64,000 nucleotides of DNA from Novosphingobium sp. FSW06-99 (GTDB lineage Bacteria; Pseudomonadota; Alphaproteobacteria; Sphingomonadales; Sphingomonadaceae), in NCBI RefSeq assembly GCF_001519065.1, contig NZ_KQ954251.1:248001-312000 (forward strand), read 5' to 3'. Below, in pieces: positions 1 to 64,000 of this stretch. The translations under genes and the position numbers were made by a program. The first letter of the stretch is position 1. Each line of letters starts with the position of its first letter. The notes under the pieces are model-generated. The model saw only the letters and a program-made list of their open reading frames with translations. It was not told where the DNA came from and searched no databases.

Positions 1-1
1 C

Positions 2-1054
<1,053 letters not shown>

Positions 1055-1062
1055 TCGGCACA

Positions 1063-2175
1063 ATGACCGATACGATCTATATTCGCCCGATCGCGCTGGC
1101 GGAAAGCCCGCAGAGCGAGGAGGGCGGGGCGATCCGGCTGGGTGGCAGTCTGGCCTGGGCCAGCCGGTTTGCGCTGATCCACCGGCGCGATGGCAGGATC
1201 GTATCGCGCCAACGGCTGGGAGCGCGCGACGTGCCGGGCGCGATCGATGCGCTGCCGGCGGGTCTGGCCGCCGAGGCACAGGCGCAATGGGCCGATCTGG
1301 CGCGCGTGCATCCACCCCTGCAATGCGGGGGGCGCGTGTTGCGGCTCGATCAGCCGCTGGTGATGGGCATTCTCAACGTCACGCCCGACAGTTTTTCCGA
1401 CGGTGGCAAGTTTCTCGACAAGCCCGAAACCGCGCTCGAACACGCGCACGCCATGCTGGAGGCGGGCGCAGCGATCATCGATGTCGGTGGCGAATCCACC
1501 CGGCCGGGTGCGGCGGCGGTATGGGAAGGCGATGAGGAACGCCGGGTCGTGCCGGTGATCGAACACCTGGCGGCGGCGGGCGCGGCGATTTCGATCGACA
1601 GCCGCCGCGCGAGCGTGATCGGTGCCGCCTTGCGGGCCGGGGCGCATGTGGTCAACGATGTGTCGGCGATGCGCCACGATCCGCGCACGCCCGCGCTGGT
1701 GGCGCAAAGCGGGGTGCCGGTGGTGCTGATGCATGCACCGGGCGATGCCAGCGATCTGCACGATGATGGCACCTATCGCGATGTTGTGCTCGACGTGTTC
1801 GACATGCTGCGCGATAGCCGCGACGCCGCGCTGGCGGCGGGGATTGCGCGGAACCGTATCCTGATCGATCCGGGCATCGGTTTCGGCAAGACGCTGGCCG
1901 AAAATCTGGCATTGGTTAACGCGCTGCCGATCTTCCACGCGCTGGGGCAACCGATCCTGTTTGGCGCCAGCCGCAAACGCCTGATCGGGGCGCTGGCCGG
2001 TGAAGTGCCTGCGCACCGGCGCATGCCGGGCTCGCTGATGCTGGCGGTGCAGGCGGCGCAGGCAGGCGCGCATATCCTGCGCGTGCATGATGTGCCCGAA
2101 ACGGTGCAGGCGATGCAGGTGTGGCGCGGGCTGCGCGATGCGGCGCTGACCGATTTCAGCCAGATCGCGGATTAA
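1063..2175 (+). CDS. folP: Dihydropteroate synthase
   Basis: FolP joins p-aminobenzoate to hydroxymethyl-dihydropterin diphosphate to make dihydropteroate in folate synthesis. Both family signatures are present: LVMGILNVTPDSFSDGG at about residues 99-115, and IIDVGGESTRPGA shortly after; DPGIGFGKT is a further conserved loop. At 370 residues it is about 90 longer than many bacterial FolP proteins because of an N-terminal extension before the TIM barrel. I chose the ATG at 1063 because it follows the ccrM stop by 8 bases; an ATG in the same frame at 958 would overlap ccrM heavily. It converges with the regulator gene at 2185. Confidence 0.93.
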   Translation: MTDTIYIRPIALAESPQSEEGGAIRLGGSLAWASRFALIHRRDGRIVSRQRLGARDVPGAIDALPAGLAAEAQAQWADLARVHPPLQCGGRVLRLDQPLVMGILNVTPDSFSDGGKFLDKPETALEHAHAMLEAGAAIIDVGGESTRPGAAAVWEGDEERRVVPVIEHLAAAGAAISIDSRRASVIGAALRAGAHVVNDVSAMRHDPRTPALVAQSGVPVVLMHAPGDASDLHDDGTYRDVVLDVFDMLRDSRDAALAAGIARNRILIDPGIGFGKTLAENLALVNALPIFHALGQPILFGASRKRLIGALAGEVPAHRRMPGSLMLAVQAAQAGAHILRVHDVPETVQAMQVWRGLRDAALTDFSQIAD

Positions 2176-2184
2176 GTTGCGACG

Positions 2185-3603
2185 TCAGGCCGCGTTGTCG
2201 ATGCCCAGTTCCGACAGTTTGCGATAGAGCGTCGAACGCCCGATCCCCAGCCGCCGCGCAACTTCGGTCATGCGCCCGCGATAGTGGCCGATGGCCAGGC
2301 GGATCACATCGGCCTCGATTTCTTCAAGCGGGCGCAGGTTGCCGTCGGGACCAAACAGCATGACGCCCGCGCCATCGCTGATCTGTTGCGGCAGGCGCAC
2401 TGTTTCGCCCACCATGTTGGCCAGCTTGGGAAAATCGGCGGCGGTCAACGCTTCGCCGTCGCAGAACACCGCGGCGCGGAACAGCGTGGCCTGCAATTGC
2501 CGCACATTGCCCGGCCAGTCATAGGCCGCCAGCAGCGACAGGGCGCCATCGGTGATCCCCAGCGGGCGCAGGCCCGGCTGTTCACCGATCCGCGCCAGAA
2601 AGTGGCGCGCCAGCGCCGAAATATCCCCGGCGCGTTCGCGCAAGGCGGGCAGGCGTACTTGCGTCATCGACAGCCGCGCAAACAGGTCGGCATCGAACAG
2701 CCCAGCCTCGACCAGCACCTTCAACGGGGCATTGCTGCACACGATCAGGCGCACGTCGAGCCTGAACGAATGGCGTGCGCCGATCGGCTGCACATCACCG
2801 CGTTCGACAAACTGGCTCAGCCGCGCCTGCACTGGCGGGGGCAGGCGGTCGATCTCGTCGATCACCAGCGTGCCGCCATCGGCATGCTGCAACGCGCCGA
2901 CATGACGTTCAAAGGCCCCGGCAAAGGCGCCCTTTTCATGCCCGAACAGCACCGATTCCATCTGGTTGGGCGCGATCCCGCCAGCATTGACGATGCGCAG
3001 CGGCAACTTGGCGCGCGCGCTGGCGGCGTGCATCGCGCGCACCAGCATTTCCTTGCCGGTGCCGCATTCGCCTTCGATCAGCACATGCGCATGGGTACGC
3101 GCGGCCTTGGCCGCCACTGCCAGCGCGGCGCGAAACGAGGGGGCGGCGCCGATCATCGAATCGAAATCGAGCGCCGCGCCCAGCTTTTCGGTCAGCGGGT
3201 GCAGTTCGGAACTTTGCACTTCGGGCGCGGTCGCGGCACGCAGGGCCTGGACGAGGCGGTCGGGCGCGATCGGCTTGATCAGGTAATCGGTCGCCCCGGC
3301 GCGCATCGCTTCGACGGCGAGCAAGGGTGAGGAACTGGTCGTCAGCATCAGGATCGGCAGGCCCGGACGGCGCGCCTTGAGTTCGGCAATCAGATCGCAC
3401 GCCTGATCGCCCGGCACCCATTGATCGAGAATGATCGCCCCCAGCCGCATGCCCTGGCGCGTGCCGAGCGTGGCAATCGCGGTTTCCGAATCGCGTGCGA
3501 CCACCGTGCGCCACCCTTCGCGCGCGGCCAGCGCCGAAACGAGCCGGATTTGCGCCGGTTCGTCATCGATCAGCATCAACAGGCGATCTTCGATGTCAGA
3601 CAT
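2185..3603 (-). CDS. Sigma-54-type response regulator with atypical GAFAGA loop
   Basis: The 472-residue protein has an N-terminal receiver domain (DD at residues 13-14, likely phospho-acceptor Asp60 in AIILDQW, Lys110), an AAA+ domain (Walker A GECGTGKE at 178-185, Walker B LVIDE ending at 250) and a C-terminal Fis-type helix-turn-helix (MTEVARRLGIGRSTLYRKL). This is NtrC-family architecture. The loop that contacts sigma-54, normally GAFTGA, reads GAFAGA at 225-230, so classical sigma-54 activation is in doubt. No sensor kinase gene is adjacent. I prefer the ATG at 3603; a TTG at 3627 is also in frame. The target genes are unknown. Confidence 0.85.
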   Translation of the reverse strand: MSDIEDRLLMLIDDEPAQIRLVSALAAREGWRTVVARDSETAIATLGTRQGMRLGAIILDQWVPGDQACDLIAELKARRPGLPILMLTTSSSPLLAVEAMRAGATDYLIKPIAPDRLVQALRAATAPEVQSSELHPLTEKLGAALDFDSMIGAAPSFRAALAVAAKAARTHAHVLIEGECGTGKEMLVRAMHAASARAKLPLRIVNAGGIAPNQMESVLFGHEKGAFAGAFERHVGALQHADGGTLVIDEIDRLPPPVQARLSQFVERGDVQPIGARHSFRLDVRLIVCSNAPLKVLVEAGLFDADLFARLSMTQVRLPALRERAGDISALARHFLARIGEQPGLRPLGITDGALSLLAAYDWPGNVRQLQATLFRAAVFCDGEALTAADFPKLANMVGETVRLPQQISDGAGVMLFGPDGNLRPLEEIEADVIRLAIGHYRGRMTEVARRLGIGRSTLYRKLSELGIDNAA

Positions 3604-3822
3604 GCGCCATCCGGTCCGGTTGCTCAAACATTCGGTGCCGAAATCGTCGAAAAGCCGACTGCGGCACGGGTCTTGATCAACAGGTGATAGTCAGATTGGG
3701 TAAAAACCGGATTAAGGCCGCAAATTGCTGTTGCCGCTTGAGCAGGCGCTTGCGGGACGATACAGCATGGCAGACAGTGGCGTGCCAGCAAGGCATGGCA
3801 ACCAGACTTTGAGGGGTATGAC

Positions 3823-3945
3823 ATGGGATCGGCAAACGACATCAAGGCCGCGCGCGAAACGTATGAAGGCTTCATCGGTCTGATCAAGATTTCGGTCCCG
3901 GTGATTGCCGTGATCGTCGCCTTTGTCGTCTATCTGATTCATTGA
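3823..3945 (+). CDS. aa3-type cytochrome c oxidase subunit IV (small membrane protein)
   Basis: This 40-residue gene encodes MGSANDIKAARETYEGFIGL followed by one hydrophobic helix (residues about 19-39). The short amphipathic N-terminus with a TYEGFIGLIK-like stretch followed by a single membrane span matches the bacterial aa3-type cytochrome oxidase subunit IV family, whose members are about 40-70 residues. It is thought to sit in the inner membrane with the oxidase; the main oxidase subunits are not in this window. GAGGGG lies 8-12 bases before the ATG. Its TGA overlaps a TTG start of pntAA. Family assignment rests on a short sequence and is moderately firm. Confidence 0.72.
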   Translation: MGSANDIKAARETYEGFIGLIKISVPVIAVIVAFVVYLIH

Positions 3946-5084
3946 CGCCGCAGGTGGCGCAATCGGTCGCGATCGCCGTCCTGCGTGAGCGGGCGGCGGG
4001 GGAAACGCGCGTCGCGGCAACGCCGGAAACGGTGAAAAAGCTGACTGCGCTGGGCGCCACGGTCACGGTCGAGGCAGAGGCAGGCTTGGCCGCGTCGATT
4101 GCCGATGCCGACTATGCCGCTGCCGGGGCACGCATTGCCGAAAGCGCGGCGGCGCAGGGCGCCGATATCGTGTTCGGCGTGCAGGGGCCGGAGATCGACG
4201 TGCTGGCCGGGGCCAATCCCGGCGCATGGGTGGTGGCCGGGCTCGATCCGTTCGGGCGACGCGACCGGGTGGAGGGCTATGCCGCCGCCGGACTGGAAGC
4301 GCTGGCGATGGAATTCATGCCACGCATCACCCGCGCGCAATCGATGGATATCCTGTCGAGCCAGGCCAATCTGTCAGGGTACAAGGCGGTGCTGATCGCC
4401 GCCAATCTCTATGGCCGGGCCTTTCCGATGATGATGACGGCGGCCGGCACGGTCAGCGCGGCCAAGGCGTTTGTGATGGGTGTGGGCGTCGCCGGGTTGC
4501 AGGCGATTGCCACCGCGCGGCGGCTTGGCGCGCAAGTGTCGGCCACCGACGTGCGATCCGCCACCAGGGAACAGATCCAGTCGCTGGGCGCCAAGCCAAT
4601 CTTCGTTGAAAACGTCGCGGGGATCGAGGGCGAGGGCGCGGGCGGCTATGCGACCGAAATGAGCCCCGAATACCAGAAGGCGCAGGCCGAGCTGGTGTCC
4701 AGCCATATCGCCAAGCAGGATATCGTGATCACCACCGCGCTGATCCCCGGGCGCGCCGCGCCGCGCCTGATCAGCGACGCGCAGATCGCCACGATGAAGC
4801 CCGGCAGCGTGATCTATGACCTGGCCGTGGCACAAGGCGGCAATGTCGAAGGATCGGTGCCCGATCAGGTGGTTGAACGCCACGGGGTGAAAATCGTGGG
4901 CTTTAGCAACACCCCCGCGCAATTGCCCGCCGACGCCTCGGCGCTCTATTCTCGCAACTTGTTCAACTTCCTCAACGCCTTCTGGGACAAGGACGCAGGC
5001 CGCCCGGTCCTCGACGAGGAAATCGGCAACGCCATCCGCCTGACCCAGGGCGGCAAGATTGTCCACGAAAGGCTCCACCCTTGA
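3942..5084 (+). CDS. pntAA: NAD(P) transhydrogenase subunit alpha, part 1
   Basis: PntAA carries the NAD(H)-binding domain I of the proton-pumping transhydrogenase, which uses the proton gradient to reduce NADP+ with NADH. The N-terminus has the alanine dehydrogenase/PntA pattern ([17 protein letters not shown]), and a Rossmann region follows ([21 protein letters not shown]). The 380-residue length fits the split-alpha form found in alphaproteobacteria, where alpha is made as PntAA plus PntAB. The start is uncertain: TTG at 3942 overlaps the preceding stop as TTGA, and a GTG at 3954 is also in frame. A DUF559 element now separates it from pntAB. Confidence 0.92.
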
Positions 5085-5533
5085 ATCCTCCCCGTCCCGG
5101 GGAGGGGGACCACGCGAAGCGTGGTGGAGGGGCCTCGCCCCACACGATACGCCCGGCGGTAAAGCACGCCCGAGAATTGCGCAGGGCGATGAGTTTGCCC
5201 GAAGTGCTATTGTGGCAACAGTTGAGACTGCGCCCAAACGGCCTGAAATTCCGCCGCCAGCACCCGATCGGGCCTTATGTGGTGGACTTCTGCTGCCTGA
5301 CGTCAAAACCGGCCGTCGAAATCGACGGCTTCGCGCACGACACCGCGGAACGGGCCGCGCGAGACACGATCAGAACACGGTTTTTGCAAGACAACGGGTA
5401 CAGGGTGATCCGGCTTCCTGCGGTGCAGGTTATGGCGGATGCGGTTGGTGCGGCTGGGGCGATCGTGGGGTGTGGGGCCTGGCCCCTCCACCACCCTGCG
5501 GGCGGTCCCCCTCCCCGTGCCGGGGAGGATTGA
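5081..5533 (+). CDS. DUF559 domain protein (Vsr-like endonuclease fold)
   Basis: The 150-residue frame holds a DUF559 core: [15 protein letters not shown] (residues 31-45), [14 protein letters not shown] (58-70), AVEIDG (78-83) and a C-terminal RVIRLPA. DUF559 belongs to the restriction-endonuclease-like/very-short-patch-repair fold; Asp69, Glu80 and Asp82 are plausible metal or catalytic residues by analogy. The first 20 or so and last 20 residues are encoded by the element's terminal repeats and look like low-complexity read-through. The longest frame starts at TTG 5081, overlapping the pntAA stop as TTGA; an ATG at 5189 would remove conserved residues, and a TTG near 5177 is another option. 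The function is unknown. Confidence 0.75.
5084..5145 (+). repeat. Left terminal inverted repeat of the DUF559 element
   Basis: It folds into three successive hairpins: CCTCCCCG/CGGGGAGG with loop TCC, CCACGC/GCGTGG with loop GAA, and GGGGC/GCCCC with loop CTC. It begins at the A of the pntAA stop codon and encodes roughly residues 2-21 of the DUF559 reading frame. Confidence 0.85.
5470..5531 (-). repeat. Right terminal inverted repeat of the DUF559 element
   Basis: Read on the minus strand this is an 87 percent copy of 5084-5145. The same three hairpins form. Differences fall in loops, as one compensated G-C to C-G swap, or as an A-T to G-T change. On the plus strand its last bases include GGGGAGG, placed 7 bases before the pntAB ATG, so the repeat end doubles as the pntAB ribosome binding site. 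Confidence 0.85.
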
Positions 5534-5535
5534 GT

Positions 5536-5820
5536 ATGGACTTTGTTAGCATTCTGTCGATTTTCGTGATGGCGTGTTTTGTGGGCTATTACGTGGTGTG
5601 GTCGGTCACTCCGGCGCTGCACACGCCGTTGATGGCGGTGACCAATGCGATTTCCTCGGTGATCGTCGTGGGCGCCTTGATCGCGGGGGCGGCGCAAGGG
5701 TCGGTCGTGTCGAAATGGCTGGGGCTGGCGGCGGTGGTGCTGGCCAGTGTCAACATCTTTGGCGGATTTGCGGTGACCGAGCGGATGCTGGCGATGTACA
5801 AGAAGAAGGACAAGAAGTGA
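5536..5820 (+). CDS. pntAB: NAD(P) transhydrogenase subunit alpha, part 2
   Basis: This 94-residue protein has three predicted membrane helices ([20 protein letters not shown], then two segments between about residues 35 and 85) and the conserved [16 protein letters not shown] stretch of PntA domain II. It completes the alpha subunit in the split form. The ATG at 5536 has GGAGG 7 bases upstream, but that GGAGG belongs to the right end of the DUF559 element. The same frame stays open upstream through the element to 5059; that extension shows no PntA similarity and is not used. Its stop overlaps the pntB start (TGATG). Confidence 0.92.
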
Positions 5821-7232
5821 TGGAATTGTCCGCTTCTTCAGCCTGGGTGCCGCTGGCCTATCTGGTCGCAGGTGTGCTGTTCATCATGGCGTTGCGCGGG
5901 CTGTCGAGCCCGGCGTCTTCGCGCGCAGGCAATCGCTATGGCATGATCGGCATGACCATTGCGATGGTCACCACGCTGATCACCCACGGCATTGCCAGCC
6001 TGCCCGAGATCGCGGGCGCGATTGCGATCGGCGGCGGGATCGGCTTTGTCACCGCGCGCCGCATCAAGATGACCGACATGCCGCAACTGGTCGCTGCTTT
6101 CCACTCGCTGGTCGGGCTGGCGGCGGTGCTGGTGGGGCTTGCCGCCTATCTCAATCCGGTGGCGTTCGGGATTGCCGGGGCCGATGGTGTCATCGAGACG
6201 CAGAGCCGGGTCGAAATGGGCCTGGGCATCGCGATCGGCGCGATCACGTTCTCGGGCTCGATCATCGCGTTTCTGAAACTGGCCGGCAAGATGAGCGGGT
6301 CGCCGATCCTGCTGCCCGGGCGTCATGCGCTCAATCTGGGCACTTTGGCGCTGATCATCGGACTGGTCGGGTGCTTTACCCAGGATCAGGACTTGTGGGT
6401 GATCGCCGCGATCACCGCGCTGTCGTTCGCCATCGGGTTCCTGCTGATCATCCCGATCGGCGGGGCCGACATGCCGGTGGTCGTCTCGATGCTCAATTCC
6501 TATTCGGGCTGGGCGGCGGCCGCGATGGGCTTTACGCTGCACAACACGGCGATGATCATCACCGGCGCGCTGGTCGGATCGTCGGGTGCGATCCTGTCGT
6601 ATATCATGTGCAAGGCGATGAACCGCGGGTTTCTGTCGGTGATCGCGGGCGGGTTTGGCGCCGAAGCGGCAGCCAGCGGCGGCCCGGCCAAGGAACAGCG
6701 CCCGTGGAAACGCGGCAGCGCCGAAGACGCGGCCTATATCATGAAAGAGGCCGAAACCGTCATCATCATCCCCGGCTATGGCATGGCGGTCAGCCAGGCG
6801 CAGCATGTGCTGCGCGAAATGGGCGACCAGTTGAAGGCGCTGGGGGTCAGCGTGAAATACGCCATCCACCCGGTCGCGGGCCGCATGCCGGGCCACATGA
6901 ACGTGCTGCTGGCCGAGGCCAACGTGCCCTATGACGAAGTGTTCGAACTCGAAGACATCAACGGCGAATTCGCGCAGGCCGATGTCGCCTTCATCATCGG
7001 CGCCAACGACGTGGTCAACCCGGCGGCCAAGACCGACAAGTCATCCCCGATCTATGGCATGCCGGTGTTCGATGTGGACAAGGCCAAGACGATTTTCTTT
7101 GTGAAACGCTCGATGGGCGGGGTCGGCTATGCCGGGGTCGACAACGATGTGTTTTATATGGACCAAACCATGATGTTGCTGGCCGATGCCAAGAAAATGG
7201 TTGAAGACATCGTCAAGGCTCTGGCGCACTAG
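5820..7232 (+). CDS. pntB: NAD(P) transhydrogenase subunit beta
   Basis: PntB (470 residues) supplies the remaining membrane helices and the NADP(H)-binding domain III of transhydrogenase in the inner membrane. The first 290 or so residues contain several hydrophobic segments; the C-terminal part has PGYGMAVSQAQHVLREM, the glycine-rich NADP fingerprint, and ending motifs (GGVGYAGVDNDVF, MLLADAKKMVEDI) typical of the family. The length is usual. The ATG at 5820 overlaps the pntAB stop by one base, pointing to translational coupling. A dGTPase-like gene follows after 6 bases, so it may be co-transcribed. Confidence 0.95.
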   Translation: MELSASSAWVPLAYLVAGVLFIMALRGLSSPASSRAGNRYGMIGMTIAMVTTLITHGIASLPEIAGAIAIGGGIGFVTARRIKMTDMPQLVAAFHSLVGLAAVLVGLAAYLNPVAFGIAGADGVIETQSRVEMGLGIAIGAITFSGSIIAFLKLAGKMSGSPILLPGRHALNLGTLALIIGLVGCFTQDQDLWVIAAITALSFAIGFLLIIPIGGADMPVVVSMLNSYSGWAAAAMGFTLHNTAMIITGALVGSSGAILSYIMCKAMNRGFLSVIAGGFGAEAAASGGPAKEQRPWKRGSAEDAAYIMKEAETVIIIPGYGMAVSQAQHVLREMGDQLKALGVSVKYAIHPVAGRMPGHMNVLLAEANVPYDEVFELEDINGEFAQADVAFIIGANDVVNPAAKTDKSSPIYGMPVFDVDKAKTIFFVKRSMGGVGYAGVDNDVFYMDQTMMLLADAKKMVEDIVKALAH

Positions 7233-7238
7233 AACCTG

Positions 7239-8408
7239 ATGACGGAAAGGGCACGATACGCCAGCGACCCGCAACGGTCGCGCGGGCGGGAATTCGGTGT
7301 GGAGGCATCGAGCGCACGCGGTCCGCGCAGCGTGTTCCAGCGCGATCGCGACCGGATCATCCATTCGATCGCGTTCCGCCGCCTGCGCCACAAGACGCAA
7401 GTGTTCGTCGCACCCGATGGCGATCACTATCGCGTGCGCCTGACCCACAGTCTGGAGGTTGCACAGATCGGCCGGGTGATCGCGCGTGCGCTGGGGCTCG
7501 ACGAAGACCTGACCGAGGCTCTGTGTCTGGCACACGATATCGGCCATCCGCCATTTGGCCATGCGGGTGAGGACGCGTTGCAGGCGGCGCTGGCCGACCA
7601 TGGCGGGTTTTGCCACAATGCCAACACCTTGCGCGTGCTGATGCGGCTGGAAAGCCCTTATGTCGAACATGACGGGCTCAATCTGACCTGGGACATGCTC
7701 GAAGGCCTGGCCAAGCACAACGGGCCGGTGACCGACGCGCCCTGGGCGCTGGCGGAACTCGATGCCGCCTTTCCACTTGATCTGGGCAGCCATGCCTCGC
7801 TGGAGGCGCAAGTCGCGGCGATTTCCGACGATATCGCCTATGACAACCACGATATCGACGATGGTTTGCGCGCCGGGTTCCTGACGCTCGATCACTTGCT
7901 CGAACTGCCCTCGCTGGCCGAACAGTGGTATGCGATCGAGGCGCGGTTTCCCGGAGGCCAGCGCGACCGGCTGTTGCGCGAGCTGGTGCGCGGGCAGATC
8001 GGGCGGATGGTCAACGATGTGCTGGACGAAACCCGTGCGCGGATTGCCGCCAGCGGTGTGGCCAGCGCCGGCGAGGTGCGCGCGGCGGGGCAGACGCTGT
8101 GCGGGTTTTCGGCCCAGATGCGCGGCGAAGAGCGCAGGCTCAAACAGTTCATGTATGCGCGGCTCTATCTTCACCCCGATCAGGTCGCGGTGGCCGGGGT
8201 GGCACGTGATGTGGTGGCGCGGCTGTTTGCCGCATTTGCCGACAATCCGGCGCTGTTGCCGCCGGGCTGGCAACAACGCCTGCCGTCGGGCAATCCGGGC
8301 CGCGCGCGGGTAATTGCCGACTATATCGCCGGGATGACCGACCGTTTCGCGATCGAGACTTTTGCCCGCCTGACCGGCGAAACGCCCGAAGGGCTGCGCA
8401 ATGTCTGA
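7239..8408 (+). CDS. dgt: Deoxyguanosinetriphosphate triphosphohydrolase-like HD protein
   Basis: This is a 389-residue HD-domain protein. The metal-binding set is visible: RLTHSLEV (His70), [11 protein letters not shown] (His99-Asp100) and a later [12 protein letters not shown]. Together with the N-terminal [19 protein letters not shown] this is the pattern of the Dgt-like family, which splits dNTPs to deoxynucleoside and triphosphate and helps control dNTP pools. The alphaproteobacterial type is shorter than E. coli Dgt and its precise substrate is not certain. The next gene starts inside its last codons (ATGTCTGA), an 8-base overlap. Confidence 0.88.
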
Positions 8409-9084
8409 GGGCGTGCCGCTGTTGCTGGTGGGGGCAACCGGGCTGATCGGCGCGGCGGTGATTGCCGCGACTGCCACGCAACCCGATGTCCATCTGGCCG
8501 CGCTTGCCCGCCGCGAGGCGCCGCTGCCGCCCGGCGCGCGGCTGGAAATGCTGGTGGCCGATCCCGCCGACTGGCCCGCCGCGATTGCACGCGCACGCCC
8601 GCACGTGCTGATCCTGGCGCTGGGCACGACGATTGCGGCGGTGGGCGGCGACCGGCAGGCGTTTCGTGCAGTCGATCACGATCTGGTCTGCGCCGTTGCG
8701 CGCGCCGCCCGCGCGGCAGGCACGCGGCAGGCGATTCTGGTGTCCTCGGTCGGCGCCGATGCCGTGTCGCGCAATTTCTATCTGTCGGTCAAGGGCGAGA
8801 CGGAAGCCGCGCTTGGCGCGCTCAATTTCGCGCGGTTCGATGTGCTGCGGCCCGGCCTGTTGCGTGGGCGACGCATGGGCGCGCCACGCCCGGCCGAACG
8901 CCTGGGACAAGTGCTGGCGCCGCTGATCGATCCGCTGTTGCGCGGGAATCTGGCGAAATACCGATCGGTTCACGCGCGCGAAGTGGCCGCCGCGATCCTG
9001 GCGCTGGCAGGGCAGCCGGGGCGGGGGCGCCATGTCCATGGCTCGCCCGATATCCACAGGCTGGCACGCCAAGGCTTGACCTGA
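8401..9084 (+). CDS. NAD(P)-binding SDR-like oxidoreductase
   Basis: This 227-residue protein begins with a nucleotide-binding loop ([21 protein letters not shown] at residues 11-17) and has an ILVSSVGAD segment followed by [13 protein letters not shown], in which Tyr and Lys resemble the SDR YxxxK pair. The overall pattern is that of atypical short-chain dehydrogenases of the HTATIP2/NmrA-like group. The substrate is unknown. It overlaps dgt by 8 bases, so the two are probably translated together. The glycine riboswitch region begins about 35 bases after its stop. Confidence 0.72.
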
Positions 9085-9111
9085 ATAACCAAAATGATGC
9101 AGTGCGATAAG

Positions 9112-9356
9112 CGTCGCTGATCGACGCGGGAGAGTTCTGCGCGAATCGGCCCCCACCGGGGCCGGGTCGCAAGGACGCCGAAGGAGCAACCGCCCCGGAA
9201 ACTCTCAGGCACCAAGGACCGCGTGGATCAACAGTGATGCTCTGGAAAGAGCACCGGCCCTTGGGCTCGGTGCCGCCGAAGGGGTAACCCCGCCGCCGCA
9301 TTCTCACTGCGCCGGCCTTGGGGAAAACTCTCAGGTTCCGTGACAGAGGGGGCTCC
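9112..9356 (+). promoter_or_regulatory. Tandem glycine riboswitch upstream of gcvT
   Basis: Two aptamers are visible in series. The first (about 9119-9229) has GCGGGAGAG, GACGCCGAAGGAGCAA and AAACTCTCAGGC, closed by an ACGCGG/CCGCGT helix. The second (about 9237-9352) has GGAAAGAG, GCCGCCGAAGGGGTAA and AAAACTCTCAGG, closed by CTCTG/CAGAG. This is the classic two-aptamer glycine riboswitch, and its position directly before the glycine cleavage operon fits glycine-induced expression. Boundaries are approximate. Confidence 0.93.
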
Positions 9357-9389
9357 GTTTGACGCCCTCAAAGCGCGGAGCCTGTGATT

Positions 9390-10565
9390 GTGAGCCTTAC
9401 ACACGATACTGATACGAATCGGGCCGAAACCCTGCGGGCCTTGCCGCTGGATGCCTGGCACCGCGCGCGCGGCGGCCGGATGGTGCCCTTTGCCGGGCAC
9501 GCGATGCCGGTGCAATTCGAAGGCATCATCGCCGAACATCTGTGGACGCGGCGCAATGCCGGGCTGTTCGATGTGTCGCACATGGGCCAGTTGCTGATCG
9601 CGGCGCCCGGTGCCGACCAGACGCCCGCGCGACTGGCCCTCGAAGCCTTGCTGCCCGCAGATCTGGCCAGTCTGGATCTTGGCGCCCAGCGCTATTCGTT
9701 GCTGCTCGATGACCGCGGTGGGATTCTCGACGATCTGATGATCACTCGCTGGCCGGGCGGCTTTTTCCTGGTGGTCAATGGCGCCACCCGCGCCGCCGAT
9801 GTGACCCATATCGCCGCGCATCTGCCCGCTGGCGTTACGCTGACCGAGCGCAGCGATCACGGTCTGCTGGCCCTGCAAGGCCCCCGCGCCGCCGAGGCAC
9901 TGGCCTCGCTGGGGCTGGAACCGGCGCAGCCGCAGATCGTGCCGGTCGAACGGTTGTGGTTCATGGCCGCCGGGCCCTATCGCTGGAACGGGGCCGATCT
10001 CCATGTCAGCCGCTCGGGCTATTCGGGCGAAGATGGCTATGAAATCGCGGTGCCGGTGGCGGCCATTGCCGCCTTTGCCGACGCACTGGCGGCGCATCCG
10101 GCGGTGCGTCCGGTCGGGCTGGGCGCGCGCGATTCGCTGCGGCTGGAGGCGGGGTTGCCGCTCTATGGCCATGATCTGACGCCCGATATCGATCCGGTCG
10201 AGGCCGGGTTGGGCTTTGCCATCGCGCGGCGTCGCCGCGCCGAGGGCGGCTTTCCCGGCCATGCCAAAATCGTCGCTGCGTTGGCCGGGGGCCCCGCGCG
10301 GCGCCGTGTCGGGTTGATCATCGACGGGCGGCTTGCTGCGCGCGAAGGCGCCATGGTCCTGGCTGGCAGCACGCCGGTCGGCACGGTCACCTCGGGCGGC
10401 TTTGCCCCCAGTCTGGGCCATCCGATCGCCATGGCGTTGATCGATGCGGCCCATGCCGCGCCCGGCACCCCGCTTTCCATCGACATGCGCGGGCGGGCGA
10501 TTGCCGCGCGCGTCGTGCCGATGCCCTTCGTTCCCCACCGTTATCATCGCAAAGGAGTTGCCTGA
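9390..10565 (+). CDS. gcvT: Aminomethyltransferase (glycine cleavage T protein)
   Basis: GcvT transfers the aminomethyl carbon from lipoyl-GcvH to tetrahydrofolate, releasing ammonia. Family motifs visible are MVPFAGHAMPVQF near the N-terminus, GLFDVSHMGQ, YSLLLDDRGGILDDLMI, and SGYSGEDGYEI, plus a C-terminal barrel (GTVTSGGFAPSLG). I chose the GTG at 9390 because GCGGAG sits 9 bases upstream; the in-frame GTG at 9384 would be too close to it. It is the first gene behind the riboswitch and overlaps gcvH by one base (TGATG). Confidence 0.93.
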   Translation: MSLTHDTDTNRAETLRALPLDAWHRARGGRMVPFAGHAMPVQFEGIIAEHLWTRRNAGLFDVSHMGQLLIAAPGADQTPARLALEALLPADLASLDLGAQRYSLLLDDRGGILDDLMITRWPGGFFLVVNGATRAADVTHIAAHLPAGVTLTERSDHGLLALQGPRAAEALASLGLEPAQPQIVPVERLWFMAAGPYRWNGADLHVSRSGYSGEDGYEIAVPVAAIAAFADALAAHPAVRPVGLGARDSLRLEAGLPLYGHDLTPDIDPVEAGLGFAIARRRRAEGGFPGHAKIVAALAGGPARRRVGLIIDGRLAAREGAMVLAGSTPVGTVTSGGFAPSLGHPIAMALIDAAHAAPGTPLSIDMRGRAIAARVVPMPFVPHRYHRKGVA

Positions 10566-10936
10566 TGCCCCGCTATTTCACGCGCGACCATGAATGGATC
10601 GAAGTTGATGGCGCCGCCGCCCGGGTCGGGATCACGCATTATGCGCAAAGCCAGTTGGGCGACATCACCTTTGTCGAAGTGCCCGCCGTGGGCGCGGTGC
10701 TGGTGCGCGGCGACAGCGCGTCGGTGATCGATTCGGTCAAGGCGGCCAGCGATGTCTATGCCCCGGTCGGCGGCACGGTCACCGCGATCAATCCCGCGCT
10801 GGAAGAGGCGCCCGATCTGGTCAATTCCGCGCCCGAAGGCGATGGCTGGCTGTGGGACATGGATCTGGCCGACCCGACCGAGCTTGACGATCTGCTCGAT
10901 GCGCAGGCCTATGCCGATCTGGTGGCGGCGCTGTGA
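10565..10936 (+). CDS. gcvH: Glycine cleavage system H protein
   Basis: GcvH (123 residues) is the mobile lipoyl carrier that shuttles the aminomethyl group between the P, T and L proteins. The lipoylation site is Lys59 in [15 protein letters not shown]; Glu is replaced by Asp before SVK compared with the common ESVKA. The N-terminal [10 protein letters not shown] and C-terminal [10 protein letters not shown] are typical. The lipoate comes from LipA, encoded at 56.0 kb. It overlaps both neighbours, gcvT by one base and gcvPA by one base. Confidence 0.95.
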
Positions 10937-12294
10937 TGCGGATGTTGCCACTGGGTGCGGCGGATCGCGCCGCGATGCTGGCGACGATCGGCGCGCAAGC
11001 GATCGATGATCTGTTCGTCGATGTGCCGGCCGAGGCGGTGCTGCACGGGCCGATCCCGGGTCTGCCGCTGCATGCCAGCGAACGCGCGGTCGAACGCCAT
11101 ATGGCCGCGCTGTCGGCGCAGAACCTCACCGCCGAACAGGCGCCGTTCTTCTGCGGCGCGGGGGCCTATCGCCACCATATCCCCGCCAGCGTCGATCACC
11201 TGATCCAGCGCGGGGAATTCCTGACCGCTTATACCCCCTATCAGCCCGAAATCGCGCAAGGCACGTTGCAGGTGCTGTTCGAATTCCAGACCCAGGTGGC
11301 GCGGCTGTTCGGGTGCGATGTTGCCAATGCCTCGCTCTACGACGGGTCGACCGCGTGCTGGGAGGCGATCGCGATGGCCACACGGGTGACGCGGCGCAAC
11401 CGCGCGGTGCTGTCGGGCGGGCTGCACCCGCACTATGCCGAAACCGCCGCGACGATGGCCCGGTTCGCCGGGGATGATCTGTGCATGCTGCCCACGCGGG
11501 CCGAAGCCGACAGCGACGATGCCGCCGTGATCGCCGCGATCGATGGGCAGACCGCCGCCGTAGTGGTGCAATACCCCGATGTCATGGGCCGCATTCCCGA
11601 TCTGGCCGCGATCGCCGCCGCCGCGCATGCGCAAGGCGCGCTGCTGATCGCGGTGGTGACCGAACCGGTCGCCTTGGGCCTGATCGAAAGCCCCGGCGCG
11701 CTCGGTGCCGATGTGGTGGTGGGCGAGGGGCAGGCGCTGGGCGTCGGCCTGCAATTCGGCGGGCCTTATCTGGGCCTGTTTGCCTGTTCGGAAAAATTCC
11801 TGCGCCAGATGCCGGGGCGCCTGTGCGGCGAAACCGTCGATGCCGATGGCAAGCGCGGTTTCGTGCTGACCCTGTCGACCCGCGAACAGCATATCCGGCG
11901 CGAAAAGGCGACATCGAACATCTGCACCAATTCAGGGCTTTGTGCGCTGGCCTTCAGCATCCATCTTAGCTTGCTGGGGGGCAGCGGGCTTGAACGCATG
12001 GCGTCCATCAGCCACAGCCGCGCGGTCGCCACGGCGCGCGCGCTGGGCGCCGTGGCCGGGGTGTCGGTGATCAACCACACCTGGTTCAACGAATTTGCGC
12101 TGCGTCTGCCGCGCCCGGCGGCCGACGTGGTCGAGGCGCTGGCCGCGCGGGGCATTCTGGGCGGGGTGCCGTTGTCGCGGCTCTGTCCTGATCGCGCCGA
12201 TCTGGCCGATGTGCTGCTGATCGCGGCGACCGAATGCACCGATATGCACGATATTGCGGCGCTGGCCGCCGCGCTTGGGGAGGTTTTGGCGTGA
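10936..12294 (+). CDS. gcvPA: Glycine dehydrogenase (decarboxylating) subunit 1
   Basis: This 452-residue protein is the N-terminal half of P protein in organisms with split GcvP. Visible family stretches include [39 protein letters not shown], and [17 protein letters not shown] near the end. It pairs with GcvPB, which holds the PLP lysine. I start it at ATG 10936, overlapping the gcvH stop by one base; the GTG at 10933 is also in frame. Its TGA overlaps the GTG start of gcvPB (GTGA), suggesting tight coupling of the two subunits. Confidence 0.94.
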
Positions 12295-13832
12295 ACGACA
12301 TCAACACCGCCGGATGGCGGCCCTCGCTCGGCACCATCGATGGGGCTGCGTTGCCCGACACGGTTACCGGCAACCGCGCGCTCGACTTGCAGGAACCACT
12401 GTTGTTCGAAATCGGCCATGCCGATCGCAGCGGGGTCGATTTCGACGACGTGGAACCCGACGTGCTGCCGACCCTGCCGCGCCGGGCCGCGCGGGTCGAT
12501 CTGCCCGGCCTGTCGGAACCCGAATGCGTGCGGCATTATACCCGCCTGTCGCGGCAGAACTATGCGATCGATCTCGGGCTGTTTCCGCTGGGGTCGTGCA
12601 CGATGAAGCACAATCCCCGCCTTAACGAGAAAGTGGCGCGGATGCCGGGCTTTGCCGCGGTCCATCCGTTGCAACCGCAATCGAGCGTGCGCGGTGCGCT
12701 GACCGTGATCGCCGAACTGGCCGACTGGCTGGTGCGACTGACCGGCATGGCGGCGGTGGCAATGAGCCCCAAGGCCGGGGCGCATGGCGAACTGTGCGGG
12801 CTGATGGCGATCCACGCCGCGCTCGATGCGCGCGGCGAAGGCGACACCCGCCGGGTGATCCTGGTGCCCGAAAGCGCGCATGGCACCAATCCCGCCACGG
12901 CGGCATTCGCCGGGTTTGCGGTCGCGGGCATTCCCGCCGGGCCCGACGGGCGGATCGATCTGGCCGCGCTGCTGGCACGGCTCGGGTCCGATGTGGCGGG
13001 GGTGATGATCACCAATCCCAACACGTGCGGTCTGTTCGAACGCGACATCAAGACGATTGCCGATGCGGTGCATGCCGCCGGGGGCTATGTCTATTGCGAC
13101 GGGGCGAACTTCAACGCCATCGTCGGGCGGGTGCGTCCGGGCGATCTGGGCATCGATGCGATGCACATCAATCTGCACAAGACCTTTTCCACCCCGCATG
13201 GCGGCGGCGGGCCGGGTTCGGGGCCAGTGGTGTTGTCGGCGGCGCTGGCCGACTATGCGCCGCGTCCGCATGTGGTGGGCGATGAAACGGGCGTGCGTCT
13301 GGTAGAGGCGGCGGCCGATCTGCCGCAGGCGTTCGGACGGATGTGTGCGTTCCACGGCCAGATGGGCATGTTCACCCGCGCGTTGGCCTATATCCTGACG
13401 CATGGCGCCGATGGCTTGCGCCAGGTGTCCGACGATGCCGTGCTGAATGCCAATTATGTCCTGGCCAGCCTGCGCGATGTGCTCGACGCGCCGTTCGCTG
13501 GCAGCGGCCCGTGCATGCACGAGGCGCTGTTCAGCGATCACGGCTTTGCCGAAGGGTTTTCCACACTCGATCTGGCCAAGGGCCTGATCGACGAAGGGTT
13601 TCACCCGATGACGGTCTATTTCCCGCTGGTGGTCCACGGCGCGATGCTGATCGAACCGACCGAGACCGAAAGCAGGGCTGCGCTCGATCAGTTCCTGGGC
13701 GCGATGCGCAGCCTGGCGGTGCGGGCGCGGGCGGGTGATCCGGCCCTGCGTGCGGCACCCCGCCATGCGCCCCGGCGGCGGCTGGATGAAACGTTGGCCG
13801 CGCGCAAACCCCGTCTGGTCTGGCGCGGCTAA
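12291..13832 (+). CDS. gcvPB: Glycine dehydrogenase (decarboxylating) subunit 2
   Basis: GcvPB (513 residues) is the PLP-binding half of P protein, which decarboxylates glycine and loads the aminomethyl group onto GcvH. The PLP lysine is Lys297 in [19 protein letters not shown]. Other landmarks are [16 protein letters not shown] and [15 protein letters not shown]. The start is the GTG at 12291, four bases overlapping the gcvPA stop, with GGGGAGG upstream. It is the last gene of the gcv operon; the L protein is not in this window. A hairpin/operator region follows before the acyl-CoA synthetase. Confidence 0.95.
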
Positions 13833-13848
13833 TTCGGCGCTTGCGCTT

Positions 13849-13890
13849 CCCGGCAATCCTTTTAATCATTCGATTAAGAGGATTGCCGGG
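13849..13890 (+). promoter_or_regulatory. Hairpin and 18-bp palindromic operator candidate before acyl-CoA synthetase
   Basis: The arms CCCGGCAATCCT and AGGATTGCCGGG enclose the palindrome TTTAATCATTCGATTAAG (13861-13878). The structure could end gcv transcription. The inner palindrome, 20 bases before the next ATG, recurs in closely similar form at 34464-34481 and is a candidate repressor site. Confidence 0.55.
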
Positions 13891-13898
13891 GACAAGTC

Positions 13899-15455
13899 AT
13901 GCGCGAAACAAGCGGCTTTGCGACGTTCGACGAATTCTTTCACCATTGGTCGCACCAACGCGGCGATGCGATTGCCCATCAGGAAGGCGATCGCACCACC
14001 ACATTTGCCGAAATGGAAGTGCGGTCGCGCCAGATCGCCGCGTTTCTGGGTGAATTGGGGGTAAACAAGGGCGATCGGATTGCCTGGATCGGCAAGAACG
14101 CCGATCTCTATTTCCAGATCTTCTATGCCGCCGCGCGCATCGGCGTGGTCATGGCGCCGATCGGGTGGCGGCTGGCCCCGGCGGAAATGGCCTATATCCT
14201 CAACGATACCGGCGCACGGGTGGTGTTTGCGGGCAATGGTTTTGGCGATGTGGTGCGTGATTTGCGGGCGCTGGCGCCCCGCGTGACCCATGTGCTGGAC
14301 GAAGAGGCCGCGGGCGAAGCCATTGCGGGCTGCCCGGCCATCGCGATCACCCCGGCGGGGCCGGACGATGCCGCGTTGCAGCTTTATACCTCGGGCACCA
14401 CCGGCCATCCCAAGGGGGCGGTGCTGTGCCAGCGCAATTTCTTCGGCTTGCGCAAACCCGCGCTGGACGCCGGGCTGCCCTGGGCCGAATGGTCGGACGA
14501 CGAGGCGATCCTGGTGTGCATGCCCTGCGCGCATATTGGTGGCACCGGGTTGGGCGTGATGGCGTTCAGCGGCGGGGTGCGCGCGATCATCCAGAGCGAA
14601 TTCAGTGCCGAAGGCGCGCTGGCCGGGGTGGCGCAGGGGATCACGCGCTTTTTCATCGTGCCGGCCGCGCTGCAGATGCTGATCCAGCATCCGCTGGCGC
14701 AGCAGACCGATTTTTCGCGGCTGCGCTATGTGCTCTATGGCGCGGCGCCGATCCCGCTCGACTTGCTGCGCGAGGCGGTGACCACGATCCCCAATGCGCA
14801 GTTCATGCAGTGCTATGGCATGACTGAAACCACCGGCACGATCTGTGTGTTGCCGCCATGGGATCACGACATGGCGGGCAATGCGCGCATGCGATCGGCC
14901 GGGCACGCGGTGCCGGGGGTGGAAATTCGCATTGTCGATGGCGCGGGCCGCGAAGTGCCGCGCGGCACGGTGGGCGAGATTTCCACGCGCAGTTCCAACA
15001 ATATGCTGCATTACTGGAACCTGCCCGACGCCACCGCCAAAACGATGGATGGCGAGGGCTGGGTGCGCACCGGCGATGCCGCCTATATGGATGACGATGG
15101 CTATGTGTTCATCCAGGACCGGATCAAGGACATGATCATCACCGGCGGTGAAAACGTCTATCCCGCCGAAGTCGAAAGCGCGATCTATGGCCATCCAGAC
15201 ATTGCCGAAGTGGCGGTGATCGGCGTGCCCGATGCGCGCTGGGGCGAGGCTGTGAAGGCCTGCGTGGTGCCCCGGCCCGGCCACACGATCGATCCCGACA
15301 GCGTGATCGCCTGGGCCCGGGCGCGCATTGCCGGGTTCAAGGTGCCCAAATCGATCGACGTGATCGACGCCCTGCCGCGCAACCCCACCGGCAAGATCAT
15401 GCGGCGGAGTTTGCGCGAACCTTACTGGGCGGCGATGGAGCGTCAGGTCAATTAG
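13899..15455 (+). CDS. AMP-binding acyl-CoA synthetase
   Basis: This 518-residue member of the ANL superfamily activates a carboxylic acid with ATP to an acyl-adenylate and then to the CoA thioester. The P-loop-like motif YTSGTTGHPKG is at residues 163-173, the adenylate motif YGMTETTGT near 306, the hinge GEGWVRTGDAAYMDDDGY near 385, and the catalytic lysine motif NPTGKIMRR near the C-terminus. It resembles FadD3/long-chain fatty acid CoA ligases, but the acid cannot be told from sequence. It stands alone, with a palindrome just upstream that is shared with the enoyl-CoA hydratase gene, suggesting common control. Confidence 0.88.
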   Translation: MRETSGFATFDEFFHHWSHQRGDAIAHQEGDRTTTFAEMEVRSRQIAAFLGELGVNKGDRIAWIGKNADLYFQIFYAAARIGVVMAPIGWRLAPAEMAYILNDTGARVVFAGNGFGDVVRDLRALAPRVTHVLDEEAAGEAIAGCPAIAITPAGPDDAALQLYTSGTTGHPKGAVLCQRNFFGLRKPALDAGLPWAEWSDDEAILVCMPCAHIGGTGLGVMAFSGGVRAIIQSEFSAEGALAGVAQGITRFFIVPAALQMLIQHPLAQQTDFSRLRYVLYGAAPIPLDLLREAVTTIPNAQFMQCYGMTETTGTICVLPPWDHDMAGNARMRSAGHAVPGVEIRIVDGAGREVPRGTVGEISTRSSNNMLHYWNLPDATAKTMDGEGWVRTGDAAYMDDDGYVFIQDRIKDMIITGGENVYPAEVESAIYGHPDIAEVAVIGVPDARWGEAVKACVVPRPGHTIDPDSVIAWARARIAGFKVPKSIDVIDALPRNPTGKIMRRSLREPYWAAMERQVN

Positions 15456-17392
15456 TCGGCCTTGAGGTAGGTATCATACCATGCCAGAGCGCCGTCGTTG
15501 ATCTGGCGCACGTGGTCGGGTTTGCGGATGCCGTGGCCTTCGCCTTCGAGGATGAGCAGCCGCGTCTTGACCCCCATCGCGTTGAGCGCGTGCCAGAATT
15601 CGACCGATTGCGGGGTGGGGCATTCGACATCGCGTTCGCCGACATAGATGAAGGTCGGCGTTCTGGCCTGCTTGATCGTTTCGAGCGGGGATAGTTGGCG
15701 ATAGATCGCCGGATCGTCATAGGCCGATGCGCCAAAGAACGGGATCATCCAGCGATCGATGCCGTTTTCGCCGTAATAGCTGATCCAGTTGGCAACGCCC
15801 GCGCCAGCCACCACCGCATGGAACCGCTGGCTGTGGGTGACCGTCCACATCGCCATGAACCCGCCATAGGAATGGCCGAACAGCCCCAGCCGCCGATCAT
15901 CGACCGGCGCGATCTTTTCCACCGCGTCGATCCCGGCCAGAATGTCGCGCAAGTCGCCCCCGCCGAAATCGCGCACATTGGCCCGGGTGAACGCCTCACC
16001 CTGGCCATAGCTGCCGCGCGGATTCGGATAGAACACGAAATAGCCGTGGCTCAGCAAGGCACGGGGCAGCCCGCCGCGAAAATCGTTGGCGAAAAACGCA
16101 GGTGTTGAGGCCGCGCTTGGCCCGCCATGCACATCGACCACCATCGGATAGGTCTTGCCCGGTTCGATGGTTTTCGGGGCCAGCAACCAGCCCTGCACGG
16201 TGTGGCCTTCGCTGGTCCAGGTGACGCTGCGCGCGGTTCCGGCGGCGACCAGCGCGGCGTTTTCGCGAGTCAGCGGATTGTCGACGCCCAGTTTGCCGAT
16301 CGGGCCGGCGGTGATGTCCTGCGCATGGGTATAGTCCTCGATCAGCGTCGCGGCGCGTTCGCCCCGCGCATCGAGCGCGATTGCGCCGTCGCCCGCGCGA
16401 ATGGTGGCGGGCGCGGCCCACACGGTGTGCAGCGCGCCGCTGGCCGGATCGACCGTCAGGATGGTCATCTTGTCACCGATCAGCGCAGTGGCCACCAACC
16501 GGTTGCCGCGCCACACGATCGAGGTGAACGTGCCCGTAAAATCGGGGGTGATATTGCGTGGTGCGCCGCCCGTTGCGGGAACCAGCCACAGATCGCCGCC
16601 GACCGAGCCGAAATCGCTCATCAGTCCGCCGATATAGGCGACCATTTTGCCGTCGGGCGCCACGCGCGGAAAATTGAGTTGATCCTTGGGCGTGGCGATC
16701 CGCGTCAGTGCGCCACTGGCCAGATCAACATGGTCAAGCTCTGCCACCCACCAGTTGTTGTCGCCATCGCCTTTGGCAGCAGTCGCGACAAAGCCCCGGC
16801 CGTCGGGGGTCCAGTCGTATTCATAGACGAATGTGTCGGCGGGCGAGACAGTGCGCAGCGCAGGGGCAGGGCCATCGGCAGCGATCACCGCGATGCGCTG
16901 TTCGTCGAACACTTCGCCGATATCGCCCACTTGCGGCGCGGCAGCCTGCGTTGCGCCCACCTCCTTGTGCGCGCCGATCACTGCCAGCACCGCCAGCGTC
17001 TTGCCATCGGGGGAAAAGCGCGGGCGTTCCGCCACCCCCGCGATCACCGCCCGGGCCACCGGCGCGCCATCGCTGACCTGGTAAACCGTGGTGGTCCCCG
17101 CCTTGCGGTCATGGGCGATGAACGCCAATCGATGCCCATCGGGCGAAAACACCGGGTCCTGATAATCGCACGTGGTGCAAGGGTCGAAGGTTGCCAGCAC
17201 TGCGCCGGTGGTGGCTGAACGGACCACCACGCGCTTGTGCGGTTCGGCAGCAGCGTTGTCGGCCTGATCGGATTCGATCACGGCCAGGCGATCACCGGCC
17301 GGTGCCAGCGTCAGCCCGGCGAACACGCGGCGCGTGGGGGCATCCGCAGCGGGGGCCGCAGAGAGAGCGAGGGCAAGGGCAATCAAAGACAT
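15452..17392 (-). CDS. S9 family prolyl oligopeptidase-type peptidase, exported
   Basis: The protein has 646 residues. An N-terminal hydrophobic stretch (LIALALALSAAPAADA) looks like a short signal peptide, so it probably acts in the periplasm. A beta-propeller-like region (repeated PDG segments) precedes an alpha/beta hydrolase domain with nucleophile Ser508 in FGHSYGGFM, Asp588 in GERDVECP and His620 in GEGHGIR. This is the S9C acyl-aminoacyl-peptidase/dipeptidyl-peptidase layout; the substrates are unknown. It converges with the acyl-CoA synthetase, whose stop codon overlaps its end by 4 bases. Confidence 0.87.
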   Translation of the reverse strand: MSLIALALALSAAPAADAPTRRVFAGLTLAPAGDRLAVIESDQADNAAAEPHKRVVVRSATTGAVLATFDPCTTCDYQDPVFSPDGHRLAFIAHDRKAGTTTVYQVSDGAPVARAVIAGVAERPRFSPDGKTLAVLAVIGAHKEVGATQAAAPQVGDIGEVFDEQRIAVIAADGPAPALRTVSPADTFVYEYDWTPDGRGFVATAAKGDGDNNWWVAELDHVDLASGALTRIATPKDQLNFPRVAPDGKMVAYIGGLMSDFGSVGGDLWLVPATGGAPRNITPDFTGTFTSIVWRGNRLVATALIGDKMTILTVDPASGALHTVWAAPATIRAGDGAIALDARGERAATLIEDYTHAQDITAGPIGKLGVDNPLTRENAALVAAGTARSVTWTSEGHTVQGWLLAPKTIEPGKTYPMVVDVHGGPSAASTPAFFANDFRGGLPRALLSHGYFVFYPNPRGSYGQGEAFTRANVRDFGGGDLRDILAGIDAVEKIAPVDDRRLGLFGHSYGGFMAMWTVTHSQRFHAVVAGAGVANWISYYGENGIDRWMIPFFGASAYDDPAIYRQLSPLETIKQARTPTFIYVGERDVECPTPQSVEFWHALNAMGVKTRLLILEGEGHGIRKPDHVRQINDGALAWYDTYLKAD

Positions 17393-17451
17393 GCAGCAGG
17401 ATCCCGGACTCGAGCGTCAGGCCGCGTTGGTGTGGGATTTGCGCGTCTTCG

Positions 17452-18420
17452 TCAATTTGTGACGGTCGACAAGGCGACATCGGTGCGGTTGGCGCGCAGG
17501 TGTTCGCGCCGTGCGATGATCGCGCCTGCGGCGATGATCGCCGGGGCGCCCAGCCAGGTGCTGGCCGGGGGCAAGTGGCCGAACACCAGCCAGCCCCACA
17601 GCAACGACCAGCCGAATTGCGCATAATCCATCACGATCACGCTCGATACCCGGCCATACCGCAGCGCGGTGGTTTGCAGCAGTTGCGAAAACAGCCCGAA
17701 CCCCCCGATGCCGCCGATCATCAGCCAGCCGATCAGATCGTGGTGGAACACACGATCATAACCGGCCGGCGCGAACGGCAACGCCAGCGCGAGCAGCGGC
17801 ACGCTGATCGCCGAAAAATAGAACACGATGGTCACCGGTTCCTCGGTGCGGCCCAGATCGCGCAACTGGATCGATATCAACGCCACCATGAACGCCGCCG
17901 CGATGCCCACCGCCAGCCCGAACAGCGGCAGATGCGAATGGCTGGGATTGGCCATGATCACCACCCCGATCAGTCCGAGCACCACCGCGCCGATCCGCCA
18001 GGGGCCAACCCGTTCGTGCAACAGCACTACCGACAGCACGACAGCAAAGATCGGCGCGGTAAACCCGAGCACGGTCGCTTCCGCCAGCGGCAGCAACAGC
18101 ACCACGCCCAGGGTCAGGAACATCGTGGCGGCGCCGATGATCCCGCGCCGGGCATGGGCCAGCGGGCGCGCGGTGCGCAACCGGTGCAATTGCCCGCGCG
18201 CGGCCAGCCAGCCGAACAGCAGTACTGTGGGCACAACCTGGCGCAGCACCAGCGTTTCGGGAAACCACAGCCCGTGATCGCCGCTCAGCTTGACCAGCAG
18301 CAGCACGATCGAAAAGAGCAGCGCCGAGGCCAGCCGCAATCCCAGCGCCAGCATCGGGCGCTGTGTGACCGGCGCTCCGCGATGGAGCGCGCGCAGATGG
18401 TGATTGCTGTCGGCAGACAT
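17452..18420 (-). CDS. EamA/DMT-family membrane transporter
   Basis: This protein of about 322 residues has roughly ten hydrophobic helices and a two-fold EamA pattern (for example AVVLSVVLLHERVGPWRIGAVVLGLIGVVIM in the first half and LLWGWLVFGHLPPASTWLGAPAIIAAGAII in the second). Drug/metabolite transporters of this type export small molecules; the substrate cannot be predicted. I chose the ATG at 18420 (MSADSNHHLRAL); the longer frame up to 18519 runs into a palindrome and is unlikely to be translated. It lies downstream of cpaF on the same strand, separated by the long hairpin. Confidence 0.85.
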   Translation of the reverse strand: MSADSNHHLRALHRGAPVTQRPMLALGLRLASALLFSIVLLLVKLSGDHGLWFPETLVLRQVVPTVLLFGWLAARGQLHRLRTARPLAHARRGIIGAATMFLTLGVVLLLPLAEATVLGFTAPIFAVVLSVVLLHERVGPWRIGAVVLGLIGVVIMANPSHSHLPLFGLAVGIAAAFMVALISIQLRDLGRTEEPVTIVFYFSAISVPLLALALPFAPAGYDRVFHHDLIGWLMIGGIGGFGLFSQLLQTTALRYGRVSSVIVMDYAQFGWSLLWGWLVFGHLPPASTWLGAPAIIAAGAIIARREHLRANRTDVALSTVTN

Positions 18421-18479
18421 GGCACCACCGCCTTGGGGCGATGCGGCGCGCAGATCAAGTTTTAGAGTCTGTTTCGAAA

Positions 18480-18571
18480 GTGCCACCCACCACCCCGCAC
18501 CCCCGGCCCAACCGCCCATTTAAGGTACCCTGTGGGTGGTTGGGCCGGGGGTGCGGGGTGGTGGGTGGCAC
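18480..18571. repeat. Long near-perfect palindrome (39-bp arms)
   Basis: Arm 18480-18518 (starting GTGCCACCCACCACCCCGCA) pairs with 18533-18571, with 38 Watson-Crick pairs, one G-T pair and a 14-base loop containing GGTACC. The outer flanks TTCGAAAG (18473-18480) and CTTTCGAA (18590-18597) are also inverted. It lies between cpaF and the EamA gene. It may terminate cpaF transcription or be a dispersed intergenic repeat. Confidence 0.85.
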
Positions 18572-18593
18572 AAAGTCGCCGAAAGGCGACTTT
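18572..18593. terminator. GAAA-loop hairpin beside the long palindrome
   Basis: AAAGTCGCC and GGCGACTTT form a 9-bp stem closed by a GAAA tetraloop, 12 bases beyond the cpaF stop on the minus strand. It fits an intrinsic terminator stem, although a clear T-run after it is missing because the long palindrome follows. Confidence 0.45.
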
Positions 18594-18605
18594 CGAACCA
18601 GGCTT

Positions 18606-20117
18606 TTACAGGCAGGCTTCGAGAAAGGCCTGGTCAAACCCGAACTGGCGCGCCTTTTCCAGCGTATAGGGCCGCAGGCCCGCGGCGCGGAATTCGCCGA
18701 TGATCTTGCCGTCGTCACTTTCGTCAAGATATTCGAACTTGAACAGTTCCTGCGTGACGATCACGTCGCCTTCCATCCCGATCACTTCGGTGATGTTGGT
18801 GGTGCGGCGCGACCCGTCGCGCAGGCGTTTCACCTGCACGATCAGATCGACTGATTCGGCGATCTGGCGGCTGATCGCTTCCTTGGGGATCTTGATGTCG
18901 CCCATCAGGATCATGTTTTCCATACGGCCCAGGCATTCGCGCGGGCTGTTCGCGTGGAGCGTGCACATCGAACCGTCGTGGCCGGTGTTCATCGCCGCCA
19001 GCAGGTCGAAACATTCCGCGCCACGAATTTCGCCCAGGATGATGCGGTCGGGGCGCATACGCAGCGCGTTCTTGACCAGATCGCCGATGGTAATCGCGCC
19101 CTGGCCTTCAAGGTTGGGCGGGCGTGTTTCGAGCGGCAGCCAGTGCGGCTGTTGCAGCCGCAGTTCGGCGGCGTCTTCGATCGTCAGCACGCGTTCGCCC
19201 GGATCGATCATTTTCGACAGCGCATTGAGCATGGTCGTCTTGCCCGAGCCGGTACCGCCCGAAATCACCACGTTCATGCGGCAGGCCCCGGCGATTTTCA
19301 GCGCGGTGCACATCTTGTCGCTCATTGAACCGAAATCGCGCAGCATGTCGAGCGTGATCGGCTTTTCGGAAAATTTGCGGATCGAGATAGCGGTGCCGCG
19401 CAAACTGAGCGGCGGCACGATCACGTTGACGCGGCTGCCGTCTTTCAGGCGCGCGTCGGCCAGCGGCGTGGTCTGGTCGACCCGGCGGCCAACCTGGTTG
19501 ACGATGCGCTGCGCGATCTGGAACAAGTGGCTTTCGTCGCGGAACCGGATCGGTGCCAGCGTCAGCTTGCCCTTCTTTTCAATATAAGTCTGGTCGGGGC
19601 CGTTGACCATGATATCCGACACGTCGGGGTCGTTGAGCAGTTCTTCCAGCGGCCCGAAACCGAGCAATTCGTCGATCAGCACTTTTTCCAGCGCGAACTG
19701 TTCGCGGCGGTTGAGCGTGACTTTCAGTTCGCCCAGCACTTCCATGATGATCGGGCGGAACTCTTCCGACAGCTCTTCCTTGGTCAGCGTGGCGGCGGCT
19801 TCGGGATCGACGCGTTCGAGCAGATGCGGCAGCACCTGTTCCTTGATCTTGTGGACCGAGGCCTCGAACCCTTCGGCGTGGTGCTGGTTTTCCACCACCT
19901 GGTTGGCGCGATCGGCCAGCCGGGCCATCGCATCGGTGTTCTTCGACGAACCGTCGTTGCCGTCATAGCCGCCACGACCGTCATTGCCGGGCAGGGGCAC
20001 CGTTGGGCTGAGCGGTGGCGCACTGTCATTGCCCTTCATCGGTCGTGCAACGCCGAACGAAGGACGCATCGCGGCGCCCCCCCCGGCGGTACCAGCCTTG
20101 CGACCAAATGCGCTCAT
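18606..20117 (-). CDS. cpaF: Tad/Flp pilus assembly ATPase CpaF
   Basis: CpaF (503 residues) is the type II/IV secretion-type ATPase that powers assembly of Flp pili. After a variable N-terminus (about 110 residues with Gly-rich stretches) come the family domain (DVSDIMVNGPDQTYIE), Walker A GGTGSGKTTM, an Asp box (RVLTIEDAAEL), and the Walker B/His box region (MRPDRIILGEIRGAECFDLLAAMNTGHDGSMCTLHANSP). I chose the ATG at 20117 (MSAFGRKAGTAGG); a GTG at 20192 is in frame upstream. No other tad assembly gene is adjacent, but two Flp pilin genes lie near 43.5 kb. Confidence 0.92.
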   Translation of the reverse strand: MSAFGRKAGTAGGGAAMRPSFGVARPMKGNDSAPPLSPTVPLPGNDGRGGYDGNDGSSKNTDAMARLADRANQVVENQHHAEGFEASVHKIKEQVLPHLLERVDPEAAATLTKEELSEEFRPIIMEVLGELKVTLNRREQFALEKVLIDELLGFGPLEELLNDPDVSDIMVNGPDQTYIEKKGKLTLAPIRFRDESHLFQIAQRIVNQVGRRVDQTTPLADARLKDGSRVNVIVPPLSLRGTAISIRKFSEKPITLDMLRDFGSMSDKMCTALKIAGACRMNVVISGGTGSGKTTMLNALSKMIDPGERVLTIEDAAELRLQQPHWLPLETRPPNLEGQGAITIGDLVKNALRMRPDRIILGEIRGAECFDLLAAMNTGHDGSMCTLHANSPRECLGRMENMILMGDIKIPKEAISRQIAESVDLIVQVKRLRDGSRRTTNITEVIGMEGDVIVTQELFKFEYLDESDDGKIIGEFRAAGLRPYTLEKARQFGFDQAFLEACL

Positions 20118-20282
20118 CCCTAACGATCCCGTCTGCCTGGTGCCCGCATGATCAATCCCCACGGGCAAATCTGTCGGATTGATAACCGTCACTAGACATA
20201 AAAATGCTTAGAATTTGCTAAACAGACCGAAATGTTCTGCGCCATACCCACCTTTTCGCGGGGCCTTGGCGGCGATAAGGGC

Positions 20283-21818
20283 TCACTGCGGCCTTGGCGA
20301 AACGTGATAGAGCTGCGTCACGCCATAGGACGTGACCAGCGTCGCCGTCGCCCCGCGCTGCAGCGCCGCAACGAATGCTCTATCATCCTGTTCGGAAATC
20401 GTTTTTAGAAGATAAAAGCCGACCCTGGCATGCATCGCCCGATCGAACGGGGTAACGCGAAACCGTCCATCGAGTGTTGACAGTCGCAGCACCTCGTTCT
20501 CGTTGGTCGGATCGGGGGTGGGCTGATCGGCGGGTCTGGCGATATAGCCTAGCCGCACCCGAACATCCGCCGGCGCCGCCTCAACCGTTTCGATATAGAG
20601 CAGTCCGTCACCCATCAGCACGGGTGCATGGTCTGGCGTGCGGTCCAGGATTTTCAGCGCGGACAGGATCGGTGGCGCCTGGTCTATGTCGGCGGTCTGG
20701 CCGAGTAGGCTGGCCTCGACAAACGGCACCATCAGCAGTGCGACCAATCCCGCCCGGGGCGATGCGGCGATGATCGTAGCAATCGCCAGGCCAGGCAAGA
20801 GCGTAACCCCCACGGCATAGCGCGGCACGAACGACCCGGTTGCCACCGCAGCCAGTGCAAAGGCGCCGAGCGGGATCACTGCCAACCCGATCATCATGAT
20901 CGCAAGATTGCGGTCGGCTCCAACGGAGTGGAAGCTGCCCCCGGATGCCTGTGCCGGTTTGCTTGCGGCAAGCAAGCCGGTCACCGCCAGACTGGCCACG
21001 ACACCGGCAAGGACAAGAGCTTGCGCGGTATTGCCGATCAGGAGACCTGTATAGGCATAGTAGAGCCCGCCCAGGGTCGGCCTGCCATAGAAACCGGGCG
21101 CCCGTTGATCGATCGCGCTGATCGCGTGCAAATGCGATGCCAATGGCAGCCAAGCCAGAAACACCGGCCCGACTGCGGCAAGCGCACCCCACACCGGCCA
21201 GCGCAGCGCGCGGTTGCCAACGGTCCACAGCGCTTCACACACAATCAAGCTTCCGACAGCGATAACGCCATAAAAATGCAGGCTGACACAGCACGACAAG
21301 GCCGCCCACAGGCCGAATAGCGCGGCCTTGCGATCCCGGGTGGCCGTCGGCAATGTGTCCCAAATTGCCAGGGTGGCCGCGAACAGTGCAGTGGTCAGCG
21401 CATATGGCCGGGCCTGCACCGCAAAATCCAGCAAGGGCGAAGCCAGCGTCGCGCCGCAAGCGATCATGGCAACCGGCGGGGAGAACCGCCGCAAGGCGAT
21501 GGAATGGATGCACATCGCCGCACACAGGGCGGCGACGACCGACGGCAGGCGCGACACCGCCAGCGTGTGCGCGTCCAGTCCTGGCAGAAAGTGGAGGCCG
21601 AAATGATAGGTCGGTGGTGAAAAGTCGGTGCCGGTCCAGATCGTCTGCCAAACACCCGCAAGGCTTGGCTGCCGGGCGGCTGTCACCGCAAGAACTTCGT
21701 CCATCCACAAGGGAGCATGGCTGATGCGGACGCATGCAGCGAAGATATAGGTCACCACGACAAGGCCGAGGCCCCATCGGCACGCCTGTTCGCGTTTGCC
21801 ACGGGACGCAGCGCCCAT
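20283..21818 (-). CDS. GT-C-like membrane glycosyltransferase (family 39 type)
   Basis: This protein of about 511 residues has many hydrophobic helices. The first loop contains PLWMDEVLAVTAARQPSLAGVW, the acidic DE motif that GT-C enzymes (ArnT/PMT, family 39 and 83) use to bind lipid-linked sugar donors. The C-terminal 90 residues look soluble. Its donor and acceptor are unknown. The start is uncertain: ATG at 21818 is used, and a GTG at 21836 is in frame. It lies 55 bases downstream of another large membrane protein on the same strand and is part of a glycan-type cluster. Confidence 0.7.
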   Translation of the reverse strand: MGAASRGKREQACRWGLGLVVVTYIFAACVRISHAPLWMDEVLAVTAARQPSLAGVWQTIWTGTDFSPPTYHFGLHFLPGLDAHTLAVSRLPSVVAALCAAMCIHSIALRRFSPPVAMIACGATLASPLLDFAVQARPYALTTALFAATLAIWDTLPTATRDRKAALFGLWAALSCCVSLHFYGVIAVGSLIVCEALWTVGNRALRWPVWGALAAVGPVFLAWLPLASHLHAISAIDQRAPGFYGRPTLGGLYYAYTGLLIGNTAQALVLAGVVASLAVTGLLAASKPAQASGGSFHSVGADRNLAIMMIGLAVIPLGAFALAAVATGSFVPRYAVGVTLLPGLAIATIIAASPRAGLVALLMVPFVEASLLGQTADIDQAPPILSALKILDRTPDHAPVLMGDGLLYIETVEAAPADVRVRLGYIARPADQPTPDPTNENEVLRLSTLDGRFRVTPFDRAMHARVGFYLLKTISEQDDRAFVAALQRGATATLVTSYGVTQLYHVSPRPQ

Positions 21819-21873
21819 GTTGGCCTGTCGTGACACCGTCTTTTTTTCCCCAAGGGCCTGCAAAGTGGAATTC

Positions 21874-23427
21874 CTATCGGCCACAGGGACCGCGATCATT
21901 GGGCTCGAACAGGTAGAGCGTTTCATCGCCGTCCGGTACGCCACGCCACACGATGGTGCCGCCGAAAGCGGCGCGCAGGCCATAGCCCGCCGCGCACGCT
22001 TCCGGCACAAGATCCGCGCGATAGCCGCCAACCGAAAATCGGTTGAGCGGCGAGGCAACGATCAGACCGGGGCGATCGGCGAGAACCGAATGCCAAAACG
22101 CCAGATGGGTGTTTGCTTGCCACGATCCGGCCATCCACGGTTCCTCCCGATCCCATCGCACATAAGACATCGATTTCGCACCGTGGTGGTAATCAGCAAA
22201 GACATTGCCATCCAGCCAAGGCTGTATGTTGAACGCAAAATCGCCGTACCCGTCGATGCGGGCATGAGGATGTTCGGATCGGAATGCCAATACGGCTGCG
22301 GCAGCCTGCCGACCGGGAGAAAAGACATGGCCAATATCCCAGATGCCCGTGCGAACGGTCTCTACAGCCTGCAACGCCAAAATGACCGACATCGCCGCAA
22401 CCGCGTTGCGCCGCACGCGGGCCGAAACCGGGTTGCTCCATTGCGTCCAGAACACGAACATCCACGCCAGAAACAGAATGCCGGCATGCCATTCGCGCGC
22501 ATAGACCAAAGCGGAAAAAAGGGTCAGCACCCCGAAAATTGCCAGCGACAAGGCGCGGTTTCGCCCGGCCGCAATCAACCGTGCCAAAGGCTCCAGCAAT
22601 CCGAACGACAGGACGACACGCACAAAATTGTCAAATTTCCCCGGCGGATTCCAGGACCATACGTCCAGACGGTCGACAAACGCGTTGCTGTAGTAATCGA
22701 TCACGTTGAGCAGCGGCGTGCCACGCAGACGAAGTTGAGAATATTCGTTGTCTGCAGCAGGCCAAGCGCAGAACAGCGCAAACAGGATCATGGCCGCGCC
22801 CACCCCTATCGCACCTATTGCAGCAGATCGACCTGTGCGCCCGGTGGCGGCAATCTGCCAGGCCAGTTCGAGCGCAAGCACGCATGCAAGCAGAAAACCG
22901 TGGGCATTGCCGTTGGCGATCAGCCCCAGCACGAGCGCATAGCGGACCGGCTTGTCGACCCGCGTGGCAAACCACGTTGCGGCCAGCGGCATCAGCACGA
23001 GATCCGTCGAATAGCTGCGGGCCACGACCGAGAATTGGAAGCCGTAGAAATACGAGCCAAGCAGGCCCAGACGGACACCGGCGGGAAATGGCGATCGCCA
23101 AAGGATCAGCGCCGCCCCGGTGATCGCACAGACGGCGGGCAGGACAAACAGGTCGCTGAACGGCAGGCCGGCGCGGATGGCTAGCCACAACAGGGCGTGC
23201 CACAGTCCCGGCGTGCCTTCGTAACGTACGCGTTGCGTCAGCAGCGTCCGGAACCCGCTATCACGCGCCAGCAACCATGCCTGGGCTTCGTCGAACCACG
23301 GCTCGTGATGGCTACCGACAATCAGGACCCACGCGGCAAACCCAAACAGCGCGAACCAACGCCAGTCGATGGCGACGCGGTCGCGTGCCTTGGACGCGAT
23401 GGCCGGTCCGATTGCGCGCACGTTCAT
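21874..23427 (-). CDS. Multi-pass membrane protein, GT-C-like
   Basis: The protein has 517 residues. A first membrane helix (WFALFGFAAWVLIVGSHH) is followed by HEPWFDEAQAWLLARDSGF, similar to the acidic loop of GT-C glycosyltransferases. About ten more hydrophobic segments follow, then a soluble C-terminal region of roughly 150 residues (GIWDIGHVFSPGRQ to the end) rich in aromatic residues. I do not recognise a specific family; a role in surface glycan transfer is inferred from this motif and from the neighbours. It is divergent from the family-2 glycosyltransferase at 23682, with about 250 bases between the two starts. Confidence 0.65.
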   Translation of the reverse strand: MNVRAIGPAIASKARDRVAIDWRWFALFGFAAWVLIVGSHHEPWFDEAQAWLLARDSGFRTLLTQRVRYEGTPGLWHALLWLAIRAGLPFSDLFVLPAVCAITGAALILWRSPFPAGVRLGLLGSYFYGFQFSVVARSYSTDLVLMPLAATWFATRVDKPVRYALVLGLIANGNAHGFLLACVLALELAWQIAATGRTGRSAAIGAIGVGAAMILFALFCAWPAADNEYSQLRLRGTPLLNVIDYYSNAFVDRLDVWSWNPPGKFDNFVRVVLSFGLLEPLARLIAAGRNRALSLAIFGVLTLFSALVYAREWHAGILFLAWMFVFWTQWSNPVSARVRRNAVAAMSVILALQAVETVRTGIWDIGHVFSPGRQAAAAVLAFRSEHPHARIDGYGDFAFNIQPWLDGNVFADYHHGAKSMSYVRWDREEPWMAGSWQANTHLAFWHSVLADRPGLIVASPLNRFSVGGYRADLVPEACAAGYGLRAAFGGTIVWRGVPDGDETLYLFEPNDRGPCGR

Positions 23428-23681
23428 GTTATGTTGACCACCTTGTCATGGGTATTCCCAAACCGCTTTTGTAGCATCATCCTGACCATCCGGGCATTGA
23501 TGACCGCTTCGTTGGTTCGCAAATCAAGGTTAGCACAACATTAATGGCAGGCGATGCGCTCCCACGCGATCGTAAGGGCGCAGCCGCTTCTGTCGAGACG
23601 CAAAGCCGAGGGACGGATAACCGGTTACTAACCATTTTGACTTAATCCCCAGCAATGAACTGGCGAGGTTTTGGGGGCGAA
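23428..23681. other. Divergent intergenic region of the glycan cluster
   Basis: About 254 bases between two divergent genes, visibly more AT-rich than the coding regions and therefore likely to hold promoters for both. I could not assign a -35/-10 pair or operator with confidence. Confidence 0.4.
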
Positions 23682-24941
23682 ATGGAACTGCGAACCGCTC
23701 AATCATTCGGCGAGGCGATCGTGCCCCTGGATGTATCGATCGTCATGCCATGCCTGAACGAAGTCCAGTCATTGCGTCATTGCATAGCCAATGCGCTTGA
23801 GGCGCTTGACCGAATCCACGCAGTTCATGGACTCTCCGGCGAAGTGGTGATTGCCGACAACGGTTCCACCGACGGCAGCCAGGCTCTGGCCGCTGCGCTC
23901 GGTGCGCGGGTGGTGAATGTCAGCCGCAAGGGGTATGGCGCCGCAATTATCGGCGGTTTCGATGCTGCCTACGGGCGCTATCTGGTAATGGGCGACTGCG
24001 ATGGCAGTTATGATTTCAACGACGCAGTGGCGATGGTCACACGCCTCGTCGAGGGCGGCGATCTGTGCATGGGATCGCGGTTCAAGGGCGGCATCGCACC
24101 AGGCGCGATGCCGTGGAAAAACCGCTATATCGGCAATCCCGTGCTGACAGGTGTGCTCAACCTGTTTTTCCGGTCGGGCATCGACGATGCCCATTGCGGG
24201 TTGCGCGCGATTCGCAAGGATTGCTATGCCCGGCTGGGATTGACTAGCGACGGTATGGAATTCGCCAGCGAAATGGTCATCAAGGCCTCGTTGCTGAGCA
24301 TGGTGATCGAACAGGTTCCCGCCACGCTGTCGCGGGATCTGCGTGATCGTGCCCCGCATCTGCGGCCGTGGCGCGATGGGTGGCGCCATTTACGCTATCT
24401 GTTCATGCTGAGCCCGACCTGGGCATTCGGGGTGCCGGCCGCGCTGATGATGGGGGCAGGCGCGCTCATTTTCGTGTTGCTGACATTGTTCACCTTACAC
24501 CTTTTGCCGGGTGAACCGCGGCTGGGGGTCAGTTGGGGGATCGTCGGTGCGTTTCTGTTGACCACCGGGCACTTTGCTGCAGTGATGGCATTGGCAACCC
24601 ATTGCTATGGCGTGCGTCAGGGATATCGCCCGTTGCGACCGATCCTGCGCCGCCTGTCACCCGTTCTCACGCTTGAAAACGCACTGATCGCGGGCGGTGG
24701 CGCGATCATCGCATCGATCCTGTCGTTTGGCGCGGTCATCTATTGGTGGACTTCGCTCGATTTTCAGGCGCTGCCCACGACTCTGCCCTTGCTGATCTCG
24801 GTGGTGTTGGGTGTGACCGGGATGCAAACCGCGCTGGGTGGGTTTTTGCTTTCGATCATCGCCGGACACGATGCGCAGTTCTGCCCGGACAACGCGATTT
24901 CGACGCAACTGCTGGCTTTGTCCGCAAGATCGATCTGGTGA
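23682..24941 (+). CDS. Family 2 glycosyltransferase with C-terminal membrane helices
   Basis: This 419-residue protein has a GT-A domain (VSIVMPCLNEVQSL at residues 18-31, IADNGSTDGS at 57-66, metal-binding Asp-Cys-Asp at 105-107 in MGDCDGSYDF) followed by about four to five membrane helices from about residue 245. The GMEFASEMVIKASLL segment is typical of the polyprenyl-phosphate sugar synthase (DPM1-like) group, which makes undecaprenyl-phosphate sugars at the inner membrane. I start it at ATG 23682, which has GGGGG just upstream; an ATG at 23655 lacks a binding site. Membrane GT-C proteins in the cluster could use such lipid-linked sugars. Confidence 0.82.
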   Translation: MELRTAQSFGEAIVPLDVSIVMPCLNEVQSLRHCIANALEALDRIHAVHGLSGEVVIADNGSTDGSQALAAALGARVVNVSRKGYGAAIIGGFDAAYGRYLVMGDCDGSYDFNDAVAMVTRLVEGGDLCMGSRFKGGIAPGAMPWKNRYIGNPVLTGVLNLFFRSGIDDAHCGLRAIRKDCYARLGLTSDGMEFASEMVIKASLLSMVIEQVPATLSRDLRDRAPHLRPWRDGWRHLRYLFMLSPTWAFGVPAALMMGAGALIFVLLTLFTLHLLPGEPRLGVSWGIVGAFLLTTGHFAAVMALATHCYGVRQGYRPLRPILRRLSPVLTLENALIAGGGAIIASILSFGAVIYWWTSLDFQALPTTLPLLISVVLGVTGMQTALGGFLLSIIAGHDAQFCPDNAISTQLLALSARSIW

Positions 24942-24973
24942 TCGACCCACGCGTAACCTCAAAGGACCGAACA

Positions 24974-25822
24974 ATGCTCGAGACGAGGATCACTGCGGCA
25001 CCGCTTCCACAACGGAAAGAAATTGCCGATGGCATTGTCGCGCGCTTGACCGAGACTCTCGACGAGGCCAGGGGGCAATGGCGCGCGGGCCATGCGGTCC
25101 GCTCTGCTGTTATCGACGAACTTTTGCCGGAACCGCTTGCGCTGGCGATCGGTTCGGCGTTTCCGTCGCTCGATGCGATGACAGCCAAAGGATCCATCCG
25201 CGAACGCAAATATGTTGGCGCGCAGATGAACCGCTATAGCCCCTTGCTCGAAGAGGCGGTCTTCGCCTTTCAGGATGCGCGGGTCATCGCTTTGGTCGCC
25301 GAGATCACCGGGCTCCGCGCGATCGAACCTGACGCGGATCTCTACGCGGGCGGCATCAGCGCCATGGCGCCTGGGAATTTCCTACGTCCGCATCTCGACA
25401 ACTCTCACGATGCGCGGCGGCAACGATATCGCGTGCTCAACCTGCTATATTATGTGACGCCCGGTTGGCAGGAAGCCGATGGCGGTTCGCTGCAACTTTG
25501 GGATAACGGCCCGAAAGGAGCGCCGCGCACCATCGCCAGCAAATTCAACCGTCTGGCACTGATGGCGACCGACCGCTGTTCATGGCATTCGGTGAACGAG
25601 GTCGTCGGACAAGGGGTTCGGCAATGCGTGTCGAACTATTATTTTTCCGAACAGTCGCCCGATCGGCAGCCCTATTTCCACGCCACGTCATTTCGCGCGG
25701 AACATTGCGCGGGGCTTGCCGATGTCGTCATGAGGATCGACAACAGCGTGCGCACCGCCGTGCTCAAGCTGACCGGGAACCGGCTTTACACGAATCCACA
25801 CCGCTACGACCGGTCGGCGTGA
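24974..25822 (+). CDS. 2-oxoglutarate/Fe(II)-dependent oxygenase family protein
   Basis: The 282-residue protein shows the metal triad of this superfamily: His140 and Asp142 in FLRPHLDNSHD, and His205 in RCSWHSVNEV. Arg216 in GVRQCVSNYYF is well placed to bind 2-oxoglutarate. GGSLQLWDNG is the usual strand before the distal histidine. Such enzymes hydroxylate proteins or small molecules using O2 and 2-oxoglutarate. The ATG at 24974 is used. It lies between two glycosyltransferases on the same strand, so it may modify a sugar, a lipid carrier or a glycosylated protein; this is inference. Confidence 0.78.
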   Translation: MLETRITAAPLPQRKEIADGIVARLTETLDEARGQWRAGHAVRSAVIDELLPEPLALAIGSAFPSLDAMTAKGSIRERKYVGAQMNRYSPLLEEAVFAFQDARVIALVAEITGLRAIEPDADLYAGGISAMAPGNFLRPHLDNSHDARRQRYRVLNLLYYVTPGWQEADGGSLQLWDNGPKGAPRTIASKFNRLALMATDRCSWHSVNEVVGQGVRQCVSNYYFSEQSPDRQPYFHATSFRAEHCAGLADVVMRIDNSVRTAVLKLTGNRLYTNPHRYDRSA

Positions 25823-25832
25823 CGGGTCTGTC

Positions 25833-26774
25833 ATGAGCAACTGGCTCAGCGTGATCATGCCGGTCCACGGCGGTGCGGCGTTGCTCGGCGCGACGCTGGC
25901 CAGTGTCGCCGCCGAACAGCCCGACGGCGTTGAATTCAGGATGTACAATTCGGGCGACGACGGCGGTGCGGCCCGGGCTGTCGCGCGCGAATTTGCGGAT
26001 CGGATCGACATCGTCTGGCAAGAGACGCCGGGTTGCAAGCCGTGGACCGCAAAGACCAATCTGGGGGTGGGCGAAGCCTGTGCGCCGCATGTCGTCATGC
26101 TGCATCAGGACGATGTCTGGCTGCCGGGTCACCTCGTTGCCGTGCGCGCGGCGATTGTCGAAAACCCCGATGCCGTCATGTCAATCGCGCCGTCGCGCTT
26201 TATCGGGCCGGACGGAAGGGACCTGGGCGCCTGGCGCTTGCCATTTGCGGCTGGACGCCAAGACGGGCGGTCGCTTGCAAATACGCTGGTCGTACAGAAC
26301 TCGATTGCCATACCAAGCCCGGTGATAAAGCGCAGTGCCTGGCTTGAAACCGGCGGTCTCGACAACGAATTGTGGTTCTCCGCAGACTGGGATTTCTATC
26401 TGAAACTGGCGGTGTTGGGCGATGTGGTGGTACGGCCACAGGCAACGACCGCGTTTCGCGTTCATGGTGGGTCGCTGACGATGACGGGCAGTCGCAACAT
26501 CGCTGACTATCGTGCGCAACACGAAATAGTGCTGGCGCGGCATAGTGCGGCGCTGGCGCCGGTGGACGGCAGCACGCTGCGCCGCGCGCGGGCCAGTATT
26601 GCGATGAACTGCGCCCTCGCGGCCGCCGCGCAAGGGCGCAGGGCCGGACTGCTCAGCGCATTGTTGCGGCTTGCGGCGCTTGGGCCATGGGGCGCGCGAC
26701 GGTGTCTTGCCGAGACCGCGCTGATCGACCGATTGCGTCCGCGTCTGGCGCTGGCGCGGGCAGGCGCGCTTTGA
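25833..26774 (+). CDS. Family 2 glycosyltransferase
   Basis: This 313-residue soluble GT-A protein has WLSVIMPVHGGAALL at the N-terminus, MYNSGDDGG (residues 38-44), and a metal-binding motif LHQDDVWLPGH with Asp93-Asp94. A later ELWFSADWDFYLKLAVLG corresponds to the acceptor-side acidic region of family 2 enzymes. It probably adds a sugar from a nucleotide-sugar donor in the cytoplasm. It starts 10 bases after the oxygenase stop and the GtrA gene follows immediately, so these are probably one operon. The sugar specificity is unknown. Confidence 0.82.
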   Translation: MSNWLSVIMPVHGGAALLGATLASVAAEQPDGVEFRMYNSGDDGGAARAVAREFADRIDIVWQETPGCKPWTAKTNLGVGEACAPHVVMLHQDDVWLPGHLVAVRAAIVENPDAVMSIAPSRFIGPDGRDLGAWRLPFAAGRQDGRSLANTLVVQNSIAIPSPVIKRSAWLETGGLDNELWFSADWDFYLKLAVLGDVVVRPQATTAFRVHGGSLTMTGSRNIADYRAQHEIVLARHSAALAPVDGSTLRRARASIAMNCALAAAAQGRRAGLLSALLRLAALGPWGARRCLAETALIDRLRPRLALARAGAL

Positions 26775-26788
26775 TCCGGGCGCCGGGC

Positions 26789-27208
26789 ATGGTCCGTTCC
26801 GTGCCGACAAGGCTTGTTCGCACGGCGATCGAACGCGAACAGGTCCGCTACATCTTCATCGGCGGGATTTGTGCGGTCATCAACAATGTGGTGCTGATCG
26901 GTGGGAACCGGCTAGGATATTCCTATGTCTGGCTGACCGTGTTGTCATCGTTCATCAGCGGTTCGATCGCTTATGGCCTGCACGCACATTACAGTTTTCG
27001 CAGGCGCAAGACTTGGCGCGCCTATGGGCAGTTTCTGTGCGGAACTTCTGTCGGCATACCTCTCGCGGTCGTGACGTTGGCTGTGCTGGTAACATTGCTT
27101 GGTCTGCCGATGTGGATCGCCTCGCCGACCAGCACAGTGATGATGATGCTATACAATTATGGTTTTGCCCGATTGGCCATCGTCGGCCGGTTGATCAGCC
27201 ATCGCTAA
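26789..27208 (+). CDS. GtrA family membrane protein
   Basis: This 139-residue protein has four hydrophobic helices and the GtrA pattern (VRYIFIGGICAVINNVVL in helix 1, SGSIAYGLHAHYSFR between helices 2 and 3, MMMLYNYGFARLAIV in helix 4). GtrA proteins are thought to flip polyprenyl-phosphate-linked sugars across the inner membrane or assist that step. The lipid-linked sugar synthase encoded three genes upstream is a natural partner. ATG 26789 is used; a TTG at 26771 overlapping the previous stop is also possible. A candidate terminator lies downstream. Confidence 0.82.
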   Translation: MVRSVPTRLVRTAIEREQVRYIFIGGICAVINNVVLIGGNRLGYSYVWLTVLSSFISGSIAYGLHAHYSFRRRKTWRAYGQFLCGTSVGIPLAVVTLAVLVTLLGLPMWIASPTSTVMMMLYNYGFARLAIVGRLISHR

Positions 27209-27254
27209 CCCGCCGCACAAGACTGCCCTGCCACAGATCCGCGATAGCGAACAG

Positions 27255-27286
27255 CAGCGGGTGGGTTGGCATATCCCCGCTGTTTT
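27255..27286. terminator. Candidate intrinsic terminator between convergent genes
   Basis: CAGCGGG and CCCGCTG are inverted around a 14-base loop and followed by TTTT on the plus strand. It lies between the ends of the GtrA gene and the convergent membrane protein. Confidence 0.45.
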
Positions 27287-27295
27287 GCATAAGGT

Positions 27296-29035
27296 CTAGC
27301 CCACAATACGCACTGCACATCCGGCACTGGCAAGGCCCGGTGCGAAATCCCGGTTGATCGCATCGACCGGCCAGTGTCCCAGCGCGTAATACTTGCCGAT
27401 CGGGTCAAGCACGGTGTTGCCGATCAGTGCAACACGGGGGTGACTTGCGCAGATTGCTGCGATCGTCGCGGGATCGAGCTTTTCACGCAGCAGGCGCAGG
27501 GGGCGCCGGTCCAGCGCGGGTCGGTTCAGCACAACGTCGCGCGCGGTTGGCACATCGTCGCCACCGATCACCAGGTAATCGGCGTCGATCTTGTCAAGTC
27601 TGGCGGATACCTCCGCTGACGGAGCATAGAACACGTGCGACATCCAGGCTTGCATCGGGATCAGTACCAGCATGCCGACCGCGCTCGTACGCAGCAAGAG
27701 CGCGCGCGATTGTCCTGTACGGTCATCCAGCGATTTCCAGCCATGGATCGCCAGCAGAATGGCGTTGCCGATCATCCCGTGGAGGTATCGATAGCCAAAG
27801 CCGTGACCCTGATAGGGCAGGATCAGCGCCATGACCAGCGTCGCCAGCACCAGTCCGCCCGCCAGCGCGGCAGTCATCGGGTCCTTGCGATAGAGGCGCG
27901 CACCGATCAGCATCAGAGGAACCAGCAGAAGATGCTGCCACGCCACGAAGCGCAGCAGATTGGCAACCATATCGGCCATGCCCATCGGATCGCGATCGCG
28001 CACCATCGCAGCCACGTGCGCGATGTAGTTGGCGTCGTGCGGGCGCGGTGCGTCGGGACCTGCCTGCACCAGCGACCAGACCCAGCCCGGCCACCACGCC
28101 CAGAAACCGACGATCGCGGCATAGCCACAGGCATAGAGCCCCAATCGGTCCCATCGCCGTTCGTGCACCAGCACAAGCATGAACGGAACAACGAAGATCG
28201 GATGAAACAATGGCTGATGCAGTGCATTGGCGGCAAAGCCGACCACCAGTGCAGCCAAGTCCGCCACTCGTGTACGGTGCAGGAACAGCCAAAGCCAGAC
28301 CAGATTGAGCGCAAGGTGGTCGGGCATGGCATAGCTCGTCATCCCGGCAAACAGCACTTGTGCCGAACCGACATAGAGCAGCAGAGCGACCAGCACCGCC
28401 TCGCGATCCGCTGGCCACAAGCGCCGTACGCAACCCCATAACGCAATTGCCCCGATTGCGGTCATCGATGGCCCGACCAGATATGGCATGCCGATCAGCC
28501 CGACGATCGCACGCAGCCCGGCATTGATCGGAAGATAATCCGAAATCCATGCTGCGCGATGGCCCGCGGGCACCATGAATAGCGTGTTGAGGGCATCGGC
28601 GTGATCGCGCCAGAATGCGGGGAGTGGTCCCACCAGATGCCCCTGTCCGAACACCTCCGCGTCAAAGCTGGCCATTTGTTCGTCGCGGCTCAGATCATAA
28701 CCGCAAAGTACCAGGAAATGGCCGAGATAGGTAATTGAGAGCAGACCGAGCGCAACCAGCAGCAAAGTGCCGTAACCCACTTGCGGCAGGCGGCATCGCC
28801 GGGGCAACCGGACGCGGCAGATCAATGCGAGCACAACCGCCACCAGCAACAGCCAGCGATCCTGGCGATGGAGCATGAACGCCGATACATTGCTGACCGG
28901 CCGAAACGTCAGTGACAGCACGAACGCGGCCGCAACCGCACAACACATGACCCGCACCAGTCTCGCAGCAAGCGCACCTTCTGCTTGCTTTGCCGTTTCG
29001 GAGCTTGCCGCAGTGTCTTGTGGTGCAGTAGTCAT
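27296..29035 (-). CDS. Multi-pass membrane protein, GT-C glycosyltransferase-like
   Basis: This protein of 579 residues has about ten hydrophobic helices. After the first two helices comes GYDLSRDEQMASFDAEVFGQG, with an acidic RDE motif in the position used by GT-C enzymes. Later features are HDANYIAHVAAMVRDRDP and a soluble C-terminus (LDKIDADYLVIGGDDVPTARDV). I read it as an integral-membrane sugar transferase, but no specific family is certain. I chose ATG 29035 (MTTAPQDTA); the frame continues upstream to 29080 without a good start. It is divergent from the HNH gene at 29102. Confidence 0.65.
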   Translation of the reverse strand: MTTAPQDTAASSETAKQAEGALAARLVRVMCCAVAAAFVLSLTFRPVSNVSAFMLHRQDRWLLLVAVVLALICRVRLPRRCRLPQVGYGTLLLVALGLLSITYLGHFLVLCGYDLSRDEQMASFDAEVFGQGHLVGPLPAFWRDHADALNTLFMVPAGHRAAWISDYLPINAGLRAIVGLIGMPYLVGPSMTAIGAIALWGCVRRLWPADREAVLVALLLYVGSAQVLFAGMTSYAMPDHLALNLVWLWLFLHRTRVADLAALVVGFAANALHQPLFHPIFVVPFMLVLVHERRWDRLGLYACGYAAIVGFWAWWPGWVWSLVQAGPDAPRPHDANYIAHVAAMVRDRDPMGMADMVANLLRFVAWQHLLLVPLMLIGARLYRKDPMTAALAGGLVLATLVMALILPYQGHGFGYRYLHGMIGNAILLAIHGWKSLDDRTGQSRALLLRTSAVGMLVLIPMQAWMSHVFYAPSAEVSARLDKIDADYLVIGGDDVPTARDVVLNRPALDRRPLRLLREKLDPATIAAICASHPRVALIGNTVLDPIGKYYALGHWPVDAINRDFAPGLASAGCAVRIVG

Positions 29036-29101
29036 AAGCCCCCGAGCGCAGCGTGCATTTCCGCACTGGCGCCATCGCAAAACAAGGTTAGCACCTGCTT
29101 A

Positions 29102-29437
29102 ATGGCCCGACATGATCGCCGAAAATTCGCGTTCGATCTCGATGACGATCAGCCCCCCGCGCCGCCTCCGACTTGCTGGCTGTGCGGGCGGGTGCTGGGC
29201 GACAGCGTCGATCAGTATCATCCCGTTCCCAAAAGCCGGGGCGGGCGGGCGACAGTGGCGGTGCATCCGATCTGTCGGCGCACGATCGAAAGCGTGTTCA
29301 CCAATGCCGAACTCGCACGCAGTGCGGGGGATCGGGCAAAGCTGGTTGATCATCCCGAGATCGTGCGGTTTCTGGGCTGGGTGGCCGAAAAGGCGCCCGA
29401 TTTCGACGCGCCGACCGCACCGCGCCGCAAGCGGTAG
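29102..29437 (+). CDS. HNH endonuclease-type zinc protein
   Basis: This small protein of 111 residues has a treble-clef/HNH arrangement: CWLCGR (Cys25, Cys28), then QYHPVPKSRGG with His40 and VHPICRR with His55 and Cys58. HNH proteins cut DNA or are structural derivatives of such nucleases. The second cysteine pair is incomplete, being supplied as H-x2-C. It stands alone before zwf, and nothing nearby shows what it acts on. Confidence 0.68.
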   Translation: MARHDRRKFAFDLDDDQPPAPPPTCWLCGRVLGDSVDQYHPVPKSRGGRATVAVHPICRRTIESVFTNAELARSAGDRAKLVDHPEIVRFLGWVAEKAPDFDAPTAPRRKR

Positions 29438-29487
29438 CGCGGCCCGCGCATAGCTATGAACCGCAAGGTGTCGTAAGCTGCATACTT

Positions 29488-29504
29488 ATGCATGTTTAAT
29501 GCAT
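29488..29504. promoter_or_regulatory. Paired ATGCAT palindromes upstream of zwf
   Basis: ATGCAT occurs at 29488-29493 and 29499-29504, separated by GTTTA, in an AT-rich stretch about 60 bases before the zwf ATG. This is a candidate operator or promoter element for the sugar operon. It does not match a motif I know. Confidence 0.35.
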
Positions 29505-29564
29505 GGCATTTCGCTCCTAGGGCAGGTGCAGCCCCGTGGGGCCAGACGTTTGGAGAATCCACCA

Positions 29565-31013
29565 ATGGCCGCGACCAGTTGTTCCGCCCTGCTGCTGTTT
29601 GGCGCAACGGGCGACCTGTCCCGCCGCATGCTGTTGCCTTCGCTGTTCGCGCTGCATGAAGACGATCTGATCTCGCCGGATTTGCGCATTGTCGGCACCG
29701 CGCGCTCGGATCTCGACGATGCAGGGTTTCGCGCCTTTGCGCAGGCGGCGCTCGATGAATTCCTGCCTGCCGATCGCAAGGATCCGGCGCGGCTGAGCGG
29801 ATTTCTCGACCGGCTGCATTACCAGTCGCTCGATGCGTCGAATGTCGAAGGCTTCGCTGCGCTGGCCGAAAAGCTGGGCGACACGTCCTGTGGCCTGGCG
29901 ATTTTCCTGTCGACCGCGCCAGCGTTGTTCGAAGCGACCATCAACGGGTTGCGCCATGCGGGGCTCGCCCATGCGGGGGTGCGCATCGGGCTGGAAAAGC
30001 CGCTGGGCAACGATCTGGCATCGAGCGCGCGGATCAACGATGCGGTCGCGGCGGGGTTTGCCGAACACCAGATTTTCCGCATCGATCATTATCTGGGCAA
30101 GGAAACCGTGCAGAACCTGATGGCGCTGCGCTTTGGCAATGTGCTGTTCGAACCGTTGTGGAACGCGGCGCATATCGACCACGTGCAGATCACCGTCAGC
30201 GAAACGGTTGGGCTGGAAGGGCGCAAGGGGTTCTACGACGACACCGGCGCGTTGCGCGACATGGTGCAGAACCACATGCTGCAATTGCTGGCGATGATCG
30301 CGATGGAACCGCCGCGCGAATACGACGCCACCTCGATCCGCGATGAAAAGGTCAAGCTGCTGCGCGCGCTGCGCCCGGTCAAATCCGAAGAGATGGTGCG
30401 TGGGCAGTATCGCGCGGGCGCGGTGCTCGGGCACACTGTCACTGGCTATGCCGAGGATCTGGGTACGGATTCCGATACCGAAACGTTTGTGGCGATCAAG
30501 GCGCATGTCGACAACTGGCGCTGGCAGGGCGTGCCGTTCTATCTGCGCCATGGCAAACGGCTGGCCGAACGGCGCAGCGAAATTGTCGTGCAGTTCAAGG
30601 ACGTGCCGCACAACATCTTTGCCGACCGGGGCGGGCGCCCGCGCGCCAACCGGCTGGTGATCCGCCTGCAACCCGAAGAATATGTGCGCCTGCAGGTCAT
30701 GGCCAAGGAGCCTGGGCTCGATCGCGGCGGGATCGTGCTGCGCGAGGTCAATCTTGACTTGTCGCTGACCACTGCCTTTGCCAAGGCGCGCCGCCGCATC
30801 GCCTATGAACGCCTGCTGCTCGATCTGATCGAGGGCGAACAGACGCTGTTCGTGCGCCGCGACGAAGTGGAGGCGCAGTGGCGCTGGATCGATGCGATCC
30901 GCAGCGTCTGGGCCAGCGGCGATGAAGAGGTCAAGGCCTATGCTGCCGGTGGCTGGGGCCCGAACGCCGCGATCGCGCTGACCGAGCGCGACGGGAGAAG
31001 CTGGAATGACTGA
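29565..31013 (+). CDS. zwf: Glucose-6-phosphate 1-dehydrogenase
   Basis: Zwf oxidises glucose-6-phosphate to 6-phosphogluconolactone with NAD(P)+. The N-terminal nucleotide motif LLLFGATGDLSRRML and the active-site signature RIDHYLGKETVQN are present, and the 482-residue length is usual. ATG 29565 has GGAG about 10 bases upstream. An in-frame ATG at 29499 lacks family sequence. It heads the operon zwf-pgl-edd-glk, the upper Entner-Doudoroff route. Its stop overlaps the pgl start by 8 bases. Confidence 0.95.
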   Translation: MAATSCSALLLFGATGDLSRRMLLPSLFALHEDDLISPDLRIVGTARSDLDDAGFRAFAQAALDEFLPADRKDPARLSGFLDRLHYQSLDASNVEGFAALAEKLGDTSCGLAIFLSTAPALFEATINGLRHAGLAHAGVRIGLEKPLGNDLASSARINDAVAAGFAEHQIFRIDHYLGKETVQNLMALRFGNVLFEPLWNAAHIDHVQITVSETVGLEGRKGFYDDTGALRDMVQNHMLQLLAMIAMEPPREYDATSIRDEKVKLLRALRPVKSEEMVRGQYRAGAVLGHTVTGYAEDLGTDSDTETFVAIKAHVDNWRWQGVPFYLRHGKRLAERRSEIVVQFKDVPHNIFADRGGRPRANRLVIRLQPEEYVRLQVMAKEPGLDRGGIVLREVNLDLSLTTAFAKARRRIAYERLLLDLIEGEQTLFVRRDEVEAQWRWIDAIRSVWASGDEEVKAYAAGGWGPNAAIALTERDGRSWND

Positions 31014-31617
31014 CGTCCGCTGGGCCGAGCCGGGCGATGCCACCGCGGTGGCCGACCGGATCGCCGCCGAACTGGCGCGGCCGGGCCCAAAGCGGTTTGC
31101 CTTTACCGGCGGATCGACCCCGCTCAAGGTGCTGGCGCTGCTGGCCACCCGCGCGCTCGACTGGTCGGAGGTGACGATCGCGCTGACCGATGATCGTCGC
31201 GTGCCCGACGATCATCCGGCGTCGAATTTCGGCAAGATCCATGCCGCGCTTGGCACCAGTGGGGCCCGGTTCGAACGGCTGGTCGAGGGCGCGCCGGTGG
31301 CGCCGTTCGATCTGGTCTGGCTTGGCATGGGCGAGGATGGCCATGTCGCCTCGTTGTTTCCGCATATGCGCGCCGAACTGCGCCCCGGGCCAACGGTGAT
31401 CGCCACCACCCCGATCCCGCTGCCGCCCGAGGCGCCGTTCGACCGTCTGACGCTCAATCAGCGGGCGCTCAAGGCCAGCAAGGGCATCATTCTGGTGGTG
31501 ACCGGCGCGTCAAAGCGCGCGCTGATCGAGCGTGTCATGGCAGGGTTTAGCGATTATCCTGTGTCCGAATTCCTGCGCGGCGATGGGCCGCCGGTTACCA
31601 TTTACTGGAGCGAATGA
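31006..31617 (+). CDS. pgl: 6-phosphogluconolactonase
   Basis: Pgl (203 residues) hydrolyses 6-phosphogluconolactone to 6-phosphogluconate. The family signatures are [13 protein letters not shown] near the N-terminus, [18 protein letters not shown], and [18 protein letters not shown]. It is a little shorter than many members (about 230). It overlaps zwf at its start and edd at its end, so its expression is probably tied to both by translational coupling. Confidence 0.93.
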
Positions 31618-33437
31618 TGGCTCTTCATCCTGTTGTCGCCAAAGTCACCGATCGCATCGTCGCGCGCTCTGCCGCGACGCGCGCGGCCTATCTCGATCTG
31701 ATCACCCGCGCGCGGTTCGACGGGCTGGACCGGCCAAAGCTGTCGTGCGGCAATCTGGCCCACGGCTTTGCCGCGTCGGGCGAGGACAAGGCCGCGATCC
31801 GTGGCGGCAAGGCGATGAACATCGGCATCGTCACCGCCTATAACGACATGCTGTCGGCGCATCAGCCCTATGGCCGCTATCCCGAACAGATCAAGCTGTT
31901 CGCGCGCGAGATCGGCGCCACCGCGCAAGTCGCGGGCGGGGTGCCGGCGATGTGCGACGGGGTGACGCAGGGCCAGCCCTCGATGGAACTGTCGCTGTTC
32001 AGCCGCGACACGATCGCGATGGGCACCGCCGTCGCGCTCAGCCATGCCATGTTCGAAGGCGCGCTGTTGCTGGGCATCTGCGACAAGATCGTGCCGGGGC
32101 TGTTGATCGGCGCCTTGCGCTTCGGCCATCTGCCGACGATCCTGGTTCCGGCCGGGCCGATGCCCTCGGGCCTGCCCAACAAGGAAAAAGTGCGCATCCG
32201 CCAGCTCTATGCCGAAGGCAAGGTGGGCCGCGACGAATTGCTGGAAAGCGAAAGCGCCAGCTATCATTCGGCGGGCACCTGCACATTCTATGGCACCGCC
32301 AATTCCAACCAGATGATGATGGAAATGATGGGCCTGCACATGCCGGGCGCCAGCTTTGTCCATCCCAACACCAAATTGCGCCAGGAACTGACCCGCGCGG
32401 CCACCCATCGCATCGCGCAGATCGGCTGGGACGGCGACGATTATCGGCCGCTTGGCGTCTGCGTTGATGAAAAGGCGATCGTCAACGCCATCGTCGGCCT
32501 GCTCGCCACCGGCGGATCGACCAACCATGTGATCCATCTGCCCGCCATCGCGCGTGCCGCCGGCATCCAGATCGACTGGACCGACATGGACGACCTGTCG
32601 CGCGCGGTGCCGCTGGTGGCCAGCGTCTATCCCAACGGCGCGGGCGATGTGAACGCCTTTGCCGATGCGGGCGGCATGCCCTATGTCATCGGCGAACTGG
32701 TCGGGGCCGGGCTGGCCCATGGCGATATCCGCACCGTCTATGGCGCCTCGCTGGCCGAAGGCGCGCAGCAACCGGTGCTCGAAGACGAAGCCTTGCGCTG
32801 GACCCCGGCGCCGGTGGTCAGCGGCAACGATGCGCTGTTGCGCCCGGTCGCCGCGCCGTTCCAGCCCGAAGGCGGTTTCGCGCTGTTGCAGGGCAATCTG
32901 GGGCGCGGCACGATCAAGACCAGCGCGGTCGATCGGTCGCGCTGGACGATCGAGGCCCCGGCGCGCGTGTTTTCCGACCAGGATGACGTAATCCGCGCGT
33001 TCAAGGCGGGCGAACTGGAACGCGATGTGGTGGTGGTCGTGCGCTTCCAGGGCCCGGCGGCCAACGGCATGCCCGAACTGCACAAGCTGACCCCGTCGCT
33101 CGGCGTGTTGCAGGATCGCGGGTTTCGCGTGGCGCTGGTCACCGACGGGCGCATGTCGGGCGCATCGGGCAAAGTGCCCGCGGCGATCCACGTGTCGCCC
33201 GAGGCCAAGCGCGGCGGTGCGCTCGCCCTGCTGCGCGATGGCGATATCGTGCGGGTCTGTGCCGAAACCGGGCAATTGACCGCGCTGGTCGATCCCGCCG
33301 AATGGGCCGCGCGCACGCCGGTTCCGGCCCCGGCCGAAGCCTGGGGTGTGGGGCGCGAACTGTTTGCGCTGATGCGCGCGCATGCCGATGATGCCGAACG
33401 CGGCGGTTCGGCGATGCTGGCTGCGGCCGGATTGTAA
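31614..33437 (+). CDS. edd: 6-phosphogluconate dehydratase
   Basis: Edd (607 residues) dehydrates 6-phosphogluconate to 2-keto-3-deoxy-6-phosphogluconate and carries an iron-sulfur cluster. Conserved IlvD/Edd segments include [43 protein letters not shown], and [22 protein letters not shown]; the cysteines in these segments are the expected cluster ligands. There are ATG codons at 31614 and 31617. The next enzyme of the pathway, KDPG aldolase (eda), is not in the window. Confidence 0.95.
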
Positions 33438-33458
33438 AAGCGGGCAGGGGGACAGGGC

Positions 33459-34427
33459 ATGCGGCTGGTTGCGGTCGATATCGGGGGCACCCACGCGCGC
33501 TTTGCCATGGCCGAAGTGACCGGGGGCAAAGTGGTCGCACTGGGCGAGGCGGTCACGCTCAAGACCGCCGAGCATGCCAGTTTCCAGCTTGCCTGGCAGG
33601 AATTCGAACGCATCAGCGGCGGCGCGTTGCCACCTGCGGCGGCGATCGCGGTGGCCGGGCCGGTGGGCGGCGATATCATCCGGTTCACCAACAACCCGTG
33701 GATCATCCGCCCCACGCTGATCCCGGAAAAGCTGGGCGCCGAACGCTATGTCGTGGTTAACGACTTTGCTGCCGTGGCCCATTCGGTGGCGCAGGCCGAT
33801 GACGCGCATTTCCTGCATGTCTGCGGCCCCGAAACCGCGCTGCCCGACGAAGGCGCGATCAGCGTGGTGGGGCCCGGCACCGGGCTGGGCGTTGCGGTGC
33901 TGTTGCGCCACGCGCATGGCTATCACGTGCAACCGACCGAGGGCGGGCATATCGATTATGCCCCGCTCGACCGGATCGAGGACCAGATCCTGGCTCGTCT
34001 GCGCAAACGCCATCGCCGCGTGTCGGTCGAACGCGTGGTGGCGGGGCCCGGCATCGTCGATATCTATGAAACGCTTGCGTCGATCGAGGATCGCGCGATC
34101 CCGCACCGCGATGACAAGGCGATCTGGGCGGCGGGGATGGATGGCAGCGATCCGCTGGCCGCTGCCGCGGTCGACCGATTCTGCCTGTCGCTGGGCAGTG
34201 TGGCAGGCGATCTGGCGCTGGCGCACGGGTCAAAGGCGCTGGTGCTGGCGGGAGGGTTGGGCTTTCGCATCCGCGACAATCTGGTCGCCTCGGGCTTTGC
34301 CGACCGGTTTCGCGCCAAAGGCCGGTTCGATGCGATGATGGCCGCCATGCCGGTCAAGCTGATCACCCATCCGCAACCGGGCCTGTTCGGCGCGGCGGCA
34401 GCGTTTGCGCAAAGCTATCGGGATTGA
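33459..34427 (+). CDS. glk: Glucokinase
   Basis: Glk (322 residues) phosphorylates glucose with ATP to give the Zwf substrate. It is of the bacterial Glk (ROK-unrelated) type: the N-terminal phosphate motif is [15 protein letters not shown], with [28 protein letters not shown] and [11 protein letters not shown] following; Asp in VNDF is the likely catalytic base. It lies 21 bases after edd in the same direction and completes a glucose to KDPG set. Confidence 0.94.
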
Positions 34428-34463
34428 ACGCTTGCCAAAGCGGCAAGCGCGCGATAGCTCCGT

Positions 34464-34481
34464 CTTAACCGAACGATTAAG
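34464..34481. promoter_or_regulatory. 18-bp palindromic operator candidate before enoyl-CoA hydratase
   Basis: CTTAACCGAACGATTAAG matches the same imperfect palindrome (ideal CTTAATCG-NN-CGATTAAG) found before the acyl-CoA synthetase at 13861-13878. It ends 16 bases before the GTG start, a position where a bound repressor would block transcription. Confidence 0.55.
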
Positions 34482-34497
34482 GCAGGAGTGCGCGCCC

Positions 34498-35280
34498 GTG
34501 AGTTTCGAAACCATCCGTCTGGAACACGTCGGCCCGGTGGCGAAGATCGTGCTCAACCGGCCCGAACGGCTGAACGCCTGCCCGCCGGGTATGGCGGTCG
34601 AAATATCCGATGCGCTGTCGATGCTGGGCGATGCGCGCGCGGTTTTGCTGACGGGCGAGGGCCGCGCGTTCTGTTCGGGCGCCGATCTGGCCGCCGCCGG
34701 CGCGCGCAGCATCACCGGCGGCGCGGGCAGCTACAAGGCGTTGACCGAGGCGTACAACCCCTTGATTCTCAAGCTTTCGCGCCTGCCGGTGCCGGTGGTG
34801 GTGGCGGTCAATGGCCCTGCGGCCGGGGTCGGCTGTTCGCTGGCGCTGTCGGGCGATTTCACGTTTGCCGCCAAAAGTGCCTATTTTCTGCAAGCCTTCG
34901 TCAACATCGGCCTGGTGCCCGATGGCGGATCGACATGGATCCTGCCGCGCCTGATCGGCAAGGCGCGCGCGGTGCAGATGATGATGCTGGGCGAACGCAT
35001 CGGCGCTGAACAGGCCGAAGACTGGGGCCTGATCTACAAGGCGGTCGATGATGCCGCCTTGCAGGATGAAGCGCTGGCACTGGCGACACGCCTGGCCAAC
35101 GGCCCCACCGTGGCGCTTGGCACATTGCGCCAGAATCTGGCCCGCGCGCTCGAAAGCGACCTTGCCACCACGCTGCTGATCGAGGCGGAAGGCCAGCGCA
35201 AGGCAGGCGACAGCGCCGACGCCGCCGAAGGCATCGCCGCCTTTCTGGAAAAGCGCAAGACGCAGTTCAGTGGCCACTAA
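34498..35280 (+). CDS. Enoyl-CoA hydratase/isomerase family protein
   Basis: This 260-residue crotonase-fold protein shows AKIVLNRPERLNA at the N-terminus, the oxyanion-hole strand FCSGADLAAAG, and VVVAVNGPAAGVGCSLALSGDF. It probably acts in fatty-acid or aromatic-acid beta-oxidation, but crotonases are diverse; the usual catalytic Glu of the second site is replaced in FVNIGLVPDGGSTWIL by a pattern more like isomerase/PaaG types. The start is GTG 34498, with GGAG 10 bases upstream. The upstream palindrome is shared with the acyl-CoA synthetase gene. Confidence 0.85.
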   Translation: MSFETIRLEHVGPVAKIVLNRPERLNACPPGMAVEISDALSMLGDARAVLLTGEGRAFCSGADLAAAGARSITGGAGSYKALTEAYNPLILKLSRLPVPVVVAVNGPAAGVGCSLALSGDFTFAAKSAYFLQAFVNIGLVPDGGSTWILPRLIGKARAVQMMMLGERIGAEQAEDWGLIYKAVDDAALQDEALALATRLANGPTVALGTLRQNLARALESDLATTLLIEAEGQRKAGDSADAAEGIAAFLEKRKTQFSGH

Positions 35281-35285
35281 CCCAA

Positions 35286-35310
35286 AATCCTCCCCGCATC
35301 CTACGGGATT
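35286..35310. repeat. Possible solo relic of the DUF559-element end
   Basis: AATCCTCCCCG, identical to the first 11 bases of the DUF559 element, starts 5 bases after the enoyl-CoA hydratase stop and is followed by CATCCTA and CGGGATT, which looks like a shortened opposite arm. Confidence 0.4.
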
Positions 35311-35361
35311 CAGGCAAGAGCATCGGTCTTAATTTAAGTCAGTAATATCAGTAAGATCCGT

Positions 35362-35465
35362 TCATCCTGAGCCTGTCGAAGGATGCGCGCGGCACTTGCC
35401 CAAAGGGCGTACTGCTGGCGCCCGGAGCGGACGTCGGCGCGCATCCTTCGACAGGCTCAGGATGA
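35362..35465. repeat. REPIN-like inverted repeat pair
   Basis: Two 29-bp arms, 35362-35390 and 35437-35465, are perfect inverted copies around a 46-bp spacer. Each contains the CCTTCGACAGGCTCAGGATG sequence (on one or the other strand), which I recall as a widespread intergenic repeat in Sphingomonadales. The rest of the 35281-35661 gap shows no gene. Confidence 0.8.
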
Positions 35466-35661
35466 GTGAAATTCTATTAATATCAATATGTTAAATTATG
35501 TGTCGCACCGATCGACTCCATCGCGCGCCATTCTTGAAGTCGATGCCGATTGGTCTTGTACGTCGGGCAAATCGAGTGCCGAACCAAGATGTGTGTATGC
35601 CGTAGCCCCGAATCGGGGAGGAATGCTTGTTTTGGGGTGGGGATCGTGGTCCAATGTGGTC

Positions 35662-36033
35662 ATGCATCTTGATCATGATCCTGCCGCACCGCCTGCGGGC
35701 ACCATTGGCTTTGACGATTTCCTCAGGGTCGATATCCGCATCGGCACGATTGTCGCTGCCGAGCCCTATCCGGAGGCGCGCAAGCCCAGCGTGAAGCTGC
35801 GCATCGATTTCGGGCCGGGCATTGGCGAGAGGAAATCGAGCGCGCAGATCGCGGTGCTGTATGATCCCGACAGCCTGATCGGGCGGCAGGTTGCCGCCGT
35901 GGTCAATTTTCCGCCACGACAGATCGGCAAGTTCATGTCCGAAGTGCTGACCGTGGGGTTTGCCGACGAGGCGGGGAATGTCGTGCTGTTCGCCCCGGAT
36001 CGCCCGGTGCCCAACGGATCGCGGTTGTTTTGA
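35662..36033 (+). CDS. tRNA-binding-domain protein (CsaA-like)
   Basis: This 123-residue protein is a single OB-fold tRNA-binding domain of the CsaA/EMAP-II type: FLRVDIRIGTIVAAEPYPEARKPS, LRIDFGPG, SAQIAVLYDP, VAAVVNFPPRQIGKFMSEVL and VLFAPDRPVPNGSRL are the family blocks. CsaA proteins have been described as secretion-related chaperones. I start it at ATG 35662; the frame continues upstream to 35488 without family sequence. The DUF488 gene follows with overlapping or near-overlapping stop and start codons, so the two are likely co-transcribed. Confidence 0.85.
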   Translation: MHLDHDPAAPPAGTIGFDDFLRVDIRIGTIVAAEPYPEARKPSVKLRIDFGPGIGERKSSAQIAVLYDPDSLIGRQVAAVVNFPPRQIGKFMSEVLTVGFADEAGNVVLFAPDRPVPNGSRLF

Positions 36034-36035
36034 TC

Positions 36036-36506
36036 ATGCGCATGGTGTGGACGATCGGCTATGAACAAACGACGATGGGCGCATTTCTGGCTGCGCTGAC
36101 CGGGGCGGAGGTCGAAGTGGTGGCGGACGTGCGCGCGTTGCCGCTGTCGCGGCGGCCAGGCTTTTCGAAGTCTGCCCTGGCGGCCAATCTGGCCGAGGCC
36201 GGTATTGGCTATACCCATTTGCGCGCGCTGGGCACCCCGCCAGAGGGGCGCGCGGCGGCGCGGCGGCACGATCAGGCAACGCTCGAACGGGTCTATGCCG
36301 GGCAACTGGAACTGCCCGAGGCGATGGCCGCGATGGCGCAACTGGCCGATCTGGCCAACACCCGGCGCACCGCCTTGCTGTGTTTCGAGCGCGATGCCTG
36401 CGGGTGCCACAGGACGCTGCTGCGCGCGGCGGCGTTGCCCGATTTTACGGCGATAGACCTTGTGGGCGATGGTCAATGGAGTTGCGCAGTGGGGGTGTGT
36501 GAATGA
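36036..36506 (+). CDS. DUF488 family protein
   Basis: This 156-residue protein begins with VWTIGYEQTTMGAFLAAL and has VVADVRALPLSRRPGFSKSAL, YTHLRALGTP and LLCFERDACGCHRTLL, the conserved blocks of DUF488. The family function is unknown; the cysteine and histidine in the last block (ACGCHR) are conserved and may bind a metal or be catalytic. ATG codons at 36036 and 36042 and a TTG at 36030 (overlapping the previous stop) are possible starts. The AT-rich patch begins right after its stop. Confidence 0.8.
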   Translation: MRMVWTIGYEQTTMGAFLAALTGAEVEVVADVRALPLSRRPGFSKSALAANLAEAGIGYTHLRALGTPPEGRAAARRHDQATLERVYAGQLELPEAMAAMAQLADLANTRRTALLCFERDACGCHRTLLRAAALPDFTAIDLVGDGQWSCAVGVCE

Positions 36507-36628
36507 TCTGGAGAAATCGTTCTATCGGAGCAGTTCTCTTGTGCCGAGAGATGGACACGATGGCTCTGCGCGCTTGGAGGTTCGCTAAAGTGTTACGACA
36601 GTCTCAATTGACATGCCATTGGCCTCGG

Positions 36629-36654
36629 ATATCCGGACATTTCCTACCGGATAT
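36629..36654. promoter_or_regulatory. Inverted repeat at the left side of the AT-rich patch
   Basis: ATATCCGG (36629-36636) and CCGGATAT (36647-36654) form perfect arms around a 10-base spacer, 21 bases before the ATG of the next gene. It may be an operator for the orphan gene or a border scar. Nothing else is recognisable in 36507-36675. Confidence 0.45.
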
Positions 36655-36675
36655 TCTCTGTAGTTGGAAATCGAA

Positions 36676-37074
36676 ATGAGTTCGTCGAAAATATCAAAAT
36701 ATATTACAGGCATTAAAGATTTTATATTTGCTGATACGTTTCGCGCTAGGTTGTTTGGACTTTTTTTACTGTCAATTGTGTTGATTTTCCATAATATTTC
36801 TTATAAATATAAAGTCGTAAATCATCATCCTCATATAAGGGCGGATAAATTTATTTGGCCTTTAGGTTGTGCAAAAGAAAATTATCAAGCCGGCGATAAA
36901 ATTTCGAGTTTGTGCGGCGTGGATAAAGTACCTGATGATTTGATAAGAAGTTATGGGTTGTTATATCTACGAGAAATAAATTATTTTAGAGTTGGAAATG
37001 ATCTGGTGGATTTTAATTGTTACGATGGGAATTGTTTCGTGGCGTATATTGAAAAAAATGTATATTATCAATAA
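36676..37074 (+). CDS. Hypothetical protein, one membrane helix, AT-rich gene
   Basis: I do not recognise this 132-residue protein. It has a hydrophobic segment near residues 26-41 (LFGLFLLSIVLIFHN) and a likely outside domain with cysteines at LGCAKE, SSLCGV and NCYDGNCF. The gene is strongly AT-rich, with codons unlike all neighbours, which points to recent transfer. ATG 36676 has GGAAA upstream; a TTG at 36664 is in frame. A second orphan gene follows 11 bases later. Confidence 0.55.
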   Translation: MSSSKISKYITGIKDFIFADTFRARLFGLFLLSIVLIFHNISYKYKVVNHHPHIRADKFIWPLGCAKENYQAGDKISSLCGVDKVPDDLIRSYGLLYLREINYFRVGNDLVDFNCYDGNCFVAYIEKNVYYQ

Positions 37075-37085
37075 TTAATAATTTT

Positions 37086-37940
37086 ATGAAAGGATTTGTG
37101 GTGAGTTGGCAAAATAACGGAAAATCCTGGTGGTCATTTTTTGTCCAAGATTGGCCAGCGGCCGTCGAAAGTAACTTTAACATCGATGAGCTCGCCACAA
37201 GATTTTCGTCTGCATTTTCCAGTATCGGTGCCGTCACGCAGATTATTCCTGGATTAGGCAGCTCTCTAAGTCAAATGCTAGGTTTCGCGGCCACAACCGC
37301 CGGAGCTGCGGCGCAATCAGCAGCGCAAGACGACACGACGCCCAACAACGCTAATATTATTGCGAGTTCTGCATTTGAAGCAGCGATCAATAAGGTGCTG
37401 GAAGGCGTATATGAGGCTGCGCAAGTTGCGATCAACGGCGCCGTAAGTGCAGTAAGCACAGCGTGGAACGCGGCTCAAGGGGCTGTCACGGCAGCTCAAA
37501 ATGCGTTGAGTGCGGCGCAGGCAGCTCTTGAGACTGCAGAGGCGACCGCACAGAATGCAATATTCCCTAACGCGCCAGTTCCGCGTCGAGGAACGCGGCG
37601 ACATCGGCCAGATCGACATCCTTGGCCAGAAAGGTCTGCCCGATACCGCGCAACAGCAGAAAGGGCAGGGTGCCTGCGTCCATCTTCTTGTCGTGGAGCA
37701 TGTGATCGGCCAGGCGCTGGCCAGTGCAGCCCAGGTTCAGCGCGCCGAGCGATGATGGCAGGCCCACCGCGGCCAGGTGCGCGACAAGGCGCTGCGCATC
37801 CTGCCCGTGCATCAATCCCCGGCGCACCGAATAGCGCGCCGCCAGCATCATCCCCAGCGCGACGCCCTCGCCATGCAGCAGGCGGTCGGAAAAGCCGGTT
37901 TCGGCTTCCAGCGCATGGCCGAACGTGTGGCCGAGGTTGA
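37086..37940 (+). CDS. Hypothetical alanine-rich protein, 3' end apparently lost against aroB
   Basis: I do not recognise this protein. Residues 1-160 (up to base 37566) look like a real protein: an aromatic N-terminus (WQNNGKSWWSFFVQDW), a hydrophobic middle (TQIIPGLGSSLSQMLGFAATT), then an Ala/Gln/Thr-rich helical stretch with a repeated AAQxA pattern likely to form a coiled coil. From 37567 the frame runs antisense through the 3' part of aroB and reads as Arg/Pro-rich noise. So the original 3' end was probably deleted. A GTG at 37101, with AAAGGA upstream, may be the real start. Confidence 0.45.
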   Translation: MKGFVVSWQNNGKSWWSFFVQDWPAAVESNFNIDELATRFSSAFSSIGAVTQIIPGLGSSLSQMLGFAATTAGAAAQSAAQDDTTPNNANIIASSAFEAAINKVLEGVYEAAQVAINGAVSAVSTAWNAAQGAVTAAQNALSAAQAALETAEATAQNAIFPNAPVPRRGTRRHRPDRHPWPERSARYRATAERAGCLRPSSCRGACDRPGAGQCSPGSARRAMMAGPPRPGARQGAAHPARASIPGAPNSAPPASSPARRPRHAAGGRKSRFRLPAHGRTCGRG

Positions 37941-38688
37941 GCAGCGCGCGCACCCCGGTCAGCTCCTTTTCGTCGGCGGCGACGATCCGCGCCTTGGCCG
38001 CCACGCTGCGCGCGATGGCGCTGACGCGGGCCTGCGGATCGCCCGCGATCAGTGCGGGGCCGTGGACTTCGCACCAGTCGAAGAAATCGGCATCGTCGAT
38101 CAGGCCATATTTGATCACTTCGGCATAGCCCGCGCGCACTTCGCGCAGGGGCAGGGTATCGAGCGTGGCAGGGTCGGCCAGCACCAGCGCGGGCTGGTGG
38201 AACGCGCCCACCAGGTTCTTGCCCGCTGCGGTGTTGATCGCGGTCTTGCCTCCGACGCTCGAATCGACTTGCGCGAGCAAGGTCGTCGGCACCTGGATAA
38301 AGCCGCAGCCGCGCTTGACCATCGATGCGGCAAATCCGGTCAGATCGCCGATCACCCCGCCCCCCAGCGCCAGCACGCGGTCGCGCCGTTCGATATCGTG
38401 GGCAATCAGGAAATCGGCCACCTGGGCCAAAAACGCCCACGATTTGGTGGATTCGCCCGCAGGCAGCACCAGCCAGTGGCCGGTGATCCCGGCCGCACCC
38501 AGCGCCGCATCGACTCGCGGGCGCCACGCCGCCGCGACGTGGACATCGGTCACGATCGGCAGGCTGTCCTTGCGCACAAACGGCCGCACTTCCTTGCCCA
38601 GCCGATCGATCAGGCCTGGCGCGATGCGCACGTCATAGGGCGCCCCGGCAATATCTACGCGGATCTGTTCGGACGGGGTTACAGCCAT
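37567..38688 (-). CDS. aroB: 3-dehydroquinate synthase
   Basis: AroB (373 residues) converts DAHP to 3-dehydroquinate, the second shikimate step. The NAD-binding GGGVIGDLTGFAAS, QVPTTLLAQVDSSVGGKTAIN, GYAEVIKYGLIDD and LNLGHTFGHALE blocks are present; the histidines in the last block bind zinc. I use ATG 38688. It overlaps aroK by 10 bases, and aroK lies upstream in the same direction. Its stop codon is exactly where the AT-rich foreign patch begins on the other side. Confidence 0.95.
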   Translation of the reverse strand: MAVTPSEQIRVDIAGAPYDVRIAPGLIDRLGKEVRPFVRKDSLPIVTDVHVAAAWRPRVDAALGAAGITGHWLVLPAGESTKSWAFLAQVADFLIAHDIERRDRVLALGGGVIGDLTGFAASMVKRGCGFIQVPTTLLAQVDSSVGGKTAINTAAGKNLVGAFHQPALVLADPATLDTLPLREVRAGYAEVIKYGLIDDADFFDWCEVHGPALIAGDPQARVSAIARSVAAKARIVAADEKELTGVRALLNLGHTFGHALEAETGFSDRLLHGEGVALGMMLAARYSVRRGLMHGQDAQRLVAHLAAVGLPSSLGALNLGCTGQRLADHMLHDKKMDAGTLPFLLLRGIGQTFLAKDVDLADVAAFLDAELAR

Positions 38689-39248
38689 GCGTCGATTGCC
38701 TTCAGGATCATGTGTGCGGTCACACCGTGGGGTTGGTGCGCGCTGATTACGCGGATCGGCGCATGGGCATAGAGCGGCGCGCGTTCGGCGTGCAGCCGCG
38801 CCAGGATCTCGCGCGGATTGCCGCCCCGCAACAAGGGGCGATTGTCCTTGCGGCCGACCCGTTCGACCAGCGTGTCGAGATCGCTGTCGATCCACACCGC
38901 GATCGCGCGGTCGAGAATCAATTGCCGCGTGGCGGGATCGACAAACGCCCCGCCACCGGTTGCCAGCACTTGGTGCGTTTCGCTGTTGCCGACCAGCCGC
39001 GCGATCACCCGGCGTTCGCCATCACGAAAATAAGGTTCGCCGTATTGGGCAAAGATGTCGGGGATGGTCATATGCGCGGCGCGTTCGATTTCCTCGTCCG
39101 CATCGACAAACGACAGGCCGAGCAGCCCGGCCAGCTTGCGCCCGACCGTGGTCTTGCCGACCCCCATCATGCCCACCAGCACCACCGAACGGTCGAGCCG
39201 TCCGGCGATCCGCTGGATCTGCGTGTGCGAGAGGGTGTCGTGCTCCAT
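38679..39248 (-). CDS. aroK: Shikimate kinase
   Basis: AroK (189 residues) phosphorylates shikimate. It has Walker A GMMGVGKTT (residues 26-34), FVDADEEIERAAHMTIPDIFAQYGEPYFRDGER for shikimate binding, and the GGGAFVDP loop with DNRPLLRG (lid) later. ATG 39248 (MEHDTLSHTQ) is used; the longer frame to 39419 shows no family sequence. The N-terminus is about 20 residues longer than E. coli AroK. It is the first gene of the aroK-aroB pair and diverges from the small membrane protein at 39361. Confidence 0.94.
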   Translation of the reverse strand: MEHDTLSHTQIQRIAGRLDRSVVLVGMMGVGKTTVGRKLAGLLGLSFVDADEEIERAAHMTIPDIFAQYGEPYFRDGERRVIARLVGNSETHQVLATGGGAFVDPATRQLILDRAIAVWIDSDLDTLVERVGRKDNRPLLRGGNPREILARLHAERAPLYAHAPIRVISAHQPHGVTAHMILKAIDAWL

Positions 39249-39360
39249 TGCCGGGTCGCCTATACTTGCGCTAGGGCAGATGCAAGCAGGGCAGCGCACG
39301 CGCAACGCCACAGCGATGTGGCACCCCGTTTGGCACGGCGAGCGAACGAAAAGGCGACTG

Positions 39361-39510
39361 GTGAAGATCGGGATTGCATTGGCCGCCGGACTGGTGATCG
39401 TTCTGGCATTGGCGATCATGGTGGTGGCATGGGTCAGGGGCGGCGTGCAGCCGGCGCAGATGGTGGAAATTCCGGTTCAGATCGCCACCCCGCAGGCGGG
39501 CGGCGCATGA
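39361..39510 (+). CDS. Small single-pass membrane protein
   Basis: This 49-residue gene encodes one hydrophobic helix (IGIALAAGLVIVLALAIMVVAW) followed by a short tail ending in PQAGGA. Start GTG 39361; its stop TGA overlaps the next gene's ATG (ATGA), which supports it being a real translated gene coupled to the secreted protein downstream. I do not recognise the family. Confidence 0.5.
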   Translation: MKIGIALAAGLVIVLALAIMVVAWVRGGVQPAQMVEIPVQIATPQAGGA

Positions 39511-41402
39511 TGCGGCCCCGGTTTCGCCTGATCGTGATCGGCCTGGCGCTGTCTGCCGGGCTGACCGGTGCACTGGCTGCACAGGAATCGCTGTTGCCGC
39601 CCGGATTTGACGAGCGCCCCGCGCCGCGCCCACGTGCAACGCCCAGTCCGCGCCCGACCGCACACCCGACCAGTGCCCCGGCAGCGCACGCCACGGCGCC
39701 TGTGCCGCACGCCTCTGCGGCGCCCGCCCATCCTGCGCTGGCCGTGCCCACCCGCGCGACCCTGCCCGAAGATACGGCGGTTACCGCCGGCACGCCTGCA
39801 CCGGCGGCAGCGCCTGAGGTCGATCCGATCGATGCCATCGATCCGGCGGTGATCGACCTGCTGGTGCAGAAATCGGCGCCCAAATTCGACATTCCGCTGT
39901 CCGCGCGGCGCAGCCTCGATCGGGTCGGCGTTCTGGCCGAAATGGATGGCGGTTTCCCTGCGGTTTCCACGCATTATCTCAGCGGCGATTATGTCGCGGC
40001 GCTGCTGGGCAAGATGCAGGGCCCGCTGGTGTCGCGTTGGGGCCATATCCTGATGCGGCGGGTGCTGGCCAGTCGGCTGGATACCCCGGTCGGGATGAAC
40101 GGCGCGGATTGGGCGGCGCTGCGGGCGGCACTGCTGCTGCGCATGGACGAGGCCGATGCGGCGCGCGCGCTGGTGCAGGAAGTCGACAGCGGTTTCTATA
40201 CCCGCCAGCTCGAAGACGCGGCGATGGACAGCTATCTGGCGACGGCCGATCCGGCAGGCTTGTGCCCGATCGATGCGCTGACAGCGGCGGACCGTGTGGA
40301 ATGGAACTGGGATCTGTCGCGATCGATCTGCCTCGCCTTCAACGGCAGCGAAGGATCACCCGCACTGGCGCAACTCGACCACGATCTGAAGGCCGGGCAG
40401 ATCAACAAGCTCGACGTGCTGCTGGCGCAGAAATTTGCAGGGTCCGCCAACACCACGCATCGCGCGGTGCAGATTGAATGGGGCGATGTCGACAGCCTGA
40501 CGCCGTGGCGCACCGGGCTGGCCTTTGCCAGCGGCATCGAACCGCCCGAAAGCCTGCGGCGCAAAGACTGGGGCAATTATGCGCTGCTGGCGACCCGCGC
40601 GCCGATGCTCGGGCTGGCCTCGCGCGCGACGGCGGCAGACCAGAGCGCGGCGATGGGCGTGCTGTCGAGTGCAGCGATGGTCGATCTCTATGCCGAGATT
40701 GCGACATTGCAGGAACCCGACGCGACCTGGGGCCCGCTCGCCACGCAATTGCACAATGCCTATGTCGCGGCGAGCGCCGCCGACCGGCTGAGCGCGATCA
40801 AGGCGTTGTGGGGCGATAGCAGCGATCCGGTGCGCCAGGTTTCGCGCCAGGTGTTGACAGCCTATGCCGCCGCTCGGATCGAACCTTCGGCTGCGCTTGA
40901 TAGCGATGCGGCGGCCTTGCTGACCTCGATGCTCAGCGCCGGGCTCGATCGCAATGCGGTGCGTTGGGCGCCCTATGTCGCGGTCGGCAGCCAGGCCTGG
41001 GGCATTCTGGCGGTGGCGTCACCGGCCAAACTGGCGCCGGTTGGCGGGGATGCGCTGGCTGCGTTCAAATCGTCCGACACCAGCGACGGGACCTTGCGCT
41101 CTGGCCTGCTGCTCGCCGGGCTGATGGGGCTGGGCCGCATCGATCCGCAAACCGGGCAAGGCTTCGCAGGCAAGCTGGGGATCGATCTGGCCCGCCGCAG
41201 CCGGTGGAGCGATGCTATCGATGCCGCCGCCGCGTCGAACAATCCGGCACTGGTGGCGATGCTGGCGGGCTATGGCATGCAAGGATCGGGCTGGCATCGC
41301 ATGACGCCGATGCACCTCTATCACATCATCGGCGCGCTGCGGCAGGTCGGGCTCGATGCCGAGGCCCGGATGATCGCGGCCGAGGCCGTGGCGCGGACCT
41401 GA
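39507..41402 (+). CDS. Exported hypothetical protein with proline/alanine-rich linker
   Basis: The 631-residue protein has a signal peptide (FRLIVIGLALSAGLTGALAA, cleaved about residue 26), then a Pro/Ala/Thr-rich linker to about residue 110, then a long helical region that looks like degenerate repeats (for example AALRAALLLRMDEADAARALVQEV). I do not recognise the family. It probably acts in the periplasm. It overlaps the small membrane protein upstream (ATGA) and is followed by xerD after 8 bases, an arrangement suggesting one transcript through accA. Confidence 0.7.
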   Translation: MMRPRFRLIVIGLALSAGLTGALAAQESLLPPGFDERPAPRPRATPSPRPTAHPTSAPAAHATAPVPHASAAPAHPALAVPTRATLPEDTAVTAGTPAPAAAPEVDPIDAIDPAVIDLLVQKSAPKFDIPLSARRSLDRVGVLAEMDGGFPAVSTHYLSGDYVAALLGKMQGPLVSRWGHILMRRVLASRLDTPVGMNGADWAALRAALLLRMDEADAARALVQEVDSGFYTRQLEDAAMDSYLATADPAGLCPIDALTAADRVEWNWDLSRSICLAFNGSEGSPALAQLDHDLKAGQINKLDVLLAQKFAGSANTTHRAVQIEWGDVDSLTPWRTGLAFASGIEPPESLRRKDWGNYALLATRAPMLGLASRATAADQSAAMGVLSSAAMVDLYAEIATLQEPDATWGPLATQLHNAYVAASAADRLSAIKALWGDSSDPVRQVSRQVLTAYAAARIEPSAALDSDAAALLTSMLSAGLDRNAVRWAPYVAVGSQAWGILAVASPAKLAPVGGDALAAFKSSDTSDGTLRSGLLLAGLMGLGRIDPQTGQGFAGKLGIDLARRSRWSDAIDAAAASNNPALVAMLAGYGMQGSGWHRMTPMHLYHIIGALRQVGLDAEARMIAAEAVART

Positions 41403-41410
41403 GCGGCGCG

Positions 41411-42319
41411 GTGGCTGGCGCGGCCCGGCCCGGACTGGTCAGCGATCCGGCGATTGCCGCATTTCTGGCAATGCTGTCGGCCGAACGCGGCGCAGCGGCC
41501 AACACGCTGAGCGCCTATGCCCGCGATCTGACCGGAGCAGCGGCGCTGATCGGCGATCTTACCCTGGCCGATCGCACCGCATTGGCGCGGCTGGGCGAGG
41601 CCTGGGCCGGGCTTGCACCATCGAGCCTGGCGCGCAAGGCCTCGGCGTTGCGCCAGTTCTATGGCTTTCTGGTTGCCGACGGGCGGCGCGCCGACGATCC
41701 CGGCGATGCGCTGCCGCGCCTGCGCCCGCGCCGACCGTTGCCGCGCCTGTTGGGACACCAGGACCTGGCGGCGTTGTTTGCGCTGGCGGAAAATGATGCT
41801 GCAACGGGTGATCCGGCGGCGATCCGCCTGCTCGCGCTGATCGAATTGCTCTATGGATCGGGCTTGCGCGCGACGGAGCTGGTGTCGCTGGCCATGGCGG
41901 CCGTGCCGCGCGATGCCCCGTTTCTGACCATCACCGGCAAAGGCGGGCAACAGCGCATGGTGCCGGTGGGCGAACGCGCGGGTGCGGCGCTGCGGCAGTG
42001 GTTGCGCGTGCGGCCGGCCGGGGGGCGGCATGTGTTTCCCAGCCCGCGTGGCGGGCATCTGTCGCGGGTGCGGCTGTTTCAACTGCTGCGCGATCTGGCC
42101 TTGCGCGCAGGGCTCGATCCCGAAAAGGTTAGTCCGCACGTGCTGCGCCATGCCTTTGCGACGCATCTGCTCGAAGGCGGGGCCGATCTGCGCGTGTTGC
42201 AGACGCTGTTGGGGCATGCCGATATCGCCACCACCCAGATCTATACCCATGTTGACGGGGCAAGGCTGGTGGCATTGGTCAATCAGCGTCATCCGCTCGC
42301 CAGCAACAGTTCCCATTGA
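41411..42319 (+). CDS. xerD: Tyrosine recombinase XerD
   Basis: This 302-residue site-specific recombinase has an N-terminal SAM-like core-binding domain and a catalytic domain with Arg153 (GSGLRATEL), Lys177 (TGKGGQQR), His243 and Arg246 ([14 protein letters not shown]), His269 (LLGHADI) and nucleophile Tyr278 (TQIYTHV). XerCD resolve chromosome dimers at dif. The size and its place next to accA favour XerD over an integrase. The start is GTG 41411; no phage genes are nearby. Its stop overlaps a TTG in the accA frame. Confidence 0.9.
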
Positions 42320-42351
42320 CCAAATCCGCGCGCTTGCCTAGCGCGGACGGC

Positions 42352-43308
42352 ATGATTTCCTATCTCGAATTCGAAAAGCCGATCGCCGCACTCGATGCGC
42401 GCATCGCCGAATTGCGCGACACGGCAGAGGCCGCGGACTTTGCCGGTGATCTCGATATCGGCTCCGAAGTGCGCAAGCTGGAGGCCAAGTCGGCCGAACT
42501 GCTGGCGCAGACCTACCGTTCGCTCAGCCCGTGGCAAAAGACGCAAGTCGCCCGCCATCCGTCGCGGCCGCATTTTCGCGATTATGTCGCGCGCGCCTTT
42601 GCCGACTTTGTGCCGCTGGGCGGCGATCGCTGCTTTGGTGAAGACCAGGCGATTGTCGGCGGGCTGGCGCGGCTCGGCGACCGGCGCGTGATGCTGATCG
42701 GCCATGAAAAGGGCAACGATACGCAAAGCCGCATCCGCCACAATTTCGGCATGGGCAAACCCGAAGGGTATCGCAAGGCGGTGCGCCTGATGGAAATGGC
42801 CAGCCGGTTTGGCCTGCCGGTGGTTACGCTGGTCGATACATCGGGTGCGTTTCCGGGGGTCGAGGCCGAAGAGCGCGGCCAGGCCGAGGCGATCGCGCGG
42901 TCGACCGAGGCCTGCCTCGCGCTGGGTGTGCCAATGGTCGCGACGATCGTGGGCGAGGGCGGTTCGGGCGGCGCGGTGGCGCTGGCCAGCGCCGAACGCG
43001 TGCTGATGCTGGAACATGCAGTCTATTCGGTGATTTCGCCCGAAGGGTGTGCCTCGATCCTGTGGCGCACCTCTGAAAAGGCTGCCGATGCGGCCGAGGC
43101 GATGAAAGTGACCGCGCAGGACTTGCTGCAACTGGGCGTGATCGACCGCATCATTGCCGAACCGATCGGTGGCGCGCACCGCAATCCCGGCACGATGGCG
43201 ATTGCACTGGGTCAGGCGATTGGCGAAGAGCTGGATGCGCTGGCGGGGCAGTCACCGCAGGCGTTGCGGACGATGCGCGAAGAACGGTTCCTGCGGATCG
43301 GCGCCTGA
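42352..43308 (+). CDS. accA: Acetyl-CoA carboxylase carboxyltransferase subunit alpha
   Basis: AccA (318 residues) with AccD transfers the carboxyl group from biotin to acetyl-CoA, the first step in fatty acid synthesis. It has the family start [18 protein letters not shown], and [42 protein letters not shown] and [11 protein letters not shown] in the crotonase-like core. ATG 42352 is chosen because the family begins there; a TTG at 42316 overlapping the xerD stop is in frame. Confidence 0.95.
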
Positions 43309-43319
43309 TCCGCGACGGG

Positions 43320-43494
43320 TTACAGCGATCCGTCCGACGCGTTGCTCATATCGTTGGCCACCGCGACAAACGTGTTCGACAGGGCATCGGCCGATCGCGG
43401 TCAGCGCCGCGACCGACACCGGCGCCGCGAGCAGGCCATATTCGACGGCGGTGGCCGCCTGGCGGTCGGCCATCAATGCACGCAGCAGCTTCAT
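43320..43494 (-). pseudogene. Flp family pilin gene with a one-base frameshift
   Basis: The gene starts like an Flp pilin (ADRQAATAVEYGLLAA, with the +5 Glu and Tyr of the class) but after ALTAIG the frame runs into Arg-rich sequence. Skipping one C in the ATCGGCCGAT stretch (43386-43395) restores a normal pilin end (DALSNTFVAVANDMSNASDG) and a TAA at 43320-43322, giving 57 residues. So there is a one-base insertion, real or a sequencing error. The residue before the predicted cleavage site is Ala rather than Gly, and a Pro interrupts the usual hydrophobic helix. Confidence 0.75.
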
Positions 43495-43565
43495 TGCCGT
43501 CTCCCTTGTCGGGGCCGATCATGGCTCCGACGTTCCCGAACCACACGCTGTTACGCCCATAGCCC

Positions 43566-43580
43566 CTAAATTAGTCTTAG
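43566..43580. promoter_or_regulatory. CTAA-N7-TTAG box upstream of the frameshifted pilin gene
   Basis: CTAAATTAGTCTTAG lies 72 bases before the pilin start (minus strand). The same spacing and half sites occur upstream of the second pilin gene. It resembles the CtrA pattern TTAA-N7-TTAA with one change in each half. Confidence 0.4.
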
Positions 43581-43602
43581 TGTTTCGGTGTTTGGCGATG
43601 CG

Positions 43603-43785
43603 CTAGTGACTGCCCTGGGCATCGCTCGTAAAGGTGTTGACGATCAGATAGGTGTTGACCAGCTGGTTCGAAAAATCGCTTAGGCCAAACACGACAGCGG
43701 CAGCGATCAGGCCGATGATCATGCCATATTCGATCGCGGTTGCCCCCGTGCGGTCGTGCAGCAGCCTTTGGCAGTACTTTTGCAC
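43603..43785 (-). CDS. Flp family type IVb pilin
   Basis: This 60-residue protein has a short basic leader ending in Gly14 (HDRTG/ATAIEYG), Glu19 at +5 and Tyr20, then a hydrophobic helix (IIGLIAAAVVFGL) and a short tail. This is the Flp/PilA layout processed by a TadV-type prepilin peptidase and assembled by the Tad system (CpaF is at 18.6 kb). The start is GTG 43785 with GGGA upstream. It lies next to a frameshifted second pilin gene, so it may be the functional copy at this locus. Confidence 0.85.
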   Translation of the reverse strand: MQKYCQRLLHDRTGATAIEYGMIIGLIAAAVVFGLSDFSNQLVNTYLIVNTFTSDAQGSH

Positions 43786-43831
43786 CCGCGATTTCCCATT
43801 ATAACAGCCCGAGATTAGACTAGGGCAACGC

Positions 43832-43850
43832 GCCTAACAAAACGTTAGGC
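43832..43850. promoter_or_regulatory. Palindrome containing CTAA-N7-TTAG between pilin and mutT
   Basis: GCCTAAC and GTTAGGC are perfect inverted arms around AAAAC. They contain CTAACAAAACGTTAG (43834-43848), 49 bases before the pilin GTG and 26 before the mutT ATG. It is a candidate site for a shared regulator of both pilin genes. Confidence 0.45.
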
Positions 43851-43874
43851 TTCGCATTCCGGACATACCCGCAC

Positions 43875-44315
43875 ATGCCACAAACCCCTATTGACCGTGT
43901 CGATGCCCCGGCACTGCTCGTCGTCGCGGCGGCGCTGGTTGATCGCGCAGGCCGCGTGCTGATGCAGCAACGCCCGCTGTCGCGCCAGCATGGCGGGCTG
44001 TGGGAATTCCCCGGCGGCAAGCTGGAGCCCGGTGAGGGCCCGGCCACTGCGCTGGTGCGCGAACTGATCGAGGAATTGGCTATTGTCGTGGACCCACAGG
44101 CACTTGTCCCGCTGGGCTTCGCGGCGAGCGAGGGGCATGCAGGGGCCAGGCCGGTGGTTTTGCTGCTCTATGGTTGCCGCACATGGCAAGGACAGCCGGT
44201 CAGCCAGGAAGGGGCACGGTGCCAGTGGTACGATCCCGGAGACCTTGCCGGCGTGCCGATGCCGCCCCTCGACGTGCCTCTGGCGCAACTGCTGCACAGT
44301 TTTGCACAAGTCTAG
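43875..44315 (+). CDS. mutT: MutT-type Nudix hydrolase (8-oxo-dGTP diphosphatase)
   Basis: This 146-residue protein carries the full Nudix box GGKLEPGEGPATALVRELIEEL (Gly at about residue 47, with the REL-x-EE core). The N-terminal segment LVVAAALVDRAGRVLMQQRPL and QHGGLWEFPGG match MutT, which removes 8-oxo-dGTP from the nucleotide pool. The C-terminal LHSFAQV is short. It diverges from the pilin gene and precedes two tRNA genes. Confidence 0.9.
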   Translation: MPQTPIDRVDAPALLVVAAALVDRAGRVLMQQRPLSRQHGGLWEFPGGKLEPGEGPATALVRELIEELAIVVDPQALVPLGFAASEGHAGARPVVLLLYGCRTWQGQPVSQEGARCQWYDPGDLAGVPMPPLDVPLAQLLHSFAQV

Positions 44316-44376
44316 CAATCAGGTTCGAAAACCTCTTGCCAAGCTCTGCACGCGCCCCTAAGTGCGCGTCTCCCCG

Positions 44377-44453
44377 GCGCCCGTAGCTCAGCTGGATAGA
44401 GCATCAGACTACGAATCTGAGGGTCGGACGTTCGAATCGTTCCGGGCGCACCA
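44377..44453 (+). tRNA. tRNA-Arg (anticodon ACG), copy 1
   Basis: A 77-base tRNA: acceptor GCGCCCG/CGGGCGC, D arm AGCTCAGCTGGATAGAGC, anticodon loop GACTACGAATC with ACG, T arm TTCGAATC, discriminator A and an encoded CCA. It is identical to the copy at 44525. Confidence 0.97.
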
Positions 44454-44484
44454 TTACCCCGCACCAAGATTGGTGCCGGGTAAT
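44453..44484. terminator. Hairpin between the two tRNA-Arg genes
   Basis: ATTACCC-C-GCACCAA pairs with TTGGTGC-C-GGGTAAT around a two-base loop (one C-C mismatch). It begins at the last base of the first tRNA. It may act as a terminator or an RNA-processing signal. Confidence 0.45.
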
Positions 44485-44524
44485 ATGCGGGGGATCCGAC
44501 CTTGATGGTCGGGGCAATGGCCAT

Positions 44525-44601
44525 GCGCCCGTAGCTCAGCTGGATAGAGCATCAGACTACGAATCTGAGGGTCGGACGTTCGAATCGTTCCGGGCGCACC
44601 A
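44525..44601 (+). tRNA. tRNA-Arg (anticodon ACG), copy 2
   Basis: The sequence is identical over 77 bases to the copy at 44377, including ACG anticodon and encoded CCA, and starts 71 bases after it ends. This is a simple tandem duplication of the major CGN-reading arginine tRNA. Confidence 0.97.
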
Positions 44602-44866
44602 TTGCCATGCCGGCGCAGGAGATCGCGCTGTGCTGCATTGCGGCTTTGCCTGCCGAAAATGCGCTGAGCCTCAGCTTATCGCCAATTCGATTATGACGTT
44701 TGGTTAGTTTGGTTAAATCAGGGAATAGCTATCCATTGGCCCCGCAGGGCATGCGTTGCACGTTGCGCGCGCCCGATGCTTCGCCTTATAGAGCAGGGCA
44801 GTGGTCCGATGCCCGCGACAATCGCGCGCACGACCAGAGGCTGCCAGAAGAAAGGGACTCCCCACC
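44602..44866. other. Leader region before pdhA
   Basis: 265 bases with no gene. An AT-richer stretch (about 44680-44740) is the likely pdh promoter area. I see no clear operator; AAAGGGA at 44851-44857 is the probable pdhA ribosome binding site. Confidence 0.35.
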
Positions 44867-45997
44867 TTGGCCAAACCCGCCCGGCCGCGTGCACCCAGAG
44901 CCGCGAAACCCGCCACGTCTACCCCTGCCACGCCCGCGATCATCGAAACCGATACGATCGCCGGCGAAGAAGAGGCGGTGTTTGCGCTGCGCAGCCTGCA
45001 ACAGGCCCATGCCAACAACCGCCGCTATGACGCCAGCGATGCCGAACTGCTGCATTTCTATGAGCAGATGGTGCTGATCCGCCGGTTCGAGGAACGCGCG
45101 GGGCAGCTTTACGGGCTCGGGTTGATTGGCGGGTTCTGCCATCTTTACATCGGTCAGGAAGCGGTTGCAGTCGGTGTGCAGTCGGCCCTGAACGCCGGGC
45201 ACGACAGCGTGATCACCGGCTATCGCGACCATGGCCACATGCTGGCCTATGGCATCGATCCGCGCGTGATCATGGCCGAACTGACCGGGCGCCAGGCGGG
45301 CATCTCGCACGGCAAGGGCGGGTCGATGCACATGTTCTCGACCGAGCACAAATTCTTTGGCGGGCACGGCATCGTCGGCGCGCAAGTGCCGCTGGGCGCC
45401 GGCTTGGCGTTCGGGCACAAGTATCGCGACGATGGCGGCGTGTGCGTCGCCTATTTCGGTGATGGCGCGGCCAACCAGGGCCAGGTCTACGAGACGTTCA
45501 ACATGGCCGCGCTGTGGAAGCTGCCGATCGTGTTTGTGGTCGAAAACAACGGTTATGCCATGGGCACCGCGGTCAAGCGCGGGTCGGCCGAAACGCATTT
45601 CTATCGGCGCGGCACGGGGTTCCGCATCCCCGGCATGGATGTCAACGGGATGGACGTGCTCGAAGTGCGCCAGGCCACCGAAGTGGCGCTCGATTTCGTC
45701 CGCGCGGGCAATGGCCCGGTGCTGATGGAACTGAACACCTATCGCTATCGCGGCCATTCGATGTCTGACCCGGCCAAATACCGCAGCCGTGAAGAAGTGC
45801 AGGAAATGCGCGAAAAGCACGATCCGATCGAAGCGGCCAAGCTGGAACTGCTGAAACGCGGTGTCAGCGAAGATGCGCTGAAGGATATCGACAAGAAGAT
45901 CCGGCAGACCGTGGCCGAAGCTGCCGACTTTGCCGAAAATTCGCCCGAGCCGGCCCATGCCGAGCTTTACACCGATGTGCTGGTGGGAACTTACTGA
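44867..45997 (+). CDS. pdhA: Pyruvate dehydrogenase E1 component, alpha subunit
   Basis: PdhA (376 residues) binds thiamine diphosphate with PdhB and decarboxylates pyruvate. The ThDP motif is visible as [23 protein letters not shown] ending in [17 protein letters not shown] and the regulatory-type loop [16 protein letters not shown] are also typical. The start is TTG 44867 ([10 protein letters not shown]), with AAAGGGA upstream; the first 30 residues are Pro/Ala-rich. pdhB begins 1 base after its stop. Confidence 0.94.
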
Positions 45998-45998
45998 G

Positions 45999-47348
45999 AT
46001 GGCGATCGATCTGAAAATGCCCGCGCTTTCCCCGACCATGGAGGAAGGCACCCTGGCCAAGTGGCTGGTCAAGCCCGGCGACGAAGTGAAATCCGGCGAC
46101 ATTCTGGCCGAGATTGAAACAGACAAGGCGACGATGGAATTCGAAGCCGTCGACGAAGGCGTGATTGGTGCGCTGCTGGTTGCCGAAGGAACCGAAGGGG
46201 TTAAAGTCGGCACGATCATCGCCACCCTGCAAGGCGAGGGCGAAGACGCCGCCCCCGCGCCGCAGCCGGTTGCCGCTCCGGCTCCCGCGCCTGTCGCTGC
46301 CACGCCGGTTGCTGCACCGGTGGCAACGGTGCGCCCGACCGAGCCCGAAGTGCCCGCCGGAACCGCGCTGGTTGCCACCACGGTGCGCGAAGCCTTGCGC
46401 GACGCCATGGCCGAAGAAATGCGCGCTGACGATCGCGTGTTCGTGATGGGCGAAGAAGTCGCCGAATACCAGGGCGCCTACAAAGTGACCCAGGGCCTGC
46501 TCGAAGAATTCGGACCGCGCCGCGTGATCGACACGCCGATCACCGAATATGGCTTTGCCGGGATCGGCACGGGCGCGGCGATGGGCGGTCTGCGCCCGGT
46601 GGTCGAATTCATGACGTTCAACTTTGCCATGCAGGCGATCGACCACATCATCAACTCGGCGGCCAAGACGAACTATATGTCGGGCGGCCAGATGCGGTGT
46701 CCGATCGTGTTTCGCGGTCCTAACGGCGCCGCCGCGCGCGTGGGGGCACAGCACAGCCAGAACTATGGCCCGTGGTATGCCGCGGTCCCCGGTCTGGTGG
46801 TGATCGCGCCTTATGATGCCGCCGACGCCAAGGGCCTGCTCAAGGCGGCGATCCGCAGCGACGATCCGGTGGTGTTCCTGGAAAACGAACTGGTCTACGG
46901 GCGCAGCTTCGACGTGCCGCAAGTCGATGATTTCGTGCTGCCGATCGGCAAGGCGCGGATCGTACGTCCCGGCAAGGACGTGACCATCGTGACTTATTCG
47001 ATCGGGGTCGGCCTGGCGCTCGAAGCCGCCGCGACGCTGGCCGCCGAAGGGATCGATGCCGAAGTGATCGATCTGCGCACGCTGCGTCCGCTCGACAAGG
47101 CAACCGTGCTGGAAAGCCTGTCGCGCACCAATCGCATGGTTGTGGCCGAGGAAGGTTTTCCGGTCTGTTCGATCGCGTCGGAAATCATCGCCATCGCGAT
47201 GGAAGAAGGCTTCGACTATCTCGACGCTCCTGTGCTGCGCGTGTGCGACGAAGACGTGCCGCTGCCTTACGCGGCCAATCTGGAAAAGCTGGCGCTGATC
47301 GACGCAGAGCGGATCGCCGCGGCGGTGCGCAAGGTGTGCTATCGCTGA
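45999..47348 (+). CDS. pdhB: Pyruvate dehydrogenase E1 component, beta subunit with lipoyl domain
   Basis: The 449-residue protein has an N-terminal biotinyl/lipoyl domain (residues 1-78; lipoyl Lys43 in [13 protein letters not shown]), an Ala/Pro-rich linker (about 85-115), and an E1-beta transketolase domain ([38 protein letters not shown] onward). This fusion is known in alphaproteobacteria. The lipoyl group needs LipA. The E2 and E3 genes are not in the window. ATG 45999 overlaps nothing and directly follows pdhA. Confidence 0.95.
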
Positions 47349-47385
47349 TCCGGTTGCGCAGGAATGGCTGTCGCCGCCCGAGCGG

Positions 47386-47901
47386 TTGGCGATAGCCTAT
47401 GCCCCGGCCCGGCTGCGCCCCGCGTGGACCGGGCTGCTGGCGCTAGACCATCGCCTGGCCGATGCGGCGCGAGCGGGGCGCGATGCCATCATGATCCAGT
47501 TGCGACTGGCGTGGTGGCGCGATCGCCTGGCCGAACCTGCCGCCAAATGGCCGCGCGGAGAACCGCTGCTGGCCACGCTTGGCGTGTGGGACAGCGAGCG
47601 TCCGGCGTTGACCGCGTTGGTCGACGGGTGGGAAGCGCAAGTGGTGGGCGAAGATGGCGGCGTTGCGCTCGATCGTGCGCGCGCGGGTGCGATCATGGCG
47701 CTGGCGCGGATGGCAGGTCTGGGCGATAGCCCGGCGGTGATCGCCGCCGCCACCGATTGGGCGGAAGGCCGCGCGGTCCAGACCACGCTGCCGCGCGCGC
47801 TGCGCCCGCTGGTGCTGCTGCAACACTTTGAAAACGGAACGGATCAGCCGCCCTGGCGGGTCATGCTCGGGGCCATTCGCAAGGGCTGGTTCGGCGCCTG
47901 A
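47386..47901 (+). CDS. Squalene/phytoene synthase-like protein, start unclear
   Basis: This small protein of about 171 residues contains IMIQLRLAWWRDRL, a block shared by squalene/phytoene synthases and the NDUFAF6 assembly-factor family, but lacks the Asp-rich catalytic motifs, so it may not be an enzyme. The first in-frame standard start is TTG 47386, yet the upstream codons from 47347 ([14 protein letters not shown]) look like the true N-terminus; no ATG/GTG/TTG is present there before the pdhB stop. A rare start codon or an annotation limit is possible. It follows pdhB closely and may be coupled to it. Confidence 0.55.
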   Translation: MAIAYAPARLRPAWTGLLALDHRLADAARAGRDAIMIQLRLAWWRDRLAEPAAKWPRGEPLLATLGVWDSERPALTALVDGWEAQVVGEDGGVALDRARAGAIMALARMAGLGDSPAVIAAATDWAEGRAVQTTLPRALRPLVLLQHFENGTDQPPWRVMLGAIRKGWFGA

Positions 47902-47976
47902 GCGCGGGCTGGTCACGCCAAATCGGCATGATCTCCGCCTCGTCAGGCCGGTACTGCGAGCCTACCCTCGCGGGCG

Positions 47977-48450
47977 ATGAACAGGGTGATCCTTGGCGCG
48001 CTTGGTGCACTGCTGCTCGTGGCGGCGGGGGTGTTCTGGTGGCAGGGGCGCGCCGCCACCGACAATGCGCCGCCGGTGCCGCAACTGCAACCGGCCGCGC
48101 CACAAGCCAGCGACAGCGCGGCCGACGATCTGCCCGAAACCGACGCGGGCGATGCGATCGGCGCCGACTTGCCCGAAGTGCCCGAGGAAACGAAGGAGCA
48201 GAAACGGTTTGACCGGCTCGATCGCAATCGCGACGGCAAGATCAGTCTGCCCGAAATGCTGGCCCCGCGCGCACGCGAATTCCGCAAGCTGGATGTGGAT
48301 GGCAACAATCTGCTGACGTTCGACGAATGGGCGGTGCGCACGATCAACAAGTTCAAGGCCGCCGACAAAGACGGCAAGGGTTATCTGACGCGCGCAGATT
48401 TCGCGACCACCCGCGCCAAGCCCAAGGCGCCCAAATGTCAGTGCAAATAG
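47977..48450 (+). CDS. EF-hand calcium-binding protein, membrane-anchored or exported
   Basis: This 157-residue protein has an N-terminal hydrophobic helix (VILGALGALLLVAAGVFWW), a Pro/Asp-rich linker, then three EF-hand loops: DRNRDGKISLPE (residues 82-93), DVDGNNLLTFDE (106-117) and DKDGKGYLTRAD (130-141). The acidic positions 1, 3, 5 and 12 are kept in the first two loops, while the third ends in Asp at position 12. It ends in CQCK. It should bind calcium outside the cytoplasm; its partner is unknown. It converges with trmFO. Confidence 0.75.
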   Translation: MNRVILGALGALLLVAAGVFWWQGRAATDNAPPVPQLQPAAPQASDSAADDLPETDAGDAIGADLPEVPEETKEQKRFDRLDRNRDGKISLPEMLAPRAREFRKLDVDGNNLLTFDEWAVRTINKFKAADKDGKGYLTRADFATTRAKPKAPKCQCK

Positions 48451-48454
48451 CGCG

Positions 48455-49765
48455 CTACCCCAGCCACGCCGTCAGGTCGGCCTTGCCGCGCGAGGTATAG
48501 GCCTCTTTGCGCTGCTTTTTCTTCACATCGGGGCCGAGTGGCGGAAACAGGCCGAAATTGACGTTCATCGGCTGATAGGTTTCGACTTCGGCATCGCCCG
48601 TGACATGCGCCAGCAGTGCACCCAGCGCGGTCGTGCGCGGGGGCGGGGCCCAGTCCTGGCCAGCCAGTTCGGCGGCTGTCATCAGCCCTGCCAGCAGGCC
48701 GATCGCCGCGCTTTCGACATAGCCTTCGCACCCGGTGATCTGTCCGGCAAAGCGCAGGCGTGGATCGCGCAGCAGTCGCAACTGATGGTCGAGCACGCGC
48801 GGCGACTGGATGAAGGTGTTGCGATGCAGTCCGCCGAGCCGGGCAAATTCTGCGCGTTCGAGTCCCGGAATGGTACGGAACAGGCGGACTTGTTCGGCAT
48901 GCTTCAGCTTGGTCTGAAACCCGACAATGTTCCACAATGTGCCCAGCTTGTTGTCCTGGCGCAATTGCACCACGGCATGGGGCCAGCGCCCGGTGCGCGG
49001 ATTGTCGAGCCCGACCGGCTTCATCGGGCCAAACCGCAAGGTATCCAGCCCGCGCGCCGCCATCACCTCGATCGGCATGCAGCCCTCGAAATAGGGGGTG
49101 TTGGCTTCCCATTCGCGAAATTCGGTCTTTTCGCCGTCGAGCAGGCCCTGGTGAAACGCGCGGTATTGTTCTTCGGTCATCGGGCAGTTGATGTAGTCGG
49201 CCTCGCCCTTGTCCCAGCGCGAGGCTTTCCAGCACACGTCCATATCGATGCTGTCGTGATGCACGATCGGCGCAATCGCGTCGAAAAAGGCCAGCGCGTC
49301 GGCGCCGGTGGCTGCACCGATCGCCCCCGCCAGCGCGGGCGCGGTCAGCGGCCCGGTGGCAATGATGACATGGCCTTCGGGCGGGATCGCGTCGATGCGT
49401 TCGCGCACCACGGTCAAATTGGGCAGGCTGGCCAGCATTGCCTCGACAGTGGCGGAAAACACGTCGCGATCGACCGCCAGCGCCGATCCGGCAGGCACTT
49501 GCGCCTGTGCGGCGGCGGCCATTATCACGCTGTCGCAGCGGCGCATGTCATGATGCAGCAAACCCACCGCGTTGGCGGTATCGTCATCCGACCGGAATGA
49601 ATTTGAACAGACCAGTTCGGCAAGGCCGATGCCCTGATGTGCGGGCGTGGTGTCGCCGCTGCCGCGCATTTCGGACAGACGCACGCGAATGCCGCGCCGC
49701 GCCAGTTGCCATGCTGCCTCGGTGCCGGCCATTCCGCCGCCGATAATGTGTACCTGATGTTGCAT
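48455..49765 (-). CDS. trmFO: Folate-dependent tRNA (uracil-54) methyltransferase
   Basis: TrmFO (436 residues) makes ribothymidine at tRNA position 54 with methylene-tetrahydrofolate and FAD. The FAD motif [20 protein letters not shown] is at the N-terminus; [13 protein letters not shown] holds a conserved cysteine and [15 protein letters not shown] is the C-terminal FAD block. I use ATG 49765 because the family starts there; the frame is open further up to 49840. Divergent from yhhN. Confidence 0.93.
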
Positions 49766-49830
49766 AGTTAAGGCCTTGGCACCGGGGGAACGAATCGGCA
49801 AGATGGGCCGGGGCTTTGGGGGGCAGGACG

Positions 49831-50523
49831 ATGGGTGCACGCAAATATCGGTGGCTGGTCGTCAGTCTGGCATTCGGGATCGGGTTCTGGCTGCTGGGTT
49901 GGCTGATCCCCGATGGGCCGTGGCATATGGCGGTGAAGGGCTGTGCGGTCGCTGCGTTGGCGGTGTTCGCGTTCGAACGCGCCAACAGCGTCAGCCGGCC
50001 GATAGCAATGGTGATGGTGTTCGGCGCGCTCGGCGATGTGCTGATCGAGATCGACCTGGAGATCGGGGCGCTGGCATTCCTGTGCGGGCACTGTTTTGCC
50101 TGCTGGTTCTATGTCACCAACCGTCGCCGCCTGCGCTGGGTCGATGCGCCGGTCGGGGCCGCGTTGCTGATCGGCATTCCGGCGTTGACCGCGCTGTTGC
50201 TTCCCGAACGGACCGGGGTGCTGGCCTATGCCTGCGGGCTGGCGGCGATGACTGTGGGCGCGTGGATCAGCCGGTTTCGCCGCGACCGCGTGGCAGCCGG
50301 CGCCGTGCTGTTCGCGGTGTCGGACTTGCTGTTGTTTGCGCATCTCGGGCCCTTGGCAGGCAGCGTCGTTCCCGGATTGCTGGTCTGGCCGCTGTATTAT
50401 TTCGGCCAGGTGCTGATCGTCGATGGCGTGGTCAACCGCCCTCAGTTGATGATCACCGCGTCGCGGGCATCGCGTGTCAGCGGACGGGTGGCGATCGCCA
50501 CCGAAAGTGGCAGGGCGCCATAG
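49831..50523 (+). CDS. YhhN/TMEM86 family membrane protein
   Basis: This 230-residue protein has about seven to eight hydrophobic helices and YhhN-type blocks ([50 protein letters not shown]). Family members include lysoplasmalogenases that split vinyl-ether lipids; its real substrate is unknown. ATG 49831 has GGCAGGA upstream and is preferred over ATG 49816. The last 27 or so codons, after the final helix, overlap the 3' end of the opposing DUF952 gene by 82 bases. Confidence 0.8.
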
Positions 50524-50806
50524 ACATGGGGAAACAGCGCACCGCCGCGTGACGGTTCCCACCGCACCAGATCGCCCAGCGCAACCAGATCGACCGCGAC
50601 CACAAACAGGTCGCTTTGCCCGGCGAAGTGCTTGTTGGCGGTTTCGGTCACCTGATCGGCCGTCGACAAGTGGATATAGCCGTCGGTCAGATCGACCGGC
50701 GCGCCGGTGAACACCCCGGCAGCCTGCCATTGCGCCCACTGCGGCGCAGTCAGGATCTTGTAGGCGACCCGATCGCGCCCGGCCGCGTCGGCGTGGTCCG
50801 GCGCGC

Positions 50807-50810
<4 letters not shown>
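50442..50810 (-). CDS. DUF952 family protein
   Basis: This 122-residue protein shows the DUF952 pattern: AYKILTAPQWAQWQAAGVFTGAPVDLTDGYIHLSTADQVTETANKHFAG, then DLFVVAVDL, VRWEPSRGG and [10 protein letters not shown]. The family is structurally related to ADP-ribosyltransferase-like folds but its function is not established. Its start overlaps the gyrA stop by 4 bases (ATGA), so it is probably co-translated with gyrase A, and it converges on yhhN with an 82-base overlap. Confidence 0.82.
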
Positions 50811-53539
<2,729 letters not shown>

Positions 53540-53879
53540 GGTATCGGCGCTTTCGCTACTGGAATGTCCGGGGCGCTCGCGCGTCTTTACGGGCCCAAAG
53601 GCGCGCGTCCCGGTCTGATCAAGCCTTTGGCCCTAGACCCTCGATCCGGGGAAGACCAGTCGGAGTGGCCGCATTCGGCCCGGTTTTTCCACATTTCGCT
53701 GCCCATTGCGGTGAAACGGCGCGCAATTGCGGTTCGGCGCGCCGGGGCCAATTGGAAGACGTTGCAAACGGGCCCAAATCGCGCCACACGAGCGACAGAA
53801 CAAACACGGGGGCGAGGGGTGACGAGGGCGATTGTCCTTTGCATCGCGCGTCCCGGGTCCGAACAGGAGATTTAGGACA
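53540..53879. other. 340-base divergent region between gyrA and the periplasmic protein
   Basis: No gene seen. It contains an imperfect hairpin at 53591-53633 (GGGCCCAAAGGC with GCCTTTGGCCC) close to the gyrA start, possibly in its leader, and AGGAGA at 53863-53868 before the plus-strand gene. Promoters for both genes should lie here, but I could not fix them. Confidence 0.4.
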
Positions 53880-55199
53880 ATGCGGGTCAGTTTTGCTTCA
53901 TTCGGCCGGTCCACCGTCGCCGCCGTCGCGCTTGCCATCGGGGCATCGCTGGTCGCCGTGTCGCCGGTCATGGCCAAGGATGCGCCGCCGCCAAAGGTGA
54001 CCAATTCGCCCGAATTCAGCAAAGTCGCAGGGCCCTTTCAAAAGACCCTGATGGATCTCGACGCGCAAAAGGCCAAGCTGGCGCCCGACGACCTCAAGGC
54101 GAAGGCCAGCGCGCTGCTGCCGCAGCTTGCTACGATGGAAGCCTCGGTGAAAACCCCGCTCGATCGCATCATCTATGGCCAGTGGCTCTATGCCGTGGGC
54201 AACATGGCGGGTGATCAGGCTGTGACGACCAAGGGTATGCAGAACATGCTCGACAGCGGCCAGTTGCCGCCCGACAAAGTCCTCCTGGTCAGCTCAATCC
54301 TGGGCCAGACCGCCTATGCCAGCAAGGATTGGGCGGGCGCGATCAAGATTCTGGGCCCGCTGGTCACCAACACCGCGGTGCAGGATGTCGTGCCGGAAAT
54401 GGTTGCCGAAGCCTATGCCTCGACCGGTCAGGCCAAGCAGGGCCTCGATTCGCTCAAATCCGCGATCGCCGCGCGCAAGGCGGCCAATGTCGCCATTCCC
54501 GACGATTGGTACAACCGTGGCAAGCTGATCGCCTATAACGCGAAGCTGCCGGCCGAATCGGTCGAATGGGGCCTGTTGCTGGTTCAGGCCAGCCCGACCC
54601 CGCTCAACTGGCTGAGCGCGACCGAGCTGGTGCTGTTCAACCAGACCAACTTCACCAGCCAGGAAGAACTCGACGTCTATCGCCTGATGGAAGCGACCGG
54701 TTCGCTCAAGCTCGAACCCAAATATACCGACCGCAAGTTTGTCGCCTATGTCCAGTTGATCGATCCCCGCCGCTATCCCGGCGAAGCGGTGCGGATTGCC
54801 GAGCAGGGCATCGCCACCGGCGCGCTCAAGGCCGAAGACACTTTCGTCAAGGATGCGCTGGCACAGGCCCGTCCGCGCGTTGCCGCCGACAAGGCCTCGC
54901 TGCCCGGTCTGGCCAAGGATGCCGCTGCGGCGCCGACGGGCAAAGTGGCGCTGGCTGCCGCTGACACCTTCCTGTCGTATGGCGATGCGGCGAAGGCCGA
55001 CGAACTTTACACGCTGGCGCTGAGCAAGGGCGGCATCGATGCCGACAAGGACCGTGCGCTGACCCGTCTCGGGATGGCCCAGGTCGAAGAAGGCAAATAT
55101 GCCGATGCCAAGGCGACGCTGGCCAAAGTTGGCGGAGTGCGCGTGCCGATTGCCCAGTTGTGGACGGTCTATGCCGACCAGAAAGCCGCCGGCAAGTAA
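53880..55199 (+). CDS. Exported TPR-like repeat protein
   Basis: The 439-residue protein has a signal peptide (STVAAVALAIGASLVAVSPVMA, cleaved near residue 32) and helical repeats resembling tetratricopeptide units, such as KVALAAADTFLSYGDAAKADELYTLAL and RALTRLGMAQVEEGKYADAKATLAKV. It is likely a periplasmic scaffold or assembly factor; the specific partner is unknown. ATG 53880 has AGGAGA and AGGAC upstream. A strong bidirectional terminator follows it. Confidence 0.8.
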   Translation: MRVSFASFGRSTVAAVALAIGASLVAVSPVMAKDAPPPKVTNSPEFSKVAGPFQKTLMDLDAQKAKLAPDDLKAKASALLPQLATMEASVKTPLDRIIYGQWLYAVGNMAGDQAVTTKGMQNMLDSGQLPPDKVLLVSSILGQTAYASKDWAGAIKILGPLVTNTAVQDVVPEMVAEAYASTGQAKQGLDSLKSAIAARKAANVAIPDDWYNRGKLIAYNAKLPAESVEWGLLLVQASPTPLNWLSATELVLFNQTNFTSQEELDVYRLMEATGSLKLEPKYTDRKFVAYVQLIDPRRYPGEAVRIAEQGIATGALKAEDTFVKDALAQARPRVAADKASLPGLAKDAAAAPTGKVALAAADTFLSYGDAAKADELYTLALSKGGIDADKDRALTRLGMAQVEEGKYADAKATLAKVGGVRVPIAQLWTVYADQKAAGK

Positions 55200-55202
55200 G
55201 CC

Positions 55203-55233
55203 ATTTGCCTCCCCGCAGCGCGGGGAGGCAAAT
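55203..55233. terminator. Bidirectional terminator hairpin
   Basis: ATTTGCCTCCCCGC and GCGGGGAGGCAAAT form a perfect 14-bp stem with a three-base loop between two convergent genes. The flanking A/T ends allow termination from both sides. Its core, CCTCCCCG/CGGGGAGG, is the same as the first hairpin of the DUF559 element. Confidence 0.75.
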
Positions 55234-55239
55234 CTCTGA

Positions 55240-55893
55240 TCAGACGACCGGTGCGAACGCGCCGGTCGTTTCGTCCATCACGTGCAGCACGCCGTCGCTG
55301 ATCGCGAAAAACGCCCCGGTCAGCCGCAACGATCCGCGTTCTTCCTTTTGCGCCACGCAGGGGAATGTGCGCAGATTGGCCAGACTGGTGCGCACCCCGG
55401 CGTGTTCCATCGCGCGCTCTGCCTCGCGCCCGGTGGTGCCATATTGCGCGACAACCGGCCCGCGCGCCTCATCAAGCAACGCGATCCAGTTGGCGATAAA
55501 CCCGCCATGGCCCGGCTCGCTGCCCTGCAGATTTTGCGACAGCGCGGCCTGACAGCCGCCGCACATGCCATGGCCCAGCACGACAATTTCGCGGACCTTG
55601 AGCACTTGTACCGCAAATTCCAGCGCGGCCGACACACCGTGCAACCCCGGTGCGGTTTCGAACGGCGGGACCATCGCGGCGACATTGCGGACCACGAACA
55701 TTTCACCCGGATCGGTGTCGAAGATCTGCGCCGGATCGACCCGGCTGTCGGAACAGGCGATGATCATCACTTTGGGATGCTGACCTTCACCCAGTTCGCG
55801 CCAGCGTTCGAGCTTTGGCGTCCAGCCCTGTTCACGAAAACGGCGATAGCCCGCGATCAGATGATCGAGTTCGGGGGATGGCGAATCTGGCAT
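55240..55893 (-). CDS. Beta-class carbonic anhydrase
   Basis: This 217-residue enzyme interconverts CO2 and bicarbonate. Zinc ligands are Cys47 (ACSDSRVDP), His108 and Cys111 ([14 protein letters not shown]), with the catalytic Asp49-Arg51 pair in the first motif. ATG 55893 has GGGAGA 8 bases upstream; a GTG at 55914 is in frame. It diverges from lipA. Bicarbonate from this enzyme could feed acetyl-CoA carboxylase. Confidence 0.92.
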
Positions 55894-56003
55894 GGAATAT
55901 TCTCCCTCATCCACTTCGCGGTTCCCATGACGCCAAGCGCCTGCGGGTGCAAGTGTCCCGAGAGGGGTGGAATTTCTCGCGCCAAACGCCTATCTGGCTT
56001 GCC

Positions 56004-56969
56004 ATGAGCGAACTTTCCACCGCGCCCGCCCTGTCTGTCGAACCGTCTTCAGCGGAGGCCGGGGCCGCGCCCGCCCGCCAGCGCAAACCGGACTGGATTC
56101 GCGTCAAGGCGCCGACCAGCAAGGGCTATGGCGAAACGCGGCAACTGATGCGCGACCTGAAGCTCAACACCGTGTGTGAAGAGGCCGCGTGCCCCAATAT
56201 CGGCGAATGCTGGACCAAGAAGCACGCCACGGTGATGATCCTGGGCGATGTGTGCACGCGCGCCTGTGCGTTCTGCAACGTCAAAACCGGCATGCCGCGC
56301 GCGGTCGATGCCACCGAACCGGGCCATGTTGCCGAGGCGGCGGCCAAGCTGGGGCTGGAGCATATCGTGATCACTTCGGTCGATCGCGACGATCTGCCCG
56401 ATGGCGGGGCGGGGCAGTTCGTCAAGGTGATCCGCGCCCTGCGCGAAATGACGCCCAACACCACGATCGAAATTCTCACCCCCGATTTCCGGGGCAAGAT
56501 GGCGGCCGCGGTCGAAGCGATCGTTGCCGCCGGGCCCGATGTCTATAACCACAATCTGGAAACCGTGCCCCGGCTCTATCCGACCATCCGGCCCGGCGCG
56601 CGCTATTACGCGTCCTTGCGCCTGCTGGAGGAAGTCAAGCGCCAGGACCCGCGCGTGTTCACCAAATCGGGCATCATGCTCGGGCTGGGCGAGGCGCGGC
56701 TCGAAGTGCACCAGGTGATGGACGACATGCGTTCGGCGGGGATCGACTTCCTGACCATGGGGCAATATCTGCAGCCCACGCCCAAGCACACCAAAGTGAT
56801 CGAATTCGTCAATCCCAAGGCGTTTTCCGCCTATGGCGCGATCGCGCGGGCCAAAGGCTTTCTGCAAGTCGCGGCCAGCCCGCTGACTCGGTCAAGCTAT
56901 CACGCGGGCGACGATTTTGCGCAGATGCGTGCCGCGCGCGAGGCGCAACTGGCCAAAGCGGCGCGCTGA
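56004..56969 (+). CDS. lipA: Lipoyl synthase
   Basis: LipA (321 residues) inserts two sulfurs into protein-bound octanoyl groups. It has both iron-sulfur sites: Cys58, Cys63 and Cys69 (auxiliary cluster, [12 protein letters not shown]) and Cys84, Cys88 and Cys91 (radical [11 protein letters not shown]). The C-terminal SSYHAG-type end ([14 protein letters not shown]) supplies the serine ligand of the auxiliary cluster. ATG 56004 is used. Clients in this window are GcvH and PdhB. The COQ10-like gene follows 1 base later. Confidence 0.95.
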
Positions 56970-56970
56970 G

Positions 56971-57453
56971 ATGGCGCATATCGCCGAAACGCGCCTGTTG
57001 CCGTGGTCGCCCGAACAGATGTTCGATCTGGTGGCGGACGTGAAGCGCTATGGCGAATTCCTGCCCTGGGTGGTCGGCACGCGCATCCGGTCAGACGATG
57101 GCGAACAGATGGTCGCCGACATGCTGGTGGGGTTCAGCGCCTTGCGCGAAAAGTTCACCAGCAAAGTGCACAAGCACCGCCCGGGCGCGATCACCGTGGA
57201 ATACCTCGACGGGCCGATGAAAAGCCTGTCGAACGTGTGGCATTTCTCGCCCGGCGAAGACGGCGGGTGCCGCATCGATTTTGTGTGCGACTTCAGCTTT
57301 CGCAATGCCTTGTTCGAAAAGCTGGCCGGGCAATACCTCGACCGCGCCTTTCGCAAGATGGTCGGCGCGTTCGAAACGCGCGCTGCCAAGCTTTACGGTG
57401 CGGAAGGGTCTGGCGCCGGCAACAGCAGTTCGAGCGCGACCAGCGCGGCCTGA
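56971..57453 (+). CDS. COQ10/RatA-type START domain protein
   Basis: This 160-residue protein has the polyketide-cyclase/START pattern of COQ10 and RatA: AETRLLPWSPEQMFDLVADVKRYGEFLPWV, then LREKFTSKV and WHFSPGEDGGCRIDFVCDFSFRNALFEKLAG. In mitochondria COQ10 binds coenzyme Q and aids its delivery; a respiratory role is the most likely here. It follows lipA by 1 base, and its 3' end overlaps the convergent cinA gene by 61 bases. Confidence 0.85.
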   Translation: MAHIAETRLLPWSPEQMFDLVADVKRYGEFLPWVVGTRIRSDDGEQMVADMLVGFSALREKFTSKVHKHRPGAITVEYLDGPMKSLSNVWHFSPGEDGGCRIDFVCDFSFRNALFEKLAGQYLDRAFRKMVGAFETRAAKLYGAEGSGAGNSSSSATSAA

Positions 57454-57917
57454 CGCCGCACTTCAGCGCGGCTGAGGGCGCCGGTAAACAGCTTCATTTC
57501 CGCCTCGGCATCTTCCATGTCCTGCCCGCGCCGGGCCACTGCAAAGATCACGGTGCCCACCGGTTTCTGTGCCGATCCACCATCGGGTCCGGCAATCCCG
57601 GTAATCGCCACCGCGACATCGGCGGACGAATGCGCCAGCGCGCCTTGCGCCATCGACCAGGCCACTGCCACCGATACCGCGCCGAACGTATCGATCAGAT
57701 CTTCGGGTACGCCCAGCATCTCGATCTTGGCGGCGTTCGAATATGTTACAAAGCCGCGATCGACCACCGCCGAACTGCCGGCGATTTCGGTCAGTGCGGC
57801 GGCGACCAGGCCGCCGGTGCAGCTTTCGGCCACGGCCACGGTGCGGCCGATCGCCGCGTTGGCGGCGATGACACGCGCGGCCAAGCCGACCAGATCGGCG
57901 GGAAGCAGGCTATCCAT
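57393..57917 (-). CDS. CinA family protein (nicotinamide-nucleotide amidase domain)
   Basis: This 174-residue protein is the stand-alone C-terminal CinA domain: TVAVAESCTGGLVAAALTEIAGSSAVVDRGFVTYSNAAK, AVSVAVAWSMAQGAL and AVAITGIAGPDGGSAQKPVGTVIFAV are conserved. Such proteins (PncC) deamidate nicotinamide mononucleotide in NAD recycling. ATG 57917 is used. It is the last gene of a minus-strand run ispDF - secreted protein - cinA, and its end overlaps the COQ10-like gene. Confidence 0.88.
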   Translation of the reverse strand: MDSLLPADLVGLAARVIAANAAIGRTVAVAESCTGGLVAAALTEIAGSSAVVDRGFVTYSNAAKIEMLGVPEDLIDTFGAVSVAVAWSMAQGALAHSSADVAVAITGIAGPDGGSAQKPVGTVIFAVARRGQDMEDAEAEMKLFTGALSRAEVRRQAALVALELLLPAPDPSAP

Positions 57918-57931
57918 GGCAACGCGATCCT

Positions 57932-58534
57932 TCAATGGTCTGCTGGCGGCGGGGCAACGGGGTGTACCGGGCACAACGGCAATGTCAGACGGTGACCGGT
58001 CTGGCCGGTTTCGGCATGATGGTGTTCCAGCCGTTCGACCACAAGCGTGATCAGCCCGGCGGCATTTTCCGGCGGCAAGGGCGCGATCATGCGCAAGGCG
58101 AATTCGATATCCCGGCAATCACCCGGATGCACCGCTTGTATCACGAACTGGCTGACAAAGCCCGAGGCAAAACCCTGCAGCGCCCCATCAGGCAACATCG
58201 ACGCAAATTTGCCCAGCCCCCCGGCGCCCTTGCCGCCGAACGCCCCGACGCCGACTTTCAGCACCGCAGCTTTGGCCAGCGGCCAGGCCGCAGCCTGGCC
58301 CATGCGATAACGTGCGGCCATGTCCGCGCCCTGGCTCGCCAGATATCCGTCGGGCGCCAGCACCGGGCGGCAGGCCTGCGCGGCCGAATCGATCACCGTG
58401 GGCAGGGCATAAGCGAACACCGCGTCGAGATCCGACGGTGTCAGGCACGCATCCTGCGCGGCGCGCGCGCCGGTTGCCGATGTCAGCGCGATCAGTGCCA
58501 GTGTCGCCGCCAGACTTTTGCGGGTGACGATCAT
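57932..58534 (-). CDS. Exported hypothetical protein
   Basis: The 200-residue protein has a signal peptide (SLAATLALIALTSATGARA, cleaved near residue 25) followed by a mature domain with cysteines at ACLTPSD, QACRPV and PGDCRD that may form disulfides. I do not recognise the family. The start ATG overlaps the ispDF stop by 4 bases (ATGA), and cinA follows 14 bases after its stop, so it lies inside an apparent operon. Confidence 0.65.
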   Translation of the reverse strand: MIVTRKSLAATLALIALTSATGARAAQDACLTPSDLDAVFAYALPTVIDSAAQACRPVLAPDGYLASQGADMAARYRMGQAAAWPLAKAAVLKVGVGAFGGKGAGGLGKFASMLPDGALQGFASGFVSQFVIQAVHPGDCRDIEFALRMIAPLPPENAAGLITLVVERLEHHHAETGQTGHRLTLPLCPVHPVAPPPADH

Positions 58535-59700
58535 GCAACCTCCTGCGCACGCATGACGGTGGCGACGGCTTGCGCGGCAATGCCTTCACCCCGACCGGTC
58601 AGCCCCAGTCGCTCGGTGGTGGTTGCCTTGACGCTGACCAGATCGAGCGGAACGTCCATGATCGCGGCCAGCCGTTCGCGCATCGTCAGTTTGTGCGGGC
58701 CGATGCGCGGGGCTTCACAGATGATCGTCACATCGACATTGGCCAGGGCATGGCCCGATGCGCGCACCAGTGCCATCGCATGGGCAAGAAACCGGTCGGA
58801 GGCGGCGCCTTTCCACTGCGGGTCACTGGGCGGAAAATGATCCCCGATATCGCCCGCCGCAATCGCGCCGAGCAAGGCATCGACGAGCGCGTGGATCGCG
58901 ACATCGGCGTCGCTGTGCCCGGCCAACCCCTGCGGATGGTCGATCTTCACGCCGCACAGCCACAGCTCTTCGCCATCGGCAAGGCGATGCACATCGAATC
59001 CCGTTCCGGTGCGGCAGATCATAGCTTCATCCTTGAAATCGCTGGCGAACGTCACTTTGCGCAGCCGCTCGTCGCCCGAAACGAGCGCGATGGCAAGCCC
59101 CGCCGCTTCGGCCACAGAGGCATCGTCGGTGGCTTCGTGCGCCTGGGCCCAGGCGTGGTGGGCGGCCAGAATGGGGGCAAAGCGGAACGCCTGCGGGGTC
59201 TGCACGCGATAGAGCCCGTCGCGTGCCACGGCGGCCACGCGCAGGCCCTCGGCACCGCGCACCACGCTGTCGACCACCGGCAGCACGGGGATCGCGCCGG
59301 GCACCGTATCGAGCGCATGGACCAGCGCGGCAATCACCGCGAGCGGCAGGTCGGGTCGCGCGGCATCGTGGATCAGCACGCGATCGATTCCGCCCTGCGC
59401 GGCCAGATGATCGAGCGCGGCACAGACTGACCCCTGCCGAGTCACGCCGCCCGGCACCAGCACCAGCGGACCAAGGCCCGCCAGCGCCGTTTCAGCCTCG
59501 GCCCGGCAATCGGCGGGGATGGCCACCACCACTGGCGCCGCACCGGCGGCGATCAGGCGTTCGACACTGTGGCGCACCAGCGGCAGGCCGCGCCACGGGG
59601 CAAACTGTTTGGGCACGGTGCCGCCCGCGCGCAGCCCTTTTCCGGCGGCAACGACAACAGCGGCAAACGGGGCCGGCGGTACAGGTGCGGGATCAATCAT
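58531..59700 (-). CDS. ispDF: Bifunctional MEP cytidylyltransferase / MECDP synthase
   Basis: IspDF (389 residues) carries out two steps of the non-mevalonate isoprenoid pathway. The N-terminal IspD domain (1 to about 225) has VVVAAGKGLRAGGTVPKQF and LIHDAARPDLP; the C-terminal IspF domain (about 230-389) has RTGTGFDVHRLADG, GVKIDHPQGLAGHSDADVAIHALVDALLGA and ATTTERLGLTGRGEGI. The Asp and His of GTGFDVH bind the metal. The fusion is common in alphaproteobacteria. It diverges from dusB. Confidence 0.95.
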   Translation of the reverse strand: MIDPAPVPPAPFAAVVVAAGKGLRAGGTVPKQFAPWRGLPLVRHSVERLIAAGAAPVVVAIPADCRAEAETALAGLGPLVLVPGGVTRQGSVCAALDHLAAQGGIDRVLIHDAARPDLPLAVIAALVHALDTVPGAIPVLPVVDSVVRGAEGLRVAAVARDGLYRVQTPQAFRFAPILAAHHAWAQAHEATDDASVAEAAGLAIALVSGDERLRKVTFASDFKDEAMICRTGTGFDVHRLADGEELWLCGVKIDHPQGLAGHSDADVAIHALVDALLGAIAAGDIGDHFPPSDPQWKGAASDRFLAHAMALVRASGHALANVDVTIICEAPRIGPHKLTMRERLAAIMDVPLDLVSVKATTTERLGLTGRGEGIAAQAVATVMRAQEVA

Positions 59701-59782
59701 CAGGCATGGCCCTTACAAACTTGCCCGCGTCCCGACAATTGGCTAACCCCTGCCTGTTTTTTAGGCATCGAGCGATACACAA

Positions 59783-60811
59783 ATGAGCATTGTACCCAAA
59801 CCTCCTGTTCTTGGCCCCATTGCCGTCGGCCCCGTGCGGATCGATTGCCCGGTCGTGCTGGCGCCGATGACGGGGGTGTCGGATCTGCCGTTTCGCCGCG
59901 TGGTGCGCCGCTATGGGTCGGGGCTCAATGTCACCGAGATGATCGCCAGCCCCGCGGCGATCCGCGAAACGCGCCAGTCGATTCAAAAGGCGGCGTGGGA
60001 CCCGATCGAGGAACCGGTGTCGATGCAACTGGTCGGGTGTGAACCCGCGCAGATGGCCGAGGCGGCCAAACTGTCGGAAGATCGCGGCGCGGCGATCATC
60101 GATATCAACATGGGCTGCCCGGTGCGCAAGGTGGTCAACGGCGATGCCGGATCGGCGCTGATGCGCGATGTGCCGCTGGCGGCGGCATTGATCGAGGCAA
60201 CGGTCAAGGCGGTGTCGGTGCCGGTGACGGTAAAGATGCGCATGGGCTGGTGCCACGACAGCCTGAACGCGCCCGAACTGGCGCGGATTGCCCAGGATCT
60301 GGGCGCGCGGATGATCACTGTCCACGGGCGTACGCGCAACCAGATGTACAAGGGGTCGGCAGACTGGGCGTTTGTTCGCCGGGTCAAGGACGCGGTCGAT
60401 ATTCCGGTCATCGTCAACGGCGATATCTGTTCGGTCGAGGATGTTGCCACCGCGATTGCACAAAGCGGCGCCGATGGCGTGATGATCGGGCGCGGGGCCT
60501 ATGGCCGCCCGTGGCTGCTGGGCCAGGTGATGCATTGGCTGGCCACTGGCGACTTGCTGGAAGACCCCACCATTGGCGAACAATATCAAGTAATTGTAGA
60601 GCATTATCACGACATGCTCGAAATCTACGGCAATGTAACCGGGGTCAACATGGCGCGCAAGCACCTGGGCTGGTACACCAAGGGGCTGCATGGTTCGGCG
60701 GAGTTTCGCAACACCGTCAATTTCATCGATGACCATCGTGCAGTGCTGGCCAGCCTGGCGGAATTCTATGCGCGGTTCGATCCGGCGGCGCAGCGGCGGG
60801 CGGCTGCGTGA
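59783..60811 (+). CDS. dusB: tRNA-dihydrouridine synthase (NifR3-like)
   Basis: DusB (342 residues) is an FMN enzyme that reduces uridines in the tRNA D-loop. The active-site Cys112 is in [35 protein letters not shown] opens the TIM barrel and [18 protein letters not shown] and VIVNGDI follow. Its place upstream of ntrBC is the classical alphaproteobacterial nifR3-ntrB-ntrC order. Its stop overlaps the ntrB GTG (GTGA). Confidence 0.94.
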
Positions 60812-61947
60812 ACAATCCGTTCGACTGGCGGCGCGGCGAGACCGGTCGACCGGACCCCAAACGGCTGATCGCCAGCCTGCCGCAGGGCTTTGTCCTGCTG
60901 GCGCCCGATCTGACCATCGCCTCGGTCAATCCGGCGGCGGAACAACTGGTCGGGCAGGGCGCCAGCCGGTTGCTCGGACGGGTTGTCCACGATGTGTTCG
61001 TGTTTGAAGAGCCACTGATTCTCGAACGTCTGGCCGACCGCGAGGCGCATCTGGTGGCGCCCGGCGCGCTGGTGCGCATTTTTGAACAGCCTGCACGGCC
61101 GATCGATGTGGTGACCGCGCCCGTGCTGCATTACCCCGGCTGGCAGATTTTGGTGCTGCACGAACCAGTCGGGGTCGAGGCATTGACCATGGGCATGGCC
61201 GGCGCCGGCGACGATGCGGGGGTGGCCCTGCGCGCACCCGACGTGCTGGCGCACGAGATCAAGAACCCGCTGGCGGGGATTCGCGGCGCGGCGCAATTGC
61301 TCGACCGGCGGATCAGCGATGCCGATCGCGCGCTGACCGGGTTGATCACCACCGAAGTCGATCGAATCGCCAAGCTGATCGATCAGATGCAATCGCTCAG
61401 CCGCCGCAGCATCGAACCGGCGACCGAATGCAATCTGCATGAGGCGGCCCGCCATGCGCAGGCCATCCTGGCCGCCGGGCACGCCGCCGGTCGGGCCGGG
61501 CGGTTTGTGGTCGAAGAGGAATTCGACCCCAGTCTGCCGACCGTCACTGCCAACCCTGATGCGCTTGTCCAGGTGCTGCTGAACTTGCTGGCCAATGCCA
61601 GGGATGCCTGTGAAGCACTTGAAAAGCCAAGGATCATCGTGCGCACGCGATTCGCCAGCGGGATTCAGGTGCATGTCGGGGCGGGGGGCAAGGCCTTGCG
61701 CCTGCCGATCGAACTGCGCGTCAGCGACAATGGGCCGGGCGTGCCACCGGCGTTGCGCGATCATATTTTCGAGCCGTTTGTGTCAAACAAGAAAAGCGGG
61801 CAGGGGTTGGGGCTGGCACTGGTGCAGAAACTGGTGCGCGAAATGAACGGGCGGGTGACGCACGACCGTGATGAGGCCAAGGGCCTTACGCATTTCCGGT
61901 TACACCTGCCGGTGGCCGGATCGGTACCACAGGGGGCGCGCACATGA
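60808..61947 (+). CDS. ntrB: Nitrogen regulation sensor histidine kinase NtrB
   Basis: NtrB (379 residues) is a soluble sensor kinase that senses nitrogen status through PII and phosphorylates NtrC. It has an N-terminal PAS-like domain (about 20-125), the phospho-acceptor His149 in [20 protein letters not shown], the N box [14 protein letters not shown]1 DNGPGVP and G2 GQGLGLALV. Start is GTG 60808 overlapping dusB; its end overlaps ntrC by 4 bases. Confidence 0.93.
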
Positions 61948-63377
61948 CCCGCACAATTCTGCTGGTCGAAGACGACGAATCGATCGCCACGGTGATCACC
62001 GCCGCGCTCGAGGCCGAAGGGTTTGCAGTGGCGCGCACCGATTCGGTGGCCGGGCGTGACCGCCTGCTCGAACAGCGCAGCTATGCGCTGATGCTTACCG
62101 ATGTCGTGCTTACCGACGGTGATGGCATCGAGACTCTGGCGGCGGTGCACGCACGGTTTGCGCAAATGCCGGTGATCATCCTGTCGGCGCAGAACACGCT
62201 CGACACTGCCGTACGCGCCAGCGACACCGGCGCGTTCGAATATTTCCCCAAACCGTTTGACCTCGATGAACTGGTTGCGGCGGTCCATCAGGGCATCGAT
62301 CAGGCCAGCACCGGCGACCGCGATGAACCCGCCGATATGGTGCCGCAGGGCCTGCCGCTGGTCGGGCGCAGCGCACCGATGCAGGCGGTCTATCGCATGA
62401 TCACGCGCGTATTGCGCAACGATCTGACGGTGCTGATCCTGGGCGAATCCGGCACTGGCAAGGAACTGGTGGCCGAAGCGATCCACCAGTTGGGCAATCG
62501 CGGCAGCGGGCCGTTCGTTGCCGTCAACGCCGCCGCAATCCCCCACGACCTGATCGAAAGCGAACTGTTCGGCCACGAAAAAGGCGCCTTTACCGGGGCG
62601 ATCGCGCGCCATGTCGGCAAGTTCGAACAGGCTGCAGGCGGTACGCTGTTTCTTGACGAAATCGGCGACATGCCGATCGAGGCCCAGACGCGGCTGCTGC
62701 GCGCGTTGCAATCGGGACGCATCCGCCGGGTTGGTGGGGCCGAGGAAATCCGCCTCGATTGCCGGATCATTGCCGCCACCAACCGCGATCTTCTGCCGAT
62801 GATCGCGGCCGGCCTGTTTCGCGAGGATCTCTATTATCGCCTGGCCGTCGTGCCAATCGAATTGCCCCCCTTGCGCGACCGCGCCGAAGATATCGAGGCC
62901 CTGTCGCGCCATTTCCTCGCCGCCGCGGCCAGCGAAGGCCTGCCACGTCGGCAATTGACCCCGGCGGGGGCCGCGTTGCTGGCGCGCCAGCCCTGGCGGG
63001 GCAATGTGCGCGAATTGCGCAACCTGATCTATCGCCTGGCGCTGATGGCGCGCGATGAAGCGATCGATGTCAGCGCGATCGAACCGATGCTGGCCAGTGG
63101 GCCGGGCGGGGCCTTGCGCACGGTTGAGGGGCCGCCGCCAAGGGCCGACATTGGCGCGGCGCTCGAACAATGGCTGACCGACAACAACCCGGCGCCGGGG
63201 CGGATCTATGACGAGGCGCTGGCGGCGTTCGAACGACCGCTGTTCCTGTACCTGCTCGGCCAGACTGGTGGCAACCAACTGCGTGCCGCACAGATTCTGG
63301 GCATCAACCGCAATACGCTGCGCAAACGGCTGTCGGATCTGGGCATTCATCCCGAAGATGCCACCATTCGGGCCTGA
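61944..63377 (+). CDS. ntrC: Nitrogen regulation response regulator NtrC
   Basis: NtrC (477 residues) activates sigma-54 promoters for nitrogen assimilation. It has a receiver domain with DD at residues 10-11 and phospho-acceptor Asp53 (LMLTDVVL), an AAA+ domain with Walker A GESGTGKE and an intact GAFTGA loop (HEKGAFTGAIARHVG), and a Fis helix-turn-helix at the C-terminus (RAAQILGINRNTLRKRL). The intact loop contrasts with the GAFAGA regulator at 2.2 kb. It overlaps ntrB by 4 bases. Confidence 0.95.
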   Translation: MTRTILLVEDDESIATVITAALEAEGFAVARTDSVAGRDRLLEQRSYALMLTDVVLTDGDGIETLAAVHARFAQMPVIILSAQNTLDTAVRASDTGAFEYFPKPFDLDELVAAVHQGIDQASTGDRDEPADMVPQGLPLVGRSAPMQAVYRMITRVLRNDLTVLILGESGTGKELVAEAIHQLGNRGSGPFVAVNAAAIPHDLIESELFGHEKGAFTGAIARHVGKFEQAAGGTLFLDEIGDMPIEAQTRLLRALQSGRIRRVGGAEEIRLDCRIIAATNRDLLPMIAAGLFREDLYYRLAVVPIELPPLRDRAEDIEALSRHFLAAAASEGLPRRQLTPAGAALLARQPWRGNVRELRNLIYRLALMARDEAIDVSAIEPMLASGPGGALRTVEGPPPRADIGAALEQWLTDNNPAPGRIYDEALAAFERPLFLYLLGQTGGNQLRAAQILGINRNTLRKRLSDLGIHPEDATIRA

Positions 63378-63462
63378 TTGCGCTCGGCCCATCGTGCATT
63401 TGCGCGAAATCTGCGTAAATTCCCTTGCATTCGGGCAACAGGGGTGTTGTTAAACGGCAACT

Positions 63463-64000
63463 ATGGTCGATCAATCAGCAGGTCACTCGCCCCAGCGGGC
63501 CCGACGCCTGCCGCGGTGGTGGCGGCGCCTGTTGGTAATCCTGCGTCGTGCAAACGTTTTCCTGTTGGTCGAGACCGCCTGCGCGATTGCGCTGGTGATG
63601 ATGGTCACGCTCAGTTGGTACAAACTGAACCCGCAGCATACGCCGGGCGATCAACTGCTGCCGGCCAAGCTGACGTCGACTTTGCTGATCGGCACGCTGG
63701 TGCCCGCGCTGGCGCTGATCGTGCTGTTCGGACGGCGCATCGCCCTGGCCCGCGCGGCGCGCGATGCGCTGGCCAGCAATGGCCGCCTGCATGTGCGGCT
63801 GGTCTGGCTGTTTTCGCTGATCGCGGCTGTGCCGACACTGCTGGTGGCGATCTTTGCCTCGCTGTTGTTCCAGCAGGGGGTGGAATTCTGGTTTTCCGAC
63901 AATTCGCGCGGCATGCTGGAAAACGCCAACAGCCTGGCCAAAGGCTATTATGACGACAAATTGCGCGACGTGGGCAAGGAAAGCATCGCCATGGCGGGCG
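63463..64000 (+). CDS. ntrY: Nitrogen regulation sensor kinase NtrY (3' end outside window)
   Basis: The first 179 codons are in the window. The N-terminus has basic residues then membrane helices (VFLLVETACAIALVMMVTLSWY, STLLIGTLVPALALIVLFG, LVWLFSLIAAVPTLLVAIFASLLF) and the start of a periplasmic part (FSDNSRGMLENANSLAKGYYDDKL), the usual beginning of NtrY. The kinase domain would lie beyond the window. The ATG at 63463 comes 85 bases after ntrC, the expected place for ntrY, normally followed by ntrX. Confidence 0.88.
   Translation, partial: MVDQSAGHSPQRARRLPRWWRRLLVILRRANVFLLVETACAIALVMMVTLSWYKLNPQHTPGDQLLPAKLTSTLLIGTLVPALALIVLFGRRIALARAARDALASNGRLHVRLVWLFSLIAAVPTLLVAIFASLLFQQGVEFWFSDNSRGMLENANSLAKGYYDDKLRDVGKESIAMAG

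Follow-up and report, generated by a model that had tools for sequence, protein, structure and literature searches.

In Novosphingobium sp. FSW06-99, a DUF559 gene and a pair of inverted repeats lie between the transhydrogenase genes pntAA and pntAB, in the 64,000-nt stretch of DNA analyzed here (hereafter, the window). What kind of element is this unit, and is the gene tied to the repeats by more than proximity?

The unit between pntAA and pntAB

The unit spans 448 bp and consists of two 62-nt inverted arms, 87% complementary and 324 nt apart, which enclose a frame identified by Pfam profile search as DUF559 (PF04480, E 9.5e-27; Table 1). This agrees with the original prediction, made from the DNA letters, of a DUF559 gene framed by 62-bp inverted repeats at this position. 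The neighboring genes were recognized by Pfam as PntAA (PF05222, PF01262), PntAB (PF12769), and PntB (PF02233), and the DUF559 product (the window protein) gave an additional weak match to PF18741. The expected lack of a transposase was likewise borne out: Pfam detected no Y1_Tnp domain in the window protein, and the open reading frames and Pfam together revealed no known transposase encoded in the unit, whose sole recognized gene is DUF559.

The predicted picture of repeats as a frame around the gene holds in part. The arms do flank the DUF559 domain, but they also lie within the DUF559 reading frame, which crosses both of them and ends 2 nt before pntAB, such that the arms encode the tails of the protein. 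The TTG at 5081 is the sole start codon upstream of the domain. Ten pnt loci carry repeats of the window's type, termed T1. In all nine that were readable (L051 being unread), an in-frame start overlaps the pntAA stop and the DUF559 stop lies at most 7 nt from the pntAB start; L131 has an additional in-frame start at -40. In these nine loci, the GGAGG of the right arm is located 7–12 nt before the pntAB start and may act as its ribosome-binding site. Differences among the nine DUF559 genes (980, 795, and 1942 at codon positions 1, 2, and 3, respectively) concentrate at third positions, as for a protein under selection.

Table 1 Features of the unit and its neighbors, in window coordinates
Feature	Start	End	Strand	Basis or remark
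pntAA	3942	5084	+	Stop TGA 5082-5084
DUF559 ORF, 150 aa	5081	5533	+	TTG start overlapping the pntAA stop; TGA stop 5531-5533
Left inverted-repeat arm, type T1	5084	5145	+	Inverted-repeat search, DNA fold
Left arm, hairpin 1	5087	5105		
Left arm, hairpin 2	5109	5125		GAA loop 5116-5118
Left arm, small third stem	5129	5141		
DUF559 domain (predicted nuclease)	5162	5464	+	Pfam, alignment of conserved residues
Codon of D69	5285	5287		Invariant or nearly invariant residue
Codon of E80	5318	5320		Invariant or nearly invariant residue
Codon of D82	5324	5326		Invariant or nearly invariant residue
Codon of H86	5336	5338		Invariant or nearly invariant residue
Right inverted-repeat arm, type T1	5470	5531	-	Inverted-repeat search, DNA fold
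Right arm, hairpin 2	5490	5506		GCA loop 5497-5499
Right arm, hairpin 1	5510	5528		
GGAGG in right arm	5524	5528	+	7 nt ahead of the pntAB start
pntAB	5536	5820	+	ORF, Pfam
pntB	5820	7232	+	ORF, Pfam

Folded as DNA, each arm forms two main hairpins plus a third, small stem. The left arm reaches -22.1 kcal/mol (z -3.9), a value equaled by none of 200 shuffles, and the right arm has a z of -2.0, with 7 of 200 shuffles equal or better.

Across alignments of 56 and 54 DUF559 proteins, residues R34, E41, W45, F57, D69, E80, G83, H86, R98, and G106 were kept, and D82 nearly so. A profile search of the PDB retrieved 3hrl (E 4e-34), 3r3p, labeled as a mobile intron protein (E 2e-5), and PvuRts1I (E 0.004). 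The predicted structure has a mean pLDDT of 78, with a core mostly above 90 and low values in the arm-encoded tails. Foldseek ranked 3hrl first, 3r3p (I-Bth0305I) second to third, and 1vsr sixth, the Vsr match being weaker; mitochondrial ribosome proteins of like fold also matched the structure. With its conserved acidic and histidine residues, DUF559 is predicted to be a small Vsr-fold PD-(D/E)XK nuclease. In PMC1189080, YcjD is assigned to the PD-(D/E)XK superfamily and a YcjD profile detects Vsr; the active site of Vsr and I-Bth0305I is treated in PMC11879112.

Dispersed repeats and the pnt junction in relatives

Searching the window's own genome (4.79 Mb) with the 62-bp end returned 66 matches at E<=10, of which 39 had E<=6e-6. 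Paired by hand, these 39 strong matches resolved into 18 head-out inverted pairs, two units whose partner is weaker, and one solo unit. Among the approximately 20 inverted T1 pairs of this genome, the window pair alone encloses DUF559, and gene-less pairs are thus by far the commoner form. Thirteen gene-less elements found by pattern measure 125–179 bp from the first to the last hairpin. In the pair upstream of pgk (L354, upstream of the match at 1501), the second hairpin of the left arm holds an extra GC-rich stretch. Two further DUF559 genes lie in the genome, one between carA and carB and one between sufB and a gene recognized by Pfam as an ABC ATPase, which is sufC by its position; each has inverted repeats of different sequence nearby. 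No target-site duplication was found in the 14 own-genome elements caught by pattern (of about 20 pairs); their longest direct repeat averaged 2.57, compared with 2.32 under shuffled pairing (shuffle maximum 3.07).

RAYT proteins maintain REP repeats, and REP/REPIN repeats are non-autonomous relative to RAYT. The unit is probably a compact mobile element of a comparable kind: DUF559 would be its only gene, the arms its recognition ends, and the gene-less pairs non-autonomous offspring that relate to DUF559 as REP/REPIN relate to RAYT. The original prediction likewise saw in DUF559 a possible mobilizing or repeat-maintaining protein.

How the pnt junction looks in relatives bears directly on such mobility. 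A PntAB match was present in 88 of the 99 genomes of the genus. Of the 70 pnt loci that we read (30 + 40), 66 show both genes and four are without PntAA. Sorted by hand, the 66 junctions comprise 37 empty ones (defined by a spacer of at most 52 nt), 16 with DUF559 (called by tblastn with the window protein), two with repeats only (L057, L059), and 11 with other inserts (L047, L096, L098, L099, L105, L109, L111, L120, L124, L125, and L133). Given these other inserts, the junction may be a general insertion spot. Re-reading of the PntAA ends, which covered most loci and excluded L041, L043, L131, L056, L097, and L110, left the classes unchanged. L048 (52 nt, classed as empty) resembles a deletion scar, and the spacer of L046 measures 472 nt. 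In L127, the PntAA C-terminus apparently continues into a tail that resembles a repeat (..APPPSVAVAIATSPKGGGF), which gives the impression of a host protein lengthened by a repeat arm.

The empty junctions and the copies elsewhere are compatible with the predicted mobility, against which one insert at a single place in all relatives, with no other copies, would have told. The window copy, on the other hand, looks like an old resident of the operon and not a recent arrival there. Two repeat types, T1 (that of the window) and T2, occur at the junction. On a tree of 48 DUF559 proteins, the ten T1 pnt loci, including the window copy, form one clade (support 99/90), with the T2 loci elsewhere in the tree. 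Location changed at least four times on this tree and five times on a larger one, the direction of the moves not being given by the trees. The closest filled and empty alleles are those of G080 (498 nt) vs. G015 (14 nt) and G027 (13 nt), at DNA identities of 96.1 and 95.4%, respectively. Filled and empty alleles differ across the whole spacer, between coding flanks that are 95–98% identical, so that the exact ends of an insertion are unreadable; no clean recent insertion was found among the filled and empty pnt alleles at 95–96% DNA identity.

Such a difference, spanning the whole spacer between near-identical flanks, is also what recombination would leave. It would suit a homing-type spread, in which DUF559 would cut repeat-bearing or empty alleles, double-strand-break repair would copy the gene-bearing element into them, as happens with the Vsr-like nucleases of mobile introns, and the dispersed repeats would represent homing sites and failed copies. 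The location of DUF559 within a repeat pair fits this model, as does its fold, since the homing endonuclease I-Bth0305I is a close structural relative and among the nearest solved homologues. However, homing requires homologous flanks, whereas related DUF559 elements reside at unrelated loci and are accompanied by repeats dispersed over many sites. Moreover, the copies collected within a genome are not near-identical: 149 of 150 within-genome DUF559 gene pairs, drawn from a collection that covers 132 of the 253 genus genes, do not exceed ~61% identity and, judged by this divergence, are not recent copies. Residence in an intron or intein was not found, the unit lying between two intact genes and no Rfam family reaching threshold in L034; Rfam gave no match in six DUF559 loci. 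Overall, we regard homing as an unlikely account of these elements.

DUF559 and its matched hairpin repeats

The statement, in the original prediction, that similar DUF559 genes stand beside such repeats in other Alphaproteobacteria proved sound: the coupling extends across the class and into some other bacteria. DUF559 occurs in 85 of the 99 genus genomes and in 99 of 290 genomes of the class. We compiled 237 loci from the genus, the class (best 30), named genomes (best 80 of 478), and further records that include E. coli; duplicates, partial domains, and short-flanked loci had been removed. A flanking inverted repeat scored above 13.5, the maximum of shuffles (mean 9.6) on an earlier set of 192 loci, in 201 of the 237 and above 20 in 177, compared with 52 and 6, respectively, of 1500 windows drawn at random from these loci. 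In the earlier set, 167 of 192 DUF559 loci passed vs. 6 of 144 neighboring windows. By source, passing loci numbered 115/132 for the own genome and genus, 23/30 for the class, 58/67 for named genomes, and 5/8 for plasmid and E. coli records. By eye, most repeats are built alike, with a CCTCCC..GGGAGG-like hairpin first, next a spacer (often itself a second hairpin), and then GGAGGGG or GGGTGAGGGG. The coupling of this nuclease family with matched hairpin repeats is real and general.

Two variants of the arrangement were also seen. The DUF559 genes at L228, L230, L077, L153, L166, and L316 are flanked by repeats of another type, CCTTCTCCC..GGGAGAAGGAT.., whose second hairpin is long and which ends in GGATGRGG. 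At L152, L159, L164, L169, L173, and L304, two DUF559 frames share one short locus, and one of the two is without its own scoring flanking repeat.

Repeat type follows the DUF559 tree. Using types defined by our own patterns, which place 53 "other" and 36 "none" loci of the 237 outside the test, we counted 18 type changes over 148 loci and 11 types, against a mean of 104 and a minimum of 93 in 500 shuffles; the shuffles ignore relatedness, and the statistic is inflated because many labeled loci are orthologous. Of the 317 element pairs that could be aligned, 292 have homologous flanks; for the other 25, the flanks fetched contain no homologous ORFs. In 24 of the 25 unrelated-locus pairs, homology passes the element ends by at most 30 nt, and in 11 it stops no more than 15 nt from either end of either member (these pairs derive from 27 loci, some of them orthologous, and are not independent). 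For the homologous-flank pairs, homology extends beyond the element in 231 of 292 and ends within 15 nt in 11. One genome, G009, holds two DUF559 copies on different contigs (L313 and L314), which are 85% identical in DNA and share their repeats, with no match outside the repeats. Read from alignment, these patterns support movement of gene and repeats together, as one unit, in the past.

Repeat types that match, homology ending at the arms, and coupling at this frequency would all be unexpected if DUF559 were a bystander, that is, a resident Vsr-like repair nuclease located among extragenic repeats and not acting on them. Such a role has a precedent in Caulobacter: according to PMC12907096, a cytosine-methylase mutant depends on VsrA, a DUF559 protein, for its DNA-damage (SOS) response. 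Still, we consider it improbable here.

Repeat load was also counted per genome. At least one T1 unit occurs in 64 of the 99 genus genomes, and a backwards-pattern control yielded 0. With typing that covers 132 of the 253 genus DUF559 matches, the 22 genomes with a typed T1 DUF559 hold a median of 21 T1 units, none having zero, compared with a median of 1 in the other 77 (p 5e-7), a comparison that is partly circular, as each T1 DUF559 itself brings two units. For T3, the median is 8 units in the 13 genomes with a typed T3 DUF559 and 0 in the other 86 (p 1e-8), the backwards control being the same word and hence uninformative. Presence of any DUF559, type ignored, does not separate the 99 genomes by T1 load; at least five T1 units occur in 37 of 85 genomes with any DUF559 vs. 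3 of 14 without a family match. G045 (completeness 100, 4 contigs) holds 37 T1 units and no convincing DUF559, its best match to the window protein having E 0.15, and is a possible natural knock-out for comparison. G040 has 29 T1 units and no DUF559 above threshold, in a fragmented assembly.

The census also addresses hitchhiking, in which a RAYT or another transposase encoded elsewhere moves the repeats and DUF559 rides along. Y1_Tnp is found in 29 of the 99 genomes, and these carry a somewhat higher T1 load than the others (median 6 vs. 2, p 0.02). Yet in this survey, which covered Y1 and not DDE transposases, 12 of the 22 typed T1-DUF559 genomes have no Y1_Tnp match, including G037, the richest genome of all with 85 T1 units. 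The single Y1_Tnp match of the window's own genome, at C1:1415, is well separated from the listed T1 matches of its contig. Together with the lack of a known transposase in the window unit and of a target duplication, this makes hitchhiking very improbable.

Compensatory changes suggest what form of the repeat is recognized. Among the units listed, the 22 distinct 34-mers of hairpin 2 are 100% paired, with 22 double changes vs. 7.1 in shuffles; each of the four inner pairs changes on both sides in some sequence, the search pattern itself having set the outer three. Complete folding was seen in 33 of 37 distinct T1 inner sequences, compared with a mean of 0.6 and a maximum of 3 under shuffling, and a GNA loop in 29. 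According to PMC4686876, GNA loops with G-C pairs give unusually stable DNA mini-hairpins. Covarying hairpins with GNA loops favor a DNA hairpin as the recognized form. It is hardly credible that the host keeps these hairpins to end transcripts or stabilize mRNA, with DUF559 merely among them: a TGA does lie within ~10 nt of the left end in 9 of 14 own-genome elements (by eye, whether gene stops or not), but GNA triloops suit DNA hairpins, the element also occurs inside operons, and the repeat pair upstream of pgk was present in 0 of the 29 relatives read, about six of which keep, by eye, the same gene before pgk.

Known repeat systems and a proposed mechanism

The REP/REPIN-RAYT systems (REPtrons, TIRtrons) offer the closest comparison. 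In both, short type-matched hairpin repeats lie outside genes, mostly as inverted pairs; a nuclease gene is flanked or enclosed by its own repeats, with cognate palindromic copies dispersed elsewhere in the genome; and the gene is low-copy and diverged while the repeats are multi-copy (T1 up to 85 per genome). The absence of an observed target duplication in the DUF559 elements is a further likeness. They differ in the enzyme, DUF559 being by prediction a PD-(D/E)XK Vsr-fold nuclease and RAYT an HUH tyrosine transposase (Y1_Tnp), in the GTAG head, which is missing from T1 units (by eye, against the published description), and in the DUF559 coding frame, which can include both arms. In a Sinorhizobium locus (L288:2818-3541), DUF559 stands between two full repeat doublets, an arrangement resembling the one described for RAYT genes. 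RIME (Rhizobium intergenic mosaic elements) are rhizobial palindromic repeats, and the Sinorhizobium units beside DUF559 may be RIME-like. No RIME-DUF559 link was seen among the literature matches listed.

REP, TIR, and CGTC palindromic repeats are described in Di Nocera 2013 (PMC3733652), whose authors found no transposase associated with CGTC. The CGTC repeats of Alphaproteobacteria, as presented there, share with the DUF559 units the host class, a palindromic form, and mostly inverted dimers, but have other head and stem sequences, the DUF559 units reading, by eye, CCTCCC..GGGAGG, then either a spacer or a second hairpin, then GGAGGGG or a similar sequence. As in MITEs, gene-less copies share their ends with a gene-bearing element; unlike MITEs and DDE insertion sequences, the DUF559 unit has neither a DDE transposase nor a target duplication, and ends in hairpins rather than plain terminal repeats. 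The DUF559 elements are thus most like REP/RAYT, yet belong neither to RAYT nor to DDE elements nor to intron homing. The original prediction held the mechanism to be undescribed and, consistently, the literature matches listed include no description tying DUF559 to repeats, although subscription journals were largely missing, which makes this weak evidence of absence.

E. coli served as a comparison within one species. Its DUF559 gene, ycjD, lies between sapF and fabI and is present in the laboratory strain MC1061. A repeat of GGGGAGAGGGTTAGGGTGAGGGG type is located downstream of ycjD in two E. coli loci (L289, L294), and by eye the Sinorhizobium unit and the unit adjacent to ycjD are nearly identical in look. 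A 276-base query from the ycjD repeat region matched 5100 of 5426 E. coli genomes, at a median of four places per genome in those with any, and the ycjD query was at least 80% covered in 3362 of the 5426. The sapF-fabI interval was set aside as an empty-site test, as the three ycjD-less strains inspected have efflux genes beside sapF instead; in part of E. coli, according to PMC12817139, ycjD takes the place of the eef operon. A repeat unit at pstB-pstA is polymorphic in E. coli, as a 92-bp segment between AACCGTG repeats that reads equally as a deletion. Extra DNA at zntA-tusA in two E. coli alleles was rejected as a candidate, resembling an E. coli REP sequence by eye. For Azospirillum chromids, a query taken from one strain aligned along 99% or more of its length with seven Azospirillum records, with no empty site among them. 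The window protein had no plasmid match at E 1e-5, and the L031 protein matched 44 plasmid and two phage records; eight loci from the plasmid collection were read.

Under the mobile-element reading, the arms would fold into covarying GNA-loop hairpins wherever the region becomes single-stranded or is extruded as a cruciform. The cognate DUF559 would bind its own hairpin type and then cut, and repair or replication would copy the repeat pair, rarely together with the gene, into exposed spacers beside gene ends. Association, type-matching, and past movement as a unit are supported by the comparisons above; binding, cutting, and copying by DUF559 are the steps that we infer. Against the reading stand the absence of a target duplication in the elements compared and of a clean recent insertion at pnt, the T1 load of G045, the failure of DUF559 presence as such to separate genomes by T1 load, and the slightly higher load where Y1_Tnp is present. 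The recurrence of the enzyme family with matching repeats across many bacteria suggests that the enzyme spreads and maintains them. A broader proposal, for and against which we see the balance as about even, is that DUF559 proteins serve specifically to spread and maintain a proteobacteria-wide class of DNA-hairpin repeats. They would then constitute an independent second REP/RAYT-like system, built on a Vsr fold and not HUH, with E. coli ycjD and its neighboring repeat as a worn member.

The matched types of hairpin and protein make this reading directly testable with swap controls. If true, it would assign a function to a common family that lacks one, link abundant repeats to an enzyme, and add a class of nucleases to those that spread short repeats.
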